A DNA stretch of 64,000 bases, taken from contig JAUVVQ010000004.1 of the NCBI GenBank assembly GCA_030604525.1, positions 1 through 64,000 of the forward strand, read 5' to 3'. Positions 1 to 64,000 of this stretch are shown one piece after another. Origin of the DNA: Phycisphaerae bacterium (GTDB lineage Bacteria > Planctomycetota > Phycisphaerae > Sedimentisphaerales > Anaerobacaceae). The position numbers and the translations under genes were made by a program. Under the pieces are notes generated by a model. That model was not told the DNA's origin and searched no databases. It saw nothing but the letters and a program-made list of their open reading frames with translations. How positions within the stretch are numbered: position 1 is the first letter of the stretch; the number at the start of each line of letters is the position of its first letter.

Positions 1-161
1 CCACACACCCTCTTGTTGTGGACACTAACAGTAGGAGTCTCGGTAGGAGTACCAGCTGTCGTCGAAGGAGAAAATTTTCCGACCAATTGACTCCGCTCGC
101 TGTCGGATTGCGCCCTATCGGAAATGCTATCTGGTAAATTGTCTTGCTGCGCTAAATACAT
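1..161 (-). CDS. Partial unknown CDS (N-terminus only, runs off the left edge)
   Basis: Open minus-strand frame from ATG at 161 to the window edge: MYLAQQDNLPDSISDRAQSDSERSQLVGKFSPSTTAGTPTETPTVSVHNKRVCG. No recognisable domain. Confidence 0.3.
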   Translation of the reverse strand, partial: MYLAQQDNLPDSISDRAQSDSERSQLVGKFSPSTTAGTPTETPTVSVHNKRVC

Positions 162-837
162 GGAACTTTTCCACAGGTTTCCACATTATCTTAAAAAAAT
201 TATCAAACTAATTGTACTTTACTCAGCATCTGCTAAAAATACTCTTAAGTTTTCACACGAACTCTCGATAAATTTAAAAGGGTTCTGCGCTGAAAACACT
301 TTCGGTAAGTTTAAGACGGTAGTTAACAAAAAAAGATTTGAAGCTTAAAAAAATTACTCAATAACAAGGCTTCGACAAACTGGGTCCTATAATTGTTTAG
401 CAATACCGGTATCGAGCAAATAAGCTCCGGCGAATTCCGGTGAAGAAGTGTGGTTATCGCTGCTTAGATTCCGCTGTCCGTGGATAGTAATACAAAGGCA
501 AATGAAGGGCAAGATGTATCTTGTCAGGATTTTCACTATTTATCCTATAATTTTCAGGTGTGAGCCCCTGCAAACTTAAGAGAACGGAAGCTTTTTGCTT
601 TTACAATTTAATTGCGAGTTTCAAACAAACAGTGTTAAGATTTGCTCAGGATTATAATGGGCAAAAAAAATTAGTCAACGAATGAAACAAGACCGTATCT
701 GAAGTTAATCGGTCCCTATGTTGATAGTGGAGATTATTTGTCTTTACCGGCTTCTGCTGATTTGGTATATTCGCCGCACTATTTAAGGTATTTTAAGGAG
801 TGTATAAACCGGGTCAGAAATTTTTGGTTCAAAAAAG

Positions 838-1623
838 GTGGTTATGGATTTTAAAGACAAGAGAGTTTTGGTAACAGGAGCGGCTGGGGCTATTGGCAAA
901 GGCGTAGCAGAAGGATTCTGCAAAGCAGGAGCGAGGGTTTTTGTTACCGATATTGACCGGAAAGGACTCGATAGTACTGTCGAGGAAACGGGGGCGCAAG
1001 GAGAATGTCAGGGTTTGGCTGCTGATGTGACAAAAGAATCTCAGGTCAAGGCCGTGGTTGAAGGGGCGTCGAAGTTTTTCAACGGACGAATCGATATTCT
1101 TGTTAATGTAGCGGGCATAATCGGCTCTTGTCCTATCGAGGAGATGACCGAAGAGGTCTGGGATAATATGTTTGCGGTAAACTGCAAGGGGACGTTTTTC
1201 TTTATAAAAAATGTTGTCCCGCTGATGAAGCGTCACAAGTACGGCAGGATAATTAATTTTTCATCTAAATCAGGCAAGACCGGTTCGGCACTTTTAAGTC
1301 ACTATTCTTCGGCAAAGGCGGCGATAATCGGTTTGACTCAATCGCTGGCGTATGAGCTGGCGGATTTTGGTATCACCGTGAACTGCTTATGTCCGGGCAT
1401 CACCGAGAGCACCGGTGTCTGGAGCACTGTTTCGGCAGGTTATGTAAAAGGGATGGGACTTCCGATTGAAGAGGTTGTCAAGAAGTTTACCGCCAAAGTT
1501 CCGCTTAAAAGATTAGCAAAAGTTGAAGATGTAGTTGCGGTGACGATGTTTCTTGCCTCAAAAGGGGCGGCTTATATGACCGGTCAGGCGATAAATGTTA
1601 CCGGCGGAAGAGAAATGCATTAA
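838..1623 (+). CDS. SDR family NAD(P)-dependent oxidoreductase
   Basis: N-terminal VLVTGAAGAIGKGVA Rossmann motif, NVAG, YSSAKAA active site (S-Y-K), C-terminal MTGQAINVTGG. Confidence 0.93.
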   Translation: MVMDFKDKRVLVTGAAGAIGKGVAEGFCKAGARVFVTDIDRKGLDSTVEETGAQGECQGLAADVTKESQVKAVVEGASKFFNGRIDILVNVAGIIGSCPIEEMTEEVWDNMFAVNCKGTFFFIKNVVPLMKRHKYGRIINFSSKSGKTGSALLSHYSSAKAAIIGLTQSLAYELADFGITVNCLCPGITESTGVWSTVSAGYVKGMGLPIEEVVKKFTAKVPLKRLAKVEDVVAVTMFLASKGAAYMTGQAINVTGGREMH

Positions 1624-1660
1624 TCATTTTAAAACTTTAAATAAACACAGGAGTGTAAAA

Positions 1661-2329
1661 ATGTACACCAGAGAACAAGTTGCGAAAACGATTGACCATG
1701 CGGTTTTGAAGCCATTTTCGACCGATGCGGATATTATTGCCGGCTGCAGGATGTGTGCGGAGCGTGGTGTCGGATGTTTTTGCGTAAGGCCTACCGATGT
1801 TTCGCTGGCAGCTAAGGAGCTTAAAGACAGCACAACAGTTGTTTCTGCGGTGATAGGTTTTCCACATGGCAGTAACCGGCCCGAGGTAAAGGCACGTGAA
1901 GCTAAACTGGCAATCGAAGACGGGGCAAGTGAGCTGGATATGGTTATGAACATCGGCAAATTTCTCTCCGGTGATTATGATTTTGTCCGGAAGGATATCG
2001 AAGCGGTAGTTGAACAGGGTAAAGAACATAAAGCTATTGTTAAGGTTATCCTTGAGATTTGCTATCTTTCCGATGAGCAGATTGCCAGGGCCTGTAAGCT
2101 TGCGGAAGCGGCGGGTGCTGATTTTGTCAAGACCTCGACCGGTTTCGGTGACGGGCCTGCGACGCCTGAAGCGATTGATATTATGATGAAGACGGTTGGT
2201 AAAACGATGGGTGTTAAAGCTGCCGGTGGAGTCCGGTCGTATGAAACCGCGGTTGCTTACCTGGAACAGGGCTGTAAAAGACTCGGTGTTGCTTCAACCG
2301 AAGCTGTATTAGATGGAGCTCCGGAATGA
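1661..2329 (+). CDS. deoC: Deoxyribose-phosphate aldolase
   Basis: IDHAVLKP, VIGFPHG, ELDMVMNIG, VKVILE, FVKTSTGFG, VKAAGGVR motifs of the DeoC family. ORF start refined from 1595 to the RBS-preceded ATG at 1661. Confidence 0.95.
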   Translation: MYTREQVAKTIDHAVLKPFSTDADIIAGCRMCAERGVGCFCVRPTDVSLAAKELKDSTTVVSAVIGFPHGSNRPEVKAREAKLAIEDGASELDMVMNIGKFLSGDYDFVRKDIEAVVEQGKEHKAIVKVILEICYLSDEQIARACKLAEAAGADFVKTSTGFGDGPATPEAIDIMMKTVGKTMGVKAAGGVRSYETAVAYLEQGCKRLGVASTEAVLDGAPE

Positions 2330-3375
2330 AAGAGAAGATGAAGGCTGTGGTATATCATTCGCCGGGCGATATCAGAGTTGAAGAGGTTGCTGTTCCGTCC
2401 TGTGGTCAAGATGAGATTCGCATAAAGATAGAGGCCTGTGCGGTATGCGGGACTGATTTGAAGTCGTATTTGCACGGCAATCCTCGGATAAAGGCCCCGC
2501 AGGTGATGGGGCATGAATTTACGGGACTGATTGATACGATTGGTGAGAATGTAGAAGGATTTTCAATTGGTGACAGGATTGTTATGGCCACTTCCATTTC
2601 CTGCGGTGAGTGTTTTTATTGCAAAAGGGGGTGGCGTAATCTATGTGTGAATTTAGCTCCGATGGGTTTTAGTTTTCCCGGCGGCATGACAGAATTTACC
2701 ACAATCCCCGGGCGTGCTTTGCAGAACGGTCATGTTGTGAAGGTTCCTGCGGATGTAAAGCCGGAGCATGCCTGTCTGGCGGAGCCGTTAAGCTGTGCGG
2801 TAAATTGTGCTCAGAGCTGCGATATACGTCGGGGTGATACTGTTGTTGTCGTTGGAGCGGGGCCTATGGGGATTATGAACGCCTGTATCGGGCGGCAGTT
2901 CGGCGCCGGCAAGATTATTTTGGCTGAGATAAATGAGGTTCGGCTGAAGCAGGCGAAAGATTTCGATTTTGATTTGGTTATTAATTCCGCCAACGAAGAC
3001 CTTGTTAAAGTCGTCAAAGATGCAACCGGTGGTATTGGTGCTGATGTAGTTATAGTAGCGGCACCGGCGGCCCAGCCGCAGGAGCAGGCGTTGGATTTGG
3101 TAAGAAAACACGGCACGGTTTGCCTTTTTGCATCTCTGCCTTCGAGTGAAAGTGTGCTGTCACTTGACAGCCGAACGATACATTACGGTGAGATAACCGT
3201 GATGGGGACGAGCGATTCAACCGATTCTCACGTCAAAAAAGCGGTAGAGCTGATAAGCAGCGGTTCTATGCCGACCGAGAAAATCGCAAGTCATATTCTT
3301 GGGCTGGAAGAGATTTTCAAGGCATATAAGCTGATGCAGAGCGGCGAAGCCCTGAGAGTGGTACTGAGGCCGTAA
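2326..3375 (+). CDS. Zinc-dependent medium-chain alcohol/polyol dehydrogenase
   Basis: CAVCGTDLK, GHEFTG, structural-zinc cysteines CGECFYCKRGWRNLC, VVGAGPMG nucleotide-binding motif. Start overlaps the deoC stop. Confidence 0.93.
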   Translation: MKEKMKAVVYHSPGDIRVEEVAVPSCGQDEIRIKIEACAVCGTDLKSYLHGNPRIKAPQVMGHEFTGLIDTIGENVEGFSIGDRIVMATSISCGECFYCKRGWRNLCVNLAPMGFSFPGGMTEFTTIPGRALQNGHVVKVPADVKPEHACLAEPLSCAVNCAQSCDIRRGDTVVVVGAGPMGIMNACIGRQFGAGKIILAEINEVRLKQAKDFDFDLVINSANEDLVKVVKDATGGIGADVVIVAAPAAQPQEQALDLVRKHGTVCLFASLPSSESVLSLDSRTIHYGEITVMGTSDSTDSHVKKAVELISSGSMPTEKIASHILGLEEIFKAYKLMQSGEALRVVLRP

Positions 3376-3391
3376 AAAGGAGGTAATTTTT

Positions 3392-4174
3392 ATGGATTTA
3401 AACCTTAAAGACAAGGTTGTTCTGGTGACCGGAGGTTCTCGCGGTCTTGGCAAAACTATATGTATGGTTCTGGCCTCCGAGGGCGCAAAGGCGGCGGTAA
3501 ATTACTATCGTAACGCTGAGAAAGGTGTAGATTTGGTAAAAGAAGCTGAGGCGGTTGTCCAGGAAATAAAAGATACTTACGGTGTAGAGTCGCTGGCTGT
3601 CGGCTGTGATGTTTCCATAGAATCGGATGTAATAGAAATGTTTGACCTGATAGCGGAGAATCTTGGCGAGCTGGATGTCCTTGTCAACAACGCTGCGGTT
3701 TGTCCGACGTGCAAGGTTCATAAAATGTCCGAGCAGATGTGGAGCGAGACGATTCGGACTAATTTGACCGGCACGTTTTTTACCAGCCGAGAACTCGTAA
3801 AGAGATTGCTGGCGGCAGAACGTCAGGGACGAATTGTCAACATTGTTTCTCAGGCAGCTTTTCGCGGTTCGACTACCGGCCATGCGCCTTATGACGCCAG
3901 TAAGGGCGGGATAGTGTCATTTACTATTGCTTTAGCGAGGGAGGTTGCTCAGAAAGGTATTTGTGTCAATGCGGTAGCTCCCGGAATGATAAGGACGGAG
4001 ATGGTTGCCAAGGTGTTAAAGGAAAACGAAGAGAAGTATCTGAACCGTATTCCTCTGCATCGAATTGCTGAGCCGAAAGATGTTGCCGATGTAGTGGTAT
4101 TTATGTCGTCAGAGAGAGCGTGCTATATGACCGGTGCCACAGTGGACGTTACCGGCGGTATATTGATGCGTTAA
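3392..4174 (+). CDS. SDR family oxidoreductase
   Basis: VVLVTGGSRGLGKTI, NNAA, YDASKGG, MTGATVDVTGG. Confidence 0.93.
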   Translation: MDLNLKDKVVLVTGGSRGLGKTICMVLASEGAKAAVNYYRNAEKGVDLVKEAEAVVQEIKDTYGVESLAVGCDVSIESDVIEMFDLIAENLGELDVLVNNAAVCPTCKVHKMSEQMWSETIRTNLTGTFFTSRELVKRLLAAERQGRIVNIVSQAAFRGSTTGHAPYDASKGGIVSFTIALAREVAQKGICVNAVAPGMIRTEMVAKVLKENEEKYLNRIPLHRIAEPKDVADVVVFMSSERACYMTGATVDVTGGILMR

Positions 4175-4198
4175 AAGATTTTACTTGGAGGTATGATT

Positions 4199-5479
4199 AT
4201 GTCCTCAATGCCGGTCAGTGTAAGAATCCGTTTGAGTGGAATGATGTTCCTTCAATATATGATGTTTGCGGTTTTCTGGCAGCCGTTAGCAGACTACCTG
4301 AATAAGATGAATATGAGCGGCACTCAGATGTCGTTCATTTTGGGCTCAATGGCAATTGGTTGCCTGGTTTCGCCGATTATAGGAATGATTGCCGACCGTC
4401 ATTTTGCAAGCGAGAAGGTTTTGTTTGTGCTGAATTTAGTGGGTGCGGTTTTGCTGTTTTGGGCAGCTAAGCAGCGTGATGTGACGATGGTGTTCATAAC
4501 CCTGCTGCTTTATATGCTCTGCTATATGCCGACGTGGGGACTGACCAGTGCGATAGCAATGTCGAACAGTCCGTCGGAGAAATTTCCTCAGATTCGGGTG
4601 TTTGGCTCAATCGGCTGGTTTGCATCTGGGATATTCGGATTGGTAGGATTAACCATCTTTAATACGAAAATAGACGGCAGTGTCATACCTCTATACTGTG
4701 GTGCGGCGACAAGTTTTGCGGCAGCGATATTGGCTTTGACCCTGCCGCATACCCCGCCTCCAGCGAAAGGTCAAAAAGCATCAGTTATTGACGCCTTAGG
4801 TCTTCGTGCGTTTTCGCTGATGAAGGATTTTCAGTTTACACTGTTTATAATTATTACATTGTTGGTGATGATACCGTTTTCGGTTTATTGGTCGTATTTT
4901 TCTATATATTTAGGAGATAAAGGATTCAAGCTTTACGCCGGGACAATGAACTGGGGACAATTTGTAGAAATGTTTGTTATGGTTAGCGTTCCAGTAGTAT
5001 TGGCAAAGATAGGTATTAAATGGGTAATGAGCATCGGTCTTGTGGCTTTGTTATCGCGTTATTTGTTTTTCCTTTTCGGCAATGTGTACGACCAGTATTG
5101 GATGATTTACGCTGGAATTCTTGTCCACGGGGTAATATTTGCTTTCTTCTTTGTGGGCGGTCAGATTTACGTTGACAAAAAAGCGCCGAAAGAGATTCGT
5201 GCGCAGGCCCAGGGACTTTTGTTTCTCCTGTCTTTTGGTGTGGGATTGCTTTCTGGAACTTTTATATACGGTAAACTTATCGAGGTTTATACGATGGAAG
5301 AGGCGACTGGAACGGTTTGCAACTGGCGTCCGATATGGCTGATTACAACAGTTATTTCAGCGGCATTGCTGGCTGTTTTTGTAATATTCTTCCGGGATAA
5401 GATAGAAGTGGAGCAACGGTCAGAAGAGCAGGTTTCGGTGGTGCCGGAGCAGATTGGTTCTGAATCGCAAGGTCAGTAG
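4199..5479 (+). CDS. MFS transporter, nucleoside:H+ symporter (NupG/XapB)-like
   Basis: About 12 hydrophobic segments; LSGMMFLQYMMFAVFWQPLADYL N-terminus resembles the nucleoside-H+ symporter family. Alternative start at 4193. Confidence 0.8.
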   Translation: MSSMPVSVRIRLSGMMFLQYMMFAVFWQPLADYLNKMNMSGTQMSFILGSMAIGCLVSPIIGMIADRHFASEKVLFVLNLVGAVLLFWAAKQRDVTMVFITLLLYMLCYMPTWGLTSAIAMSNSPSEKFPQIRVFGSIGWFASGIFGLVGLTIFNTKIDGSVIPLYCGAATSFAAAILALTLPHTPPPAKGQKASVIDALGLRAFSLMKDFQFTLFIIITLLVMIPFSVYWSYFSIYLGDKGFKLYAGTMNWGQFVEMFVMVSVPVVLAKIGIKWVMSIGLVALLSRYLFFLFGNVYDQYWMIYAGILVHGVIFAFFFVGGQIYVDKKAPKEIRAQAQGLLFLLSFGVGLLSGTFIYGKLIEVYTMEEATGTVCNWRPIWLITTVISAALLAVFVIFFRDKIEVEQRSEEQVSVVPEQIGSESQGQ

Positions 5480-5504
5480 CGAAGAAAGTGTTGGAAGGAA
5501 AGAA

Positions 5505-7022
5505 ATGTCGAAGTATTTAATGGGCATAGATAACGGCGGAACGGTATCAAAGGCGGCGCTCTTTGACCTTCAGGGTAAAGAGATAGCGGTTGCGTCTCGG
5601 AAGACGGGACTTCTTACACCGAAACCCGGCTGGGCTGAACGTGACATTGAGCAGATTTGGCAAGCTGCCGCTGAAGCTATAAAGGAAGTGGTGAGCAAAT
5701 CTGGTGTTGCCGCAGATGAAATCATCTGTGTTGCTCCTACCGGTCACGGCAACGGTTTATATCTGGTTGATGAAAATGGTAAGCCGGTTCGAAATGCTAT
5801 TATGTCAATGGACAGCCGGGCCAGAGGATATATAGATAAATGGCAGCAGGAAGGTATAGATAAAGCAATTCGCCCGAAAACGATGCAGAGCATCTGGCCT
5901 GCCCAGCCGAATGCGCTGCTTGCCTGGATGCGTGATAATGAGCCGGAGATAATGAAGAAAGCCGGCTGGGTACTTATGTGCAAGGATTTCATCCGGCTTC
6001 GATTGACCGGTGAAATTTATGCGGAGCTGACGGATTTTTCAGGCACGAGCTTGATGAACGTCGGTACCGGTGAATATGACGATGAAGTACTTGAGGCGTT
6101 CGGGATTTCTGATATGCGTCGATTGCTCCCACCGCTTAAGAAGACGGCTGAGATTTGCGGTCAGGTTACATCCGAGGCGGCGGAGCAGACAGGCCTTAAA
6201 GAAGGCACGCCGGTGGCGGGGGGTATGTTCGATATCGATGCCTGCGGGCTTGCATCCGGTATTGTAGATGAAAGCCAGTTGTGTATGGTGGCGGGAACCT
6301 GGGGTAACAATCAGTATATATCTAAAAAGGCGGTTATTGACGGGGTGTTTATGACATCCTGTTACAGTATTCCGGGTTATTATTTAATGCTGGAGGGCAG
6401 TCCGACCTCGGCCAGTAATTTTGAATGGTTTATTAACCAGTTTTTCCAGGCGGAACAAGAATCGGCGAAAGATGGGGGCAGAAGCGTTTATCAGCTTTGC
6501 AACGAGCTGGTTGCGTCGGTTCAGCCGGAGGAGAACGATATTATATTTTTACCATTTTTGTACGGCTCGAATGTGAATCCCGATGCCAGGTCATGTTTTA
6601 TCGGGCTGGAGGGTCGGCATAAGCGTGAGAATGTGCTGCGTGCGATTTATGAGGGCGTGGTGTGTTCGCATATGACGCATGTTGAAAGATTACTTAAGTT
6701 CCGCGATATGCCTGAGAGAATTCGCCTTACCGGCGGCGCAGCGCAAAGCAAGGTCTGGGTGCGGATTTTTGCTGATTTTTTCCAGAGACCGGTAGAGATA
6801 CCTGAAGGCACTGAACTGGGTGCGTTGGGTGCTGCGATTGCAGCTTCGGTGGCAGTGGGATGTTATGACAGCTACGAGGATGCTATCAATCAGATGGTTA
6901 GTTTCTCAAAACCCCAGGAGCCCGACTCACAGAGAAAAGCTCTTTATGCCGCCAAGTACCATCGCTACAAGAAGGCGCTTTCCGCTTTAGATCCGTTCTG
7001 GGAGGAGCTCAAAAGTCAGTAA
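5505..7022 (+). CDS. FGGY-family carbohydrate kinase (LyxK/EryA-like)
   Basis: MGIDNGGTVSKAALFD phosphate-1 motif, PGWAERD, MAGTWG, RLTGGAAQSKVWVRIFADFFQRPV. Start refined to MSKYLMG at 5505, preceded by GGAAGGAAAG. Confidence 0.9.
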   Translation: MSKYLMGIDNGGTVSKAALFDLQGKEIAVASRKTGLLTPKPGWAERDIEQIWQAAAEAIKEVVSKSGVAADEIICVAPTGHGNGLYLVDENGKPVRNAIMSMDSRARGYIDKWQQEGIDKAIRPKTMQSIWPAQPNALLAWMRDNEPEIMKKAGWVLMCKDFIRLRLTGEIYAELTDFSGTSLMNVGTGEYDDEVLEAFGISDMRRLLPPLKKTAEICGQVTSEAAEQTGLKEGTPVAGGMFDIDACGLASGIVDESQLCMVAGTWGNNQYISKKAVIDGVFMTSCYSIPGYYLMLEGSPTSASNFEWFINQFFQAEQESAKDGGRSVYQLCNELVASVQPEENDIIFLPFLYGSNVNPDARSCFIGLEGRHKRENVLRAIYEGVVCSHMTHVERLLKFRDMPERIRLTGGAAQSKVWVRIFADFFQRPVEIPEGTELGALGAAIAASVAVGCYDSYEDAINQMVSFSKPQEPDSQRKALYAAKYHRYKKALSALDPFWEELKSQ

Positions 7023-7224
7023 ATGCTGCTGTTTTCTACATTCAGGCGAAATAAGCGGTTCTGCTGCGGATTTTATGTTTCCTGAATGTTGGAGCGATTG
7101 GTAAAGAACTGCAAAATCGTAGTAGGGTTTTAATTGGCCGGAGTTAGGTATTATGCGTTTTTTTGTTGAAAAAGAGCTTGATTTGAGCTAATATAATGTT
7201 TTTGGCTAAAAATAGGGAAATATA

Positions 7225-7851
7225 GTGGGAAAAAACGGAGTTTCCAGGGAACAGAAGGCAGATTTATCTCATCTTAATGGTGAAAAGCGGGAAAAGAATG
7301 TTCGTAGAGATGGCCAAATGGATGGATATGAAAGGATCGTGTCCCGCTTGAAGGCAGGGAGCCGGGTAGCGGCTTCTGAGCTTGTTGATGTTTTTTATAA
7401 GCAAATATTTATTTATATGCGACGGCTGGGTCACAGTTCTCAGACAAGTGAAGACCTGACTCAGGAGGCTTTTCTGCAGATTTGGCAGCATATCGGACAG
7501 CTTCGAAACAGCAGGGCTCTGAATAGCTGGATATATAAAGTGGCGAACAATGTTTCCAGACTCTATTGGCGAAGGCATAAAGACAAAATTCCTGAGGAGC
7601 TGGATGAGAAGATTTTAAAGAGCGATGGCAAAAGCAGCGTCTCGGTAGCTGAGGAAAATGAGCAGGTTATGCAGGTCAAGGCATCTGTTGCTAAACTTCC
7701 GTTGAAATTAAGAGAGGCGGTTGTATTACATTATATGCAGCATTTGACTATTTCAGAAGCGGCGCAAGCGATGGGAATCAGGGAAGGAACTTTTAAAAGC
7801 AGGTTGGGCAGGGGCTTGGATAGACTGAGGAAGCAGATAATTAAAGGTTGA
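7225..7851 (+). CDS. RNA polymerase sigma factor, sigma-70/ECF
   Basis: Region 2 SEDLTQEAFLQIWQHIGQLRN, SWIYKVANNVSRLYWRR; region 4 LREAVVLHYMQHLTISEAAQAMGIREGTFKSRLGRGLDRLR. The true start may be near 7315 (MDGYER). Confidence 0.92.
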   Translation: MGKNGVSREQKADLSHLNGEKREKNVRRDGQMDGYERIVSRLKAGSRVAASELVDVFYKQIFIYMRRLGHSSQTSEDLTQEAFLQIWQHIGQLRNSRALNSWIYKVANNVSRLYWRRHKDKIPEELDEKILKSDGKSSVSVAEENEQVMQVKASVAKLPLKLREAVVLHYMQHLTISEAAQAMGIREGTFKSRLGRGLDRLRKQIIKG

Positions 7852-7852
7852 A

Positions 7853-8395
7853 ATGATGGAAAATAAAGAATTGGAAGAAGTGCTGAACAGGTTAGCGGAT
7901 GCAACGGAGGAGAACCCGTCTGTCGGTCTCGCTGAGCAGATTAAGGAACAAATACCGCATGCGTTTCCGCACCATCGAGGGCTGAGCACTATCAACATTA
8001 TGATTGATTTGAGGATAAGCCGGCTTGCGGCAGCGGCAGCGATAATTATCACTGTCATTGTGTGTGCCGGTTTTCTAAGTAATAAAACAGGTGCAAACAA
8101 TATCTACCACGATAGTAAGGTTTTGTTACAATACTGGCTGGGTGGTGAGAGCAAAAGCGGGAATGAAATCAGCGTTGCTCCTTCTGAGTTATACAAGCGC
8201 CTGGTGCCGAAAAATAAAGATGTCGTATATTATGGCGATATTGTCGAGCCGGGCGATGGTGAGGCAATTTTGATGTACTGGAAACTTTCTGACGGCGAAT
8301 ATAAAGTGGTTTTTGGTGATTTGAAGATTAAGAAATGTGCCGTAGAAGAGCTGTTGAAATTGCAGTCCAGGATGTTGGAGAAGAGAGCAAAATAA
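7853..8395 (+). CDS. Hypothetical membrane protein, putative anti-sigma factor
   Basis: Adjacent to the ECF sigma gene; one TM segment (LAAAAAIIITVIVCAGFL) between a cytoplasmic-type N-terminus and an extracytoplasmic C-terminus. Confidence 0.6.
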   Translation: MMENKELEEVLNRLADATEENPSVGLAEQIKEQIPHAFPHHRGLSTINIMIDLRISRLAAAAAIIITVIVCAGFLSNKTGANNIYHDSKVLLQYWLGGESKSGNEISVAPSELYKRLVPKNKDVVYYGDIVEPGDGEAILMYWKLSDGEYKVVFGDLKIKKCAVEELLKLQSRMLEKRAK

Positions 8396-8630
8396 GAAAG
8401 CGTTTTTTGGCGGAGATAGTTATTGCCCGTTGAGAGAAGAAAATCCAAAGAGCTTGTTGATGGAGAGTTAAGTTTCCGCTGCGATTTGTCAGTACTGTTT
8501 GGAGATGAGAATTTGTTAAATTTTATTCACTTTAACTATAAAGGAGGTAAAACAAAAAGCAGATGTTGATTGTGTTTGAAGTTTTATGTTAATGACGGCA
8601 AAAATTTGAAATTCAAAAAGGAGAATTATT

Positions 8631-9557
8631 ATGACACACTCCAAAAAGGGTTTTACACTTATCGAGCTTTTGGTAGTAATTGCCATTATCGCGCTTTTGA
8701 TGTCTATTTTGGCGCCTGCCCTTACGAAGGTAAGAGAGCAGGCAAAAAATGCATTATGTATGTCTCGACTTCACCAGTGGGGAGCAATCTTCAATATGTA
8801 TGCGGAGGATAATAACGGTCATCTAACCGGTTTTCATGAAGTGAAAACCGGTGATAAAACCTATGCTCCGCCGGGTGCCAATATTGACGGCTTTCATGAG
8901 CATTGCTGGGTGCCGAGATTACATCATTTTTACGCTGAGAAGATAAAATACACACAAGTGAGCGGACAATGGAAAGCCCAGACAGCGAACTGGAAGTTTT
9001 GTATGTGCCCTGCGACAAACAAGACCTAGCTTGACGGCGAATTCGCCGGTCCAATGACCGGCTGGGACTTCAGGTGGGTACAGGAATACGCTGACCAGGA
9101 GTATTATTCCTATTATGATTCTGCATTCGGCAGCTATGGTAAAAACTCCTGGGTTACTGAGTCAGTGCTCAATGGAAACACAACTCCCTCTATGTGGTAT
9201 GACCTTGCGACGTTAGCCTGGCACAACACGCGTGTAAGGGGAACCGGCAGGATACCGCTTTTCGGCGACTGTACTATGATGGGCGGTTTCCCCGAGCCCA
9301 CAAATGGGGTTCCTGGTGTAGCTTATCGTGAGCCGATGCAAGGCGATGGCGAAATAAACCGATGGTGCATAGACCGGCACAACCTGAAGATCAACATGGT
9401 TTTCCTCGATTTTACCGTCAGACAAGTAGGCCTCAAGCAACTCTGGCAGTTATACTGGCATCGCAACTGGGACCTGAGTTTAGCACCTGACCCCAGAAAC
9501 CCGGAGCTATGGTCGAGCTGGATTTGGCCTTCGCCTGTAATAGAATTAGGATTTTAA
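8631..9557 (+). pseudogene. Prepilin-type N-terminal cleavage/methylation protein interrupted by an in-frame TAG
   Basis: KKGFTLIELLVVIAIIALLMSILAPAL prepilin signal. In-frame TAG at 9027-9029; the same frame continues without a stop to 9557. Confidence 0.8.
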
Positions 9558-9579
9558 GATATTAAGAATGAGCAGGGAT

Positions 9580-9606
9580 AAGGCCGGCATTAATGCCGGC
9601 CTTTTT
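9580..9606 (+). terminator. Rho-independent terminator
   Basis: Perfect 24-nt palindrome AAGGCCGGCATTAATGCCGGCCTT followed by T-tract, 3' of the prepilin-like gene. Confidence 0.85.
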
Positions 9607-9641
9607 ATCTGTAAATGAAGGGCTGATTTGGCAAGTTGGAT

Positions 9642-10220
9642 TTAGTAAATAATCGCGGTCGCTTCCTCAATTGTTTTTATGACCTCCTCAACGGGGGAGG
9701 ATTTGGTTACGTAAGCGTCGAAGCCCTTCTGTAGAAGTGCGGAAGCTTCTGAGTCGTTTAGCGGGTTTACTATGGCAATTATTTTTACCGTTTGCAGTTC
9801 CCGGTCTGAACGGATGCTTTTAGATATTTGTTTTGCTTCAATATCTTCTGAGAGCAGATTTATCAGCAGCACATGGGGGACAAATCGCTGAGCAATCATT
9901 CCAGTCTCAAAAGTGTTTGAGACAGATTGCACTTCATAGTTTCCTTTTTCTTTTAAACCCTGCTCCAGGTTTGATGTGTCCTCTTTGTTGCTATCTACTA
10001 TAAGCACTCTAAGTTTCCCGATTAGCAGACCTGTCAGAGGCATATCATGGGTTTTCATAAATCTAACCAGGTTGTTCAGAGGTATGCGTCTATCCTTGCT
10101 TCCGGGAATTCGATAGCCTTTTAGCTGTCCCTTGTCGAACCATTTAGAAACAGTTCGAGGTGCAACATTACATATTTTGGCTACTTCGCCGGTTGTTAAT
10201 ACATTTTTACCTTTTGACAT
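9642..10220 (-). CDS. Excisionase/MerR-type HTH DNA-binding domain fused to a response-regulator receiver domain
   Basis: LTTGEVAKICNVAPRTVSKWFDKGQLKGYRIPGSKDRRIP (HTH), then KLRVLIVDSNKEDTSNLEQGL...DAYVTKSSPVEEVIKTI (REC-like). Alternative upstream start 10301. Confidence 0.85.
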   Translation of the reverse strand: MSKGKNVLTTGEVAKICNVAPRTVSKWFDKGQLKGYRIPGSKDRRIPLNNLVRFMKTHDMPLTGLLIGKLRVLIVDSNKEDTSNLEQGLKEKGNYEVQSVSNTFETGMIAQRFVPHVLLINLLSEDIEAKQISKSIRSDRELQTVKIIAIVNPLNDSEASALLQKGFDAYVTKSSPVEEVIKTIEEATAIIY

Positions 10221-10510
10221 ATTGCATTTCCCCCTTAATTTTAGCACCACAACAGTCGCTAATTCGGCCATTTTAAGGGTTTTTATAACCTCCAGATACA
10301 AATAACAGTTTAAATTACCAATAAATACGTTTCTATTTTGTTATACGTCCCATAAGCGATTTTAGACGAGATGAAATGTATTAAATTTATGTTAAGGTCA
10401 GGAGCTTTGGCGTGCTGGTATAGGCGGAATAAAATGCCTTTGATTTGTGCTTTTAAAACAGTTAGAATGCACATCAGAAGGTTTTAGATAGTTTTAGACA
10501 AGGAGCCGTT

Positions 10511-11632
10511 ATGCAAATTTATCTTTCCAGACCTGATATAGTAGAGCAGGATATTCAGGCGGTTTGTGAAGTTCTTCGGAGCCCCAATCTCTCTCTCGGT
10601 CCGAAACTTGGCCAGTTCGAAAGAGCTTTTGCCGAATACATTGGTCGAAAAAGATGTGTGGCTGTCAACAGCGGAACCAGCGGTCTGTTTCTATGCCTGA
10701 GTGCTTTGGGCATCGGGGCGGGCGATGAGGTGATTACCACGCCGTTTACTTTTATCTCGTCGGCAACATCGATTATGATGACCGGAGCCAGGCCTGTTTT
10801 TGTTGATATTGACCCGAGGAGCTTGAATATAAACCCGGAGAAGATTGAGAGCAAAATAAACGAGAGCACCAAAGCGATATTGCCTGTTGAGATTTTCGGC
10901 AATCCGAGAGGTATTGAAGAAGTTTGCAGCATTGCCCAAAAGCATAATCTGGCCGTTGTTGAAGACAGTTGTGAAGCCCTCGGCTCGGCGGTAAATAACA
11001 AAAAGGCAGGCGGCTTCGGCGAGATGAGTGTCTTTGCTTTCTATCCTAATAAACAAATAACCACCGGTGAGGGGGGAGTTATTCTTACCGATGACGATGA
11101 TTTGGCTGACTTGTGTCTTTCACTTCGCAACCAGGGAAGGGGCAAAAAGGGCGAATGGTTAAACCACGAGCGACTGGGTTATAATTTTCGGCTCAGTGAC
11201 ATCAATTGTGCTCTCGGAATCTCCCAGCTTGGCAGGATTGGCCAAATCATTGAGAAAAGAAGCCAGGTTGCCAGATGGTATCAGGAAAATCTCGCGGATG
11301 ACGAGAGGTTAATCGTTCCGACGGAACCGGATGGGTGCAGGATGAGCTGGTTTGTCTTTGTTGTCCGTCTCAGGGAAAGCTTCTCTCGTGACCAGCGTGA
11401 TGAGGTCCTTCGGGTTATGACAAAGGCAGGCATACAGGTGAGCAACTATTTCTCTCCCCTTCACTTGCAGCCGTTTGTTGCTGACGAATTCGGTTACAAA
11501 AACGGTGATTTCCCTGTTACAGAGGCCGTTTCTGAAAGGACGATTGCTTTGCCGTTCTATAATAATCTTAGCAGGGAAGAAGTCAAAACCGTTTGCGGAA
11601 ATCTGAAAGATGTATTGGCCAAGGTAGAATAG
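10511..11632 (+). CDS. DegT/DnrJ/EryC1/StrS family aminotransferase
   Basis: VAVNSGTSGLFLCLSALGIGAGDEVITTPFTFISSA, VVEDSCEALGS, SVFAFYPNKQITTGEGG (PLP lysine), RNQGRG. Confidence 0.95.
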   Translation: MQIYLSRPDIVEQDIQAVCEVLRSPNLSLGPKLGQFERAFAEYIGRKRCVAVNSGTSGLFLCLSALGIGAGDEVITTPFTFISSATSIMMTGARPVFVDIDPRSLNINPEKIESKINESTKAILPVEIFGNPRGIEEVCSIAQKHNLAVVEDSCEALGSAVNNKKAGGFGEMSVFAFYPNKQITTGEGGVILTDDDDLADLCLSLRNQGRGKKGEWLNHERLGYNFRLSDINCALGISQLGRIGQIIEKRSQVARWYQENLADDERLIVPTEPDGCRMSWFVFVVRLRESFSRDQRDEVLRVMTKAGIQVSNYFSPLHLQPFVADEFGYKNGDFPVTEAVSERTIALPFYNNLSREEVKTVCGNLKDVLAKVE

Positions 11633-11904
11633 CAGTGATTTGGAATTAGCCGTATATATCATATACTTTATTGGTGCAGGCGAAGATTTTTTTGATTTTC
11701 AGCCGATAAAAAGGTCTTTAAATCTGGTATTCTGGGGAGAATGGAGCCGCAGAAATTTGAAGTGTTTTAAGTCTGTCCGGCTGACTGCACGTTGAGAATA
11801 ATTCGAGCTGTTATTTGGAAAATGGTATTTTGTTTTATACAATTTAGGTGAAACAGCTTTAAATGCCAGGGAAGGTGAACGCGTTTTAGAAGGGGGAGAA
11901 GCCG

Positions 11905-12171
11905 ATGGGTTGGAGAACGAAGCTTGTATTTTTGCTAGTTGTGTTTTTTGCTGGTTTTATAACGGGTATTTATTGTCTTTCTCCAGTGACGGATGAACAG
12001 AGGGCCGAGGTTTCTTCTAAAGGGTTTATTTATTCAGCCCTGAAGTCAGATGAATTTGCAAAGTCTTTTAATAGCGGCATTCATAAGTGTATCAGTTTCA
12101 GCAAGGATGCCGTCAAGCAGACCGGCGAATACTTACATACTAAAATCGAGGATTACAAAAAGGACAGTTAA
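11905..12171 (+). CDS. Small single-TM hypothetical protein
   Basis: 88 aa, N-terminal TM segment LVFLLVVFFAGFITGIYCL; preceded by GGGGGAGAAG-type RBS. Confidence 0.55.
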   Translation: MGWRTKLVFLLVVFFAGFITGIYCLSPVTDEQRAEVSSKGFIYSALKSDEFAKSFNSGIHKCISFSKDAVKQTGEYLHTKIEDYKKDS

Positions 12172-12254
12172 GTGGTTTGTCATAATGCCATTGTTGTTTT
12201 AATTGATAGCAATTGCATATACGCTTAACAGGAGGAGGTATATGCGACGAATTT

Positions 12255-12331
12255 GGCCGTGGTTTCCGCCGAACCACGGCCATTTTGCTGCGCTGCAAAG
12301 AACGCTGCCGAACAAATTGCCCGGCAGCGTT
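12255..12331. terminator. Two tandem stem-loops between convergent genes
   Basis: GGCCGTGGTT(12255-12264)/AACCACGGCC(12272-12281) and AACGCTGCCG(12301-12310)/CGGCAGCGTT(12322-12331), both perfect 10-bp stems. Confidence 0.6.
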
Positions 12332-12367
12332 GACTTTATTTCTCAATTGAAGTCTATAACAAAATTG

Positions 12368-13192
12368 TTACTCTTCGTCCGGTACTATTTTTGCACCTTC
12401 CGGAATTTCAAACTTGAAAATCCCTTCCGGTATAGTGACATTATATTCTAAGCTATCTATTCTTTTGACGCCTTCGTCAGGATCGCATTTGAGCGCTTCC
12501 ATATCAATTGGCAATTTCGTCTCGGGATCAATGCGGAAAATATACTCCTTTTCCCCAATGTTTCCTTGAGCGAGAGTACACATATGAACACGAATTACTT
12601 CCTGTTGGAGATCTTCATCAAATTGGAAATGGAATTGTAACTCACCATGGTGTTGTTGCACCCAATTGACCAAATCTTCAAAAAAGTGGGAAAAACGTAC
12701 TTCGGATGCGGGGACATATTTGCTTCGGATTCTCACAAGATTTTTATCTTTGTAGTAGTAATAGGTCGCCTGGGGGGTTCCCACAATCAAAAAATTGCCC
12801 TGATCTGCATAATAATATTCTTCCCGGCCCGTCTCAGGATTTATCTGAACCCAAATTTCTCCCGGACTATTATCCCAATTGGTACAATATGCGTGTACTG
12901 AATGAATAGAACGCATTGCTTCAATTGTTTGCTCAATGGCATAGGCGGGGGCGACTGAGTAATTTAGAATTGTAACAATAGATGCGACAATTAGTAAGAC
13001 TGCTGCCGCTACGGCTAATTTTGTAATTGGCTTATTCATAATCATTCTCCAGATTTGTATTTGCCGAGGAGGGCGGTTTGACAGCGCATCAAGCAGGTCT
13101 TTTTCGAGCTTGTCGCGATGGCTGGGGTCAGGGGTGTCATCGAACTGAATTCCACGAATAAAATCTTCGAATCTTTTTTCTTTATCAGTCAT
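12368..13192 (-). CDS. Hypothetical membrane protein, putative anti-sigma factor with LolA-like extracytoplasmic domain
   Basis: Coupled downstream of an ECF sigma gene; TM segment KLAVAAAVLLIVASIVTIL; C-terminal region resembles outer-membrane lipoprotein-sorting-like proteins. Confidence 0.6.
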   Translation of the reverse strand: MTDKEKRFEDFIRGIQFDDTPDPSHRDKLEKDLLDALSNRPPRQIQIWRMIMNKPITKLAVAAAVLLIVASIVTILNYSVAPAYAIEQTIEAMRSIHSVHAYCTNWDNSPGEIWVQINPETGREEYYYADQGNFLIVGTPQATYYYYKDKNLVRIRSKYVPASEVRFSHFFEDLVNWVQQHHGELQFHFQFDEDLQQEVIRVHMCTLAQGNIGEKEYIFRIDPETKLPIDMEALKCDPDEGVKRIDSLEYNVTIPEGIFKFEIPEGAKIVPDEE

Positions 13193-13195
13193 TTT

Positions 13196-13867
13196 TCAAA
13201 CCTCCTGCTGGGCGGAAGTAATTTTCTTTCGCAGTTTTGCAAGTGCTCTTGCTAATTGGCTGCGTATGGTTCCGTTACTGCTGCCCAAAACCTCGGCAAT
13301 TTCGGTTAGTTTCAAATTTTCAAAAAAACGCAGTGTGATGATAGTTTGGTATCTTGGCCTTAGCTCGAACATCACTTGTTTTAAAAGAGCGATTCTTTCA
13401 GATTTATTTGATGATTTCAGACAGTTGGCGGCCTGGTTATCAGCATTATTAAATGCCTTTTTTAAAAAGCTTTTTCTGCGAATGGTTTTCCTGAAGCAGT
13501 TATTGACTTCATTGGTTGCGATTTTATAGAGCCAGCTGCGAAACTCTCGTTCATTGCCTCTGAAGCGGTCGAAATTTTCGACAACACTTAGAAATACCGT
13601 TGACGTTACGTCCTCGGCTGTTTGTCTTTCGAACAATCGATGGACGCAGTAACGAAGGACTGCATCGTAATGCCGGTGATACAACCTAGCAAAGTCCACA
13701 AGGTTATTGCGTGCTTTGGCTATTAACTGAGCTTCATTCACCGGACGCCCGTTTTCGTTTAAGCTAATGTTTGTTCTCCACAGATTTTTTGAACCGGTAC
13801 AACTATCATCACAATTATAAATGCGCAGAAAGACAAAACGTGGCAAAAAATAAAAAAATCCTGCCAC
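13196..13867 (-). CDS. RNA polymerase ECF sigma factor
   Basis: AEDVTSTVFLSVVENFDRFRG...FRSWLYKIATNEVNNCFR and region 4 FENLKLTEIAEVLGSSNGTIRSQLARALAKLRK. Start probably internal (MNENGRP). Confidence 0.9.
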   Translation of the reverse strand: MAGFFYFLPRFVFLRIYNCDDSCTGSKNLWRTNISLNENGRPVNEAQLIAKARNNLVDFARLYHRHYDAVLRYCVHRLFERQTAEDVTSTVFLSVVENFDRFRGNEREFRSWLYKIATNEVNNCFRKTIRRKSFLKKAFNNADNQAANCLKSSNKSERIALLKQVMFELRPRYQTIITLRFFENLKLTEIAEVLGSSNGTIRSQLARALAKLRKKITSAQQEV

Positions 13868-13868
13868 A

Positions 13869-14585
13869 TTATGACAGGTTTACTATGTAAGCTTTATGGA
13901 GCTTGCTCTCGATAATGTTTCGGGTCAGATTGGCCCATTGCTGACAACCGTCGAGTATAACACTATCGCTGCTGACCACAGTCAAGTCACTTTTTATCAG
14001 TCTGGCATCTGGGCTGTTAAGGAGTTCGATTTCCCATTTCCATTTGTTTTCGTGCGCCAGTTGTTCGATAAGTTTTTTGAGTCGTCCGCTGTTGGATACC
14101 GGCCTATCCAGAAGCCAGAGCGTTTTGCCGGCGTGGATTTCTTTTAAGAATTTGCCAGTAAGTTCAATAGCGGGGATAGTTTCGGTAACTTTGCGGTATG
14201 TTCCGTGTATGCTTGCTAAATCGCGGAAGCATCCGTCACATCCTTTGAAGATTACTCCGCCTGCCATAGCCGCCTCGATGGTGATTAAAAGGTTGTATCC
14301 GTCAATGACGATGTTCTGCTGCTTTAACCGGGATGGTTCGACCATTTTCTTTTTCCTTGATGCTGATTGTTGGTCTGAACAGGCGCTTCGCATAATCGCC
14401 AGCCGTTGTCTTTCGGTAAGCCCGAATTTGTCACCTACCAGTTTAAGAGAGCTTTTCTGAGCATAACCTTTGGTAAGCAGTAGAGAATAATCTTCCAGAG
14501 CTTGACGCAAGCCAGCTATATTTGCGGGACAGAAAAGTTTCGCATCGTTTGGATGCGGTCCTCTATGCGTTCGTTTATCAGGCAT
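13869..14585 (-). CDS. DUF434 domain-containing protein
   Basis: RGPHPNDAKLFCPANIAGLRQALEDYSLLLTKGYAQKSSLKLVGDKFGLTERQRLAIMRSAC and IDGYNLLITIEAAMAGGVIFKGCDGCFRDLASIHGTYR. Confidence 0.8.
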   Translation of the reverse strand: MPDKRTHRGPHPNDAKLFCPANIAGLRQALEDYSLLLTKGYAQKSSLKLVGDKFGLTERQRLAIMRSACSDQQSASRKKKMVEPSRLKQQNIVIDGYNLLITIEAAMAGGVIFKGCDGCFRDLASIHGTYRKVTETIPAIELTGKFLKEIHAGKTLWLLDRPVSNSGRLKKLIEQLAHENKWKWEIELLNSPDARLIKSDLTVVSSDSVILDGCQQWANLTRNIIESKLHKAYIVNLS

Positions 14586-14727
14586 ATATTCCTGCTTTTA
14601 CTTAACCTCTTATCAGCTTGTATAATAAGTTACAACAGGACGGTTGACAAGCTTCGAGAAAAACAAATTGACATTAACTGCGTGTGCATCTAACATTAGA
14701 TTTTTAGAGATTTTGTAAGGTCTGAAG

Positions 14728-15585
14728 ATGCCCAGTCACAATTTATCGCGTATAAAGATAGATGATTTGGATATAATCGGCTATTCGATTGCCGGCGAAG
14801 AGACCGTTGTCGCAATGCCGCAGCTGGATGTCTGCTTCGATATCGGCAAAGCTCCTGAACAGGTTATCTCCATAAATAATATTCTGCTTACACACGGGCA
14901 TATGGATCATTCTGCCGGTATTGCTTATTATCTGTCCCACAGGAATTTCTGCGGGCAAAAACCCGGCACTATTGTAGCGCCGCAAAATATGATAGCAAAT
15001 ATGAGGAAGATAATCAACGTCTGGGGGAAGCTGGACGGCAACGAAATACCGGCTAATCTTGTGGGCGTAAAACCCGGCGACGAATACAACATCAAGCCCA
15101 ATTTAATAGCGAGGGTCTTTCCAACCAAACACAGCAGGGGCTCTGTCGGGTTCAGCGTGATAGAAAAGAGAAAAAAGCTAAAACAGGAATACATAGAGCT
15201 TAACAGCCGACAGATAGTAGAGCTGAAAAGGCAGGGCGTCGAGATTGATTATCCTCTTGAAATACCGATTGTTACCTACCTTGGTGACACTCAGTATGTT
15301 GATTTCTCACAATTGAATTACATCAAAGAAAGCAGAATACTCATTGCCGAATGTACTTTTTATGAAACCGAGCACAGCGGCAGGGCTGAGGCGGGTAAGC
15401 ATATGCATATCAAGGAATTTACTAATCTTTTGGAAGACCTGGACAATGAGCATATCATTATCACCCATACTACTCAGCGGACACCTATGCGTGAAATACG
15501 AAGGATATTAAAAGAGACCCTCTCGCCGCAAATACACGGCAAGATTATACTGCTTATGGACAAGAGACCAGGTTTGAGGGGTTGA
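14728..15585 (+). CDS. MBL-fold metallo-hydrolase (RNase Z-like)
   Basis: ILLTHGHMDHSAGIAYYL metal-binding motif; TYLGDTQY; HIIITHTTQR. Confidence 0.85.
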   Translation: MPSHNLSRIKIDDLDIIGYSIAGEETVVAMPQLDVCFDIGKAPEQVISINNILLTHGHMDHSAGIAYYLSHRNFCGQKPGTIVAPQNMIANMRKIINVWGKLDGNEIPANLVGVKPGDEYNIKPNLIARVFPTKHSRGSVGFSVIEKRKKLKQEYIELNSRQIVELKRQGVEIDYPLEIPIVTYLGDTQYVDFSQLNYIKESRILIAECTFYETEHSGRAEAGKHMHIKEFTNLLEDLDNEHIIITHTTQRTPMREIRRILKETLSPQIHGKIILLMDKRPGLRG

Positions 15586-15694
15586 TATTAGATGAGTTGT
15601 TGCGGCTTGATTGTTTACCCAAACTGTAAAGAGTTGTCCGTAAAGCTAAACTTCAGTTTGGTCTAAAGTAACTGAGAATTGGAGTGCAGAAAAA

Positions 15695-17593
15695 ATGGAT
15701 AACAATATGGAACGAGTGCCTGTAAAGATTTTTGAGGACTCGGAACAGGTTTGCAAAGTTATAGCCACACGCATTGCGGGTTTGGTACGTGATTCTTCGA
15801 AAAAGGGTAAAGAAGCTGTGCTGGGCCTGGCAACGGGTTATACCACAATTGGTATATACACAGAGTTGATTCGAATGCACCAGCAGGAAGGGCTTGACCT
15901 TTCTAACGTAGTTACTTTTAACCTTGATGAATACTGGCCGATTGAACCGACAAGCATACAGTCATATCATTATTGGATGAACCTCAACTTCTTTGACCAT
16001 GTAAACATTCCTCAGCGTAATATCCACATCCCTTCAGGGACGGTGCCTGAGGCTGAGCTGGAGGCCTACTGTCGCAGGTATGAACAATCAATAAGGGACG
16101 CCGGCGGAATTGATTTGCAGATTCTCGGAATTGGCCGAAGCGGGCACATCGGCTTTAATGAGCCTGGCTCACCGCGCGACAGCCGAACACGCCGAATTCA
16201 GTTGGACAGAATTACTCGTATGGATGCCGCCGGTGATTTCTTTGGTGTGGAGAATGTCCCTCGAATGGCTGTTACAATGGGGGTTGGAACCATTATAGAA
16301 GCTCATGAAATCATCCTTTTGGCTTTGGGTGAGCACAAGGTGGATATAATTCGGCGTGTTGTTGAGGATGAAATATCCAAGGACGTAGCCGCCAGTTTCC
16401 TTCAGGAACACCCTGATGTTACGTTCTATCTGGATGAGGCAGCAGCGGCTGAATTAATCCGTATGTCTACTCCGTGGCTTACCGGGCAGTGCAGTTGGGA
16501 TGAGCTCTTGGAGCGCAGGGCCGTGATATGGTTGGCCGGGAAAACCAAAAAGCCGATTCTTAAGCTGACCGAAGAAGATTACGCAGAAAATAGTTTAGGT
16601 AACTTAATCCGGGCTCTTGGAAGGGTCTACGATATTAATCTTAATGTATTCCGACGGATGATGAAAACCATTACCGGCTGGCCGGCCGGCAAAGGGCAGT
16701 CTAAAAGAATTCTGATTCTCAGCCCGCACCCTGATGATGACGTGATATGTATGTCGGGAACGATGATGCGGTTGGTTGAACAAGGCCACAACGTGCACAC
16801 AGCGTGTATGGTTAGTGGACATCTGAGCATCTACGACCATGATGTTCTGCGTCACGCTGAGTTCGTGAAGGAATTCAACAAAATTTTCAAGCTGACACCA
16901 GAGCAAACCATCGTTATTGAAGAACACATCGAGAATTATCTCCGGGGCAAAAAGATGACAGATACAGACACACCTGAAATACAGCAAATTAAGGCGCTTA
17001 TCCGCCGGACGGAAGCTATTGCAGCTTCAAAGTTCTGCGGCATCCAGGTTAAAAATATCCATTTTTTGGATTTGCCCTTTTACAAAACCGGAACTGTGCA
17101 GAAGCTTTCGGTCGGACCAAAAGACATTTCAACCGTTTGTGAATTACTGGAGGAAGTTCAGCCGCAAATGATATTCACCGCCGGCGATTTGTCAGACCCT
17201 CACGGGACTCATCGATTGTGTTTGAAGATTTTTCTTCAGGCATTGGATAAATACTCACATATTGAAAATGTTCGGCGGGATATATGGTTGTATCGCGGGG
17301 CCTGGCAGGAATGGACGCCGGAGCTGATTGATATGGCAGTGCCCTTATCCCCCGATGAATTGCGAAAAAAACGATTTGCTATTTTCCGGCACGAAAGTCA
17401 GAAAGACCGAGCAATGTTTCCCGGTCCCTATGACGACAGGGAATTCTGGCAGCGAGCCGAGGAACGCAATATGGCTACAGCCGCAATATATAATGCTCTT
17501 GGACTGCCTGAATATCATGCCATTGAGGCTTTTGTCCGCTGGCCGGTGCAGCGCTCATTGCAGGCAGCGTCTCAATTAAGCCATGCCCCGTGA
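15695..17593 (+). CDS. Glucosamine-6-phosphate deaminase (NagB) fused to a PIG-L/LmbE-type deacetylase domain
   Basis: NagB motifs VTFNLDEYWP, LGIGRSGHIGFNEPGS; C-terminal ILSPHPDDDVICMSGTMMRLVEQGH (PIG-L AHPDD-type), TAGDLSDPHGTHR. Confidence 0.92.
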   Translation: MDNNMERVPVKIFEDSEQVCKVIATRIAGLVRDSSKKGKEAVLGLATGYTTIGIYTELIRMHQQEGLDLSNVVTFNLDEYWPIEPTSIQSYHYWMNLNFFDHVNIPQRNIHIPSGTVPEAELEAYCRRYEQSIRDAGGIDLQILGIGRSGHIGFNEPGSPRDSRTRRIQLDRITRMDAAGDFFGVENVPRMAVTMGVGTIIEAHEIILLALGEHKVDIIRRVVEDEISKDVAASFLQEHPDVTFYLDEAAAAELIRMSTPWLTGQCSWDELLERRAVIWLAGKTKKPILKLTEEDYAENSLGNLIRALGRVYDINLNVFRRMMKTITGWPAGKGQSKRILILSPHPDDDVICMSGTMMRLVEQGHNVHTACMVSGHLSIYDHDVLRHAEFVKEFNKIFKLTPEQTIVIEEHIENYLRGKKMTDTDTPEIQQIKALIRRTEAIAASKFCGIQVKNIHFLDLPFYKTGTVQKLSVGPKDISTVCELLEEVQPQMIFTAGDLSDPHGTHRLCLKIFLQALDKYSHIENVRRDIWLYRGAWQEWTPELIDMAVPLSPDELRKKRFAIFRHESQKDRAMFPGPYDDREFWQRAEERNMATAAIYNALGLPEYHAIEAFVRWPVQRSLQAASQLSHAP

Positions 17594-17623
17594 CCCGTGC
17601 GCAGGCAGAAGGTTTTTGCGCAT

Positions 17624-18178
17624 CTATTTCTTTTTTTTCAAGCACGAGTTAATCTCATCCAGGTCAAATTCTTCCGGGTCGAATTCGCCTGCCCACTCCA
17701 ACAGTTCCCGAGACTCAGGGTCGTCAGGATGCTCGAGCGCTTCCAGCAAATCGTAATAGCCCCACGGCCCACCGCAATCTTCAGGCGGACATGCCCGTTT
17801 ACCAGTCACACAAATGGGGTATCGTTTTCCTTTTTCTGCTTCTATAATTTTCTCTACCAACAGCTCATGTTCCCAGTTGTCTCCAAAATCATATGTGTAT
17901 AGGAACTTTACTTTCTCTGCATGAATTACTTCGGACAGTTTTACCTTTCTTTCGTTTATGGTTTTGTCATAGAAATCAAGCGGGTCTGAGAATTTATCCT
18001 GTGGCAGACCATAACGCTGCCCATCGCTTTCGAACTCGTGCAGGTGGTAATTTTCCCAGCCCATCACAACTTGTAGAATCTCATGAAGCTTATGTAAAGT
18101 TATATTGTCATGCACCTGAATTCTCCTCCATATCGGCGGACGAATATCCCTAAGCTTTACTTTAATTTGGTAAATCAT
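17624..18178 (-). CDS. Plasmid pRiA4b ORF-3 family protein
   Basis: YQIKVKLRDIRPPIWRRIQV, LHKLHEILQVVMGWENYHLHEFE, YTYDFGDNWEHELLVE, GKRACPPEDCGGPWGY. Confidence 0.93.
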   Translation of the reverse strand: MIYQIKVKLRDIRPPIWRRIQVHDNITLHKLHEILQVVMGWENYHLHEFESDGQRYGLPQDKFSDPLDFYDKTINERKVKLSEVIHAEKVKFLYTYDFGDNWEHELLVEKIIEAEKGKRYPICVTGKRACPPEDCGGPWGYYDLLEALEHPDDPESRELLEWAGEFDPEEFDLDEINSCLKKKK

Positions 18179-18210
18179 TTGCTCGCTCCTTTTACTTTAT
18201 TAGAGATATC

Positions 18211-19146
18211 TTACTTTGGTTTTCTCGAATCGGACAGGCAAAGTTCCACAAGCTCATCAATTACCGCTGTCCCGGCACAGAGTACCTTATCTGCGGCGCC
18301 CCAGTAAAGTTTCAATGTTCCATCTTCTTCCGGCACGGCACCGCAGCAGAACACCACATTTGGCACGTATCCGACTGTCTCAGAGGAATCTTCCGGCTGC
18401 AGAATCCAGTTGTCAGCGACACCTAAAACTTTGTCCGGCTCATCGAGCTTGTGCAAAGCTACGCCGAGCCGGTAAACAGCTCCCGCCATTGTTTTGAAAG
18501 CGCCGTGATAAATATTCAGCCAGCCCTTATCTGTTTTGATTGGCGGGGCACCCGGGCCTATTTTCATTTCGTCCCAGTGATATGCAGCCGGCTTTATTAT
18601 AAGTTTTGATTGGCCCCAGTGAATCAAGTCAGGTGAATAACTTATCCAGATTGACCACGGGTTTATGTTGGTATGCGGCCGGTCTAATCTGGCGTATTTT
18701 CCGTTGATTTTCTCAGGGAATAGAACGGCATTTCGATAGTCCGCCTGGGTGATAAAGGCCACTCTTTCGACCGATTCGAAGTCCATAGTTTTTGCCAATC
18801 CTATGCGAACGCCATATTCGGAATATGCACTGTATGTGATGTAATAGGTGCCTTCTAATAGGGTAATGCGTGGGTCCTCGATGCCGAACTTTTCGTATTC
18901 CGCAAATCCCGTCTGACTGCTTGCTGTCATAAACGGCTCTGGACGGACCTTGAATTTGAAGCCGTCTTCGCTTTCGGCAATCCCGATTATCGAGCGACCG
19001 GTATCAAGATGAGAGCGGAAAAGCATAATATATCGCTCTTCCTGCTTTACTACACCGGCATTATGAACCGTCTCGACCTTGTATGGAACGTCTTCTTTAG
19101 TAAGTATGGGATTATTCTCAAAACGGCTAACAATATTTTTACTCAT
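18211..19146 (-). CDS. Glycoside hydrolase family 130 (beta-mannoside phosphorylase-like)
   Basis: FENNPILTKEDVPYKVETVHNAGVVK, EDPRITLLEGTYYITYSAYS, KIGPGAPPIKTDKGWLNIYHGA typical of GH130. Confidence 0.9.
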   Translation of the reverse strand: MSKNIVSRFENNPILTKEDVPYKVETVHNAGVVKQEERYIMLFRSHLDTGRSIIGIAESEDGFKFKVRPEPFMTASSQTGFAEYEKFGIEDPRITLLEGTYYITYSAYSEYGVRIGLAKTMDFESVERVAFITQADYRNAVLFPEKINGKYARLDRPHTNINPWSIWISYSPDLIHWGQSKLIIKPAAYHWDEMKIGPGAPPIKTDKGWLNIYHGAFKTMAGAVYRLGVALHKLDEPDKVLGVADNWILQPEDSSETVGYVPNVVFCCGAVPEEDGTLKLYWGAADKVLCAGTAVIDELVELCLSDSRKPK

Positions 19147-20192
19147 CCGGGACCTGCCTTTTCTGTTTCTCTTCTGAAGATTTCTTCATATACCTTTTCG
19201 TATTTTGCAACCATACGGTCAATAGTAAAGTTATCCTCGACATGCTGACGGCATTTTTCCCGCTCAATTTCTTCGATTTTGCCAATTGCCTGCACTGCTT
19301 CGTCTGTATTGTTTACCAAAAATCCGGTTTCCTTATCTGCGATGACCTCTCGGCAGGAGCCGAGGTCCATAGCGATTACCGGCACACCCGCTGCCATTGA
19401 TTCGACCATAACCAACCCAAACCGTTCCGGAATTGTGTTAAGATGAAGTACCGCAAAAGCTTCTTTCAGCAGGGTGTCCCGCTGGGGAGGATTAACCGAA
19501 CCGATGAATTTTATGGATGTGTTATTGATATGCGGTTTTATGAGTTTATCGAAATATTCCTGGTCCTGAATTATGCCTGCGATTATCAAATCCATACCGC
19601 TTTTTTTTGCAACTTCAATTGCGAGGTGAAATCCTTTATCGGGATGAATTCTTCCGTAAGCAACCAGCTTGTTACCTGCTGATTCCCTGAAGGTAAGGTT
19701 CCGAAGGTCTATGCCGTCATAAACGGTAGCCAGGTAGTCCAGCTCCCGGTCTCTGTCCGAATCACTTATCGAGACGAAGTAGGTGTCCTTATAACGGCGG
19801 TAAACCCGGAGTATATCCGGTGACGAGAAGCCGTGTATTGTCGTGAGCATCGGAGTATCAATAAGCCGGCTGTAAGTCAACGGAAGATAATCGAAGTTAC
19901 TGTGAATCAAATCGAACTCGTCCGAGTGTTCCATACAGAAGCAGATATGCAGGCAGGTGGATACCGAGGGTATTTGTGTTTTATCTTCTTCGTATCCTTT
20001 ATCGATGACGGCTTCTAATTTTGCTTTTGTTATAGAATCTTTTGTGGCAAATAAAGTAACGTTTTTCCAGCCGCGTGCAACCAGCCCTTCGGTGATATTA
20101 CTTGCGACGGTTTCCCAGGCACCGTATGCCCTCGGCGGTGTTCGCCAGGCCACAGGAGAAAGGATGGCTATACGCTTATCTTTTATGTCCAT
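19143..20192 (-). CDS. Glycosyltransferase family 4
   Basis: PPRAYGAWETVASNI, FDLIHSN, YGRIHPDKGFHLAIEVAKKSG, ERFGLVMVESMAAGVPVIAMDLGSCREVI. Confidence 0.9.
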   Translation of the reverse strand: MDIKDKRIAILSPVAWRTPPRAYGAWETVASNITEGLVARGWKNVTLFATKDSITKAKLEAVIDKGYEEDKTQIPSVSTCLHICFCMEHSDEFDLIHSNFDYLPLTYSRLIDTPMLTTIHGFSSPDILRVYRRYKDTYFVSISDSDRDRELDYLATVYDGIDLRNLTFRESAGNKLVAYGRIHPDKGFHLAIEVAKKSGMDLIIAGIIQDQEYFDKLIKPHINNTSIKFIGSVNPPQRDTLLKEAFAVLHLNTIPERFGLVMVESMAAGVPVIAMDLGSCREVIADKETGFLVNNTDEAVQAIGKIEEIEREKCRQHVEDNFTIDRMVAKYEKVYEEIFRRETEKAGPG

Positions 20193-20231
20193 CTTTGTGT
20201 ATCCAATAGTCCTTGAGATAGCGATTTTGGT

Positions 20232-21878
20232 TTAAGAGATACCCTTTTCTTTCTGGACTTGCTTTTTGATTCGCTGGATGTGTCCTCGCCCGAGCGCTTT
20301 GACTTCACAGCCGAGCTCGAAATAGCGGTGAATTTTGTCATCATCAAGGATACCGAAGCAGTCAATCACTGCCAGCGGTCCTGCCGCCCATTCGACGATT
20401 TTTTCAGGGTCAAGGTCTAAATAGGGTTTGTGAGGGACTGCAAGAATCATTGCTTTGGCCCCTTTAAGGGCTTTTTGAAGGTCATCCTGAATTCTGAGAT
20501 TTGCCAGGTCATCCTGATTTCTGAAGAACCTGGCAAGCGAGTGGCCTTTTGACGGGTAGGTCTCTTGATTTTCCAGCTCGTGCCAGTGTTTAACATAGGG
20601 GTCATGAACTCTGACTTTGGCTCCCATCTCAGCCAGCTTTCTTACTACTTTTTCCGAACCGCTGTAACGGGTGTCGCCGACATCCTGTCGGTAACTTGCT
20701 CCACATAAGAGCACGGGGGTATTAGCAACTATTTTGCCCATATTCCTCAGTGCATCTCTGGTCAGTTCCGCTGCGTGTATGCCTCGAGTGTCGTTAATGT
20801 CGATGGCGGCTGTGGTTATCTTGAATATATCGTCCTCGAATCCGAGTATATGTTTGTAAGCCCAGTAGCCGAGACCGCCGTCTTTCGGCAGACAGTATCC
20901 GCCTATACCAGGACCGGGAAAGATTATATTACTATGGGTAGGTCTTACTTTAATTGCCTTGATAACCTTGATTAAATCCACCCCATTGTGTTCAGCGAAT
21001 AAGCTCCACTCGTCGAGGAAGGCCAATATCGTTGCTCTAAATGAATTCTCCACGATTTTAGTTGTTTCTGATTCGATGGGTTTGTCCATCACTGTCAGGG
21101 GAAATTTTTCGGTATTAATCACTTCGTGCAGGAATTTTTCCACTCTTTTTTTTGCTTGTTCATTACATCCGGAACATACTCTCCAGAAATCCCGAATAGA
21201 TGAGACATAATTTTTTCCCGGCATAACCCGCTCGAAGCTGTGCGCCAGGAGCGGTTCGGAATCTATGTTTCTGTCGGCAAAGTTTTTTTTCATAATTGGC
21301 CAGGCCACATACTCTGTTGTTCCCGGCGCTACCGTGGTCTCTATCAATGTAAGGCAGTGGGCCGGTATCTTCTCTGCGATGGTTTGAATTGTATCTTCCA
21401 GGGCCTTCATCTCAACCTTTCCGGTGCGCATATTCCCCAGGTCATGCTTGGTATAATCACACTGAACGTCCACCACGACGCAGTCAGCAAGTTTCAGACA
21501 GTCATTATTATATGTAGCTACCAGCGTCTCTTTTTCAAGCACACAGCATTTAATCATAGGTTCAACCTCGGGGTCTTCTGCCTTTACAGGAGCCAGACCT
21601 TGATTAAGCAGCGGTATTTTCCAGTAGCTTCTTGTGCTTGGTCTTTGGCACCCGATAACGAATTTGGTGGGTTTCCCGCTCTTTTTATCTACCGTGTCGG
21701 CAACAATAGCCGCCATTACTGCTCCGACAAAACCGACCCCCATTACTATCACTATTTCTTTGCCGTCGGATTTTGCCTCCTCAGCAAGCGTTTTGATTCG
21801 CTCAAATTCCGCATCGTATTCTTCGGGTTTGGGGATGGGAAATTTTTCCCCGGCCGGACTTGCTGAATATTCGGTCAT
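20232..21878 (-). CDS. Nucleotide-sugar dehydrogenase (UDP-glucose/UDP-ManNAc dehydrogenase family)
   Basis: VMGVGFVGAVMAAIVAD, TLIETTVAPGTTE, SETTKIVENSFRA, GPGIGGYCLPKD, LLCGASYRQDVGDTRYS, VRVHDPY. Confidence 0.88.
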   Translation of the reverse strand: MTEYSASPAGEKFPIPKPEEYDAEFERIKTLAEEAKSDGKEIVIVMGVGFVGAVMAAIVADTVDKKSGKPTKFVIGCQRPSTRSYWKIPLLNQGLAPVKAEDPEVEPMIKCCVLEKETLVATYNNDCLKLADCVVVDVQCDYTKHDLGNMRTGKVEMKALEDTIQTIAEKIPAHCLTLIETTVAPGTTEYVAWPIMKKNFADRNIDSEPLLAHSFERVMPGKNYVSSIRDFWRVCSGCNEQAKKRVEKFLHEVINTEKFPLTVMDKPIESETTKIVENSFRATILAFLDEWSLFAEHNGVDLIKVIKAIKVRPTHSNIIFPGPGIGGYCLPKDGGLGYWAYKHILGFEDDIFKITTAAIDINDTRGIHAAELTRDALRNMGKIVANTPVLLCGASYRQDVGDTRYSGSEKVVRKLAEMGAKVRVHDPYVKHWHELENQETYPSKGHSLARFFRNQDDLANLRIQDDLQKALKGAKAMILAVPHKPYLDLDPEKIVEWAAGPLAVIDCFGILDDDKIHRYFELGCEVKALGRGHIQRIKKQVQKEKGIS

Positions 21879-22200
21879 TGTAAGTACCTTTCTAATACTG
21901 TCAGTATTCTTAGTATTTTTACGCTGCTTTACTAAATCGGCTCATGTCGTGCCAGCTGATGGTCTATACTTAAATCTGAAAGAAATCGTCACCAGTTTAG
22001 CAATAATGTTTTTCCCTATCAAACTTTTTCTTTTCGGTGCACAGCGTGGTGTATATTGTAGTGGCTGGTTATGTGCTTTTGATTATTTTAAGAGGGGTGA
22101 ATTTCTTTAACGCTGGTTATAGATATTGCGTGTAAAATATTTTCGATGGATAATAAAAGAGATGGAATTATTTATCGGACAGGGTTGTCTCATTTTGCTT

Positions 22201-22527
22201 TTACTCAAGCGGCTTTGGCTCTGCAACCTTTCGGTAGCCGATTGCCTTTATTACTTCCAGCACTTCAGTCCAGGTGGGAAAGGGTCTGTCATTATTACGT
22301 TTATAGTTATCAATGGCCTTGATAAACTCAAATTGTTCGTCGGTCATATTACCTTCTTCAGCCGCTTTGCGCTCAGGACTTAGGCGTTTGCCCGGCCCTC
22401 TGCGGCGTTCTAATCCGGACCTTTTTTCCTCACCGTTTTTACGAATATCTATACCCGAGCGTCTGTCCACAACACTTCGCTGGTCTTTTTTGTTACTGTT
22501 CTGTTCTTTGGATTGCTCTTGACTCAT
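22201..22527 (-). CDS. Hypothetical protein (charged, Arg-rich N-terminus)
   Basis: 108-aa ORF, DRRSGIDIRKNGEEKRSGLERRRGPGKR, with a helical C-terminus; not overlapped by a better ORF. Confidence 0.5.
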   Translation of the reverse strand: MSQEQSKEQNSNKKDQRSVVDRRSGIDIRKNGEEKRSGLERRRGPGKRLSPERKAAEEGNMTDEQFEFIKAIDNYKRNNDRPFPTWTEVLEVIKAIGYRKVAEPKPLE

Positions 22528-22608
22528 TTGGATTCTCGCATTCTCAGCACATTGGTTGTTGTAATTTCAGTTCAAACTCTCGTAAACAGTTTTGTAAATT
22601 CACGGATT

Positions 22609-22938
22609 TTAACCTTGAAACTCCTCGTCGAAGACATCTGCGTCGTAATCATCGTCGGGCTCCTGCTCAATCGCATAGTCGTAAAAATCATCATAGGCAT
22701 CCTGTGATTCTATGATGACATGGGCTTCGTCCAGATATTCTTCGGGAACCATTAAGGCGTAACCGGTTTCCCTGTTTTCGGTTGTTTCATTTACTTCAAT
22801 AACGGTTACCGGTATATCATCGTTTTTCAGCAATGATTCGTAGGTTTTGGCTTCTTCGATGTCGTCAGCGACCGTTACAGTTACGAGGTCTTTCGTATCT
22901 GTCTGTGATTTTTTGTCCTTTTTGTTATATTTTGACAT
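22609..22938 (-). CDS. DUF2007-like small protein
   Basis: VTVADDIEEAKTYESLLKNDDIPVTVIE...YALMVPEEYLDEAHVIIES resembles the DUF2007 fold signature. Confidence 0.55.
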   Translation of the reverse strand: MSKYNKKDKKSQTDTKDLVTVTVADDIEEAKTYESLLKNDDIPVTVIEVNETTENRETGYALMVPEEYLDEAHVIIESQDAYDDFYDYAIEQEPDDDYDADVFDEEFQG

Positions 22939-23290
22939 TTTTTACTCCCCGGAAAAATATCACAATATTTATGGTATCTGTTTGTCATATTTTTTTCTTT
23001 ATAAGCCCTTTCGTCAAAAGATACACAAGGAATTATTTAAAAATCTTAAATTTTTCCCGTATTTATTATAATTATTCCTCTAAATATTTATATGCTCATT
23101 TTCGTCTATCGGTTTGATAATAATAAAAATTTAAGGTTAAAGGGTTTTTTCCCTTGCAAAACTTCGGGAGATTGTTTAAAAACCTTTCCAAGCCCTTAGA
23201 AATGGTATAAAAAAGGGCTCAAATGAGGTTCCCGACTGGAAGGAATCGTATTCGAAATACTAAATATTATATTAACAAGGAGGCTTTGTA

Positions 23291-23473
23291 ATGGCGGATA
23301 AAGAATCTTTAGTTGTGGCAAGTAAGGTAAAGGCGTACATTAAAAGCAATGATATGATGACCTCGTCTGATGCCTTGGGGGCACTTAGCGATGCTGTATA
23401 TAGTTTGCTTGATGCAGCTATAAAACGCACCAAGGCCAACAAAAGGAGAACAGTTAAAGCCCAGGATGTATAA
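23291..23473 (+). CDS. Single histone-fold DNA-binding protein (bacterial histone, Bd0055/DUF1931-like)
   Basis: 60 aa: MADKESLVVASKVKAYIKSNDMMTSSDALGALSDAVYSLLDAAIKRTKANKRRTVKAQDV; VASKVKxYIK...LSDxVxxLLDxAxxRxxANxRxTVxAxDV pattern; strong AAGGAGG RBS. Confidence 0.85.
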   Translation: MADKESLVVASKVKAYIKSNDMMTSSDALGALSDAVYSLLDAAIKRTKANKRRTVKAQDV

Positions 23474-23554
23474 GGGTAAGCAGAAGCGTCTGATTTTGCT
23501 CTTTAAGGTTTTGCAAATTTGATAAGTAATTGATTAGATGTTTCGTGGATATTT

Positions 23555-23591
23555 AAGCCGTCCAGTGTTTTGCTGGGCGGCTTACTCTTTT
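23555..23591 (+). terminator. Rho-independent terminator after the histone gene
   Basis: AAGCCGTCCAG / CTGGGCGGCTT stem (one G-U), followed by ACTCTTTTT. Confidence 0.7.
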
Positions 23592-24022
23592 TGGCAGTTG
23601 CGAAGCTGGTAGTTCCCCCTGGAAAAACAGTTCTTTTTAAATCTTCACCGAGAGCTATATTTGTTGCAAAGGTTATATACCGGACTTTGCTGCGAGGCGT
23701 AGAATTAATATGACAATATTTCGAAGTGTTGGATTACAAAATAACAGTTGAATCTCAGCCCGTAAAATTCCCATTAGTAACCTCAAAAACGACTTTTTGA
23801 CAAAAAAATTTGAACTAAAAAATCAGAAAAAACCGATGATTATGTAAAGAACCTCAAAAAAGCCCGTTTTTTTGGTTTATTGCAATTAAGACTGTTCTAC
23901 TCTCAGCCGATAAAATGCGTATCTTAAGTGGAGAATGGGAACGGGTTATAGGAATTGGGGCAAATGTAGTCCCCATTGTACTGAGCTGAAACTGTCTACG
24001 AGATTACTAAGAAGGAGTTTTT

Positions 24023-25321
24023 ATGAGAGTTTTGATGTTAGGCTGGGAATTTCCGCCTTTTATAAGTGGTGGGTTAGGTACTGCCTGCTACGGCTTGACG
24101 AAGGCGATGAGTCAGCTTGGCATTAAGGTAACTTTTGTTCTGCCGAAACAGGTAGATGGAGATTACGCAACCCATGTCAAATTGCTTACTCCTGGTTCAA
24201 AAGGAGCCGTTTCTGACGAATTTTCAGGGTTAGAAGGGTGCAAAAATATCAGTTTTCGGACTATCGGCTCACCCCTGAGGCCGTATTCTACCCCGGAGTT
24301 TTACCGGCAGAGTATTGAGCGGATGTTGGAGCGCACTGGGAAAAAGAATAAAGATATACCACAAAACTGGCAGTTTGAGGGGATAGATTACAGCGGCGAT
24401 ATGTATACGGAGGTTCATCGATATGCCGCCCTTGCCAACAATTTGGCAAAGGACGAAGAATTTGACATCATTCACGCTCACGACTGGATGACTTACCCGG
24501 CAGCGATAGCCATAGCTGGGCTGACGGGGAAACCCCTCGTAGTTCATATCCATTCCACTGAATTCGACCGCAGCGGTGAGCACGTCAATCAGATGATTTA
24601 CGATATTGAGAAGAAGGGCTTTTATTCAGCAGACAAGATAATTGCTGTAAGCCATTTTACTCGCAACATACTTATAAGCAGATATGGAGTCCCGGGTGGC
24701 AAAATTGAGGTAGTTTATAACGGCGTGGAGCGGAACGGAACCGATAACTGGCCTCTTGAGAAAAGCGGCATACAAAAGGATGAGAAAATAGTTCTTTTCC
24801 TGGGACGTATTACCATGCAGAAAGGACCGGAGTATTTTCTGCAGGCCGCCCAAAGAGTGCTTAGCGTGATGGATAATGTCAAGTTCGTAATGGCCGGCTC
24901 GGGAGACCTTGCTCATAGAACGATTGAAATGGCTGCCGAGCTTGGTATCGGAGATAAAGTCCTCTTTACGGGTTTCCTCAGAGGCGATGATGTCAAAAAG
25001 ATATATCAAATGGCTGACCTCTATGTTATGCCTTCTGTCTCCGAACCGTTTGGTATCGCACCTTTGGAGGCACTCGATAACGATGTGCCCGTGATTATCA
25101 GCAGGCAAAGCGGTGTCTCGGAGGTCCTGGTACATGCTTTAAAGGTTGATTTCTGGGATGTCGATGAGATTGCGAACAAAATTGTTGCAGTTTTAAAACA
25201 TCCTCCTCTGCAGATTACTTTGAGAAATTACGGGAACTTCGAAGTAAGAAAACTGCGATGGAGCGAAAGCGCTGCAAAGTGTGCAAAAATTTATGAGCAA
25301 ATGCTTACTCCGGTAGGATAA
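24023..25321 (+). CDS. Glycosyltransferase family 4 (glycogen/alpha-glucan synthase-like)
   Basis: LMLGWEFPPFISGGLGTACYGLTKAM, IIHAHDWMTYPAAIA, VVYNGVE, GRITMQKGPEYFLQAA, SEPFGIAPLEALDNDVPVIIS. Confidence 0.92.
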   Translation: MRVLMLGWEFPPFISGGLGTACYGLTKAMSQLGIKVTFVLPKQVDGDYATHVKLLTPGSKGAVSDEFSGLEGCKNISFRTIGSPLRPYSTPEFYRQSIERMLERTGKKNKDIPQNWQFEGIDYSGDMYTEVHRYAALANNLAKDEEFDIIHAHDWMTYPAAIAIAGLTGKPLVVHIHSTEFDRSGEHVNQMIYDIEKKGFYSADKIIAVSHFTRNILISRYGVPGGKIEVVYNGVERNGTDNWPLEKSGIQKDEKIVLFLGRITMQKGPEYFLQAAQRVLSVMDNVKFVMAGSGDLAHRTIEMAAELGIGDKVLFTGFLRGDDVKKIYQMADLYVMPSVSEPFGIAPLEALDNDVPVIISRQSGVSEVLVHALKVDFWDVDEIANKIVAVLKHPPLQITLRNYGNFEVRKLRWSESAAKCAKIYEQMLTPVG

Positions 25322-25372
25322 GCATCTCCTGCCTAAGGAAAGGCAGGTCAATTTATAAGGAGATAAATAAGG

Positions 25373-26620
25373 ATGGCTTCTGTTTGTTTCTACTTTCAAG
25401 CGCATCAGCCGATGCGGTTAAGACATTACACCGTCTTTGACAAGCACCACAATTATTTTGATGACCGGGGGAATGCGGCTATTTGCAGGAAAGTAGCTAA
25501 CAAGTGTTATCTGCCTGCCAATCGGTTGATGCTGAAATTAATCAGAAAGCATCAGGGAAGATTTAAAATCGCCTACGGAATAACAGGAGTGCTGCTCGAA
25601 CAGATTATCTCTTTCGCTCCGGAGGTTATGAGCACTTTTGACGCCCTGGCTGAAACCGGATGTGTCGAGTTCCTCGGTGAAACATATTATCACAGCTTGA
25701 GCTTTTTGTACTCCAAAGAAGACTTTTTGGAGCAAGTCAAAAAACACTCCAGCACTATTGAATCTTATTTTGGCCAGAAACCCAGAGTATTCAGAAATAC
25801 TGAGCTGATTTATAACAATGAGTTAGCTGCGTTTATTGAATCCCTCGGGTTGTTTGATGCGATAATAACCGAGGGAGCTGACCATATTCTCGGCTATCGA
25901 AGCCCCGATTTCGTTTACCGGCCAAAAGGGTGCGAAAAATTAAAGCTCCTGTTGAAAAATTACTCGCTCAGTGACGACATCGCTTTCAGGTTCTCTAACC
26001 GGGATTGGAAGCAATGGCCTTTGACCGCTGATAAATTTGCGAGATGGGTAAACAAAGTAAATGGAAATGGTAATGTGGTCAATCTGTTTATGGATTATGA
26101 AACTTTCGGTGAGCATCAGTGGAAAGATACCGGTATTTTTGACTTCTTAAAGCACCTGCCGGATGAAATCCTCAAACATCCTGATAATGATTTCAAAACC
26201 CCTACCGAGGTGGTGAACTCATATCCCCCAATGGACGAAGTTGATGTCCCTAATCTGATAAGCTGGGCTGATACGGAAAGGGACACGTCGGCCTGGATTG
26301 GAAATGCTATGCAGTCAAATGCTATTCACGAACTATACCGGCTTGAGGACGAAATTAAAAAAACTGCTGATAAAAAAATCATAGAAGACTGGAGGAAATT
26401 GCAAATATCGGACCATTTTTACTATATGTGCACCAAGTGGTTTGCCGATGGTGACGTGCATAAATATTTTAATCCTTATGATTCGCCTTATGATGCTTAC
26501 ATAAATTATATGAATATCCTGAGTAATCTCAAAATGCGCTGTTTTTTGCATAAGGATTTGAAGAAAGTCCAGCGTCTTTTTGAAAATAGAAAATCACAGC
26601 CTGAAACTGTTATCGCTTAA
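25373..26620 (+). CDS. Glycoside hydrolase family 57 (alpha-amylase-like)
   Basis: VCFYFQAHQPMRLRHY, GITGVLLEQ, FLGETYYHSLSFLY, FRNTELIYNNELA, FMDYETFGEHQW. Confidence 0.93.
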   Translation: MASVCFYFQAHQPMRLRHYTVFDKHHNYFDDRGNAAICRKVANKCYLPANRLMLKLIRKHQGRFKIAYGITGVLLEQIISFAPEVMSTFDALAETGCVEFLGETYYHSLSFLYSKEDFLEQVKKHSSTIESYFGQKPRVFRNTELIYNNELAAFIESLGLFDAIITEGADHILGYRSPDFVYRPKGCEKLKLLLKNYSLSDDIAFRFSNRDWKQWPLTADKFARWVNKVNGNGNVVNLFMDYETFGEHQWKDTGIFDFLKHLPDEILKHPDNDFKTPTEVVNSYPPMDEVDVPNLISWADTERDTSAWIGNAMQSNAIHELYRLEDEIKKTADKKIIEDWRKLQISDHFYYMCTKWFADGDVHKYFNPYDSPYDAYINYMNILSNLKMRCFLHKDLKKVQRLFENRKSQPETVIA

Positions 26621-26680
26621 TAGGTTTTCTGCCCACTGTAGATAATTAAATTTTTTGAGAGCTTTTTCCGGTAAAAGATT

Positions 26681-28735
26681 GTGTTGACTTTAAAAAGAGA
26701 TAAATGTGCAGAGTTGATTTCTATACCGATAGATGGTCAGCCGCCGGAAAATTTGTTAAGCAGGGAGTGGCTTCTAACTAACAGCCGAGGCGGTTATTCA
26801 TCCTCTACGATTATCGGCTGCAATACGCGAAAGTATCACGGATTGCTCATAGGGTCACTTGCCCCGCCTGTCCACAGGATAATGGCACTTAGCCAGTGTC
26901 TTGAGATGTTGATTTTAAATCCTCAAGCCGCCGGTTCCGACGGGCAGAATAAGAAACAGGTTTACAATCTTACTACTTTCGAGTTCGAAGGGCGGATATT
27001 TCCCAAAAGCTTTAACTACATAGACAAATTTCGCCGTTATTTAGGCGTGCATTTTGACTATAAATTCCCCGAAGTCGAAATTACTAAATCGATATATTTA
27101 CATCCTGAATCTGATGTAGTTGTAGTTGTTTATGATTTTACTCGTCTCTCCGGTCCTTTGAAATTTATTTTGCGCCCCTTTATCGGTTTAAGAGACTTCC
27201 ACACTCTTCAGAAGTCCTATGCTCCGCTTTACTCTGTCGATTTTTCTGACGGTTTATTAGTTCGGCACAATGTGCCTGGAAGCTGTGAGCTGGTTCTAAA
27301 TGCCCCGAAAATGAAATATGTAAAAGACCAGTGCTGGTGGTTCGATTTCCTGTATCGCAACGAAAAACAAAGAGGATATGAATATACCGAGGATTTATGG
27401 ACTCCGGGATTTTATAATTGTGTTCTTGATTCACCGACTCAAATCATCTTCCATGCGGGCTTATATGGACCGGACGACTCAAAAGGTGACTTCAGGGCGA
27501 AAACTGATATTAAGAAAATCAAACAGGATTTATATAAGAAGCAGAAATCGGCAATGGAATCCGTCGATACGAAAGATGAAAATTTGAAGGAGCTCTTTTT
27601 GGCTGCTGACCAGTTCATCGTAAAAAGACAGACCAGGGATGCCTCTGAAACAACTATTGTAGCCGGCTTTCCCTGGTTTGCTGATCTGGGAAGAGATGCC
27701 TTTCTGTCGCTGCCCGGCCTGATGCTTGAGAACGGGAGATACGAAGAGGCAAAATCTCTTCTGTCATACTTCGCACAGGCCGTGGATAAAGGGATGATTC
27801 CGAACCGCTTCGATGAGCATAATCATAAATTGCATTTCAACAGTGTCGATGGCTCTTTGTGGTTTATCAATGCAGCTTTCCAGTATTTAAATAAAACGGC
27901 GGATTTCAGAACCTTCTCACAGGATTTTCTGCCCGCAATCCGCTGGATTGTTGACTCTTATAACAAAGGCACCCGCTTTGGTATTCATGCGGACAAAGAC
28001 GGGCTTATCACCGCAGGGGATGAAAATACCCAGCTTACCTGGATGGATGCAAAATACGACGGAGCAGCTTTTACGCCCAGATTTGGAAAAGCGGTTGAAG
28101 TCAACGCACTTTGGTATAGCGCCCTTCGCCAGCTTGTGGATTTGTATGCGGCTCGTGACAAAGCCGCTCAAAAATCTTATAAATCTTTGGCGGATACAGT
28201 TGAAAACAGTTTCAGAAAAGTTTTCTGGAACGAATCTGCCGGGTATCTCAACGATTGCATCTTCCCGGATGGTTCAGTTGATGCTGCTCTAAGACCCAAT
28301 CAAATATTCGCCGTTTCATTGGCATTTTCTCCGTTGACAGACGAGCAGAAAAAAGCTGTTGTCAACATTATCGAAGAAAAACTGCTTACCCCCTTTGGTC
28401 TTCGAACTTTAGACCCTTCGGATAAAAGATATAAAGGCACGTGTACAGGTTCACAAAAAGAGCGTGACCAGGCATATTATCAGGGAACGGTCTGGCCTTA
28501 CCTGATAGGCCCGTTTGTTGAAGGGTATCTGAAAGTGAATCATTTCAGCAAGCGGAGTAAGAGGAATGCTGCCGGGTTCATCCAGCCGCTTATTCGGAGC
28601 TTAACTCAGGACGGCTGCGTAGGTAACCTCTCCGAAATTTACGATGGCGACAAACCGTATCACCCCAGGGGCTGTATCGCTCAGGCCTGGAACGTAGCGG
28701 AGCTTATAAGAGCATACCGACTGGTCAAAAGCTGA
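26681..28735 (+). CDS. Amylo-alpha-1,6-glucosidase (glycogen debranching enzyme)
   Basis: SREWLLTNSRGGYSSSTIIGCNTRKYHGLLIGS, VAGFPWFADLGRDAFLSLPGLML, NSVDGSLWFINAAF, TWMDAKYDG, YYQGTVWPYLIGPF. Confidence 0.94.
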   Translation: MLTLKRDKCAELISIPIDGQPPENLLSREWLLTNSRGGYSSSTIIGCNTRKYHGLLIGSLAPPVHRIMALSQCLEMLILNPQAAGSDGQNKKQVYNLTTFEFEGRIFPKSFNYIDKFRRYLGVHFDYKFPEVEITKSIYLHPESDVVVVVYDFTRLSGPLKFILRPFIGLRDFHTLQKSYAPLYSVDFSDGLLVRHNVPGSCELVLNAPKMKYVKDQCWWFDFLYRNEKQRGYEYTEDLWTPGFYNCVLDSPTQIIFHAGLYGPDDSKGDFRAKTDIKKIKQDLYKKQKSAMESVDTKDENLKELFLAADQFIVKRQTRDASETTIVAGFPWFADLGRDAFLSLPGLMLENGRYEEAKSLLSYFAQAVDKGMIPNRFDEHNHKLHFNSVDGSLWFINAAFQYLNKTADFRTFSQDFLPAIRWIVDSYNKGTRFGIHADKDGLITAGDENTQLTWMDAKYDGAAFTPRFGKAVEVNALWYSALRQLVDLYAARDKAAQKSYKSLADTVENSFRKVFWNESAGYLNDCIFPDGSVDAALRPNQIFAVSLAFSPLTDEQKKAVVNIIEEKLLTPFGLRTLDPSDKRYKGTCTGSQKERDQAYYQGTVWPYLIGPFVEGYLKVNHFSKRSKRNAAGFIQPLIRSLTQDGCVGNLSEIYDGDKPYHPRGCIAQAWNVAELIRAYRLVKS

Positions 28736-28867
28736 ACCGACCTGCCTAAATAGTTGATTTTTCATCTAAGCTGGATACACTATAGTTGCGCCTTGACTTC
28801 TCGGTCTTGGCCGTCTTAATAATAGGTTAAAACAATTTATTAAACCTGTGTTTTTAAGGGGACTAAA

Positions 28868-30361
28868 ATGCCGACTAAAAAAAGTTTCTTTAACATCCTC
28901 CTCTTTGCGTTGCTAACCTTTGCTTTTGTAGTTTCTTTGGCTTCTGCGGATACCGCCTGTATTTTAACTCCCAAGCCATCCGACGCACCCCAAATCAACG
29001 GGCCCGAAGTTTTCGGCGTAAGACCGCAAAACCCCTTTTTATTTACCATCCCGGCTACCGGCAAACGCCCTATGAGATTTTCTGTACAAAACCTCCCTAA
29101 AGGACTGTCCATCGAGGAAAATACAGGGCACATAACCGGCTCAATAGAGCAAGAGGGTGATTGTAATGTTACATTGCAGGCCGGAAATGAAATGGGAACG
29201 GCAAAAAAAACCTTGAAAATTAAAGTTGGTGACACGATAGCTTTGACTCCGCCGATGGGATGGAACAGTTGGAACTGCTGGGGATGTGCAGTAGATGACC
29301 AAAAGATTCGAGCTGCGGCGGATGCAATGGTCTCAACCGGACTTATTAATCACGGCTGGTCTTATATCAATATCGACGACTGCTGGCAGTGTGGAGAAAA
29401 CAAAAGAGAGCCGGACACCGGAGAGATTCAAACCAACGAGAAGTTTCCTGATATGAAAGCTCTGTGTGATTATGTCCACAGCAAGGGGCTGAAAATTGGT
29501 CTTTACACCGATTGCGGCACGATGACCTGCGGTGGATACGAAGGAAGCAAAGGACACGAATCGCAGGATATAATGACCTATGCCAAATGGGGCTTTGATT
29601 ATGTTAAAATCGATTGGTGTCATACCGAAGGGATGCAGCCCCGACGAGCTTACAAAAAATTCGGCGATGCTATTGGAAAAGCACCGAGAGATATCGTTTT
29701 TAGCATTTGTAACTGGGGCGAACAAAAACCCTGGATGTGGGGTAAGTCGCTCGGCGGCAACCTGTGGAGAACCACCGGCGATATTACAGATACCTGGGAT
29801 AGTATGTCGGGTATCGGATTCAGCCAGGATGAGCTTTACAAATTCGCAAAGCCGGGACACTGGAACGACCCGGATATGCTTGTTGTAGGAAGGGTCGGCT
29901 GGGGACCAAACCTGCACCAAACAAAATTGACGCCCGATGAACAATACACCCACATAAGTTTGTGGTGTTTGCTTTCATCTCCATTACTGCTCGGCTGTGA
30001 CTTAACGCAACTGGATGATTTTACTATGAATTTGCTCACAAATGATGAAGTGCTGGCAATTAACCAGGACCGGCTCGGCAAAGGAGCAAAACCGGTTGTA
30101 ATAAATCAGTTACCCGGCGGAGAAAGCACACAAATCTGGGTAAAATATTTACAGGATGGCGCAAAAGCTGTCGGCTTGTTCAACCTCACTGATGAAAAAA
30201 AACAGGTTTATGTAAACTGGGAAAGACTTGATATCAAAGGGAAACATAAAGTCCGTGACCTCTGGAGACAAAAGGATTTAGGTCTTTTTGAGCGAAGCTT
30301 CAAAACGGAAGTCAATCCGCACGGAGTGGAGATGATAAAGATATCAGCACAATCCGGCTGA
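28868..30361 (+). CDS. Secreted alpha-galactosidase (GH27) with N-terminal putative Ig domain
   Basis: Signal peptide; LTPPMGWNSWNCWG, YINIDDCWQ, LKIGLYTDCGTMTC, YVKIDWCH, GHWNDPDMLVVG. Confidence 0.94.
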   Translation: MPTKKSFFNILLFALLTFAFVVSLASADTACILTPKPSDAPQINGPEVFGVRPQNPFLFTIPATGKRPMRFSVQNLPKGLSIEENTGHITGSIEQEGDCNVTLQAGNEMGTAKKTLKIKVGDTIALTPPMGWNSWNCWGCAVDDQKIRAAADAMVSTGLINHGWSYINIDDCWQCGENKREPDTGEIQTNEKFPDMKALCDYVHSKGLKIGLYTDCGTMTCGGYEGSKGHESQDIMTYAKWGFDYVKIDWCHTEGMQPRRAYKKFGDAIGKAPRDIVFSICNWGEQKPWMWGKSLGGNLWRTTGDITDTWDSMSGIGFSQDELYKFAKPGHWNDPDMLVVGRVGWGPNLHQTKLTPDEQYTHISLWCLLSSPLLLGCDLTQLDDFTMNLLTNDEVLAINQDRLGKGAKPVVINQLPGGESTQIWVKYLQDGAKAVGLFNLTDEKKQVYVNWERLDIKGKHKVRDLWRQKDLGLFERSFKTEVNPHGVEMIKISAQSG

Positions 30362-30414
30362 GGCCGAACGATTTTCCCGCTCCCCGCGCAAATAATAAAT
30401 GCCGGCTTGCTAAA

Positions 30415-31203
30415 TCAAAGAGTTTTTTTAACATCGCTGATAAATTTGCTGATTTCTGCCAGCATCTTATCTTTGCTGCCTAAATTTTCCTCTATAATTT
30501 TTACTATTCTTGAGCCGATTATCACACCGTCGGCGCCGAGTTTTGCAATCGATGCTGCGTGCTCGGGCTTGCTGATGCCGAAACCTACGCATACCGGCAC
30601 CTTTGTTAATCTCTTCAGCTTGTTCAAAAATCCCTCTACCAAACCGGAAAGCTTATCCCTGCTGCCCGTTACACCCAGAAGTGAAACTGCATATATAAAC
30701 CCCGTGGTTTTCGAAGCAATCTGCTTTATTCGCTCATCCCTGGTATTGGGTGTGGCCATAAAGACGGTCTCAAGACCTGCCGCCCTGGCTGGTTCGATTA
30801 TTTCATCTGCATCATTAATATTCAAATCGGCAATTAAAACACTGTTCACTCCCGCCCGGGCAAAATCCTCGAAGAATTTTTCCTTCCCGTATTGATAAAC
30901 CAGATTGTAATACATCAAAAGCCCAATCGGTATATCTTTATATGCTTTGACCTTGCCGATAAACTCGCGGGCCTTTTTAACGTTCATACCGTTCTTTGCG
31001 GCTCTAATATCCGCCTTTTGAATAGTAGGGCCGTCCGCAATAGGGTCGGAAAAAGGAATACCAAGCTCAAGTATATCGGCTCCTGCATCAATCGATGCCT
31101 TTACTATCGAGAGACTCGTCTGCAAGTCCGGGTCACCGATTACAAAAAATGGAACCAATGCCGTTTTGGTCTCTGAAAATACCTGCTTGTATGTTCGCAT
31201 CAA
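30415..31203 (-). CDS. trpA: Tryptophan synthase alpha chain
   Basis: LVPFFVIGDPDLQTSLSIVKASIDAGADILELGIPFSDPIADGPTIQ; PVCVGFGISKPEHA; DGVIIGSRIV. Confidence 0.97.
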   Translation of the reverse strand: MMRTYKQVFSETKTALVPFFVIGDPDLQTSLSIVKASIDAGADILELGIPFSDPIADGPTIQKADIRAAKNGMNVKKAREFIGKVKAYKDIPIGLLMYYNLVYQYGKEKFFEDFARAGVNSVLIADLNINDADEIIEPARAAGLETVFMATPNTRDERIKQIASKTTGFIYAVSLLGVTGSRDKLSGLVEGFLNKLKRLTKVPVCVGFGISKPEHAASIAKLGADGVIIGSRIVKIIEENLGSKDKMLAEISKFISDVKKTL

Positions 31204-31240
31204 ATATTACCTCACTGTAATTATCAAAATCCCTTTATAT

Positions 31241-32416
31241 TTATCCGGCGGGACGGCACTGTTCCACAATCCCCACATCTTTGTCACCGCGTCCGGAAAG
31301 ATTTACCACCACTATGGCCTCGCCGTCTAATTTTCCTTTTTGACTGCGAAGATACGCCAAGGCGTGTGAGCTTTCCAATGCCGGTAAAATACCCTCCGTT
31401 TTGCAAAGCAGCTCGAAGGCATCGAGAACATCTGTGTCTTCAGCAGCCACGTATTCAGCCCTGCCGCTGTCTTTCAGGAGACAGTGTTCCGGCCCCACAC
31501 CCGGATAATCAAGACCGGCGCTTACCGACTCGGTCTCGTAAATCTGTCCTTCTTCATCCTGTAGTAAATAAGACTTTGCTCCGTGAAGTATGCCAACTTT
31601 GCCTTTGAGAAGAGTTGCTGCATGTTCTCTGGTTTTGATTCCCTTACCGCCTGCTTCGACGCCGATTAATCTTACGTCCTTGTCGTCAATAAAGCTGGAG
31701 AAAATACCTATCGCATTGCTTCCACCGCCCACGCAGGCAACAATCAAATCAGGTAATCTGCCTAATTGCTCAAGGCATTGTGCTTTTGTTTCTTTGCCGA
31801 TACAGGTTTGAAACTCTCTGACAATTGTAGGATATGGATGTGGTCCGCAAACCGAACCGAAAAGATAAAAGGTATCAGAAACAGTGCTTGTCCAGTAGCG
31901 CAGTGCTTCGTTGATAGCGTCCTTCAATGTTCCTGTGCCGCCTTCGACCTCGATAACTTCCGCTCCGCAAAGTTTCATCTTATGGACGTTCACGCTTTGA
32001 CGAACGATGTCGGTTGAACCCATAAATACCTTTGTATCAAATCCGAAAAGCGATCCGACCATCGCCGTTGCTAAACCGTGCTGACCTGCACCGGTTTCTG
32101 CTATCAGTTTGCTTTTGCCCATATATTTTGCCAGCAGTCCCTGTCCCAGCGTGTTGTTCATCTTATGAGCTCCTCCGTGCAGAAGGTCTTCGCGCTTCAG
32201 ATAAACCTTAAAACCAACTTGCTCGCTGAACCTTTTTGCATAATACAAAGGAGTTGGCCGGCCGGCGTAGGATTTTAAAAGCTGCTTCAGCTCTTGCGAG
32301 AATTGTTCATCCTGGTAGAAACGGTAAAACGCATCCTCTAATTCCTCAAGTGCCGGCATCAAAACCTCCGGAACGTAAAAGCCGCCATAAGTTCCAAATC
32401 TGCCCGTATGTTTCAT
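31241..32416 (-). CDS. trpB: Tryptophan synthase beta chain
   Basis: [76 protein letters not shown]. Confidence 0.98.
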
Positions 32417-32431
32417 AATTACCCCTTGTTT

Positions 32432-33055
32432 TTATCCGCGTAAATGTTGTATATTATCGAATAACTGTTTCATTTTTTTCTTATCTTTCCTGCCCGGCTC
32501 GCTTTCTATTCCACTGCATACGTCTATACCATATACACCCAGCTTGACAGCTTTTGCGGCATTATCCGGATTTATCCCGCCTGCAAGAAAAACACGTTTG
32601 TTTATATGACCGATTATATTCCAGTCAAAAGTCAGGCCGGTTCCGCCGTATTTGCTCGGGTCGAATGCATCAAGTAAAATCGCATCGGTAAAGTATTCTT
32701 CAGCTTTGTCAACGTCCTTTTGTTTTTTAACGCGAATGGCTTTCATTATTTTGACGTTATGATTAAGAAATTCCTTACAAAATGCCGGTTCCTCATCACC
32801 GTGAAGCTGCACCCAGTCCAGTTGGCAGCGGTCAGCAGTCTCCATAATTTCATCCAGCTCGGCGTTTACAAAAACGCCCACAATATCCGTAAAGGCCGGC
32901 AGCTTATCGATAATCCTGGCTGCATCTTCCGGACTAATGTAACGGGAACTGCCTGGATAAAAATTAAAACCCAGTAGGTCCGCTCCCATATCTATCGCCG
33001 CCCTGGCGTCCTCATAGGTGGTAATCCCGCAAATTTTGACCTTTACTATTAGCAT
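32432..33055 (-). CDS. trpF: Phosphoribosylanthranilate isomerase
   Basis: VKICGITTYEDA, GADLLGFNFYPGSSRYISPE, VQLHGDE, FLAGGINPDNA, GIDVCSGIESEPGRKD. Confidence 0.96.
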   Translation of the reverse strand: MLIVKVKICGITTYEDARAAIDMGADLLGFNFYPGSSRYISPEDAARIIDKLPAFTDIVGVFVNAELDEIMETADRCQLDWVQLHGDEEPAFCKEFLNHNVKIMKAIRVKKQKDVDKAEEYFTDAILLDAFDPSKYGGTGLTFDWNIIGHINKRVFLAGGINPDNAAKAVKLGVYGIDVCSGIESEPGRKDKKKMKQLFDNIQHLRG

Positions 33056-33095
33056 CTTTTAATCTTTCCGACTATCAAATTTCCTTTATAGAGTG

Positions 33096-34115
33096 TCAAC
33101 CTTTATTTGAGATGGCAATAAGTTTTTCAAGGCACCCTATCGCCTTGCCATCTGTGATGGATTGCTCTGCCATTTTAATCGCTGATTCGAAATCATCAAC
33201 CAAATTCGCTACAATAATGCCCGCTGCGGCATTGACGACTACGATATCTTTTCTGGCTCCTTTTTCCTTCCTTATAAGTATATCCTTGATAATTCTCGCA
33301 TTCGTATATGTGTCACCGCCTTTGAGTTCCTCAAGTGACACTTTTTTAATGCCGAAATCTTCAGGGTTAAACTCCTTTGTCTTTATTTCCCCCTCCTTTA
33401 ATGTCCTCATCTTGGTAAGTCCACTAATGCTTATCTCATCCATCCCGTCGCTGTGAACCACCATCGCCCGCTTAGCTCCTAAAAGCTTATGCGTCTCGAT
33501 TATGCTGTCCAGAAGATGCTCACCGTAAACCCCCATTACCTGTGACTTGACGCCGGCGGGATTAGCCAAGGGACCAAGTATATTAAAAGCTGTTCGGAAG
33601 TCTAAACTTTTGCGAATCGGCTGAACAAATTTCATCGCCGGATGAAATTTTGGGGCAAACATAAAGCCGACATGTGCTTCTTTTATGCACTTTGCCACAA
33701 CCTCCGGCTCAGCATTAATTTTCACTCCAAGCTTTTCCAGGACGTCCGCTGAACCGCATTTGCTGGTGATACTGCGGTTGCCGTGTTTGGCTACATACGC
33801 CCCCGCACCAGCTGCAACCAGAGCCGCTGCAGTGGATACATTAAATGTTTTTACGCTTGCTCCACCTGTCCCGCAGGTGTCGATGAGGTTATCGACATCG
33901 ACTTTTACCGCTACCGCATGTTCACGAAGTGATTTTGCAAAGCCCGCAATCTCTTCTGGCATCGCTTGCTTAATACGCATCGCCGCCAGAAAAGCGGCTA
34001 TTTGAACATCTGCAACTTCTCCTTCGAAAATCGTATCCAGAAGCCCCTTGGCCTGTTCGAAGGTAAGGTCATTCTTCTCCAGAATAATGTCAAGATATTC
34101 GGTTATTGTCGCCAT
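33096..34115 (-). CDS. trpD: Anthranilate phosphoribosyltransferase
   Basis: DTCGTGGASVKTFNVSTAAALVAAGAGAYVAKHGNRSITSKCGSADVLEKLG; FMFAPKFHPAMK; FNILGPLANPA. Confidence 0.98.
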   Translation of the reverse strand: MATITEYLDIILEKNDLTFEQAKGLLDTIFEGEVADVQIAAFLAAMRIKQAMPEEIAGFAKSLREHAVAVKVDVDNLIDTCGTGGASVKTFNVSTAAALVAAGAGAYVAKHGNRSITSKCGSADVLEKLGVKINAEPEVVAKCIKEAHVGFMFAPKFHPAMKFVQPIRKSLDFRTAFNILGPLANPAGVKSQVMGVYGEHLLDSIIETHKLLGAKRAMVVHSDGMDEISISGLTKMRTLKEGEIKTKEFNPEDFGIKKVSLEELKGGDTYTNARIIKDILIRKEKGARKDIVVVNAAAGIIVANLVDDFESAIKMAEQSITDGKAIGCLEKLIAISNKG

Positions 34116-34128
34116 AATTTTCTCCCTT

Positions 34129-34728
34129 TTATTTTTTCGTTTTCTGAGCTATTTGCAGAATATTTTCGATTATTTTACCGCCGGCCGGCGTAAGAATACT
34201 TTCCGGATGAAACTGAACGCCGTATATCGGCAGCTCCTTGTGCTCTATGCCCATTGGTATTCCTTCAAACTCAGCAGTCCTCTCAAGACAATCGGGCAGC
34301 TTAACTGCGCAGAGACTATGATACCGTCCTGCCTGAAGCGGATTTTCCAGCCCGGCGAATATCCCCCGTTCATTGTGATTTATCCTGGAGCCCTTGCCGT
34401 GCATCGGCTGCGGGGCGTGTCCGATTTCTCCGCCGAAATACTGAACTATTGCCTGCATACCAAGGCACACTCCGAAAATCGGCAGCTTGTCTTTAAAGTA
34501 ATCTATTGCCGAAAGTGTTACCCCCGCTCCATCCGGAGTTCCGGGACCGGGTGATATTATCAAAAGCTCCGGGGCAAATTCTTCCGCTATCTGCTTTAAC
34601 TCCTCCAAAGGAGTGTCCGCTCGATACACCCTCGCCAGAGAATCTCTCTTACAGAAATCATCGACAAGATTATAAGTGAACGAATCGAAGTTATCAATAA
34701 ACAATACTTTTTTTTTCTCTTTTTCCAT
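34129..34728 (-). CDS. trpG: Anthranilate synthase glutamine amidotransferase component
   Basis: FIDNFDSFTYNLVDDF, ISPGPGTPDGAG, FGVCLGMQAIVQYFGG, YGVQFHPESILT. Confidence 0.96.
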   Translation of the reverse strand: MEKEKKKVLFIDNFDSFTYNLVDDFCKRDSLARVYRADTPLEELKQIAEEFAPELLIISPGPGTPDGAGVTLSAIDYFKDKLPIFGVCLGMQAIVQYFGGEIGHAPQPMHGKGSRINHNERGIFAGLENPLQAGRYHSLCAVKLPDCLERTAEFEGIPMGIEHKELPIYGVQFHPESILTPAGGKIIENILQIAQKTKK

Positions 34729-34743
34729 TTCTATCCCCTGTCG

Positions 34744-36342
34744 TTAATTGCCTCGAATCGCCCGCAGGCACGAATTCGCTTTATGCCGGGTCTCTTCAAA
34801 TTCCGTCTTCGGCACGCTGTCGTGAACTATCCCCGCTCCCACGCGAATGTAAGCTGTATGGTCCTTTACCTGTAGACTCCGTATTGTTATACAACTATCG
34901 AACTGTCCGTCAACGGTTAAGTACATAACCGCTCCGCCGTAATAACCGCGCTTGCTTTTCTCAAGCTCGCGAATTATCTTCATCGCCTCAATCTTCGGCG
35001 CTCCCGTAAGCGTGCCCATATTCATTGTTGCAAGATAGGCGCTTAATGCGTCCAGCTCGGAAGAAAGCTCGCCTTTGACGTTGCTTACAAGGTGCTGGAC
35101 GGACTCATATTTTTCCACTGTAAGAAGTTCCGTTACCACTCTGCTTCCCGGCTTGGCTACCCTCGCTATATCGTTCCTCGCCAAATCCACCAGCATCATA
35201 TGCTCCGCTAATTCCTTTCTGTCGAGTTTTAGCTCCGCCTCATATCGGAGGTCTGTATCGGCATCGATTTTATCCCCCATCCGCCCGCGTGGTTTTGTTC
35301 CTGCTATAGGCCTGATTTCCACATACCGGCGGTCGCCACCGCTGACACGAAGATTCAGCTCCGGACTAGAACCCATCATTATCGTATTCGGCGTGCTGAG
35401 ATAAAACATATAAGGCGAGGGATTCAGTTTCCTTAACCGCTTGTAAACATCCAGCGGCTCATCGAGGCAGGGCTCTGTTATTGTTCGGCTAAGCACCACC
35501 TGAAAAATGTCACCATCCAGGATGTGTCCCTTGGCATTTTTTACCATATCTTCGTATTCATCCTGTTCGGTATCCGTCGAAGCCGCAGCCGGCTCGCCTT
35601 GGTATCTTTGACTGGTAGGTTGCTCGAATCTTGATATGTTAAAATAGTAATCAAAGCAACCCTGTGCCTCCTCGATAGCCGCCTGTCGGTCTCCGTTGGT
35701 TATCATTACATTGACTATGATATAACCCTGATTGTGCTCGTGGTCCATCAGAAAAATATTATCAGCAAAGTAAAGCTCGTAATCCGGATTTTTCAGAACA
35801 TCTTCTTTACTGCCGGGAAGCTTTTCAAACTGGTCTATAAAATCATAGCTGATTGCCCCCAGCAGACCGCAGGTGACACGGAACGGCTTGCTTGCCAGAC
35901 GAAACGCAAATGCCACCGCTCGTAAAACATCCATCTGGTTGGTGCTCTTAAGACGGGTATGCTCATCCACCATTTCTTCCTCCCGTTTGATTCGACCGGT
36001 TATGTTTTCTTTGCCGAATTCAATTTCTTTGCAGAATGAAAACCGCTCCTTGCCTGTCGTCCCCAGATATTTTATCATCCGCCTGCCGGTTTTAGTCAGT
36101 GACTTGATGAGAAACTTATCATCTTTGCCGGTTATATAAAGTGCCGGGTTGGCCGTCCCGAAGGTAAGCGCCTTCGTGCCGGTTAAATACTCTCTTGATT
36201 CGAACAAACAGCAGTTCTTCGCCTGGCCGTAATCGCTTAGCTTGGCAAAGAAATCCACCGGCTCATCCATCTTTATCTGTTTTACAATCGGTATGATTTG
36301 ACCGCTTCGGGCACTTTCTATTATCTTTTTGTAGCTTTCCAT
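34744..36342 (-). CDS. trpE: Anthranilate synthase component I
   Basis: Chorismate-binding motifs DIFQVVLSR, IRPIAGTKPRGR, LVDLARNDIARVAKPGSV, GTLTGAPKIEAM, YYGGAVMYL, RVGAGIVHDSVP. Start refined to MESYKK (36342), preceded by GAGGATAAAGTT; the ORF-track start at 36408 would lie inside the leader terminator. Confidence 0.95.
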   Translation of the reverse strand: MESYKKIIESARSGQIIPIVKQIKMDEPVDFFAKLSDYGQAKNCCLFESREYLTGTKALTFGTANPALYITGKDDKFLIKSLTKTGRRMIKYLGTTGKERFSFCKEIEFGKENITGRIKREEEMVDEHTRLKSTNQMDVLRAVAFAFRLASKPFRVTCGLLGAISYDFIDQFEKLPGSKEDVLKNPDYELYFADNIFLMDHEHNQGYIIVNVMITNGDRQAAIEEAQGCFDYYFNISRFEQPTSQRYQGEPAAASTDTEQDEYEDMVKNAKGHILDGDIFQVVLSRTITEPCLDEPLDVYKRLRKLNPSPYMFYLSTPNTIMMGSSPELNLRVSGGDRRYVEIRPIAGTKPRGRMGDKIDADTDLRYEAELKLDRKELAEHMMLVDLARNDIARVAKPGSRVVTELLTVEKYESVQHLVSNVKGELSSELDALSAYLATMNMGTLTGAPKIEAMKIIRELEKSKRGYYGGAVMYLTVDGQFDSCITIRSLQVKDHTAYIRVGAGIVHDSVPKTEFEETRHKANSCLRAIRGN

Positions 36343-36390
36343 AACTTTATCCTCAAAATCAACCTGCCGAAGGCGGGCCTCAGAACTCAT

Positions 36391-36425
36391 AAAAAAAAAG
36401 CAACCCATCCTTCCAGCAGGTTGCT
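36391..36425 (-). terminator. trp leader attenuator terminator
   Basis: Minus strand: AGCAACC-tgctggaaggatg-GGTTGCT followed by a 9-nt T-tract, about 50 nt upstream of the trpE start. Confidence 0.88.
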
Positions 36426-36455
36426 CTTCTAATTTCTACGAATTTTTATAGCAAA

Positions 36456-36530
36456 TTAACGCATACCTGCCAGCATATGTCCTGCAGGCCACCACCAGTT
36501 CATAGTATTTATGCGATTAATCTGCCTCAT
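36456..36530 (-). CDS. trpL: trp leader peptide (24 aa, three consecutive Trp codons)
   Basis: Minus strand ATG AGG CAG ATT AAT CGC ATA AAT ACT ATG AAC TGG TGG TGG CCT GCA GGA CAT ATG CTG GCA GGT ATG CGT TAA = MRQINRINTMNWWWPAGHMLAGMR*. Possible shorter start at 36503 (MNWWWPAGHMLAGMR). Confidence 0.85.
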   Translation of the reverse strand: MRQINRINTMNWWWPAGHMLAGMR

Positions 36531-36539
36531 AACATATAC

Positions 36540-36568
36540 ATTAAAACAATTATCACGGCTTTTGTCAA
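36540..36568 (-). promoter_or_regulatory. Sigma70-type promoter of the trp operon
   Basis: Minus strand TTGACA (36568-36563), 17-nt spacer, TTTAAT (36545-36540), immediately upstream of the leader peptide. Confidence 0.75.
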
Positions 36569-36691
36569 GATTTATCTGAAAAAAATCTTTTCTTGAACTA
36601 AATTTATCCTCAAGCTTGACAAAGGTATTTTTTTAGCTTAGGATTCCTGAGCAGTAGTATTTATTAACTCTACTGCCGGGAAAAAAGAAAA

Positions 36692-37462
36692 GTGAAAATT
36701 ATTGTCTGTATTCCTGCTCGTTACAGTTCTACCAGATTCCCAGGAAAAGTTCTCGCTAAAGATACCGGCAAATTCCTCGTTCAGCATACCTATGAGAGGG
36801 CGTTGCAGGCAAAAACGCCCGATAACATTATCATTGCTGCGGATAATCAGAAAATCGTCGATGCCGCTGAATCCTTCGGTGCCGAAGCCGTTCTTACCTC
36901 AACCGAGCATAAAAGCGGCACCGACCGAATCGCCGAAGCCGTATCGAAAATCCAGGCCGATATCGTCATAAACCTCCAGGCGGACGAGCCGGAAATAGAG
37001 CCGGAAAATATCGATTTCCTGGCACAGCTTCTAATAAAAACTCAAAACTCAAAACTCAAAACTGAGAACTATCAAATGGCTACCCTCGCCGCTGAATTCG
37101 AGAATAAAGAACAAATCGCCGACCCCAACATCGTAAAAGTTGTAACGGATTCCAGCGGAAGGGCGATTTATTTTTCACGAGCTCCCATACCATACGATAG
37201 AGAAACCGGCGGAGTCGGAAATCAGTCGCTCTATCTGCGGCACATCGGAACATACGCCTATCGAAAAGACTTCCTGATGAAAATCACCGCATTGCCGCAG
37301 ACGAAACTTGAAAAAATCGAAAAGCTCGAACAGCTCCGTGCAATCGAAAACGGATTTGCCATACTCGTTGGAAAAGTGAAACACACCTGCGATGGTATAG
37401 ACACGCCAGAACAATACAAAAGTTTCGTCGAACGCTGGTTAAAAAATATGACAAAAAAATAA
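36692..37462 (+). CDS. kdsB: 3-deoxy-manno-octulosonate cytidylyltransferase
   Basis: IPARYSSTRFPGKVLA, DNQKIVDAAESFGAEAVLTSTEHKSGTDRIAEA, VINLQADEPEIEP, YFSRAPIPYDR, HIGTYAYRKDFL. Confidence 0.96.
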   Translation: MKIIVCIPARYSSTRFPGKVLAKDTGKFLVQHTYERALQAKTPDNIIIAADNQKIVDAAESFGAEAVLTSTEHKSGTDRIAEAVSKIQADIVINLQADEPEIEPENIDFLAQLLIKTQNSKLKTENYQMATLAAEFENKEQIADPNIVKVVTDSSGRAIYFSRAPIPYDRETGGVGNQSLYLRHIGTYAYRKDFLMKITALPQTKLEKIEKLEQLRAIENGFAILVGKVKHTCDGIDTPEQYKSFVERWLKNMTKK

Positions 37463-37543
37463 TATCGACAGCGGTTTTTGCAGGAAGTATTTATTAAACT
37501 AAACAAGCACTATGAACTTTTAAATGTTGCTGAGGAAAAGTAG

Positions 37544-39304
37544 ATGGCAAAAGAAAACGATTTGTTGGCTTCGGTAAGTGATACTTCAACTGACAGCGAA
37601 TTCTTCTCACCCGTTCCCGAAGGGTATAAAAAGGGCAGAACAAGATACATTTTCGTTCTTGGAACTGTCATAAGCGGGCTGGGCAAAGGGATATTCTCTT
37701 CCTGCCTGGCAAAACTTATGCAGGACAAGGGGCTTAAAGTTGCTCCTATAAAACTCGAAGGATACCTAAACATCGATTCGGGTACTCTCAATCCGTTCCG
37801 CCACGGCGAGGTCTTCGTTCTCGATGACGGTATGGAATGCGATATGGACCTGGGAACCTATGAAAGAATGCTGAATAAAAAATTGAGCAGAGATAACTTC
37901 GTAACCAGCGGACAGGTATTCAAGTCGGTCCTCTACAAAGAGCGGCACGGCGATTACCTCGGCAGGGACGTCCAGATGATACCGCATGTCACCGGGGAGG
38001 TTAAATTGAAACTCAGAAACCTTGCTATGAAAACCAAAGCTGACATTGTCTTTATTGAAATCGGCGGTACCGTCGGCGACCTCGAAAACGCCTACTATAT
38101 CGAAGCTATGCGGCAGCTCGCTTATGAAGAAGGGCCCAACAGCTGCTGCTTTGTTGCTTTAACTTATATTCTCGAACCCGAAACCCTCGGTGAGCAAAAG
38201 TCAAAAGCCGCTCAGTTAGGAATAAAGCAGTTGATGCAGTGTGGTATCCAGCCGCACATCATCGCCTGCAGAGCGACGAATCCCGTAAATGAAAAAGCTC
38301 GGCAAAAAATCAGCATCTACAGCAGCGTCCCGATGGAAAGAGTTCTTTCTCTGCCGGACTCGGCCAGTGTCTATATGATTCCTTCTATGTTAAGAGACGC
38401 AAATCTCGACTTCCAGGTCTTGAAATTATTGAAAATTGAAGACAGAATAAATCTTAGAAATGAACGAAAGGAATGGGCCAAATGGTGCGATTTTACCGAC
38501 AAAATCGAAGCCGACAGGAAAAAAATAACCATCGGTATCACCGGCAAATACACTTCCGTCCGTGACAGCTATGCTTCCATAATAAACGCTCTTGAACACG
38601 CCGGTATCGCACTTGGAGCTGATATCGATATCAAATGGGTTCCAACTGGAGAGATAAATGCTGAAAATGTCTCTGAAAATCTTGCCGATGTTGATGGTAT
38701 CATTGTTCCCGGCGGCTTCGGTACCAGAGGTGCGGAAGGGAAAATCCAATGTACTAAATACGCCAGAGAAAACAATCTTCCCTTTCTGGGACTTTGTTTT
38801 GGTTTTCAGATGGCTGTTATCGAGTTCGCCAGAAACGTCTGCGGGTTAAAAGATGCGAACACCACTGAGATTAATGGAGACTGTAAAGAGCCCGTAATTG
38901 GTATCCTCCCTGAGCAAAAGAAAATTGAAGGTCTCGGCGGAAATATGCGGCTCGGAGGCAGAGATATAAAGTTAAAACAAGACACCATCGCATGGGAGCT
39001 CTTTGGCAAAGCCGAGACTGTTAGAATGAGATTCAGACACCGATATGAAGTTGACCCTATATACATCGAAACACTTGAAAAAGGCGGACTTGTATTCTCC
39101 GGTAAAGCGCCCGAACACCCGATTATGCAAATCCTCGAATTGCCTGACCATCCTTTCTTTATTGGAACTCAGGCGCATCCTTGTCTGACCTCACGTCCTC
39201 TGAGCCCTCAACCTATGTTCGTCGGATTGGTCGCTTCTGCTATGAAGAAAAGATACCCCGAAAAAAAATTGCCCGGCCCGGTCGATGCTGTTAAAAAGGT
39301 CTAA
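37544..39304 (+). CDS. pyrG: CTP synthase (divergent)
   Basis: GTVISGLGKGI, LNPFRHGEVFVLDDGMECDMDLGTYERML, EIGGTVGDLENAY, GATase GFGTRGAEGKIQCTKYAREN...FLGLCFGFQMAVIEFARNV, HRYEVDP. Confidence 0.93.
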   Translation: MAKENDLLASVSDTSTDSEFFSPVPEGYKKGRTRYIFVLGTVISGLGKGIFSSCLAKLMQDKGLKVAPIKLEGYLNIDSGTLNPFRHGEVFVLDDGMECDMDLGTYERMLNKKLSRDNFVTSGQVFKSVLYKERHGDYLGRDVQMIPHVTGEVKLKLRNLAMKTKADIVFIEIGGTVGDLENAYYIEAMRQLAYEEGPNSCCFVALTYILEPETLGEQKSKAAQLGIKQLMQCGIQPHIIACRATNPVNEKARQKISIYSSVPMERVLSLPDSASVYMIPSMLRDANLDFQVLKLLKIEDRINLRNERKEWAKWCDFTDKIEADRKKITIGITGKYTSVRDSYASIINALEHAGIALGADIDIKWVPTGEINAENVSENLADVDGIIVPGGFGTRGAEGKIQCTKYARENNLPFLGLCFGFQMAVIEFARNVCGLKDANTTEINGDCKEPVIGILPEQKKIEGLGGNMRLGGRDIKLKQDTIAWELFGKAETVRMRFRHRYEVDPIYIETLEKGGLVFSGKAPEHPIMQILELPDHPFFIGTQAHPCLTSRPLSPQPMFVGLVASAMKKRYPEKKLPGPVDAVKKV

Positions 39305-39382
39305 GAAAGCAAAACAGTTACTTCTCCTCCGGCGATTTGCCGGCGAAGTTCACTTTGACCTCGACCTGTTCTTTCAGCTCAT

Positions 39383-39787
39383 TTACTTGTTTTTGAGCTC
39401 TTCAATTTGCTTTTTTAGTTGTTCATTTTCTTCCCTGAGCTGTTTATTTTGCTCTCCGAAGCTGCTGGCCATACTCACCATCATATCGTTTATTTCATCA
39501 CCAAATTCGGTATTAAACTTTGCTCTTAAATCCTCGTTTTGATTTTTTAAATCATTTACTACTTTTTTCTGTTTAAGAAGCTCTTTCTGGTAGGTGTTCT
39601 TTCGAGTTTCAAGCTGAGCTTTTAATTCCTGAATTTCCTGCTTCAACTGTAAGTTTTGAGCCCCCACTAACTTGGCCTGCCTAGTATTGATTGCTTCCTT
39701 TTTTTCACAGCCCGCTGACAAAACGAAAGCAACCACCGCTGCAAAGAACAACCTGGTCATTATTCTTTTCATATTGTATCCTTTCAT
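39383..39787 (-). CDS. Coiled-coil lipoprotein
   Basis: Lipobox-like FVLSAGC; long heptad-rich QLKQEIQELKAQLETRKN...EENEQLKKQIEELKNK. Confidence 0.65.
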   Translation of the reverse strand: MKGYNMKRIMTRLFFAAVVAFVLSAGCEKKEAINTRQAKLVGAQNLQLKQEIQELKAQLETRKNTYQKELLKQKKVVNDLKNQNEDLRAKFNTEFGDEINDMMVSMASSFGEQNKQLREENEQLKKQIEELKNK

Positions 39788-39830
39788 ATTAGAGTTATTC
39801 TCGTTCTTGATAAGCTATTTTCTTTTATTA

Positions 39831-41309
39831 TTAACCACCCAGGCCCGCCGTAACAGATATATCTTTCATATCGAAGGAATCGGGATTTTCCACCGACACC
39901 TTTATGAACCTGACACTTGCGTCCAGCGTAAAGGTTTTTATGCAATGCCGGCCTGGTTGAAAACCTTTGGCGGATACGGCGGAACCTGAAGTATCGTAAT
40001 TAACACCATCTGAACTGCCTCGAATATGCAGCAAAATCGGCTTCGTTGCTGACCGAGCATAACTGCATTCTAATGTAAGAGAAGCTTTTGTTACATTACC
40101 AAAACTAATCATAGGCGAGTCTGACAATTTAGTTTTCTGACCCGCACCAAGCGAATCGATTCTCAATACGGGCATATCGAAATTAAAGGGCCTTTGCGTG
40201 ACAAGTACCTGAACGCCGAGATTTTCAATCCACGGATTCCTCTCGCCCTCATATCTTTCAGGCCTTAAAGTATGATAAAGATAGATAAAGGGCAGCTCGA
40301 TTATCGCATGAACCTCTGCAAATGCTGCTGCATTCGGATTTGCCTGCCGACTGGCAACAGGATTAAGCCCATATTTGTACCACTTAAATCCGTCAAAGCT
40401 GTATGCGTAACCGATACTTTCAAGCCGGGGACCATACGACCTCGTTCCTCCATAGAACATATGAAACATCCCGTTGTTATACAGAACTTCAGCTTCAGAG
40501 ATTCCGCCGTCGTCCCAGTCGCCGGGACTGCCTTTTACCATAAGAGGATTGCCTTTATATTTTTTAAACGGTCCTTCCGGCTTCTCTCCGATAGCTACCG
40601 CTACGGGGCTGTAATCGCTGTGATAATAAAGAGAGTGAGACTGACCGGAAATCGGGTGAGCACTGTAAATACGGTACTTCCCGTTTATCTTGACTACACC
40701 GCCTACATATCCGAAGTCGTCGAGTACAGGATTGCCCTCGTATTTTTTCCACGGCCCCAATGGATGCTTGGCAGTAGCCAAACCGACACACCAGCCCTTA
40801 TGCTCTGGTGAGCTGCCGACACCTGAATACCACATATAATATGTATTATCTTCTTCATCTTCTGCTCTGACCACCATCGCACAGGCAACGGCCTCACTAT
40901 CCCAACTGCCCCGGGGGCCTGTATCCAGTATCGGCTTGTCACCATATTTTTTGAAAGGACCAAGAGGATGCTCTGAGCTTGCTACCCCAAGCCGATATCC
41001 TTTACCGGCTCCGCAGGCGTGATAATAAAAATAATACATCCCCTCATCTTCGAATGCGTCAGCCGCCTCTAAAATTTTATCATCCCAACTGCCTTCAGGA
41101 CCCGGAGTTATGATGGGATTAGGCCCCGGTATTTGAATAAGGATGCTTCCTGCAAGAATCTTATTGTGATTTAGCTGCTGGTCTTTAGACACTGTCCGCA
41201 ACTTTCCATCTTTAGCTGTATTTGTCTCACACCCGAAGTTCAGAAAAATTACTGCTGCTGTTAAAAACAACACTTTCCAGTATGGCTTTTTCATAACCTT
41301 ACCTTTCAC
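39831..41309 (-). CDS. Lipoprotein with five-bladed beta-propeller glycosidase-like domain (GH43/GH130-like)
   Basis: Lipobox FLNFGC; repeated EDEGMYYFYYHACGAGKGYRLGVASSEHPLGPFKKYGDKPILDTGPRGSWDSEAV blades; C-terminal beta-rich domain. Confidence 0.75.
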   Translation of the reverse strand: MKGKVMKKPYWKVLFLTAAVIFLNFGCETNTAKDGKLRTVSKDQQLNHNKILAGSILIQIPGPNPIITPGPEGSWDDKILEAADAFEDEGMYYFYYHACGAGKGYRLGVASSEHPLGPFKKYGDKPILDTGPRGSWDSEAVACAMVVRAEDEEDNTYYMWYSGVGSSPEHKGWCVGLATAKHPLGPWKKYEGNPVLDDFGYVGGVVKINGKYRIYSAHPISGQSHSLYYHSDYSPVAVAIGEKPEGPFKKYKGNPLMVKGSPGDWDDGGISEAEVLYNNGMFHMFYGGTRSYGPRLESIGYAYSFDGFKWYKYGLNPVASRQANPNAAAFAEVHAIIELPFIYLYHTLRPERYEGERNPWIENLGVQVLVTQRPFNFDMPVLRIDSLGAGQKTKLSDSPMISFGNVTKASLTLECSYARSATKPILLHIRGSSDGVNYDTSGSAVSAKGFQPGRHCIKTFTLDASVRFIKVSVENPDSFDMKDISVTAGLGG

Positions 41310-41351
41310 ATTAAGCTCTTTTTAAAATTTTGGGCTTAAAACAATTTTTTC

Positions 41352-42227
41352 CTATTCAAATAAAATCTTCAACTTTTCTTTATCTGCCGTGTCAATTTGA
41401 TTTTGGTCAGTCCATACAGCTAAATCCAGACTTTTCCTGCACTGACATTCTGAGAAAACCAGTCCCTTTTCATTTGTTAAAACATTCTTTATCAACCTTA
41501 GGCAATTCTCTGTTGCCTTTTCCATATTTGATATAATCTCTTCCAGCAGTGATTGTTTATCTTCACCTTCTTTACGAGGTCGCCAGCAGTCGTAGTCACT
41601 TACCAGAGCCACCAATGCATAGCACATCTGAGCTTCCCGGGCTAATTTCGCTTCCGGCATAGCCGTCATTCCTATCAAATCAGCTCCCCAGAAACGATGC
41701 ATCAGCGATTCGGCACGCGTGGAAAACTGCGGCCCCTCCATACACACATACGTTCCCTTTGAATGTGTTAAAACACCTATCTGTTCAGCTTTATTGCCTA
41801 ATATCCCTCGAACTCTGCTGCAAGTCGGCTCTGACATCTCGCAGTGAACCGCACCAAATCCTTCAAAGAAGCTTCCCTCTCGTTTGTAGCTCTTATCAAT
41901 AAACTGGTCAACCAGCACCAAATCGCCGGGGACTATCTGTTCGTTCAGCGAACCTACTGCTCCGCTTGATATAACTGTTCTGACGCCGAGCTCCTTTAAC
42001 GCAAATATATTAGCCCTGTATGGAATCTCGCTTGGCGAAAGCTTGTGCCCTGAACCGTGACGGTTTAAGAAAGCAACCCTATTTGAACCAATATTACCTA
42101 ACAGAACTTCTCCGCTGGGTTTGCCGAAAGGCGTCCGGGGCTTGACACTCTCCGCTCCGGAGAGCTGCTCTGATAAAGCTTCGCCAAGCCCTGTCCCGCC
42201 GAGTATCCCTACGATATTTTCCACCAT
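41352..42227 (-). CDS. 5'-methylthioadenosine phosphorylase / purine nucleoside phosphorylase family
   Basis: VGILGGTGLGE, NRHGSGHKLSPSEIPYRANIFALKELGVRTVISSGAVGSL, YVCMEGPQFSTRAES, IGMTAMPEAKLAREAQMCYA. Confidence 0.92.
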   Translation of the reverse strand: MVENIVGILGGTGLGEALSEQLSGAESVKPRTPFGKPSGEVLLGNIGSNRVAFLNRHGSGHKLSPSEIPYRANIFALKELGVRTVISSGAVGSLNEQIVPGDLVLVDQFIDKSYKREGSFFEGFGAVHCEMSEPTCSRVRGILGNKAEQIGVLTHSKGTYVCMEGPQFSTRAESLMHRFWGADLIGMTAMPEAKLAREAQMCYALVALVSDYDCWRPRKEGEDKQSLLEEIISNMEKATENCLRLIKNVLTNEKGLVFSECQCRKSLDLAVWTDQNQIDTADKEKLKILFE

Positions 42228-42512
42228 AAAAACGCCTCCATTTATCAGCTTCGTTATACTAATCGCTTCGAACCAAATTTACAAATAGTTTTTGGCGGAG
42301 ACTTGAGAACAAACTTTGATTTTCAAGTATGTTTTTTTATCCGTTTTTTTTTGTGGGGGGCAGGAAACAATTGACTCCTGCTTTGCTTTGTATTAAAATC
42401 CCTGGTTCGTGTTTTAACATAGGATTATTGCTCAAAACCGGGGTAATCACAATCAGCTGTTTATTTGGATACTAATTTAGATGGATAAATCAAATGACTT
42501 CATACATATCGG

Positions 42513-45125
42513 ATGACTGGAATATTGTTGTTTTTGCTCTTCATCGACCTGACGTTTTCGAAACCGGCCCAGGCTAAGTTCATTGCTGATGGCCTGACAG
42601 TTACTCCTTTGACCGATGATGGCCGCTCCACAGCAGCAGGATACTCCTACCATGGGGATTGGACAGCTTTTCTGCGAGAAGAATCCAGCACACAGAAGCA
42701 GTTGATGATTATGAAATCAGATGGTTCAAATGCCAGGGCTGTTACACCTCTCGGAAATACATTCTTCATCGAATGGTCATGGGATGACACAAAAATTTCC
42801 TATGAGTTTTCAAGTGCAGCGGATAGCCAGAGTCAGGCTCAGGTTTATATCTATGACCTGAATACGAAGAAAGCGATGTCTGTTTCTGCGCCTTATACAA
42901 GATACGCTTTAGACGAGGATGATGGGCCTTTCTTCTCGCTCGACGGTAAATATGTTGCGTATAATGTTCGCGTAGGACCTGCGGTTAGCAGCGGGTCTTC
43001 AAGGACTTATCAGTTATGGATAGCCAATGTGCAGTCCGGCAAATACTGGCAAATTTTGCCTGGTAGAAGCAGGACAGTGGAGTAAAGGTGGAGTTTTTTA
43101 TTGCCCTCCCGACTTTGCATAAGAACAGAAGGAGCCTCGGGTGCTTTTGATATCGCAACTGTTAACCCTGATGGCAGGAAGCTGTTTATGCTTACAGATG
43201 TCGGTGCTCAGTCCATCGGTACAAATAACCCAAGATGGAGTCCTACCGGGGAATGGATTGCATTTACAAGTAACATTGATATGACCCAGACCGAAAGGGA
43301 ACTGAGAAGATAGGATTGCTGGATTGCCAGGCCGGACGGCACCGAAGCCAGGAATCTTACAAACGCCACCTCTGCTTCGACTGAAGAGCAACTTGATATT
43401 AATGAGCTCTACTGGTCCTGGGATGGACGATGGATACTGGGAGGAGGCCGTAGATTTGACTCGCAGGGCAATCGAATCGATGCATTGTATTTAATTGACC
43501 CCGTAAACGGTGGATACCGCATCATCTATACATCATATCCGAGGCTGGACAGTAAATATAGCTGGCTCCGAGCTATAGACTGGTCCTATGACAGCAAAAA
43601 AATTGCCGTAGTAATGTCACGAATGACAGTCAGAAATTGGTCTGGACAACCAGACTATGAACGTTCGCAATCCATCCTAAGCATTTATGATATCCAAACG
43701 GGAAAACTCGAGGACATCCTCGCCTATGATGAAGACCAGGACCGAAAGAATATCCTCACTGCCTCTCAAAGCATGCGATTCAGAGATATTTCTTTTTCAC
43801 CTGATAATCGTTCCATTCTACTAACAGTCGCTGATATTATCAGTGCCGATGACAAAGTCTATCAGCCTGATGTTTACCGGCTGGATTTGCCTGACCGGTT
43901 AATCTCACCAGTCGCTTCACAAAATGTCGAACCGCCCGTAGGAGGTGGCGAAAAAATACCTGTAATTGCATATAATGATAAAACAACCCAAATAGCAACA
44001 TCAGAAGACTCTTCCGCCGCCGAGCAGGCAGAACAGTCGGAAGAAGAAAAAAAACTGCATATCACTGACACCGATTTTCTAACAACTACAATAAAACCGA
44101 TGCACATGACTGTTGAAGAAACCGCTGCTTCGCTTTCTTCTGAATACGGCAACTATTTTACGACTAATCCTGCAAGAAATGTTATTCTCTTTAAAGGCCC
44201 GGAGAATATTCTAAAATCTTTACGCAGCGACCTGGAGATGATTGACACGCCCTCGCCTCATATTCTGGTTGATATGCTTGCAATCGAACTTTCTGATGAG
44301 GCAAACCGTCGACTTGGGCTTGACTGGACCTACGCCGAAGGATATTTCGCATTATTCCAGCCGGGGGGAAGCACTGTTCAGAAATATCCTCACATTGACA
44401 CCGATGAAGATTACCGAGCTGGTTTCCCAAGTGGTGCACTGGACAGCTTGAATACCATACCAGGGGTTGGGCAGACCTTTTATCGGGGCGTTGGAAGGTT
44501 GCCGCGTGAATTTTACATCCGCCTTAATGCCTTGATACAAAACGGAAAAGGAACCATTTTGGCAAATCCTCGCACTGTTGCAATGAGCGGCAAAGAATCA
44601 CTTATTCAGATTAGAAAGACCCTGAATTATTTCTTTAACGAGGGTTTTGATGTCTCAGGACGACCCGTCGTTAAAAAAAGTGATATTACTGCCGATACTG
44701 AGGGTAGAATCACTTCCATACTTCTTTCCGATGGAAGAATAGATCTAAAAGTGGATGTCAAAGTCGGTAACTTTACCTTTACTTCAGATGCCGGCCTGCC
44801 CGAGCTAACCACCAGGCAGTCAACCACAGAGGTCGATGTCCACAATGGCGAAACCCTTATCCTCGGAGGCCTAAGACAGTAGGAAATGAGCAACACTACT
44901 ACAAAAGTCCCTTTCCTTGGAGACTTGCCACTGATTGGACCGCTTTTCCAGAAAAAGGAAAAAAGCGTTCGCAACAGCGTCCTTACCATCCTTATTACTC
45001 CACAGATAATGAATCATGATAATCCCATACCTGATTGGCCTACTCTCAATGAGGAAGATTGGGAAATAGTTCCTATTATGAAGGATGGGCTGTTAGAAGA
45101 AAAAAATGACAAATCGGAAAACTAA
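42513..45125 (+). pseudogene. TolB-like beta-propeller / secretin (GspD/PilQ C-terminal domain) fusion, interrupted by in-frame stops
   Basis: ORFs 42513-43085, 43101-43313, 43485-44882 and 44886-45125 all lie in one frame. Propeller repeats (ATVNPDGRKLFMLTD, RWSPTGEWIAFTS, ISFSPDNRSILLTV). Secretin motifs: LVDMLAIELSDEANRRLGLDWTY, ILANPRTVAMSGKES, VDVHNGETLILGGLRQ*EMSNTTTKVPFLGDLPLIGPLFQKK. Confidence 0.8.
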
Positions 45126-45185
45126 CCTTCCCAGCATTTTTATTCTATCCCGGGACATATTCAACTTTGGTATAATTATAATACA

Positions 45186-46172
45186 ATGGGCTTAGAGAAG
45201 AAAATAAAACAAAAAGCATCCGAATTGGGCTTCGATATTGTCGGTATAACAGATGCCTCTGCTATCGGAGCCGCTCATCGAAATTTACTTGCCGACTGGC
45301 TAAAAGATGGATTTGCAGCTAATATGAATTATATGCACCGAAATTTCGAGAAGCGCATCAACCCCGCAAAGCTTCTGGAAAATGCTGAATCGGTTATCTG
45401 TCTTGGCCTGAACTACAAACCAAAATCCCGAAAACAGAATATTACCGATAAAAAAGAGCCGACCGGTAAAGTCGCAGATTATGCCTGCTATGAAGACTAT
45501 CACAATTTCATAAAAGGGCAGTTGAGAAATTTAACCGAATTCATAACCTCCATAACCAGTCAGCCCGTGAAATTTAAAATCTGCGTTGACTCTGTCCCCC
45601 TGGCGGAAAGAGCCCTGGCCGAAAGGGCGGGACTGGGCTTCATCGGAAAAAACCGTATGCTTATCAACTCTCAGTTAGGATCGCAAATCTTTCTTGCTGA
45701 AATCATCACCACTCTAAAACTAAAAAAAGACAAACCCATCATGCCCGACTCCGAAAAGAATAATGAATCTCGAAAGCCCGTTGAGCCAGGATGTTTAAAT
45801 TGTAACCGGTGCGTTGATGCCTGTCCCACCGGTGCGCTCCGGCCTGACGGCCGGTTGGATGCAGAAAAATGTATCAGTTATCTAACCATAGAATACAAAA
45901 AGCAAATACCCTACGAAGTAGCCGGGAAAATGGGAAATCGGCTCTTCGGCTGTGACCGTTGCCTTCTTGCCTGCCCGTATCAAAAAAATGCGCCTTGCTG
46001 TAAAAATGATAGAATAAAATTTTACCCCGACAGAATGGAAATCAGCTTACAGCATATATTGACTTTAAATGATGCGGATTTTAAAACCGAATTTGCTGAT
46101 TCCCCAATCAAACGCACCGGCCTTGACGCTTTAAAAAGAAATGCAAAAATCTGCCTTAGCAATCTGAAATAG
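45186..46172 (+). CDS. queG: Epoxyqueuosine reductase
   Basis: FVDSVPLAERALAERAGLGFIGKN-like motif, CLNCNRCVDACPTGAL and CDRCLLACPYQK 4Fe-4S motifs, DRMEISLQHILTL. Confidence 0.95.
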   Translation: MGLEKKIKQKASELGFDIVGITDASAIGAAHRNLLADWLKDGFAANMNYMHRNFEKRINPAKLLENAESVICLGLNYKPKSRKQNITDKKEPTGKVADYACYEDYHNFIKGQLRNLTEFITSITSQPVKFKICVDSVPLAERALAERAGLGFIGKNRMLINSQLGSQIFLAEIITTLKLKKDKPIMPDSEKNNESRKPVEPGCLNCNRCVDACPTGALRPDGRLDAEKCISYLTIEYKKQIPYEVAGKMGNRLFGCDRCLLACPYQKNAPCCKNDRIKFYPDRMEISLQHILTLNDADFKTEFADSPIKRTGLDALKRNAKICLSNLK

Positions 46173-46192
46173 CTATTCGCTTATAAACAATA

Positions 46193-47221
46193 CTAAGGCG
46201 CCAGAAAGGCATCCGCTTCACAGGAGGGAACTTCAATACCTTTATAGATTTCGGTATTGCGGAGCGTAAATATATCATCGTTGGAAATATCTGTATGACG
46301 GGTTTTTATGAATTTAACACTGCCGTCCGTGAACAAAACATTCTGCCCTCTGCGATTGTGATTGATGCTGTTAAGATGTGCGAGTTTCTTGTCAAGTTTA
46401 AGTTTGAGCTCACTGGAATAGTCGTCCGGCAGCGTCTCGAAAAGCGGATTCATATCAGCCATCAATACCTTCCGACCGGTCATCCCGTTAGAATTTGTTT
46501 TTGGACATCTTAGTCGAATACTGTAAGTTATGTAGTTCCTATTCGGAAAATCGTTGTGCTTTCGAAGCTCTGTAAGGTCAAGAGCTGTTTGGCAGGAAGA
46601 CGTACCCGGACAAATAAATTCTTGCGGTTTCACATATCCCCCTTTTACTAAAAGCCATATATGACGCGTATTGGAAACATTTTCGTTCCCTTGATAACCG
46701 ACCTTCCACCACGGTTGTCCTTGTGATGTTGCTACCATCGGAAGCTTGTCATTGTGTTCGATTGTGTAATTGCTTAAGCCCTGATATATCCTGCTCAATT
46801 GCATCTGGCATGCCTGCTGAAAGGATTTTTGACGAACAAATTTAGTAGAGCTGAAAAAGACTCCTGCAAAAAAAAGTATCACCGCTGCTGCTGTAAGAAC
46901 TTTACCCAGATTTCGCAAAAAAGGATTTTGTACTTCTACGCTCTGCGACTGTTCATTTGCAAGCAGCTCTTCAAGGCGATTGTGACTTGCCCTGGAGAGT
47001 TCCTTAAGACGAGATGCCGTCTGTTCAACCAATTCTTCCGGACAGGATTCAACCTCAACCGCTTCAAGGGGGGATAAAGCCGATTTGAGCCTGAAGTTAA
47101 TCTCAGCCGCCTCTTCATTGGAGAATATCAACTCTTCTGCTTTTGCGCTTGCTGCTTCGTTTGTCAGGCCTAAGTTGTAATCAAATATCAGATGTTTTTG
47201 TTCATTACTTAACGGCTTCAT
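46193..47221 (-). CDS. Anti-sigma-like membrane protein with prepilin/H-X9-DG-like C-terminal domain
   Basis: Coupled to the upstream ECF sigma gene; TM VLTAAAVILFFAGVFF; C-terminal AHLNSINHNRRGQNVLFTDGSVKFIKT resembles the H-X9-DG motif of planctomycete pseudopilin-like proteins. Confidence 0.65.
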   Translation of the reverse strand: MKPLSNEQKHLIFDYNLGLTNEAASAKAEELIFSNEEAAEINFRLKSALSPLEAVEVESCPEELVEQTASRLKELSRASHNRLEELLANEQSQSVEVQNPFLRNLGKVLTAAAVILFFAGVFFSSTKFVRQKSFQQACQMQLSRIYQGLSNYTIEHNDKLPMVATSQGQPWWKVGYQGNENVSNTRHIWLLVKGGYVKPQEFICPGTSSCQTALDLTELRKHNDFPNRNYITYSIRLRCPKTNSNGMTGRKVLMADMNPLFETLPDDYSSELKLKLDKKLAHLNSINHNRRGQNVLFTDGSVKFIKTRHTDISNDDIFTLRNTEIYKGIEVPSCEADAFLAP

Positions 47222-47871
47222 TTATTTTTCTTGCTCCCAAGCATTGCCTTCCAGTCTTTGCTGAAACGCCCCACAGCCGTGTGCAGGCGGCTTTTAATTG
47301 TACCGATAGGTATACTTAAAATATCTGCCATTTGTTTGTAAGAAAATTTATTAAAATATGATAGAATTAAGATTTCTCGAAGATTTTCCGGCATATTCGC
47401 TATAATCCGCCTTACTTGTAAAGCCATCTCACCTTTTTCAAGCTCCTCGTAAGGGGGGTTGTCCTCGGAATCCAGCATGTTCAGCATATCCTCGAATGAC
47501 ATTTCCTCGTTATTGGTTGTCTGGCCTATGGGTATTGCTGATGTTCGTTGTTGCTTTCTAAGAAAATCCTTGGCCTTATTCGCCGCAATCGTGAATAACC
47601 AGGGATGTAAAGGACGAGACACATCAAAACTGGCTCGACTTGTATAAAGCTGAATAAAGGTCTCCTGAAACACATCTTCCACAAGGTCGTTGCGGTTCAG
47701 AAATTGGGAAAGGAAAGAGTATAAGCTTTTGCGATAACGTTTTACCAGTTCGCGGAATGCATCTTCTTCGCCTGCGCAGAAGCGCTCGAAAAGTTCACTA
47801 TCTGTTTGCCTCTTCGGTACTGATGTCATAATTAAAAATCTATATTCAGCTAAATGGTATCTGTTGCACAA
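47218..47871 (-). CDS. RNA polymerase ECF sigma factor
   Basis: DLVEDVFQETFIQLYTSRASFD, PWLFTIAANKAKDFLRKQ, LREILILSYFNKFSYKQMADILSIPIGTIKSRLHTAVGRF. Start may be internal (MTSVPK). Confidence 0.93.
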   Translation of the reverse strand: MCNRYHLAEYRFLIMTSVPKRQTDSELFERFCAGEEDAFRELVKRYRKSLYSFLSQFLNRNDLVEDVFQETFIQLYTSRASFDVSRPLHPWLFTIAANKAKDFLRKQQRTSAIPIGQTTNNEEMSFEDMLNMLDSEDNPPYEELEKGEMALQVRRIIANMPENLREILILSYFNKFSYKQMADILSIPIGTIKSRLHTAVGRFSKDWKAMLGSKKNK

Positions 47872-48129
47872 CCACTATTTACTCTTCTGCGTGCTGCTCT
47901 GCGAAGTAACTCCGAATCCATTTTTTTGCTTGCTGCCCCTGCTTACACCGGACTTACCTCATTGCTTTTCGCTTTCCGCAACAAAAACTAAACAGCATAT
48001 TATATGCTATTTATAGGCAAATCAAAAAGGTTATTTACTCTTTTTGGCCTAATTTCTGATATATCCCTGTTAGGAAAACTGCAAAATCAGGATGGACCTT
48101 GACCTCATAGAGCTGACTCAGTCACGGGT

Positions 48130-48291
48130 TTATTGAGTGTTTTTGTGATGATTTTCAAGTTCCTTCTTAAGACAATTTAATAAAACATCTTGTAACTTGT
48201 GTAATTCCAAAAGGCATTTTACGTACTCTGATATGCTAGAATACTTCTCTGTCGGTTTGTTTTTATCTTTTCTTTTTTTGGCACCTGGCAT
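48130..48291 (-). CDS. Small ORF (53 aa), unknown; below the ORF-track cutoff
   Basis: MPGAKKRKDKNKPTEKYSSISEYVKCLLELHKLQDVLLNCLKKELENHHKNTQ*, preceded by AAGGAGAATTCA-ATG. Divergent from the XRE-S24 gene. Confidence 0.5.
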   Translation of the reverse strand: MPGAKKRKDKNKPTEKYSSISEYVKCLLELHKLQDVLLNCLKKELENHHKNTQ

Positions 48292-48367
48292 TGAATTCTC
48301 CTTCTTGACAAAATTTACAAAAAGAGTAAAATAGTTTTCATAAAAGCGGTAAAGGTAAAGATATTAA

Positions 48368-48439
48368 CGCAAAAGCGAACAACTGCAAGAAAAATATTCG
48401 CAAAAACGTAAAATTATGCAAAGTTTTGACGAAAAAGCG
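48368..48439 (+). promoter_or_regulatory. Putative operator array: three direct repeats at 31-bp spacing
   Basis: CGCAAAAGCG (48368-48377), CGCAAAAACG (48399-48408), CGAAAAAGCG (48430-48439), spanning the start codon (48416) of the S24 repressor. Confidence 0.5.
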
Positions 48440-49501
48440 ATAATTAAGCGTCTGATTAGCTTACGGGAACAATTTGCCGGCCTGCGAGGAAAGAGTAGAT
48501 TTGCCCGAGCTCTCGCCATAAGTCCTTCTACATACAGCTATTATGAAAAAAACAGAATACCCCCAATAGAAGTCCTGGTTAAGACCTGTGAAATTACCGG
48601 CACTGACTTGCAATGGCTTCTAACCGGTAAAAAATCAATAAATTTACCCTCTGAAGAACAAAATATCCCGGAATCAACACAATATTCTTCGCTTTTGCGT
48701 AAATTAAAGCTCCTGTTATCTGCTAATCCGCAGTTAGCCATATCCGTTTCAGCTTTTCTCGATTTGTTATATGAAAAAAACAATATCGAAAAAAATATTC
48801 AGCAAAAAAGTTTTCCCCAGGCAAAAGCTGAACAGGATGAAAAGATTTTTGCTCACAATCAACATCCTGCCCTGGACAATAACACGGGCGAATCGAACCT
48901 TGAGGAAATACCAAAAGCTCAGGGAAAAGAAACGAGACCGGGCTGGATACCTGTACTGGGAAGAACCGCTGCCGGGATAATTCATTTGTGGGAGCAGACC
49001 GTTATGCCGGAATCAAATAACGCTGTAACTCAACTTGACCAGCTGGTAAAAAAACACATTGGAAAATCCGTCGTCGCTTCCTCTCAAGGCAGGGTAACTG
49101 TTGATTTACAGGCAAGAAAATTACTGCAAAAACTCAAAACTGAACAAATCAATCTCATACAGGTTGAACCCGATACTGACCAGGAAATCGTCGAATTCAT
49201 CGAGAGCAGCCAGATTTATTCTGTTTATCCCGATTGCTTCGCCTTAAGAATTGACGGTGAAAGTATGGCTCCAAGAATAAACGACAATGACATCGTAATC
49301 TTGAGTCCATCAGTAACTGCAAAACAGGGACAGATTGCGGTTGTAAAATTAGCTGACCAAATCGGAGTTACCTGCAAATTTATAAGACAGGCGGATGACA
49401 AAATACACCTCATCCCTGTTAATGAAGATTACGATACTAAAATCGTAAAAAAAGATGACTTGCTCTGGGCATTAGCCGTCCTGTGTCACGTTCGAATATA
49501 A
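48416..49501 (+). CDS. XRE-family HTH / S24 (LexA-CI-type) peptidase repressor
   Basis: HTH-like RFARALAISPSTYSYYEKNRIPPIEVLVKTCEITGTDLQWLLTG; cleavage-like IPVLGRTAAGIIH; LRIDGESMAPRINDNDIVIL (Ser) and GQIAVVKLAD (Lys). Confidence 0.88.
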   Translation: MQSFDEKAIIKRLISLREQFAGLRGKSRFARALAISPSTYSYYEKNRIPPIEVLVKTCEITGTDLQWLLTGKKSINLPSEEQNIPESTQYSSLLRKLKLLLSANPQLAISVSAFLDLLYEKNNIEKNIQQKSFPQAKAEQDEKIFAHNQHPALDNNTGESNLEEIPKAQGKETRPGWIPVLGRTAAGIIHLWEQTVMPESNNAVTQLDQLVKKHIGKSVVASSQGRVTVDLQARKLLQKLKTEQINLIQVEPDTDQEIVEFIESSQIYSVYPDCFALRIDGESMAPRINDNDIVILSPSVTAKQGQIAVVKLADQIGVTCKFIRQADDKIHLIPVNEDYDTKIVKKDDLLWALAVLCHVRI

Positions 49502-49538
49502 TATAATTTCAAGCCCTTTCATATATTTATCCGAAATT

Positions 49539-49868
49539 ATGCCCGGCGTCTTTACTGCAGAAACCCTATCACCCAAATCCATAAGCTTATTGCTGAATCC
49601 TGAGGATAAAGACACAATAGAATCACTCCGGGGTGAAATAAATGGTATGCTGAAAAAAGCAAATCGGGTAGCTGTTAAAGGAAAGGATTTTACTTCAAAG
49701 ATACTTTGCAGACAGCTTGGCCTATCCGTCGGGAATATTCCAAAGAAACGGCGAAATTATTACAACCTGCTCCATCCGTCGCTATCCCTGCGGATTCTTT
49801 ATATCAAGTATCCTTTTACAGCGGGGACATTTGATTTTATCTTTCTTGTAATTCGGAGGGACCTTTAA
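49539..49868 (+). CDS. Hypothetical protein
   Basis: 109-aa ORF immediately downstream of the S24 gene; its 3' end overlaps convergent htpX-like CDS, so the C-terminus is doubtful. Confidence 0.4.
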   Translation: MPGVFTAETLSPKSISLLLNPEDKDTIESLRGEINGMLKKANRVAVKGKDFTSKILCRQLGLSVGNIPKKRRNYYNLLHPSLSLRILYIKYPFTAGTFDFIFLVIRRDL

Positions 49869-51029
49869 TTTCAGGCCGCATACACAGGTCAAAAACAAAA
49901 AGCCGTTAACCTTGCGCATTATGTCACCGACCTGATGAAGCTGTCGCTCCACCTTCTCCTGCCTCTTTGCTCCGATGCTTGCCTGTCGCTGTTCTATTTT
50001 ATCTTGCGTAAAAGCGCTTGCCGGCACGACTGTTCTTTTACTGCCCGTGCTTTTCTGATAGGAAGCGGAATAGTCCTTAAAACCTGCTCCGCCTGACATA
50101 TTCCTCAATATGCTTATCCTTTCGGAAATAGGGGGGTGGGTACTCGTCAAATTCGACAGCTTCCTCTGTCCTTTCTTCTTAAGCGGGTTGACGATATACA
50201 TCGGTGCTGTCACCTTATTCACCGAGGATAGCTGGGGCGATGGGTCGTTGGAAATCTTCTCAAGAGCCGATGCAAGACCATCCGGATAACGTGTCAACCT
50301 CGCCGCTCCCGCATCCGCAAGATACTCACGCCTTCTTGACAACGCAAAATATAAAAGATAAGCCATTATCGGCGCAAGAATAGCCACAGCAATTGCTATG
50401 ATAAGCATCACAAGCTGCGCCTGACCCCCGCCTCCTCTTCCACCTGCTGAATAACGTCGCTGGGAACCCGTCATAGAACTGAAAAACATTCCCCGAAGAA
50501 ATACCTGAGAAAGCAATACTATTGAGCCCAGCATTATACCCGCAACCGTCACAAAAAGTATGTCACGGTGCAGAATATGGCTAATCTCGTGGGCGATAAC
50601 ACCCTGAAGCTCGTCTCGATTCAATCGGCCAAGCAAACCCGCTGTCACTGCTACCGATGCACTTTGGGGACTCCGACCGGTGGCAAAAGCGTTCGGTGCC
50701 GGGTCATTTATAATATAAATCTTCGGCATCACTGGAAGAGACGATGCTATCCTCATCTCTTCGACTACATTAAAAAGCTGGGGATGAATATCATGCGTTA
50801 CACGCTTGGCCTTGCTGGCGGCAAGCAGTATCTGGTCTCCTGACGATAAACTGATTAACATCAGAATTACCGCTATGCCTGATGCAATTAAAAGACCGAA
50901 TACGCCCCCATTGGGCCCAAAAAAAACAACCCCAATAAAATATCCCAGAACAAGGAGGACCAGCGTCATCAAAACCATCAGGATGACGGAGTTCCTCTTA
51001 TTTACCCGTATCAACTCCCACATTGTCAC
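49782..51029 (-). CDS. M48 (HtpX-like) zinc metalloprotease with C-terminal zinc-ribbon
   Basis: NDPAPNAFATGRSPQSASVAVTAGLL, VIAHEISHILHRD (HEXXH), RREYLADAGAARLT; C-terminal CVCGLKLKVPPNYKKDKIKCPRCKR. Confidence 0.92.
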   Translation of the reverse strand: MTMWELIRVNKRNSVILMVLMTLVLLVLGYFIGVVFFGPNGGVFGLLIASGIAVILMLISLSSGDQILLAASKAKRVTHDIHPQLFNVVEEMRIASSLPVMPKIYIINDPAPNAFATGRSPQSASVAVTAGLLGRLNRDELQGVIAHEISHILHRDILFVTVAGIMLGSIVLLSQVFLRGMFFSSMTGSQRRYSAGGRGGGGQAQLVMLIIAIAVAILAPIMAYLLYFALSRRREYLADAGAARLTRYPDGLASALEKISNDPSPQLSSVNKVTAPMYIVNPLKKKGQRKLSNLTSTHPPISERISILRNMSGGAGFKDYSASYQKSTGSKRTVVPASAFTQDKIEQRQASIGAKRQEKVERQLHQVGDIMRKVNGFLFLTCVCGLKLKVPPNYKKDKIKCPRCKRILDIKNPQG

Positions 51030-51155
51030 TTAGCTTTTTGTAATTTAAAATCAGAGTTTCCTGCTTTAACTTTATACCAATAGTGCCGCACTTAAAACGA
51101 CCCTTTAGTGCATATTACAAATCTGCTGAAAAGCTGCTGGTGCTGTAAAGATTCG

Positions 51156-51737
51156 CTATTCGGTTTTTTCCTGTTTGTCGGTTGAAAAGTCAACCTTTGG
51201 CACCTCGCGTTCTGCCGCTGTCTTTATTTCGAAGAAGTCACGCTTGCCAAACGAAAACATCCCGGCTATCACGTTCGAAGGAAACACCTGAATCTTGTTG
51301 TTAAAGAACAGCACCTGGTCGTTATAGCTTTGCCTGGAAAATGAAATCTTATTCTCCGTGCTGGCCAGCTCCTCCTGGACGGATAAAAAATTCTGATTAG
51401 CTTTGAGGTCCGGATAGTTTTCCACCACAAGCATAAAATTACTCAGCGCATCCCCGAGAGAACCCTCTGCTTGAGATGACTCAGAGACACTCTTGGCATT
51501 CATCGCCTGACTTCTCGCATTTGTAATCGCCTCGAACGTCCCGCGCTCGTGCTGCATATATCCTTTCGCTGTCTCAACAAGGTTCGGTATCAAATCGTGC
51601 CTGCGCTTCAGTTGAACGTCAATCTGCGACCAGGCATTGTCCACCTGATTGCGAAGGCGGACAAGGGAATTGTACATCGTGATTACAAAGAGCACCACCA
51701 GAACTAAAATTACACCAACTACAATCAGGGTATTCAT
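51156..51737 (-). CDS. LemA family protein
   Basis: YNSLVRLRNQVDNAWSQIDVQLKRRHDLIPNLVETAKGYMQHERGTFEAITNARSQA; SRQSYNDQVLFFNNKIQVFPSNVIAGMFSFGKRDFFE. Confidence 0.96.
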   Translation of the reverse strand: MNTLIVVGVILVLVVLFVITMYNSLVRLRNQVDNAWSQIDVQLKRRHDLIPNLVETAKGYMQHERGTFEAITNARSQAMNAKSVSESSQAEGSLGDALSNFMLVVENYPDLKANQNFLSVQEELASTENKISFSRQSYNDQVLFFNNKIQVFPSNVIAGMFSFGKRDFFEIKTAAEREVPKVDFSTDKQEKTE

Positions 51738-51786
51738 TTAAAGCTCCTTCTTGACAGTTTCTTAAAATAAGAAATTAATTGTTTTA

Positions 51787-51882
51787 TTATTTCTTCTTAA
51801 GTATCAAGGCCACCACAAGTAAAGCAGCTCCACCGACAATCAATATCCAGTATAATGTACTCATACCAATTAATGTATTCAT
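51787..51882 (-). CDS. 31-aa single-TM small protein; below the ORF-track cutoff
   Basis: MNTLIGMSTLYWILIVGGAALLVVALILKKK*, preceded by GAAAGGAATTAAGTT-ATG; one hydrophobic helix with Lys-rich C-terminus. Confidence 0.55.
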   Translation of the reverse strand: MNTLIGMSTLYWILIVGGAALLVVALILKKK

Positions 51883-51924
51883 AACTTAATTCCTTTCATT
51901 AAATCGATAATCTCATTCATAATT

Positions 51925-53061
51925 TTATTTGGTTGAAAATTTTAAAACCGCTGTATGCTCGTATTTTTCGCCCGGTTTCAGGACCACGGAAGGGAAATGT
52001 GGCTTATTAGGCGAATCCGGAAAATGCTGCGTCTCGAGAGCAAATGCCCAATGTTTATTATAAACTGTCCCTTTGCCCTTGTTGCTCCCGTTAAGGAAGT
52101 TGCCGGAATAAAATTGTATCCCCGGTTCAGTTGTGAAAACCTGCATCATTCGCCCCGACCCTTTCTCGTAAACCTCCGCAGCAAGACTAAGGGCTCCACG
52201 CTCCGGCTTATTCAGCACAAAGTTATGGTCATAACCGCCTTTGACCTGGTCGATTCGTGCTCCAATTGCCGTTGGCTTCCTGAAATCCAGAGGTGTCCCT
52301 GATACCGACTTGATTTCGCCTGTCGGTATAAGATTTTTATCTACAGGCGTATAAAAGTCAGCGTTCAGCATTAGTTTATGACTCAGAATGTCACCGGATG
52401 ACTGACCTGCAAGATTGAAATAACCATGGTGGGTGATATTCAGTACTGTGGCCTTATCCGTTTTGGCTTCGTAATTTATCTTCAGCTCATTATTATTCGT
52501 TAGGGTATATATTACCGTGCAGTTTAACTGCCCGGGGTATCCTTCTTCACCGTCGGCACTCGTATATGAAAGCTTCAATGCCGGACCTTCATCTGTCTCC
52601 ATCGGCTCCGCTTCCCATAACACCTTATCAAATCCCTTCGTGCCTCCGTGAAGATGATTTATCCCCTTCTCGTTCTTCGCAAGCGTATATTCCTTGCCGC
52701 CAAGAGTAAATTTGCCGTCGGCGATACGGTTCGCATATCGTCCCACTATCGCTCCAAAATAGGGCGAATTCGCAATATATTTATCAAGCGACTTATACCC
52801 CAGTACTATGTCATCCAAATTCCCATCCCTGTCCGGAACGTGAAGTTCGGTAACAATCCCACCGTAGTTTGTTATTTTTATGGTCAATCCGTTAGCGTTC
52901 CTCAGCGTATACAAATCTGCTTCTTGCCCGTCTTTTGTCGTTCCGAAGACCTCTTTTTTGATATCCATTTTTTCTCGACCTTTCACTGTTGTAACAATTG
53001 CTGCATTAACACCTGCCACAGTGACAATAACCGCCAGGGTAACAAGATACTTTAGTTTCAT
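51925..53061 (-). CDS. galM: Aldose 1-epimerase (galactose mutarotase), exported
   Basis: ITNYGGIVTELHVPDRDGNLDDIVLGY, YFGAIVGRYANRIADGKF, NHLHGGTKGFDK, NITHHGYFNLAG, GIQFYSGNFLNG; N-terminal signal segment. Confidence 0.94.
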   Translation of the reverse strand: MKLKYLVTLAVIVTVAGVNAAIVTTVKGREKMDIKKEVFGTTKDGQEADLYTLRNANGLTIKITNYGGIVTELHVPDRDGNLDDIVLGYKSLDKYIANSPYFGAIVGRYANRIADGKFTLGGKEYTLAKNEKGINHLHGGTKGFDKVLWEAEPMETDEGPALKLSYTSADGEEGYPGQLNCTVIYTLTNNNELKINYEAKTDKATVLNITHHGYFNLAGQSSGDILSHKLMLNADFYTPVDKNLIPTGEIKSVSGTPLDFRKPTAIGARIDQVKGGYDHNFVLNKPERGALSLAAEVYEKGSGRMMQVFTTEPGIQFYSGNFLNGSNKGKGTVYNKHWAFALETQHFPDSPNKPHFPSVVLKPGEKYEHTAVLKFSTK

Positions 53062-53112
53062 TATAATTCCTTTCTGAAAAATATACCTGATGTTTTTAAA
53101 ATTTCAAGTCAT

Positions 53113-53511
53113 TTACTCTTCTTCAGTACCGAACATCCCTGACAATATCTTCTGAATTTTACTCTCTTTGTCAAGCTTGGCTTTGGTTAAAATATCCTTC
53201 AGTTCGCCTTTATCGAACCACAGGCCGTCGTTCTTTCGGCACTTATCTATAAGCACCCGGCTGTCACCCTGCCCGACTGATACCTTATACATTTTCTTGA
53301 AACATATCGGGCACTTCCGGGCCTTTTCACGGGATTGCTTATCAACTTCAAAGGATTCAAGAAGCTCCTTCGCCTGGCTGGCGTCCTTTAAAAGCAATTC
53401 AAGCTCGCCTGCATCAAGCCAGATACCGCCGCAGCCAACACAATAGTCTATCTCTACATCTTCAAGCTCAAGTGTTATCATCGCATTGTCACACACCGGA
53501 CAATCCATCAT
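53113..53511 (-). CDS. zf-TFIIB domain protein (two zinc-ribbon repeats)
   Basis: MDCPVCDNAM...DYCVGCGGIWLDAGELELLL and CPICFKKM...IDKCRKNDGLWFDKGELKDIL. Confidence 0.85.
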   Translation of the reverse strand: MMDCPVCDNAMITLELEDVEIDYCVGCGGIWLDAGELELLLKDASQAKELLESFEVDKQSREKARKCPICFKKMYKVSVGQGDSRVLIDKCRKNDGLWFDKGELKDILTKAKLDKESKIQKILSGMFGTEEE

Positions 53512-53762
53512 CTGTCCTCTCTGTTATTTAAATTATTTTGGAAATATACTACCTGCTTTGGCAACGCAAGTCAAGAATTCCATCAAAAGAAACTTGCCCT
53601 GATATATATTCCTTTATCCTGCTGATTATTGCTTTGACATAGTCGCTATAATTAAGAGCGGGACAGCTTATTTACAACAGATTTTGAATCCGATAGGACC
53701 TGAGCGATACGCTGCCGTTTTTTCTTTGTATATTCCGATATCCCTGTTTATACTCATATCCT

Positions 53763-54227
53763 ATGAAAACAAGAAAGGCAAAAATAACGGATGCCGGTCG
53801 AATACATTCCCTGGTTACCAGCTACGCCGAGCAGGACAAAATGCTGTTCCGCTCAATGGCGGATATTTATGAAAACCTTCAGACGTTCATAGTTACCGAG
53901 CTTGACGGTGAGGTGGTCGGCTGCTGCTGTCTCAATGTCATCTGGGCTGACCTCGCCGAAATAAAATCACTGGCCGTAAACCCAGCACATAAAGGAGAAG
54001 GAATTGGAACATCGCTCGTAAACACTGCCTTAAAACAGGCCGGAGAACTCGGCCTGCAGAAAATCTTTGCACTTACTTTAGAACCGGATTTCTTCAAAAA
54101 AATGGAATTTGAAGATATCCCAAAAAAACAATTGCCTATGAAGGTGTGGAAAGACTGCGCAAAATGCCCAAAGCAGCAAAACTGTGATGAAGTTGCGGTT
54201 ATAAAAGTCCTTAAACCGAAGGACTGA
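53763..54227 (+). CDS. GNAT N-acetyltransferase (ArgA-like)
   Basis: RKAKITDAGRIHSLVTSYAEQDKMLFRSMADIYENLQTFIV, EIKSLAVNPAHKGEGIGTSLVN, CAKCPKQQNCDEVAV. Confidence 0.88.
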   Translation: MKTRKAKITDAGRIHSLVTSYAEQDKMLFRSMADIYENLQTFIVTELDGEVVGCCCLNVIWADLAEIKSLAVNPAHKGEGIGTSLVNTALKQAGELGLQKIFALTLEPDFFKKMEFEDIPKKQLPMKVWKDCAKCPKQQNCDEVAVIKVLKPKD

Positions 54228-54255
54228 GCGTCCCGACAAATCCCCGCCTGAAAAA

Positions 54256-55218
54256 TTATCCTACCTGACGGCGTTGAAAAAATGCTATCGCTAAAAGTAA
54301 AACAGCCCCAGAGTAGCACAATGCGTAACAACTGCTTATTGCAATGTATTGAAACGGAATCTGACTGCCTTCGTGTATGGCGTCGCTTATCCAGAAAATC
54401 TGAAGATTAGGTATCAAAAAGTAAATTGCTTTTGCCCACAGATGACTCTTTGCAAGCTCACCGAATGCCCAGTCCGTTATCAGACCAAGAAGAAAAATAC
54501 CTACACAGCAAAGCAACGTGATAATTATATTAAACCTCGTCGAAAACGCTATCGCCAGAGACGTGATTATCAAAACCGCCAAAAACAAAAGCAGCACTCC
54601 ATACACATCCAGAGAATTTATCCCGTTACCGGCTGGATTGAACTGCCAGTGTTTGTCTATAAAAGACAAAATCGCTATATCTATCGTGCCGATTATGCCG
54701 AACATCACGACTGTTGTAGAAGTAAACTTCCAGTCGTAAGCATAATTGAAAAAAGCACTTAGAAGAAATACCACACCTACGCCGGCACCGCCTAATATTA
54801 TAACCGTCCAGTCGGGCTTATCCATCGCTTCCGTTAGAACACCATGCCGAATAGCCATAAGAAGGGTGATACCGCATATATAATGGGCTAAAGCAACCGC
54901 GGCTGCCACACCAACAAACTTCGATATTATGAATGTCGGGCGGCGGATGGGCTTGCTCAAAACCGTTGTTATCGTCTTGTTTTCGATTTCATCTGCCACC
55001 GCCCCGGATGCCGAGAAAATTGCTATGAACAAGCTGGATAGAAATAGCGTAGAGAGACCTATCTCGCGTAGAAATTTGTCGTCATTGCTCATTGTATATA
55101 AACATATAGATGGACTGATAAACATTAAAAAAAGCGATGCAAAGATTATTATTGCGTAAATTGGCTGGCGGAGCGTCTCGATAAATGTGTTTTTGGTCAG
55201 AGCAAGTAATTTGCTCAT
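54256..55218 (-). CDS. ABC-2 type transporter permease
   Basis: Six or more TM segments; ADEIENKTITTVLSKPIRRPTFIISKFVGV typical of ABC-2 permeases. Confidence 0.85.
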   Translation of the reverse strand: MSKLLALTKNTFIETLRQPIYAIIIFASLFLMFISPSICLYTMSNDDKFLREIGLSTLFLSSLFIAIFSASGAVADEIENKTITTVLSKPIRRPTFIISKFVGVAAAVALAHYICGITLLMAIRHGVLTEAMDKPDWTVIILGGAGVGVVFLLSAFFNYAYDWKFTSTTVVMFGIIGTIDIAILSFIDKHWQFNPAGNGINSLDVYGVLLLFLAVLIITSLAIAFSTRFNIIITLLCCVGIFLLGLITDWAFGELAKSHLWAKAIYFLIPNLQIFWISDAIHEGSQIPFQYIAISSCYALCYSGAVLLLAIAFFQRRQVG

Positions 55219-55394
55219 TTGTTTAACTTTCGTTTAATAATTTAAAGGTAAATATCTATTCCGTTTTTTTGTTAGTTTTTTCTATGCACAACTTTTTTTT
55301 ATGTTATATTTGAAAATTCATTTTTTGTAAAGAACAAGTACCTGTATCAATGATACTATTATTAAAAGCGTTTGTTCACAAATAGGTTAAGCAG

Positions 55395-57446
55395 ATGACA
55401 ATATCTTCAAAACGTGCTGAATATGTTGCGGTAGCGTCGCTGATTTTGAGCATTATCTTTTTCATTTTAGCTTTGCTTCTCGGCCGCTGGAGCGGGTTTC
55501 TTGCACTATATGCCGGCAGTTGGCTTATCTTTAATGCCGTCTTAATCTGGCTGGCACTCCTTATCCAATTCCATCAGAGAGCGCTCGCTGAGCAGGAAAA
55601 ACTCGACATCTCCCAGATGAAAAAAACGCAGAAAGACTCTGACATCTTTGAGCAGGAAAGCGAAAAGCAATCAGTCTTTAACATCGCTCAGAAAAGACTG
55701 CAGCTTTTGGAAAAATGGTTCCTTCCTGTTTTCGCCGGTATCATCGCTGCTTATCAAATCGTTATCGGTTTCTATCTCTTAAGAGTAGCTCTTCTGCCGG
55801 ATGTCCAGATACAACAGCCGCTGCTCTGTGCCATCGTGGCAACCGCTATTGCTTTTGTAAGCTTCCTGTTCTCAAGATATGCCACAGGGATGTCCGCACA
55901 ACGGCAGTGGAAACCTTTAAGAGCCGGAGGAAGCATCACTCTCTCTGTCTCGGTCGTTTGCTTTCTTGTAGCAATCTCGCTCGCTCTGCAGGTTTTTAAC
56001 TACCCGGTCGGACTAAATATCCTTAATTACTTTATTCCCGTGCTGCTTGTTATCCTTGGTTTTGAGACTGCCCTTAATATTGTCTTTAACATTTATCGGC
56101 CCAGAATAAAAGGACAATACAACAGGGCGGCTTTTGATAGTCGCCTCTTGGGTATTGTAAACGAGCCGGGTGAGATTCTACATACCGTCGCTGGGACTAT
56201 CGACTATCAATTCGGATTCGAAGTCTCTCAAACCTGGTTTTATAAGCTCATCGCAAAAGCAATACTGCCTCTCATCTTTTTTGCTGCACTGGTCCTCTAT
56301 CTTTCCAGTTCCATTGTTGTCATAAACTCGGATGAGCAGGCAATTATTGAAAGATTTGGAAATCCCATCACTCAAAAAGGAAATGTAAGACTGCGAGAGC
56401 CGGGGCTGACCTTAAAATACCCCTGGCCTATAGATATTGCAAAGAAATATCCCACCAGGAAAATCGCTCAATTAAATGTCGGATTTATACCGAAAGCTGC
56501 AAAAGACAAAGTCGGTTATGGCCCGCTGCTGTGGGGCAAAGAACACTATGAAAAAGAATACGACCTGCTCGTTGCCAGCAGGCAGACCGCCGGAACATTG
56601 ACCGAAGGAGCCGTCCCCGTCAGTCTCGTTACTGCTGCCGTTCCCGTCCAGTACAGGGTAAAAAACTTATATAAATTCCTTTATAATCATTCCCAGCCGG
56701 AAAAAATCCTCGAAGATATTTGCTACAGGCAGTTAACAAAGTTCGCCGCCGGCTCCACCATTGAAGTGGATACCGAAGAAGACCTCCAGCACAGCCTCCT
56801 GGGTGCCGGAAGCAACGAAGCTAAAAAAATCTTGAGCGAAAAAATTCAGCAGGAAGTGGACGAGTATGACCTCGGAATCGATATCGTCTTCGTTGGAATC
56901 CAGGGTATTCACCCGAATCCGCAGGTCGCACAGGATTATCAGAAAGTCATCGGAGCCGTCCAGAAAAAACAGGCCGCCATACTAAATGCCCAGGCGAACA
57001 GAAACCTGATTTTAAGCAAGCTTGCCGGCTCTGTACAGGAAGCAAATCAGCTATATCAGCTCACTGCCGAATACCACGAAGCTAAAAACAACCCCGACTC
57101 GAAGAAAAAACTCCAGCTTGCTGAAAAACTCGACAATGCCTTCAAACGGGCAAAAGGCGATATCTTCAAAACTCTAAGGTCTGCTCAAAGCTATGCTTTC
57201 CAAAAAACCACTTTGTCACAGGCAAAGGGAGTTCGCTTCAAGGGACAGTTAAAAGCCTTCAGAGCAAACCCAGATTACTATAAAAAACTCCAGAGAATAA
57301 ACGTTTACGAAGATGCCCTGGAAAATATCAGGAAATTTGTCATCGTCTCCGACCCGAACAGTAAAGAAAACTTCGTTGTTGACCTTCAGGAAAAATTGAC
57401 TCCTGATTTATATAAAGATATTTTAGGTGAGGATAACACAAAATGA
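55395..57446 (+). CDS. HflK-like SPFH protein with extra multi-TM N-terminal domain
   Basis: Four or more TM helices, then VVINSDEQAIIERFGNPI...EPGLTLKYPWPIDIAKKYPTRKIAQLNVGF SPFH signature. Confidence 0.85.
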   Translation: MTISSKRAEYVAVASLILSIIFFILALLLGRWSGFLALYAGSWLIFNAVLIWLALLIQFHQRALAEQEKLDISQMKKTQKDSDIFEQESEKQSVFNIAQKRLQLLEKWFLPVFAGIIAAYQIVIGFYLLRVALLPDVQIQQPLLCAIVATAIAFVSFLFSRYATGMSAQRQWKPLRAGGSITLSVSVVCFLVAISLALQVFNYPVGLNILNYFIPVLLVILGFETALNIVFNIYRPRIKGQYNRAAFDSRLLGIVNEPGEILHTVAGTIDYQFGFEVSQTWFYKLIAKAILPLIFFAALVLYLSSSIVVINSDEQAIIERFGNPITQKGNVRLREPGLTLKYPWPIDIAKKYPTRKIAQLNVGFIPKAAKDKVGYGPLLWGKEHYEKEYDLLVASRQTAGTLTEGAVPVSLVTAAVPVQYRVKNLYKFLYNHSQPEKILEDICYRQLTKFAAGSTIEVDTEEDLQHSLLGAGSNEAKKILSEKIQQEVDEYDLGIDIVFVGIQGIHPNPQVAQDYQKVIGAVQKKQAAILNAQANRNLILSKLAGSVQEANQLYQLTAEYHEAKNNPDSKKKLQLAEKLDNAFKRAKGDIFKTLRSAQSYAFQKTTLSQAKGVRFKGQLKAFRANPDYYKKLQRINVYEDALENIRKFVIVSDPNSKENFVVDLQEKLTPDLYKDILGEDNTK

Positions 57447-58354
57447 AAAATTTAGCGTTTGTAGTTTTTATAATATTGATTGTCCTTGTTTTATCGCTCT
57501 ACCTGGTTTGCTTCCAGGTCAGAGAAACTGAATCAGCTCTCGTGACCAGATTCGGGAAGACGCAAAGAGTTATCCGGAAACCCGGCCTGGGTATTAAATG
57601 GCCCGCTCCAATAGAAAGATTATACAAATTCGACTCAAGATGGAGAGTTCTCGATGCCGACCTTAATGAAACAACCACAAAAGGGGCGGTGCCTATCATT
57701 GTAAATACCTACGTAGTATGGAAAATTGCCGACCCGCTCGCTTTCTTCAACGCACTGGGAACCGTCAGAGAGGCCAAGTTAAAACTCTTAAATCAAATAA
57801 GCGACTCGCAGAATAGAGTCATCGGTCAGCACGCCTTTGGAGAATTTGTTAACAGCGATAAATCAAAAATCAAATTCCAGGAAATCGAGGAGCAGATGCG
57901 CCGGGAGCTCACCAAAGCGATCGGCAACGATTACGGCATAGAAGTCAATCGGCTGGGTATAAAACAACTTAATATTAACAAAGATGTCACCAAAGACGTC
58001 TTCGCAAGAATGAGAGCCGAAAGAAACAGAAGAACACAGGCCACCATAGCTCAGGGAAATGCTCTGGCAAACACAATACAAAGCGATGTCGATGCCAAAA
58101 GAACTGAGCTGCTCGCCGCTGCTGAAGCCAAAGCAAAAGCTATAAAAGGACAGGGTGATGCCGAAGCCGCTCAATTTTACAAAATGTTACGGGAAGACCC
58201 CCAGCTTGCTATGTTCCTGCGGGACATCGAAGCGCTCAAAAAAACGCTTGAGAAAAGGTCCACCATCGTGCTCAGCGCCGATACCGAGCCGTTCAAACTC
58301 TTAAAACGATTGCCAGATATATCACCGAAAGACCCTAATAAAATTAGTGACTGA
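57443..58354 (+). CDS. hflC: HflC-like SPFH protease modulator
   Basis: VRETESALVTRFGKTQRVIRKPGLGIKWPAPIERLYKFDSRWRVLDA; VFARMRAERNRRTQATIAQGNALANTI...EAKAKAIKGQGDAEAAQFY. Confidence 0.88.
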   Translation: MKNLAFVVFIILIVLVLSLYLVCFQVRETESALVTRFGKTQRVIRKPGLGIKWPAPIERLYKFDSRWRVLDADLNETTTKGAVPIIVNTYVVWKIADPLAFFNALGTVREAKLKLLNQISDSQNRVIGQHAFGEFVNSDKSKIKFQEIEEQMRRELTKAIGNDYGIEVNRLGIKQLNINKDVTKDVFARMRAERNRRTQATIAQGNALANTIQSDVDAKRTELLAAAEAKAKAIKGQGDAEAAQFYKMLREDPQLAMFLRDIEALKKTLEKRSTIVLSADTEPFKLLKRLPDISPKDPNKISD

Positions 58355-58380
58355 CCCTTTAAAAGAGTATTTATAAAAAA

Positions 58381-59667
58381 ATGCCGGAACAGAAAGACAA
58401 AAACAAACAAATAGAACCGCAAAAAGAAGAGCAGAATACCGACAGCCCGCTCGATGCCGCCTCGAAGTCGCTCTCCGACGCCTTGAGAATCAGCTTCGGT
58501 ATCTTAAAAGTTATTATCTTTATCCTACTTGTCCTTTTCCTTGCCTCAGGATTTAGAACCATCGAGCCGGATGAAAGGGCGCTCGTCTTGAGATTCGGGA
58601 AAATAACCGGCGAAGGCGAAGCAAGAATCCTCGAACCGGGCCTGCATTGGTCTTTCCCCTATCCGATTGATGAAGTGGTAAGAATCCCCGTCGAAAAAAA
58701 GGTCAGTCTCCCCGTAAACTCATTCTGGTATTACCAGAATCCCGCTGAATTGCTGCCGGAGGGACCAAGAACCAGGCCCCGTTACGAGCCGACACTGGAC
58801 CCCATCAAGGATGGATACTGTATTACCAGAAGCGCTGAAGAGGCCTTCGCCTCTGACGCTGGTTCCGGAAGCGACTACAATATCGTGCACAACAAATGGC
58901 AGCTCATATACCAAATCAACCAGCCCGAGAGGTTCTTCAAAAATATGTTTGTCGAGAAAGTGAATCCGGGACAAAAATACTTCGACGTTATAAAACAAAG
59001 CCTGAAATCACTCCTGAGACAGCTACTTGAGGATGCTGTGACAATTACTATGGTAAACTATACTATTGATGAGGCACTGTTCTCAAAACAACAAAGCATC
59101 ACAAATGAGGTCAAAACCCGCCTGCAGGAAAAACTCGACCGGATTCAAAGCGGCATAAAAGTTACCTCCATTCAGCTTACCGCCTCCTCATGGCCTCGAC
59201 AGGTCGACCGGGCTTTCCAGGCCTCCATACAGGCAAGCCAGGCCGCTCAACAATCTATAAGCAACGCTAAAGGATATGCCGAAAAGACCCTTAGTAAAAC
59301 CGCAGGGACCGTCGCTGAAGAACTCCTCGACGTCACAAAGGGGAATAAAAATGTCTCCGACCAGCAGGAAAAAGCCCTTTGGAATCAACTTGCAGGAGAC
59401 GCTCAAGCAATTATCGCTAAAGCTCGGGCATACAGAAAAACTGTCGTCGAAAACGCAAAAGCTAACAGTGACTACCTCAAAAGAATTCTCCCCGAATATC
59501 GCAAAAGACCAAAACTGGTCCTTCAGGAAATTTACCAGGATACGATTGAAACTGTCCTCAACAATGCTGATGAAAAAATAATTATTCAGCCGACTCAAGG
59601 TTCAAAAAATGTTGAGATAAGAGTTCTGATAAACAGAGACCCGACAATAAAACCGCAATCGCAGTAG
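58381..59667 (+). CDS. hflK: HflK-like SPFH protease modulator
   Basis: IEPDERALVLRFGKITGEGEARILEPGLHWSFPYPIDEVVRIPVEKKVSLPVNSFWYY. Confidence 0.85.
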   Translation: MPEQKDKNKQIEPQKEEQNTDSPLDAASKSLSDALRISFGILKVIIFILLVLFLASGFRTIEPDERALVLRFGKITGEGEARILEPGLHWSFPYPIDEVVRIPVEKKVSLPVNSFWYYQNPAELLPEGPRTRPRYEPTLDPIKDGYCITRSAEEAFASDAGSGSDYNIVHNKWQLIYQINQPERFFKNMFVEKVNPGQKYFDVIKQSLKSLLRQLLEDAVTITMVNYTIDEALFSKQQSITNEVKTRLQEKLDRIQSGIKVTSIQLTASSWPRQVDRAFQASIQASQAAQQSISNAKGYAEKTLSKTAGTVAEELLDVTKGNKNVSDQQEKALWNQLAGDAQAIIAKARAYRKTVVENAKANSDYLKRILPEYRKRPKLVLQEIYQDTIETVLNNADEKIIIQPTQGSKNVEIRVLINRDPTIKPQSQ

Positions 59668-59716
59668 AAAAAGTAAAACAGTATTAATCCGGATTATTAA
59701 AGGTTTGTAAAAAAAT

Positions 59717-61666
59717 ATGGCTCATCAACATCTACATTTTAAAGAAGACTTTGCCGCTGAGCATACGCACGGCAAACAGATAAGAGTCAGTATCGCTTTG
59801 CTCGGAACTTTAGCAGGGGGGGTATTACTGATAAACAGTATCGTCTCTCCAATCTTTTTTGGAGAAGAAAGATTCAATACTGAAATCCTTGCTATGATGG
59901 GGGCTATTCTCCTCGGCGCCCCAATCGTCTGGTACGCAATCTTGGCCCTGTTGAAAGGCGAGTCGCATATGGATGAGCTGGCTGCACTCGCTATCGTCGC
60001 CGCCTTCGCTACGCAAAACTATGTAAGCGCAGGTCTTATCGGGTTCTTTATGCTCTTAAGCCAGCTTGTCGAAACGCGAACCGCCCTTGGTGCTCGGGCT
60101 TCTATTGAGTCCCTTATTCGGCTTACTCCGAAACAGGCAAATCTTATACAGGCCGACGACTCTGAAAAAGAAGTGAAGGTAAGTGATTTAAAAACCGGCG
60201 ATATGGTCCGCGTAAGACCCGGTGATAACATCCCGGTAGATGGTGAAGTAACAACGGGACTTAGCTCTGTAAACGAAGCTACCATAACAGGAGAATCGCT
60301 GCCTGTTGACAAGGTCCCGGGCATGAGGGTCTTTGCCGGGACAAGCAACCTTACAGGCGCTGTCGATATCAAAGTTACAAAAGCTGGAAAAGATACAACT
60401 CTTGGGAAAGTCCAGTCACTCATTATGCAGGCCGAGCAGACTAAAATCCCTATGATGAGGATTATCGACCGATACGTCAAATGGTATGTCCCGACTATTC
60501 TGATGATTGCTGCAATCGTTCTTTTCTTTACCAGAAACATCAACCAGGCAATAACCATACTGGTTATATCCTGCCCCTGTGCTTTGATTTTGGCGGCACC
60601 TACCGCAATGGTAGCGGCTATCTCCGCCGCCGCCCGGCTCGGCGTCCTCATAAAAAACGTCGCCGACCTTGAGGTCGCCGGAAAACTGACTTCTATGGTC
60701 TTTGACAAAACGGGTACTGTCACTACCGGTCGTCTTTACGTAACAAAACTCACTCCCGCAGAAAATATCGAACCTGAACAATTGCTGACCGTCGCCGCTT
60801 CCGCAGAAAAAATGAGTAAACACCCCGCCGCAAGAGCCTTGCAGGAAGTTGCAAAAGAGGCCAATCTAAATTTAAAAAATTCGGAGAATTTCAAGGAAAC
60901 TCCCGGTAAAGGTGTTACCGCTGAACTCGATGCTTCTATGATTATGGTCGGAAGAGAATCTTTCCTGAAGGAAAACAATGTTGATATGAACAACATCCCG
61001 GCTCCTTCTATGCACGAAGAGCAGGGCTTTAGCACTCTCTATGTCGCTAAAGACAAAAAATGCATCGGATGGATAGGCATGCAGGATAAAACAAGACCGG
61101 AAGCAAGACACGCTGTAAAAGAGCTCTTCGATTTGGGACTGAAAAAAATCACTATGCTTACCGGTGATAAAACGGAAGTTGCAAACAGGGTTGCTGCTGA
61201 ACTCGGTTGCTCTGATTACAAAGCTCACTGTCTCCCGCAGGATAAACTCGCAATTGTAAGGCAGTTAAAGGAACAAGGACACAGCGTCGCCGTGATTGGG
61301 GACGGCATAAACGACGCACCGGCTCTCGCCGCCGGCGACCTCGGTATCGCTATGGGAGCAGCCGGCAGCGATGTCGCTATAAACTCCGCCTCTATCGCAT
61401 TGATGAGCAACGACTTAAAAAGAGTCCCGTTCCTCATCCGGCTGTCAAGAAACACAAGGTCCGTTATTAACCAGAACCTTGCTTTAGGCGTATTCTTCAT
61501 TATCATTGGAATATCTTTATCTTCTTTTATCCTGCCTACTATAGCAGCGGTTATGCACTTTTTGATATCGATAATCATTGTATTTAACAGTGCCAGACTT
61601 ATCAGACACGGTGAAGAGCTCGAATATGCAACCACAGCAACCACAACAACCACAGAGCAGGTATAA
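59717..61666 (+). CDS. Heavy-metal translocating P-type (P1B) ATPase
   Basis: VISCPCALILAAPTAMVA (CPC), FDKTGTVTTG, TGESLPVDK, MLTGDKTEVA, GDGINDAPALAAGDLGIAMG; His-rich N-terminus. Confidence 0.95.
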   Translation: MAHQHLHFKEDFAAEHTHGKQIRVSIALLGTLAGGVLLINSIVSPIFFGEERFNTEILAMMGAILLGAPIVWYAILALLKGESHMDELAALAIVAAFATQNYVSAGLIGFFMLLSQLVETRTALGARASIESLIRLTPKQANLIQADDSEKEVKVSDLKTGDMVRVRPGDNIPVDGEVTTGLSSVNEATITGESLPVDKVPGMRVFAGTSNLTGAVDIKVTKAGKDTTLGKVQSLIMQAEQTKIPMMRIIDRYVKWYVPTILMIAAIVLFFTRNINQAITILVISCPCALILAAPTAMVAAISAAARLGVLIKNVADLEVAGKLTSMVFDKTGTVTTGRLYVTKLTPAENIEPEQLLTVAASAEKMSKHPAARALQEVAKEANLNLKNSENFKETPGKGVTAELDASMIMVGRESFLKENNVDMNNIPAPSMHEEQGFSTLYVAKDKKCIGWIGMQDKTRPEARHAVKELFDLGLKKITMLTGDKTEVANRVAAELGCSDYKAHCLPQDKLAIVRQLKEQGHSVAVIGDGINDAPALAAGDLGIAMGAAGSDVAINSASIALMSNDLKRVPFLIRLSRNTRSVINQNLALGVFFIIIGISLSSFILPTIAAVMHFLISIIIVFNSARLIRHGEELEYATTATTTTTEQV

Positions 61667-61707
61667 GCAAAAAACTCCTCTTATTGCTATTGCACGAGAT
61701 AGAAATT

Positions 61708-62958
61708 ATGGATTATGCTGTCGAAACTATTGACTTAACAAAAGTATTTTCCGACTGGTGGGGAAGAAACAAAATTTACGCAGTGGACGATTTAAACCTC
61801 AAGGTTAATTACAACGAAGTCTATGGCCTCCTTGGACCGAACGGTTCCGGGAAAACCACTACTTTGAAAATGCTCCTCAATCTGTTGTACCCAACAAAGG
61901 GAAAGACTATTCTGCTCGGGGCAAGCAGCTCTGACCCCAAAATCAGTGCACGTATCGGATATATGCCGGAGGAATCATACCTTTACAGATATCTAAACGC
62001 CAGAGAAACTCTGAATTTCTATGGAAGTCTCTTCAAATTGCCGTCCAAAATCAGGAAAATGCGAACCGAATCCTTGCTCGATATGGTCGGTTTAAAAGCT
62101 GTCGCCAACAGGCCCGTCGGCACCTTCTCAAAAGGTATGGCAAGAAGAATCGGGCTTGCACAGGCACTTATTAACGACCCCGAGCTGCTTATACTTGACG
62201 AGCCGACCACTGGTCTTGACCCCATGGGGACAAGGCAAATGAAAGACCTCGTTTTGAAACTCGCAAAAAGAGGAAAAACCATCCTGCTCTGCAGTCATCT
62301 GCTGGCGGATGTCGAAGATATCTGTGACAGAATCTCAATACTGTACGACGGCCAAATCCAGACAGAAGGAAAGGTCAAGGATTTGCTCCGACAAACAAAC
62401 AAAAAACAAATCACTACCGGTAATCTCAGCGATACTGCAATACAGAAAATAAAACAACTCGTCGAAAAAGAAAATGCCGAATGCAGCATCTCTTCCCCTG
62501 TCGAAAAACTTGAGACCTTTTTCATCAAAACTGTAATCACTGCCAGAAAACAACGAAAAGTAACAAGCGGGGCGGTTGCTGACTCCGAAAACGCTATCGC
62601 TGACTTCCTTGTTGAAGAGCAAAAAGAAGAATTAAAACGTGCTGAAATCCTTGATAAACTTGTCTCAACTGATGTCTCTACGGAACAAAAAGCCGAACCT
62701 GCAAAAGCTGAAGAAGCGGTCAAAATGGAAAAGACCCTGGTAGCCGACAGGGAGCTGCTCGAAAATTTAACTAAACTTCCCGATACATCAACAGCCCAGC
62801 CGACTCACGCCAAACAGAAAGCCGAGCCGGTCGAAACCGATACCATCTCAGCCGGTGAACAAGCAAAAAATCTCCTCGACCAGCTTACCGGGGAAAAAGA
62901 ATCTCAAAATGATGAACAGCAGAAAAAAGGCAATCCTGACAAGGATTCTGAAAAATGA
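61708..62958 (+). CDS. ABC transporter ATP-binding protein with long acidic C-terminal extension
   Basis: LLGPNGSGKTTTLKMLLNLL (Walker A), SKGMARRIGLAQALINDPELLILDEPTTGLDP; about 150 extra residues rich in E/K/A at the C-terminus. Confidence 0.94.
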   Translation: MDYAVETIDLTKVFSDWWGRNKIYAVDDLNLKVNYNEVYGLLGPNGSGKTTTLKMLLNLLYPTKGKTILLGASSSDPKISARIGYMPEESYLYRYLNARETLNFYGSLFKLPSKIRKMRTESLLDMVGLKAVANRPVGTFSKGMARRIGLAQALINDPELLILDEPTTGLDPMGTRQMKDLVLKLAKRGKTILLCSHLLADVEDICDRISILYDGQIQTEGKVKDLLRQTNKKQITTGNLSDTAIQKIKQLVEKENAECSISSPVEKLETFFIKTVITARKQRKVTSGAVADSENAIADFLVEEQKEELKRAEILDKLVSTDVSTEQKAEPAKAEEAVKMEKTLVADRELLENLTKLPDTSTAQPTHAKQKAEPVETDTISAGEQAKNLLDQLTGEKESQNDEQQKKGNPDKDSEK

Positions 62959-64000
62959 GTAGAATCTGGGCAGTAGCTAAAAATACTATCAGGCAGGCCG
63001 TGCGTCTGAAAACCGTCGCCTTTCTGGTTCTTGCCTTGCTTGTCGTTCTTCTGTTAATGGGGGAAAACGCATCGGGGGACGGCACCCTGAAAGGCCGGCT
63101 CCAGACTTTTGTAAGTTATTCTTTCTCCCTTACCTCTTTGGTATTATCAGTCTTCACTATCGGGCTGATTGTCTATTCACTCACTAACGACATAAAGCAA
63201 AAGCAGATTTTCACCGTCCTCACAAAACCGATTCGAAGGTCTCAGTTGCTTTTAGGTAAACTCCTCGGCGTTTTTATCTTGGATTTTATCCTGCTTGCCA
63301 TCTTTTCCTTTACAATATATGCCATCGCCGAATTGACTCCCAGGTTCATTAACACTTCTAAGCAGGAGCTAAACAGGGCGAAAAACGAATTTTTTACCGC
63401 AAGAATGAAACTCACCCCACAGAAAGTTGACGTCTCCGAAAAAGTCCGGAAAATGTATCAGGAAATGAAAAAGAGCGGAAAACTGCAGCAGAAATTCCCC
63501 AATATGTCTCAAGAAGCAATCATCAGAATCCTTACCTGGAGGCAGGAACAATGGACCAGGGCTGTTGCTCCGGGACAAGAGTTAATCTGGGAGTTTCAAA
63601 ATGTAAAACCACTCGAAGATGCTCAATCGCTCTTCCTCAAATACAAATATGATGTCTCGGTAAATCCCGCAGATTTAAAGGTCACCGGCGCGTGGTTCGT
63701 CGGCGATTTGAGACAAATACAGTATGGAGCAAAAGTGCAAACTCCTGTCCATGAGTTTGCAAGGAAAGAATTAATTCGTACCTATTATGAGGAAGAGGTG
63801 CCCTCTAATGTCGTTGCCGATGATGGATATCTCGCAGTCGGTTTCCTCAGTCCGCCACTGAATATTACTACTATACTGTTCCCGGAAGACTATTTGCAGC
63901 TCCTCTATAAAGCGGACACGTTCACCGCTAATTTCATAAGGGCTTCGCTGCTCATTTTGTTCAGATTAACTCTCCTGGCCTGCCTGGGTATATTCGCCGC
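62955..64000 (+). CDS. ABC-2 type transporter permease (partial, runs off the right edge)
   Basis: ATGA overlap with the ATPase stop; MSRIWAVAKNTIRQAVRLKTVAFLVLALLVVLLLM...SLTNDIKQKQIFTVLTKPIRRSQLLLGKLLGV open to the window end. Confidence 0.9.
   Translation, partial: MSRIWAVAKNTIRQAVRLKTVAFLVLALLVVLLLMGENASGDGTLKGRLQTFVSYSFSLTSLVLSVFTIGLIVYSLTNDIKQKQIFTVLTKPIRRSQLLLGKLLGVFILDFILLAIFSFTIYAIAELTPRFINTSKQELNRAKNEFFTARMKLTPQKVDVSEKVRKMYQEMKKSGKLQQKFPNMSQEAIIRILTWRQEQWTRAVAPGQELIWEFQNVKPLEDAQSLFLKYKYDVSVNPADLKVTGAWFVGDLRQIQYGAKVQTPVHEFARKELIRTYYEEEVPSNVVADDGYLAVGFLSPPLNITTILFPEDYLQLLYKADTFTANFIRASLLILFRLTLLACLGIFA

Follow-up and report, generated by a model that had tools for sequence, protein, structure and literature searches.

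The minus strand of the 64-kb window (the whole stretch of DNA analyzed here, all 64,000 nucleotides) carries a tryptophan operon, and the region upstream of its first gene, trpE, raised the question of how the expression of this operon is controlled. The first-pass annotation had proposed a complete transcription attenuator of the classical type, with a leader peptide containing three consecutive Trp codons. The letters and coordinates it gave for the promoter, leader open reading frame (ORF), Trp codons, segments 1 to 4, terminator, and trpE ribosome binding site all proved to be accurate. Our comparative analysis indicated that transcription of the trpEGDFBA operon is very probably attenuated in this region by a ribosome-mediated mechanism.

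Layout of the trp leader and its operon

The leader, whose elements all lie on the minus strand, begins with a near-consensus sigma-70-type promoter, TTGACA-17-TTTAAT (36540..36568), with TTGACA at 36568-36563 and TTTAAT at 36545-36540. It is followed by a leader ORF of 24 codons, MRQINRINTMNWWWPAGHMLAGMR* (36456..36530), which extends from an ATG at 36530-36528 to a stop codon at 36458-36456. The presumed sensor, TGG TGG TGG (36489..36497), was assigned from codon conservation in aligned leaders. Segment 1 (CCTGC, 36484..36488), supported by covariation and by the pairing of own versus crossed arms, is the partner of segment 2 (CTGGCAGGT, 36465..36473). Segment 2 can alternatively pair with segment 3 (ACCTGCTGG, 36413..36421), both segments being supported by covariation, and segment 3 is at once the antiterminator partner of segment 2 and the 5′ part of the terminator. 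This intrinsic terminator (36391..36425), recognized from sequence and covariation, consists of the hairpin AGCAACC...GGTTGCT (36425-36399) and a T9 tract (36399-36391). A further, outer helix, here referred to as P0, was absent from the first-pass annotation. Its 5′ arm (36511..36526) coincides with codons 2 to 7 of the leader ORF, so that the start of the ORF (36526-36511) pairs with 36464-36450, a 3′ arm (36450..36464) located just behind segment 2; both arms were identified from the minimum free energy (MFE) fold, covariation, and own-versus-cross pairing. P0 encloses stem 1:2, and its coexistence with stem 2:3 would require a pseudoknot.

Several observations bear on whether such a leader could arise by chance. 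The 13-mer TGGTGGTGGCCTG is found at a single site in the 64 kb and did not turn up in any of 100 shuffles; shuffling the 600 nt ahead of trpE 2,000 times never produced a WWW ORF; and of the seven short ATG-initiated ORFs in the window that contain WW or W.W, the trp leader alone has a promoter at a distance of 4 to 12 nt. Because of the uniqueness of the 13-mer, the lack of shuffled WWW ORFs, and this exclusive promoter spacing, we regard the leader as more than a chance occurrence. The MFE of the leader amounted to −46.5 kcal/mol, with a z score of −4.7 against dinucleotide shuffles.

Downstream of the terminator, a GAGG Shine-Dalgarno sequence (36354-36351) lies ahead of the ATG of trpE at 36342. 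The first gene of the operon, trpE (34744..36342), encodes anthranilate synthase component I (NF010079, 491 bits, above the cut-off), and its start aligns with those of relatives. It is followed on the same strand by trpG (34129-34728), trpD (33096-34115), trpF (32432-33055), trpB (31241-32416), and trpA (30415-about 31200), all identified by NCBIfam models, and the order behind the leader is therefore trpEGDFBA, made up entirely of Trp biosynthesis genes. The trpC gene is absent from the operon (30415-36342) and resides unlinked on another contig (G000:C26:16088-16867); a second fragment resembling indole-3-glycerol phosphate synthase (IGPS) is found on contig C9. We also considered that trpE might have been acquired from Gammaproteobacteria, which proved unsupported, as TrpE shares 37% identity with its E. 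coli counterpart and stands about equally far from the TrpE of relatives within the class.

Conservation, distribution, and start of the leader

The close relatives available for comparison were metagenome-assembled genomes (MAGs) of Planctomycetota, class Phycisphaerae, many of them labelled Sedimentisphaerales. The lineage that the first-pass annotation had conditionally suggested, Planctomycetota/Phycisphaerae, was thereby borne out. A TrpE search over 61 genomes, combined with upstream sequences and a scan of named genomes, yielded 99 distinct trpE upstream regions, of which 96 were long enough to be assessed. In 95 of these 96 regions, we found a short ORF containing Trp codons, usually as WWW-Pro; the sole exception, L146, offered 389 nt. 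Among the 93 leaders with a clear promoter, 63 contained three Trp codons and 26 contained two, and the commonest peptide pattern was M-R/K-Q-I-N-R-x-N-T-x-x-W-W-W-P. When 50 leaders were aligned, the first TGG codon was found in all 50, the second in 47, and the third in 44. The U tract was mostly located 93 to 94 nt downstream of the Trp run.

Some leaders deviated from this layout. L042 and L046 of family f7 contain a single Trp codon (YWRRPQA) in a still similar arrangement and possibly represent a weakened or decaying sensor. In L007, L050, L021, L035, and L040, in-frame inserts separate the P0 arm from the Trp codons and leave the reading frame intact; these inserts are partly palindromic, for example CCGCCAAGGCGG, CCGCTAAGGCGG, and CTAAGGGATGCCTTA. 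In L016, L017, and L018, runs of near-repeats such as ACGATATACGA lengthen the gap between the terminator and trpE and give the impression of a short repeat having spread.

A covariance model built on 21 leaders matched 45 of 299 Phycisphaerae genomes, including 43 from Sedimentisphaerales, and in a sample of the phylum, confident matches (E < 0.001) were obtained exclusively in this order. Judged by these model matches, the main leader type is nearly confined to Sedimentisphaerales. In other orders of the class, none of 30 trpE loci and none of 20 trpD upstream regions had a real-looking attenuator. Upstream of hisG, no His leader was found in 30 relatives. Two exceptions were encountered within the class. 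In G322, which belongs to another order, the leader MKRRNLSNFTWWWPTDIDAGG (L085, 1685-1822) precedes trpD-trpC-trpF-trpB, genes named from reading their translations, and not trpE; it looks real, encodes a WWWP peptide, and has its ATG about 7 nt from the promoter. This arrangement suggests transfer of the attenuator or its re-use on another trp operon. In G226, a genome of another family, a leader typical of the order (L087) lies on contig C735 of 2,297 nt, a small contig of a fragmented MAG that was probably mis-binned. Extra model matches in G005 and G311 were discarded as ordinary terminators behind another gene.

The position of the promoter relative to the ORF was conserved as well. In 89 of the 93 leaders, the best promoter-like match within the upstream 200 nt preceded the ATG of the leader by 6 to 10 nt, and in 91 of the 93 its spacer measured 17 nt. 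The leader ATG is not preceded by a Shine-Dalgarno sequence (match of ≤3 nt in 79/93); at trpE, the match extends over ≥4 nt in 75/93. Transcription usually starts six or seven bases past the −10 box and, from the position of this box, the 5′ UTR would therefore comprise 0 to 4 nt. The leader transcript probably has no 5′ UTR, or almost none, and this leaderless start is probably a conserved feature. The near-leaderless spacing had already been remarked upon in the first-pass annotation, together with the proviso that the internal ATG at 36503 might be used instead. The spacing withstood the comparison, whereas the internal ATG did not, as Met occurs at this position in just 3 of 50 leaders and the promoter match upstream of it is poor (7/12). 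Since the internal ATG is not conserved, the first ATG represents the likely start. In two Sedimentisphaerales families with another type of TrpE, Trp-rich ORFs are leadered: their 5′ UTR is longer and includes a ribosome site rich in purines (L089, L090 and L092, L093, L094, L096), and their peptides differ, as exemplified by MITCAYNSFYWCWLPEK and MSIEAIKTRRLWWWRPYPCARCGI. Predicted leadered and leaderless attenuators thus coexist within Sedimentisphaerales.

Covarying helices and the predicted switch

Pairing of the alternative stems was examined in two sets of leaders. Among 21 close relatives, stem 2:3 was 92.6% paired, with two-sided changes in 6 of 9 pairs, and the values for stems 3:4 and 1:2 were 97.4% and 85.7%, respectively. 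In 48 leaders, two-sided changes were seen in 25 of 28 pairs with a score matched by no shuffle; this alignment, in which one row is a weak antisense match in L009, was fitted to P0, 1:2, and 3:4 and thus leans towards those helices. Stem 2:3, which lies outside the model, was 92.5% paired in the 48 leaders, a value reached by none of 500 shuffles and also exceeding slid versions of the stem. The terminator stem 3:4 had 97 to 98% of its cells paired in both sets. In an alignment-independent test, the arms of each leader paired better with each other than with swapped arms in every one of the four helices (P = 0.0005 in each case). Kinship was controlled through the control arm pairs alone; for two unrelated ones no such difference was seen, and for a third (segment 1 with segment 4) it was weak. 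Collectively, comparison of sequences among relatives showed the ORF, the Trp codons, the promoter spacing, and the four helices. Conservation of Trp codons and alternative stems in relatives was the comparison that the first-pass annotation had put forward to challenge its own proposal, and both were found.

From this arrangement, we infer transcription, translation, start site, stalling, and termination of the leader as follows. RNA polymerase would start at the leader ATG or within a few bases of it, and the mRNA on which the first ribosome loads would have little or no 5′ UTR. When charged Trp-tRNA is scarce, the ribosome would stall on the three UGG codons and cover the 5′ arm of P0 and segment 1; segment 2 would then pair with segment 3, no terminator would form, and the operon would be transcribed. 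When Trp-tRNA is plentiful, the ribosome would reach the stop codon and cover segment 2, allowing stem 3:4 to form and transcription to terminate after about 140 nt. If no ribosome is loaded, P0 and stem 1:2 would sequester segment 2, and the terminator would again form.

We folded 88 leaders under ribosome constraints, as transcripts ending just before segment 4 in which the ribosome-covered bases were kept single-stranded. Under an energy model that takes no account of kinetics, pausing, or tertiary structure, stem 2:3 engaged a share of segment 3 that was 0.21 with no ribosome, 0.65 to 0.70 with the A site on the Trp codons, and 0.05 with the ribosome at the stop codon. The antiterminator share exceeded one half in 77 to 82 of the 88 leaders when the ribosome was placed on the Trp codons and in 1 of 88 when it was placed at the stop codon. 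Along the ORF, the share was about 0.4 before the Trp codons, rose at the first of them, and dropped to nearly nil once segment 2 was covered; with the downstream sequence shuffled, it was 0.11. For E. coli trpL, nearly the same procedure with a slightly looser count gave 0.30 with no ribosome, 0.62 on the Trp codons, and 0.07 at the stop codon. In the leader of the window, with the ribosome at the stop codon, segment 3 was paired at 0.57 over all partners and at 0.0 with segment 2; its terminating state is less clean because segment 3 is partly paired with other upstream sequence. By the same simple folding test, not every leadered Sedimentisphaerales variant showed a clean switch, and G322 did not show one either. 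Conservation among the relatives, covariation in each of the stems, and the switch predicted by folding all support the proposal of a classical Trp-codon attenuator of trpE.

The outer helix requires separate consideration, as its columns double as the RQINR codons of the peptide. P0 might thus be a by-product of amino acid conservation or of leaderless start sequences and take no part in the switch, and its pairing, at 75 to 88%, is indeed weaker than that of 2:3 and 3:4. However, even among the 21 close relatives, where it was 88.1% paired, two-sided changes occurred in 5 of 12 pairs, and they occurred in 12 of 12 in the 48-leader alignment, which was fitted to P0. Its own arms also outpaired swapped arms, and other families carry the arm pairs GGCTCA/TGAGCC and GGTTCA/TGAACC. 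Moreover, blanking the 5′ arm in silico raised the ribosome-free antiterminator share from 0.21 to 0.43, which argues against a by-product and suggests that P0 probably helps to make termination the default. We therefore consider a by-product unlikely and P0, with good confidence, a functional part of the switch.

The same conservation bears on two other readings of the whole leader. An arrest peptide of the TnaC type, in which the conserved M-R/K-Q-I-N-R...WWWP sequence itself would stall the ribosome and sense tryptophan or something else, would account for the conserved N-terminal residues and for the Pro behind the Trp run. Yet the P0 arm is made up of these N-terminal codons, whose changes in the other families are accompanied by matching ones in the partner arm, and the Pro codons (CCT) form segment 1, whose pairing is kept where Leu replaces Pro (e.g., L034). 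The RQINR start can thus be attributed to selection of the P0 arm, and the Pro to selection of segment 1, at the RNA level. With both peptide conservations explained in this way, and with stalling at high Trp having the wrong sign for a biosynthetic operon, peptide arrest is very unlikely. The extensive conserved structure around the ORF, outer helix included, would also suit a leader that binds a small molecule or a protein (a Trp riboswitch or a TRAP-type leader), in which a ligand would switch the stems and the ORF would be incidental. Conservation, however, peaks at the run of Trp codons, which occupies a short ORF with a constant position downstream of a promoter, and the unpaired loops are not conserved in the manner of a binding pocket. 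In addition, no Rfam family matched at its gathering score and nothing convincing emerged at a lax threshold. A ligand-binding leader therefore appears very unlikely as well, and ribosome-mediated attenuation is the reading that we adopt.

Relation to known attenuators

Sensing of tryptophan through ribosome stalling on leader Trp codons has long been known in E. coli. Like E. coli trpL (Rfam Trp_leader, RF00513), the leader described here has a short ORF containing Trp codons, stems 1:2, 2:3, and 3:4, a U tract before trpE, and a predicted response to ribosome position. In contrast, the E. coli mRNA is leadered, contains two Trp codons, and is not known to form an outer helix at the start of its ORF. 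Sequence kinship was lacking, as E. coli trpL scored 14.3 bits (E = 0.28) with the Sedimentisphaerales covariance model. Within the window, RF00513 had no match even at E values up to 10, and His_leader (RF00514) scored 18.9 bits (E = 0.7) against a gathering threshold of 49, so membership in an Rfam leader family was rejected. The leader combines an ORF with cognate codons, mutually exclusive covarying helices, a terminator before the first gene, and an in silico response to ribosome position. On these grounds, it is predicted to work like the E. coli trp attenuator, and by sequence it is not of the same RNA family.

Individual features have parallels in other phyla. The trpL/rnTrpL leader of Sinorhizobium meliloti is leaderless, its RNA beginning at the ATG, and attenuates trpE(G) (PMC7298713); it shares the leaderless start that the promoter spacing implies here and differs in phylum. 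In the ilvBNC leader of Corynebacterium glutamicum, transcription starts one nucleotide from the leader ATG, and the start region is shielded by the first hairpin, H1, which also functions as an anti-antiterminator (PMC11857589). H1 is the nearest analogue of P0, albeit in a system for branched-chain amino acids and in another phylum. Corynebacterium and Streptomyces possess trp attenuators with double or triple UGG codons, a terminator, and an antiterminator (PMC1262725); these actinobacterial systems resemble the present one in their UGG runs and terminator/antiterminator and differ in phylum. According to a 2010 survey, leader-peptide systems had until then been known from Proteobacteria and Actinobacteria alone; the survey itself contributed a further case, hisS of Firmicutes (PMC2965389). 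In line with the first-pass annotation, which was not aware of the mechanism in this phylum, we found no description of leader-peptide attenuators of amino acid operons in Planctomycetota in the open-access literature. The evidence for novelty is weak because the search was limited to open-access texts; as far as searched, the mechanism is known, and the phylum and the architecture, a leaderless start combined with an outer helix at the start region, are new. We tentatively consider a two-input switch, in which P0 would keep the operon off until a ribosome loads on the bare ATG, as a readout of leaderless initiation, and Trp-tRNA would then tune expression; the released leaderless RNA of ~140 nt might act in trans, as in S. 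meliloti. We regard this extension as possible and rather doubtful.

The attenuator is conserved through one order of Planctomycetota and predicts tight coupling of transcription and translation at the trp locus of Sedimentisphaerales, where the leader also offers a simple reporter of tryptophan starvation. Its near confinement to one order, together with the occurrence of leadered and leaderless forms within it, provides a means of testing whether attenuators arose repeatedly or were converted. Finally, it suggests that leaderless starts serve leader peptides in yet another phylum.
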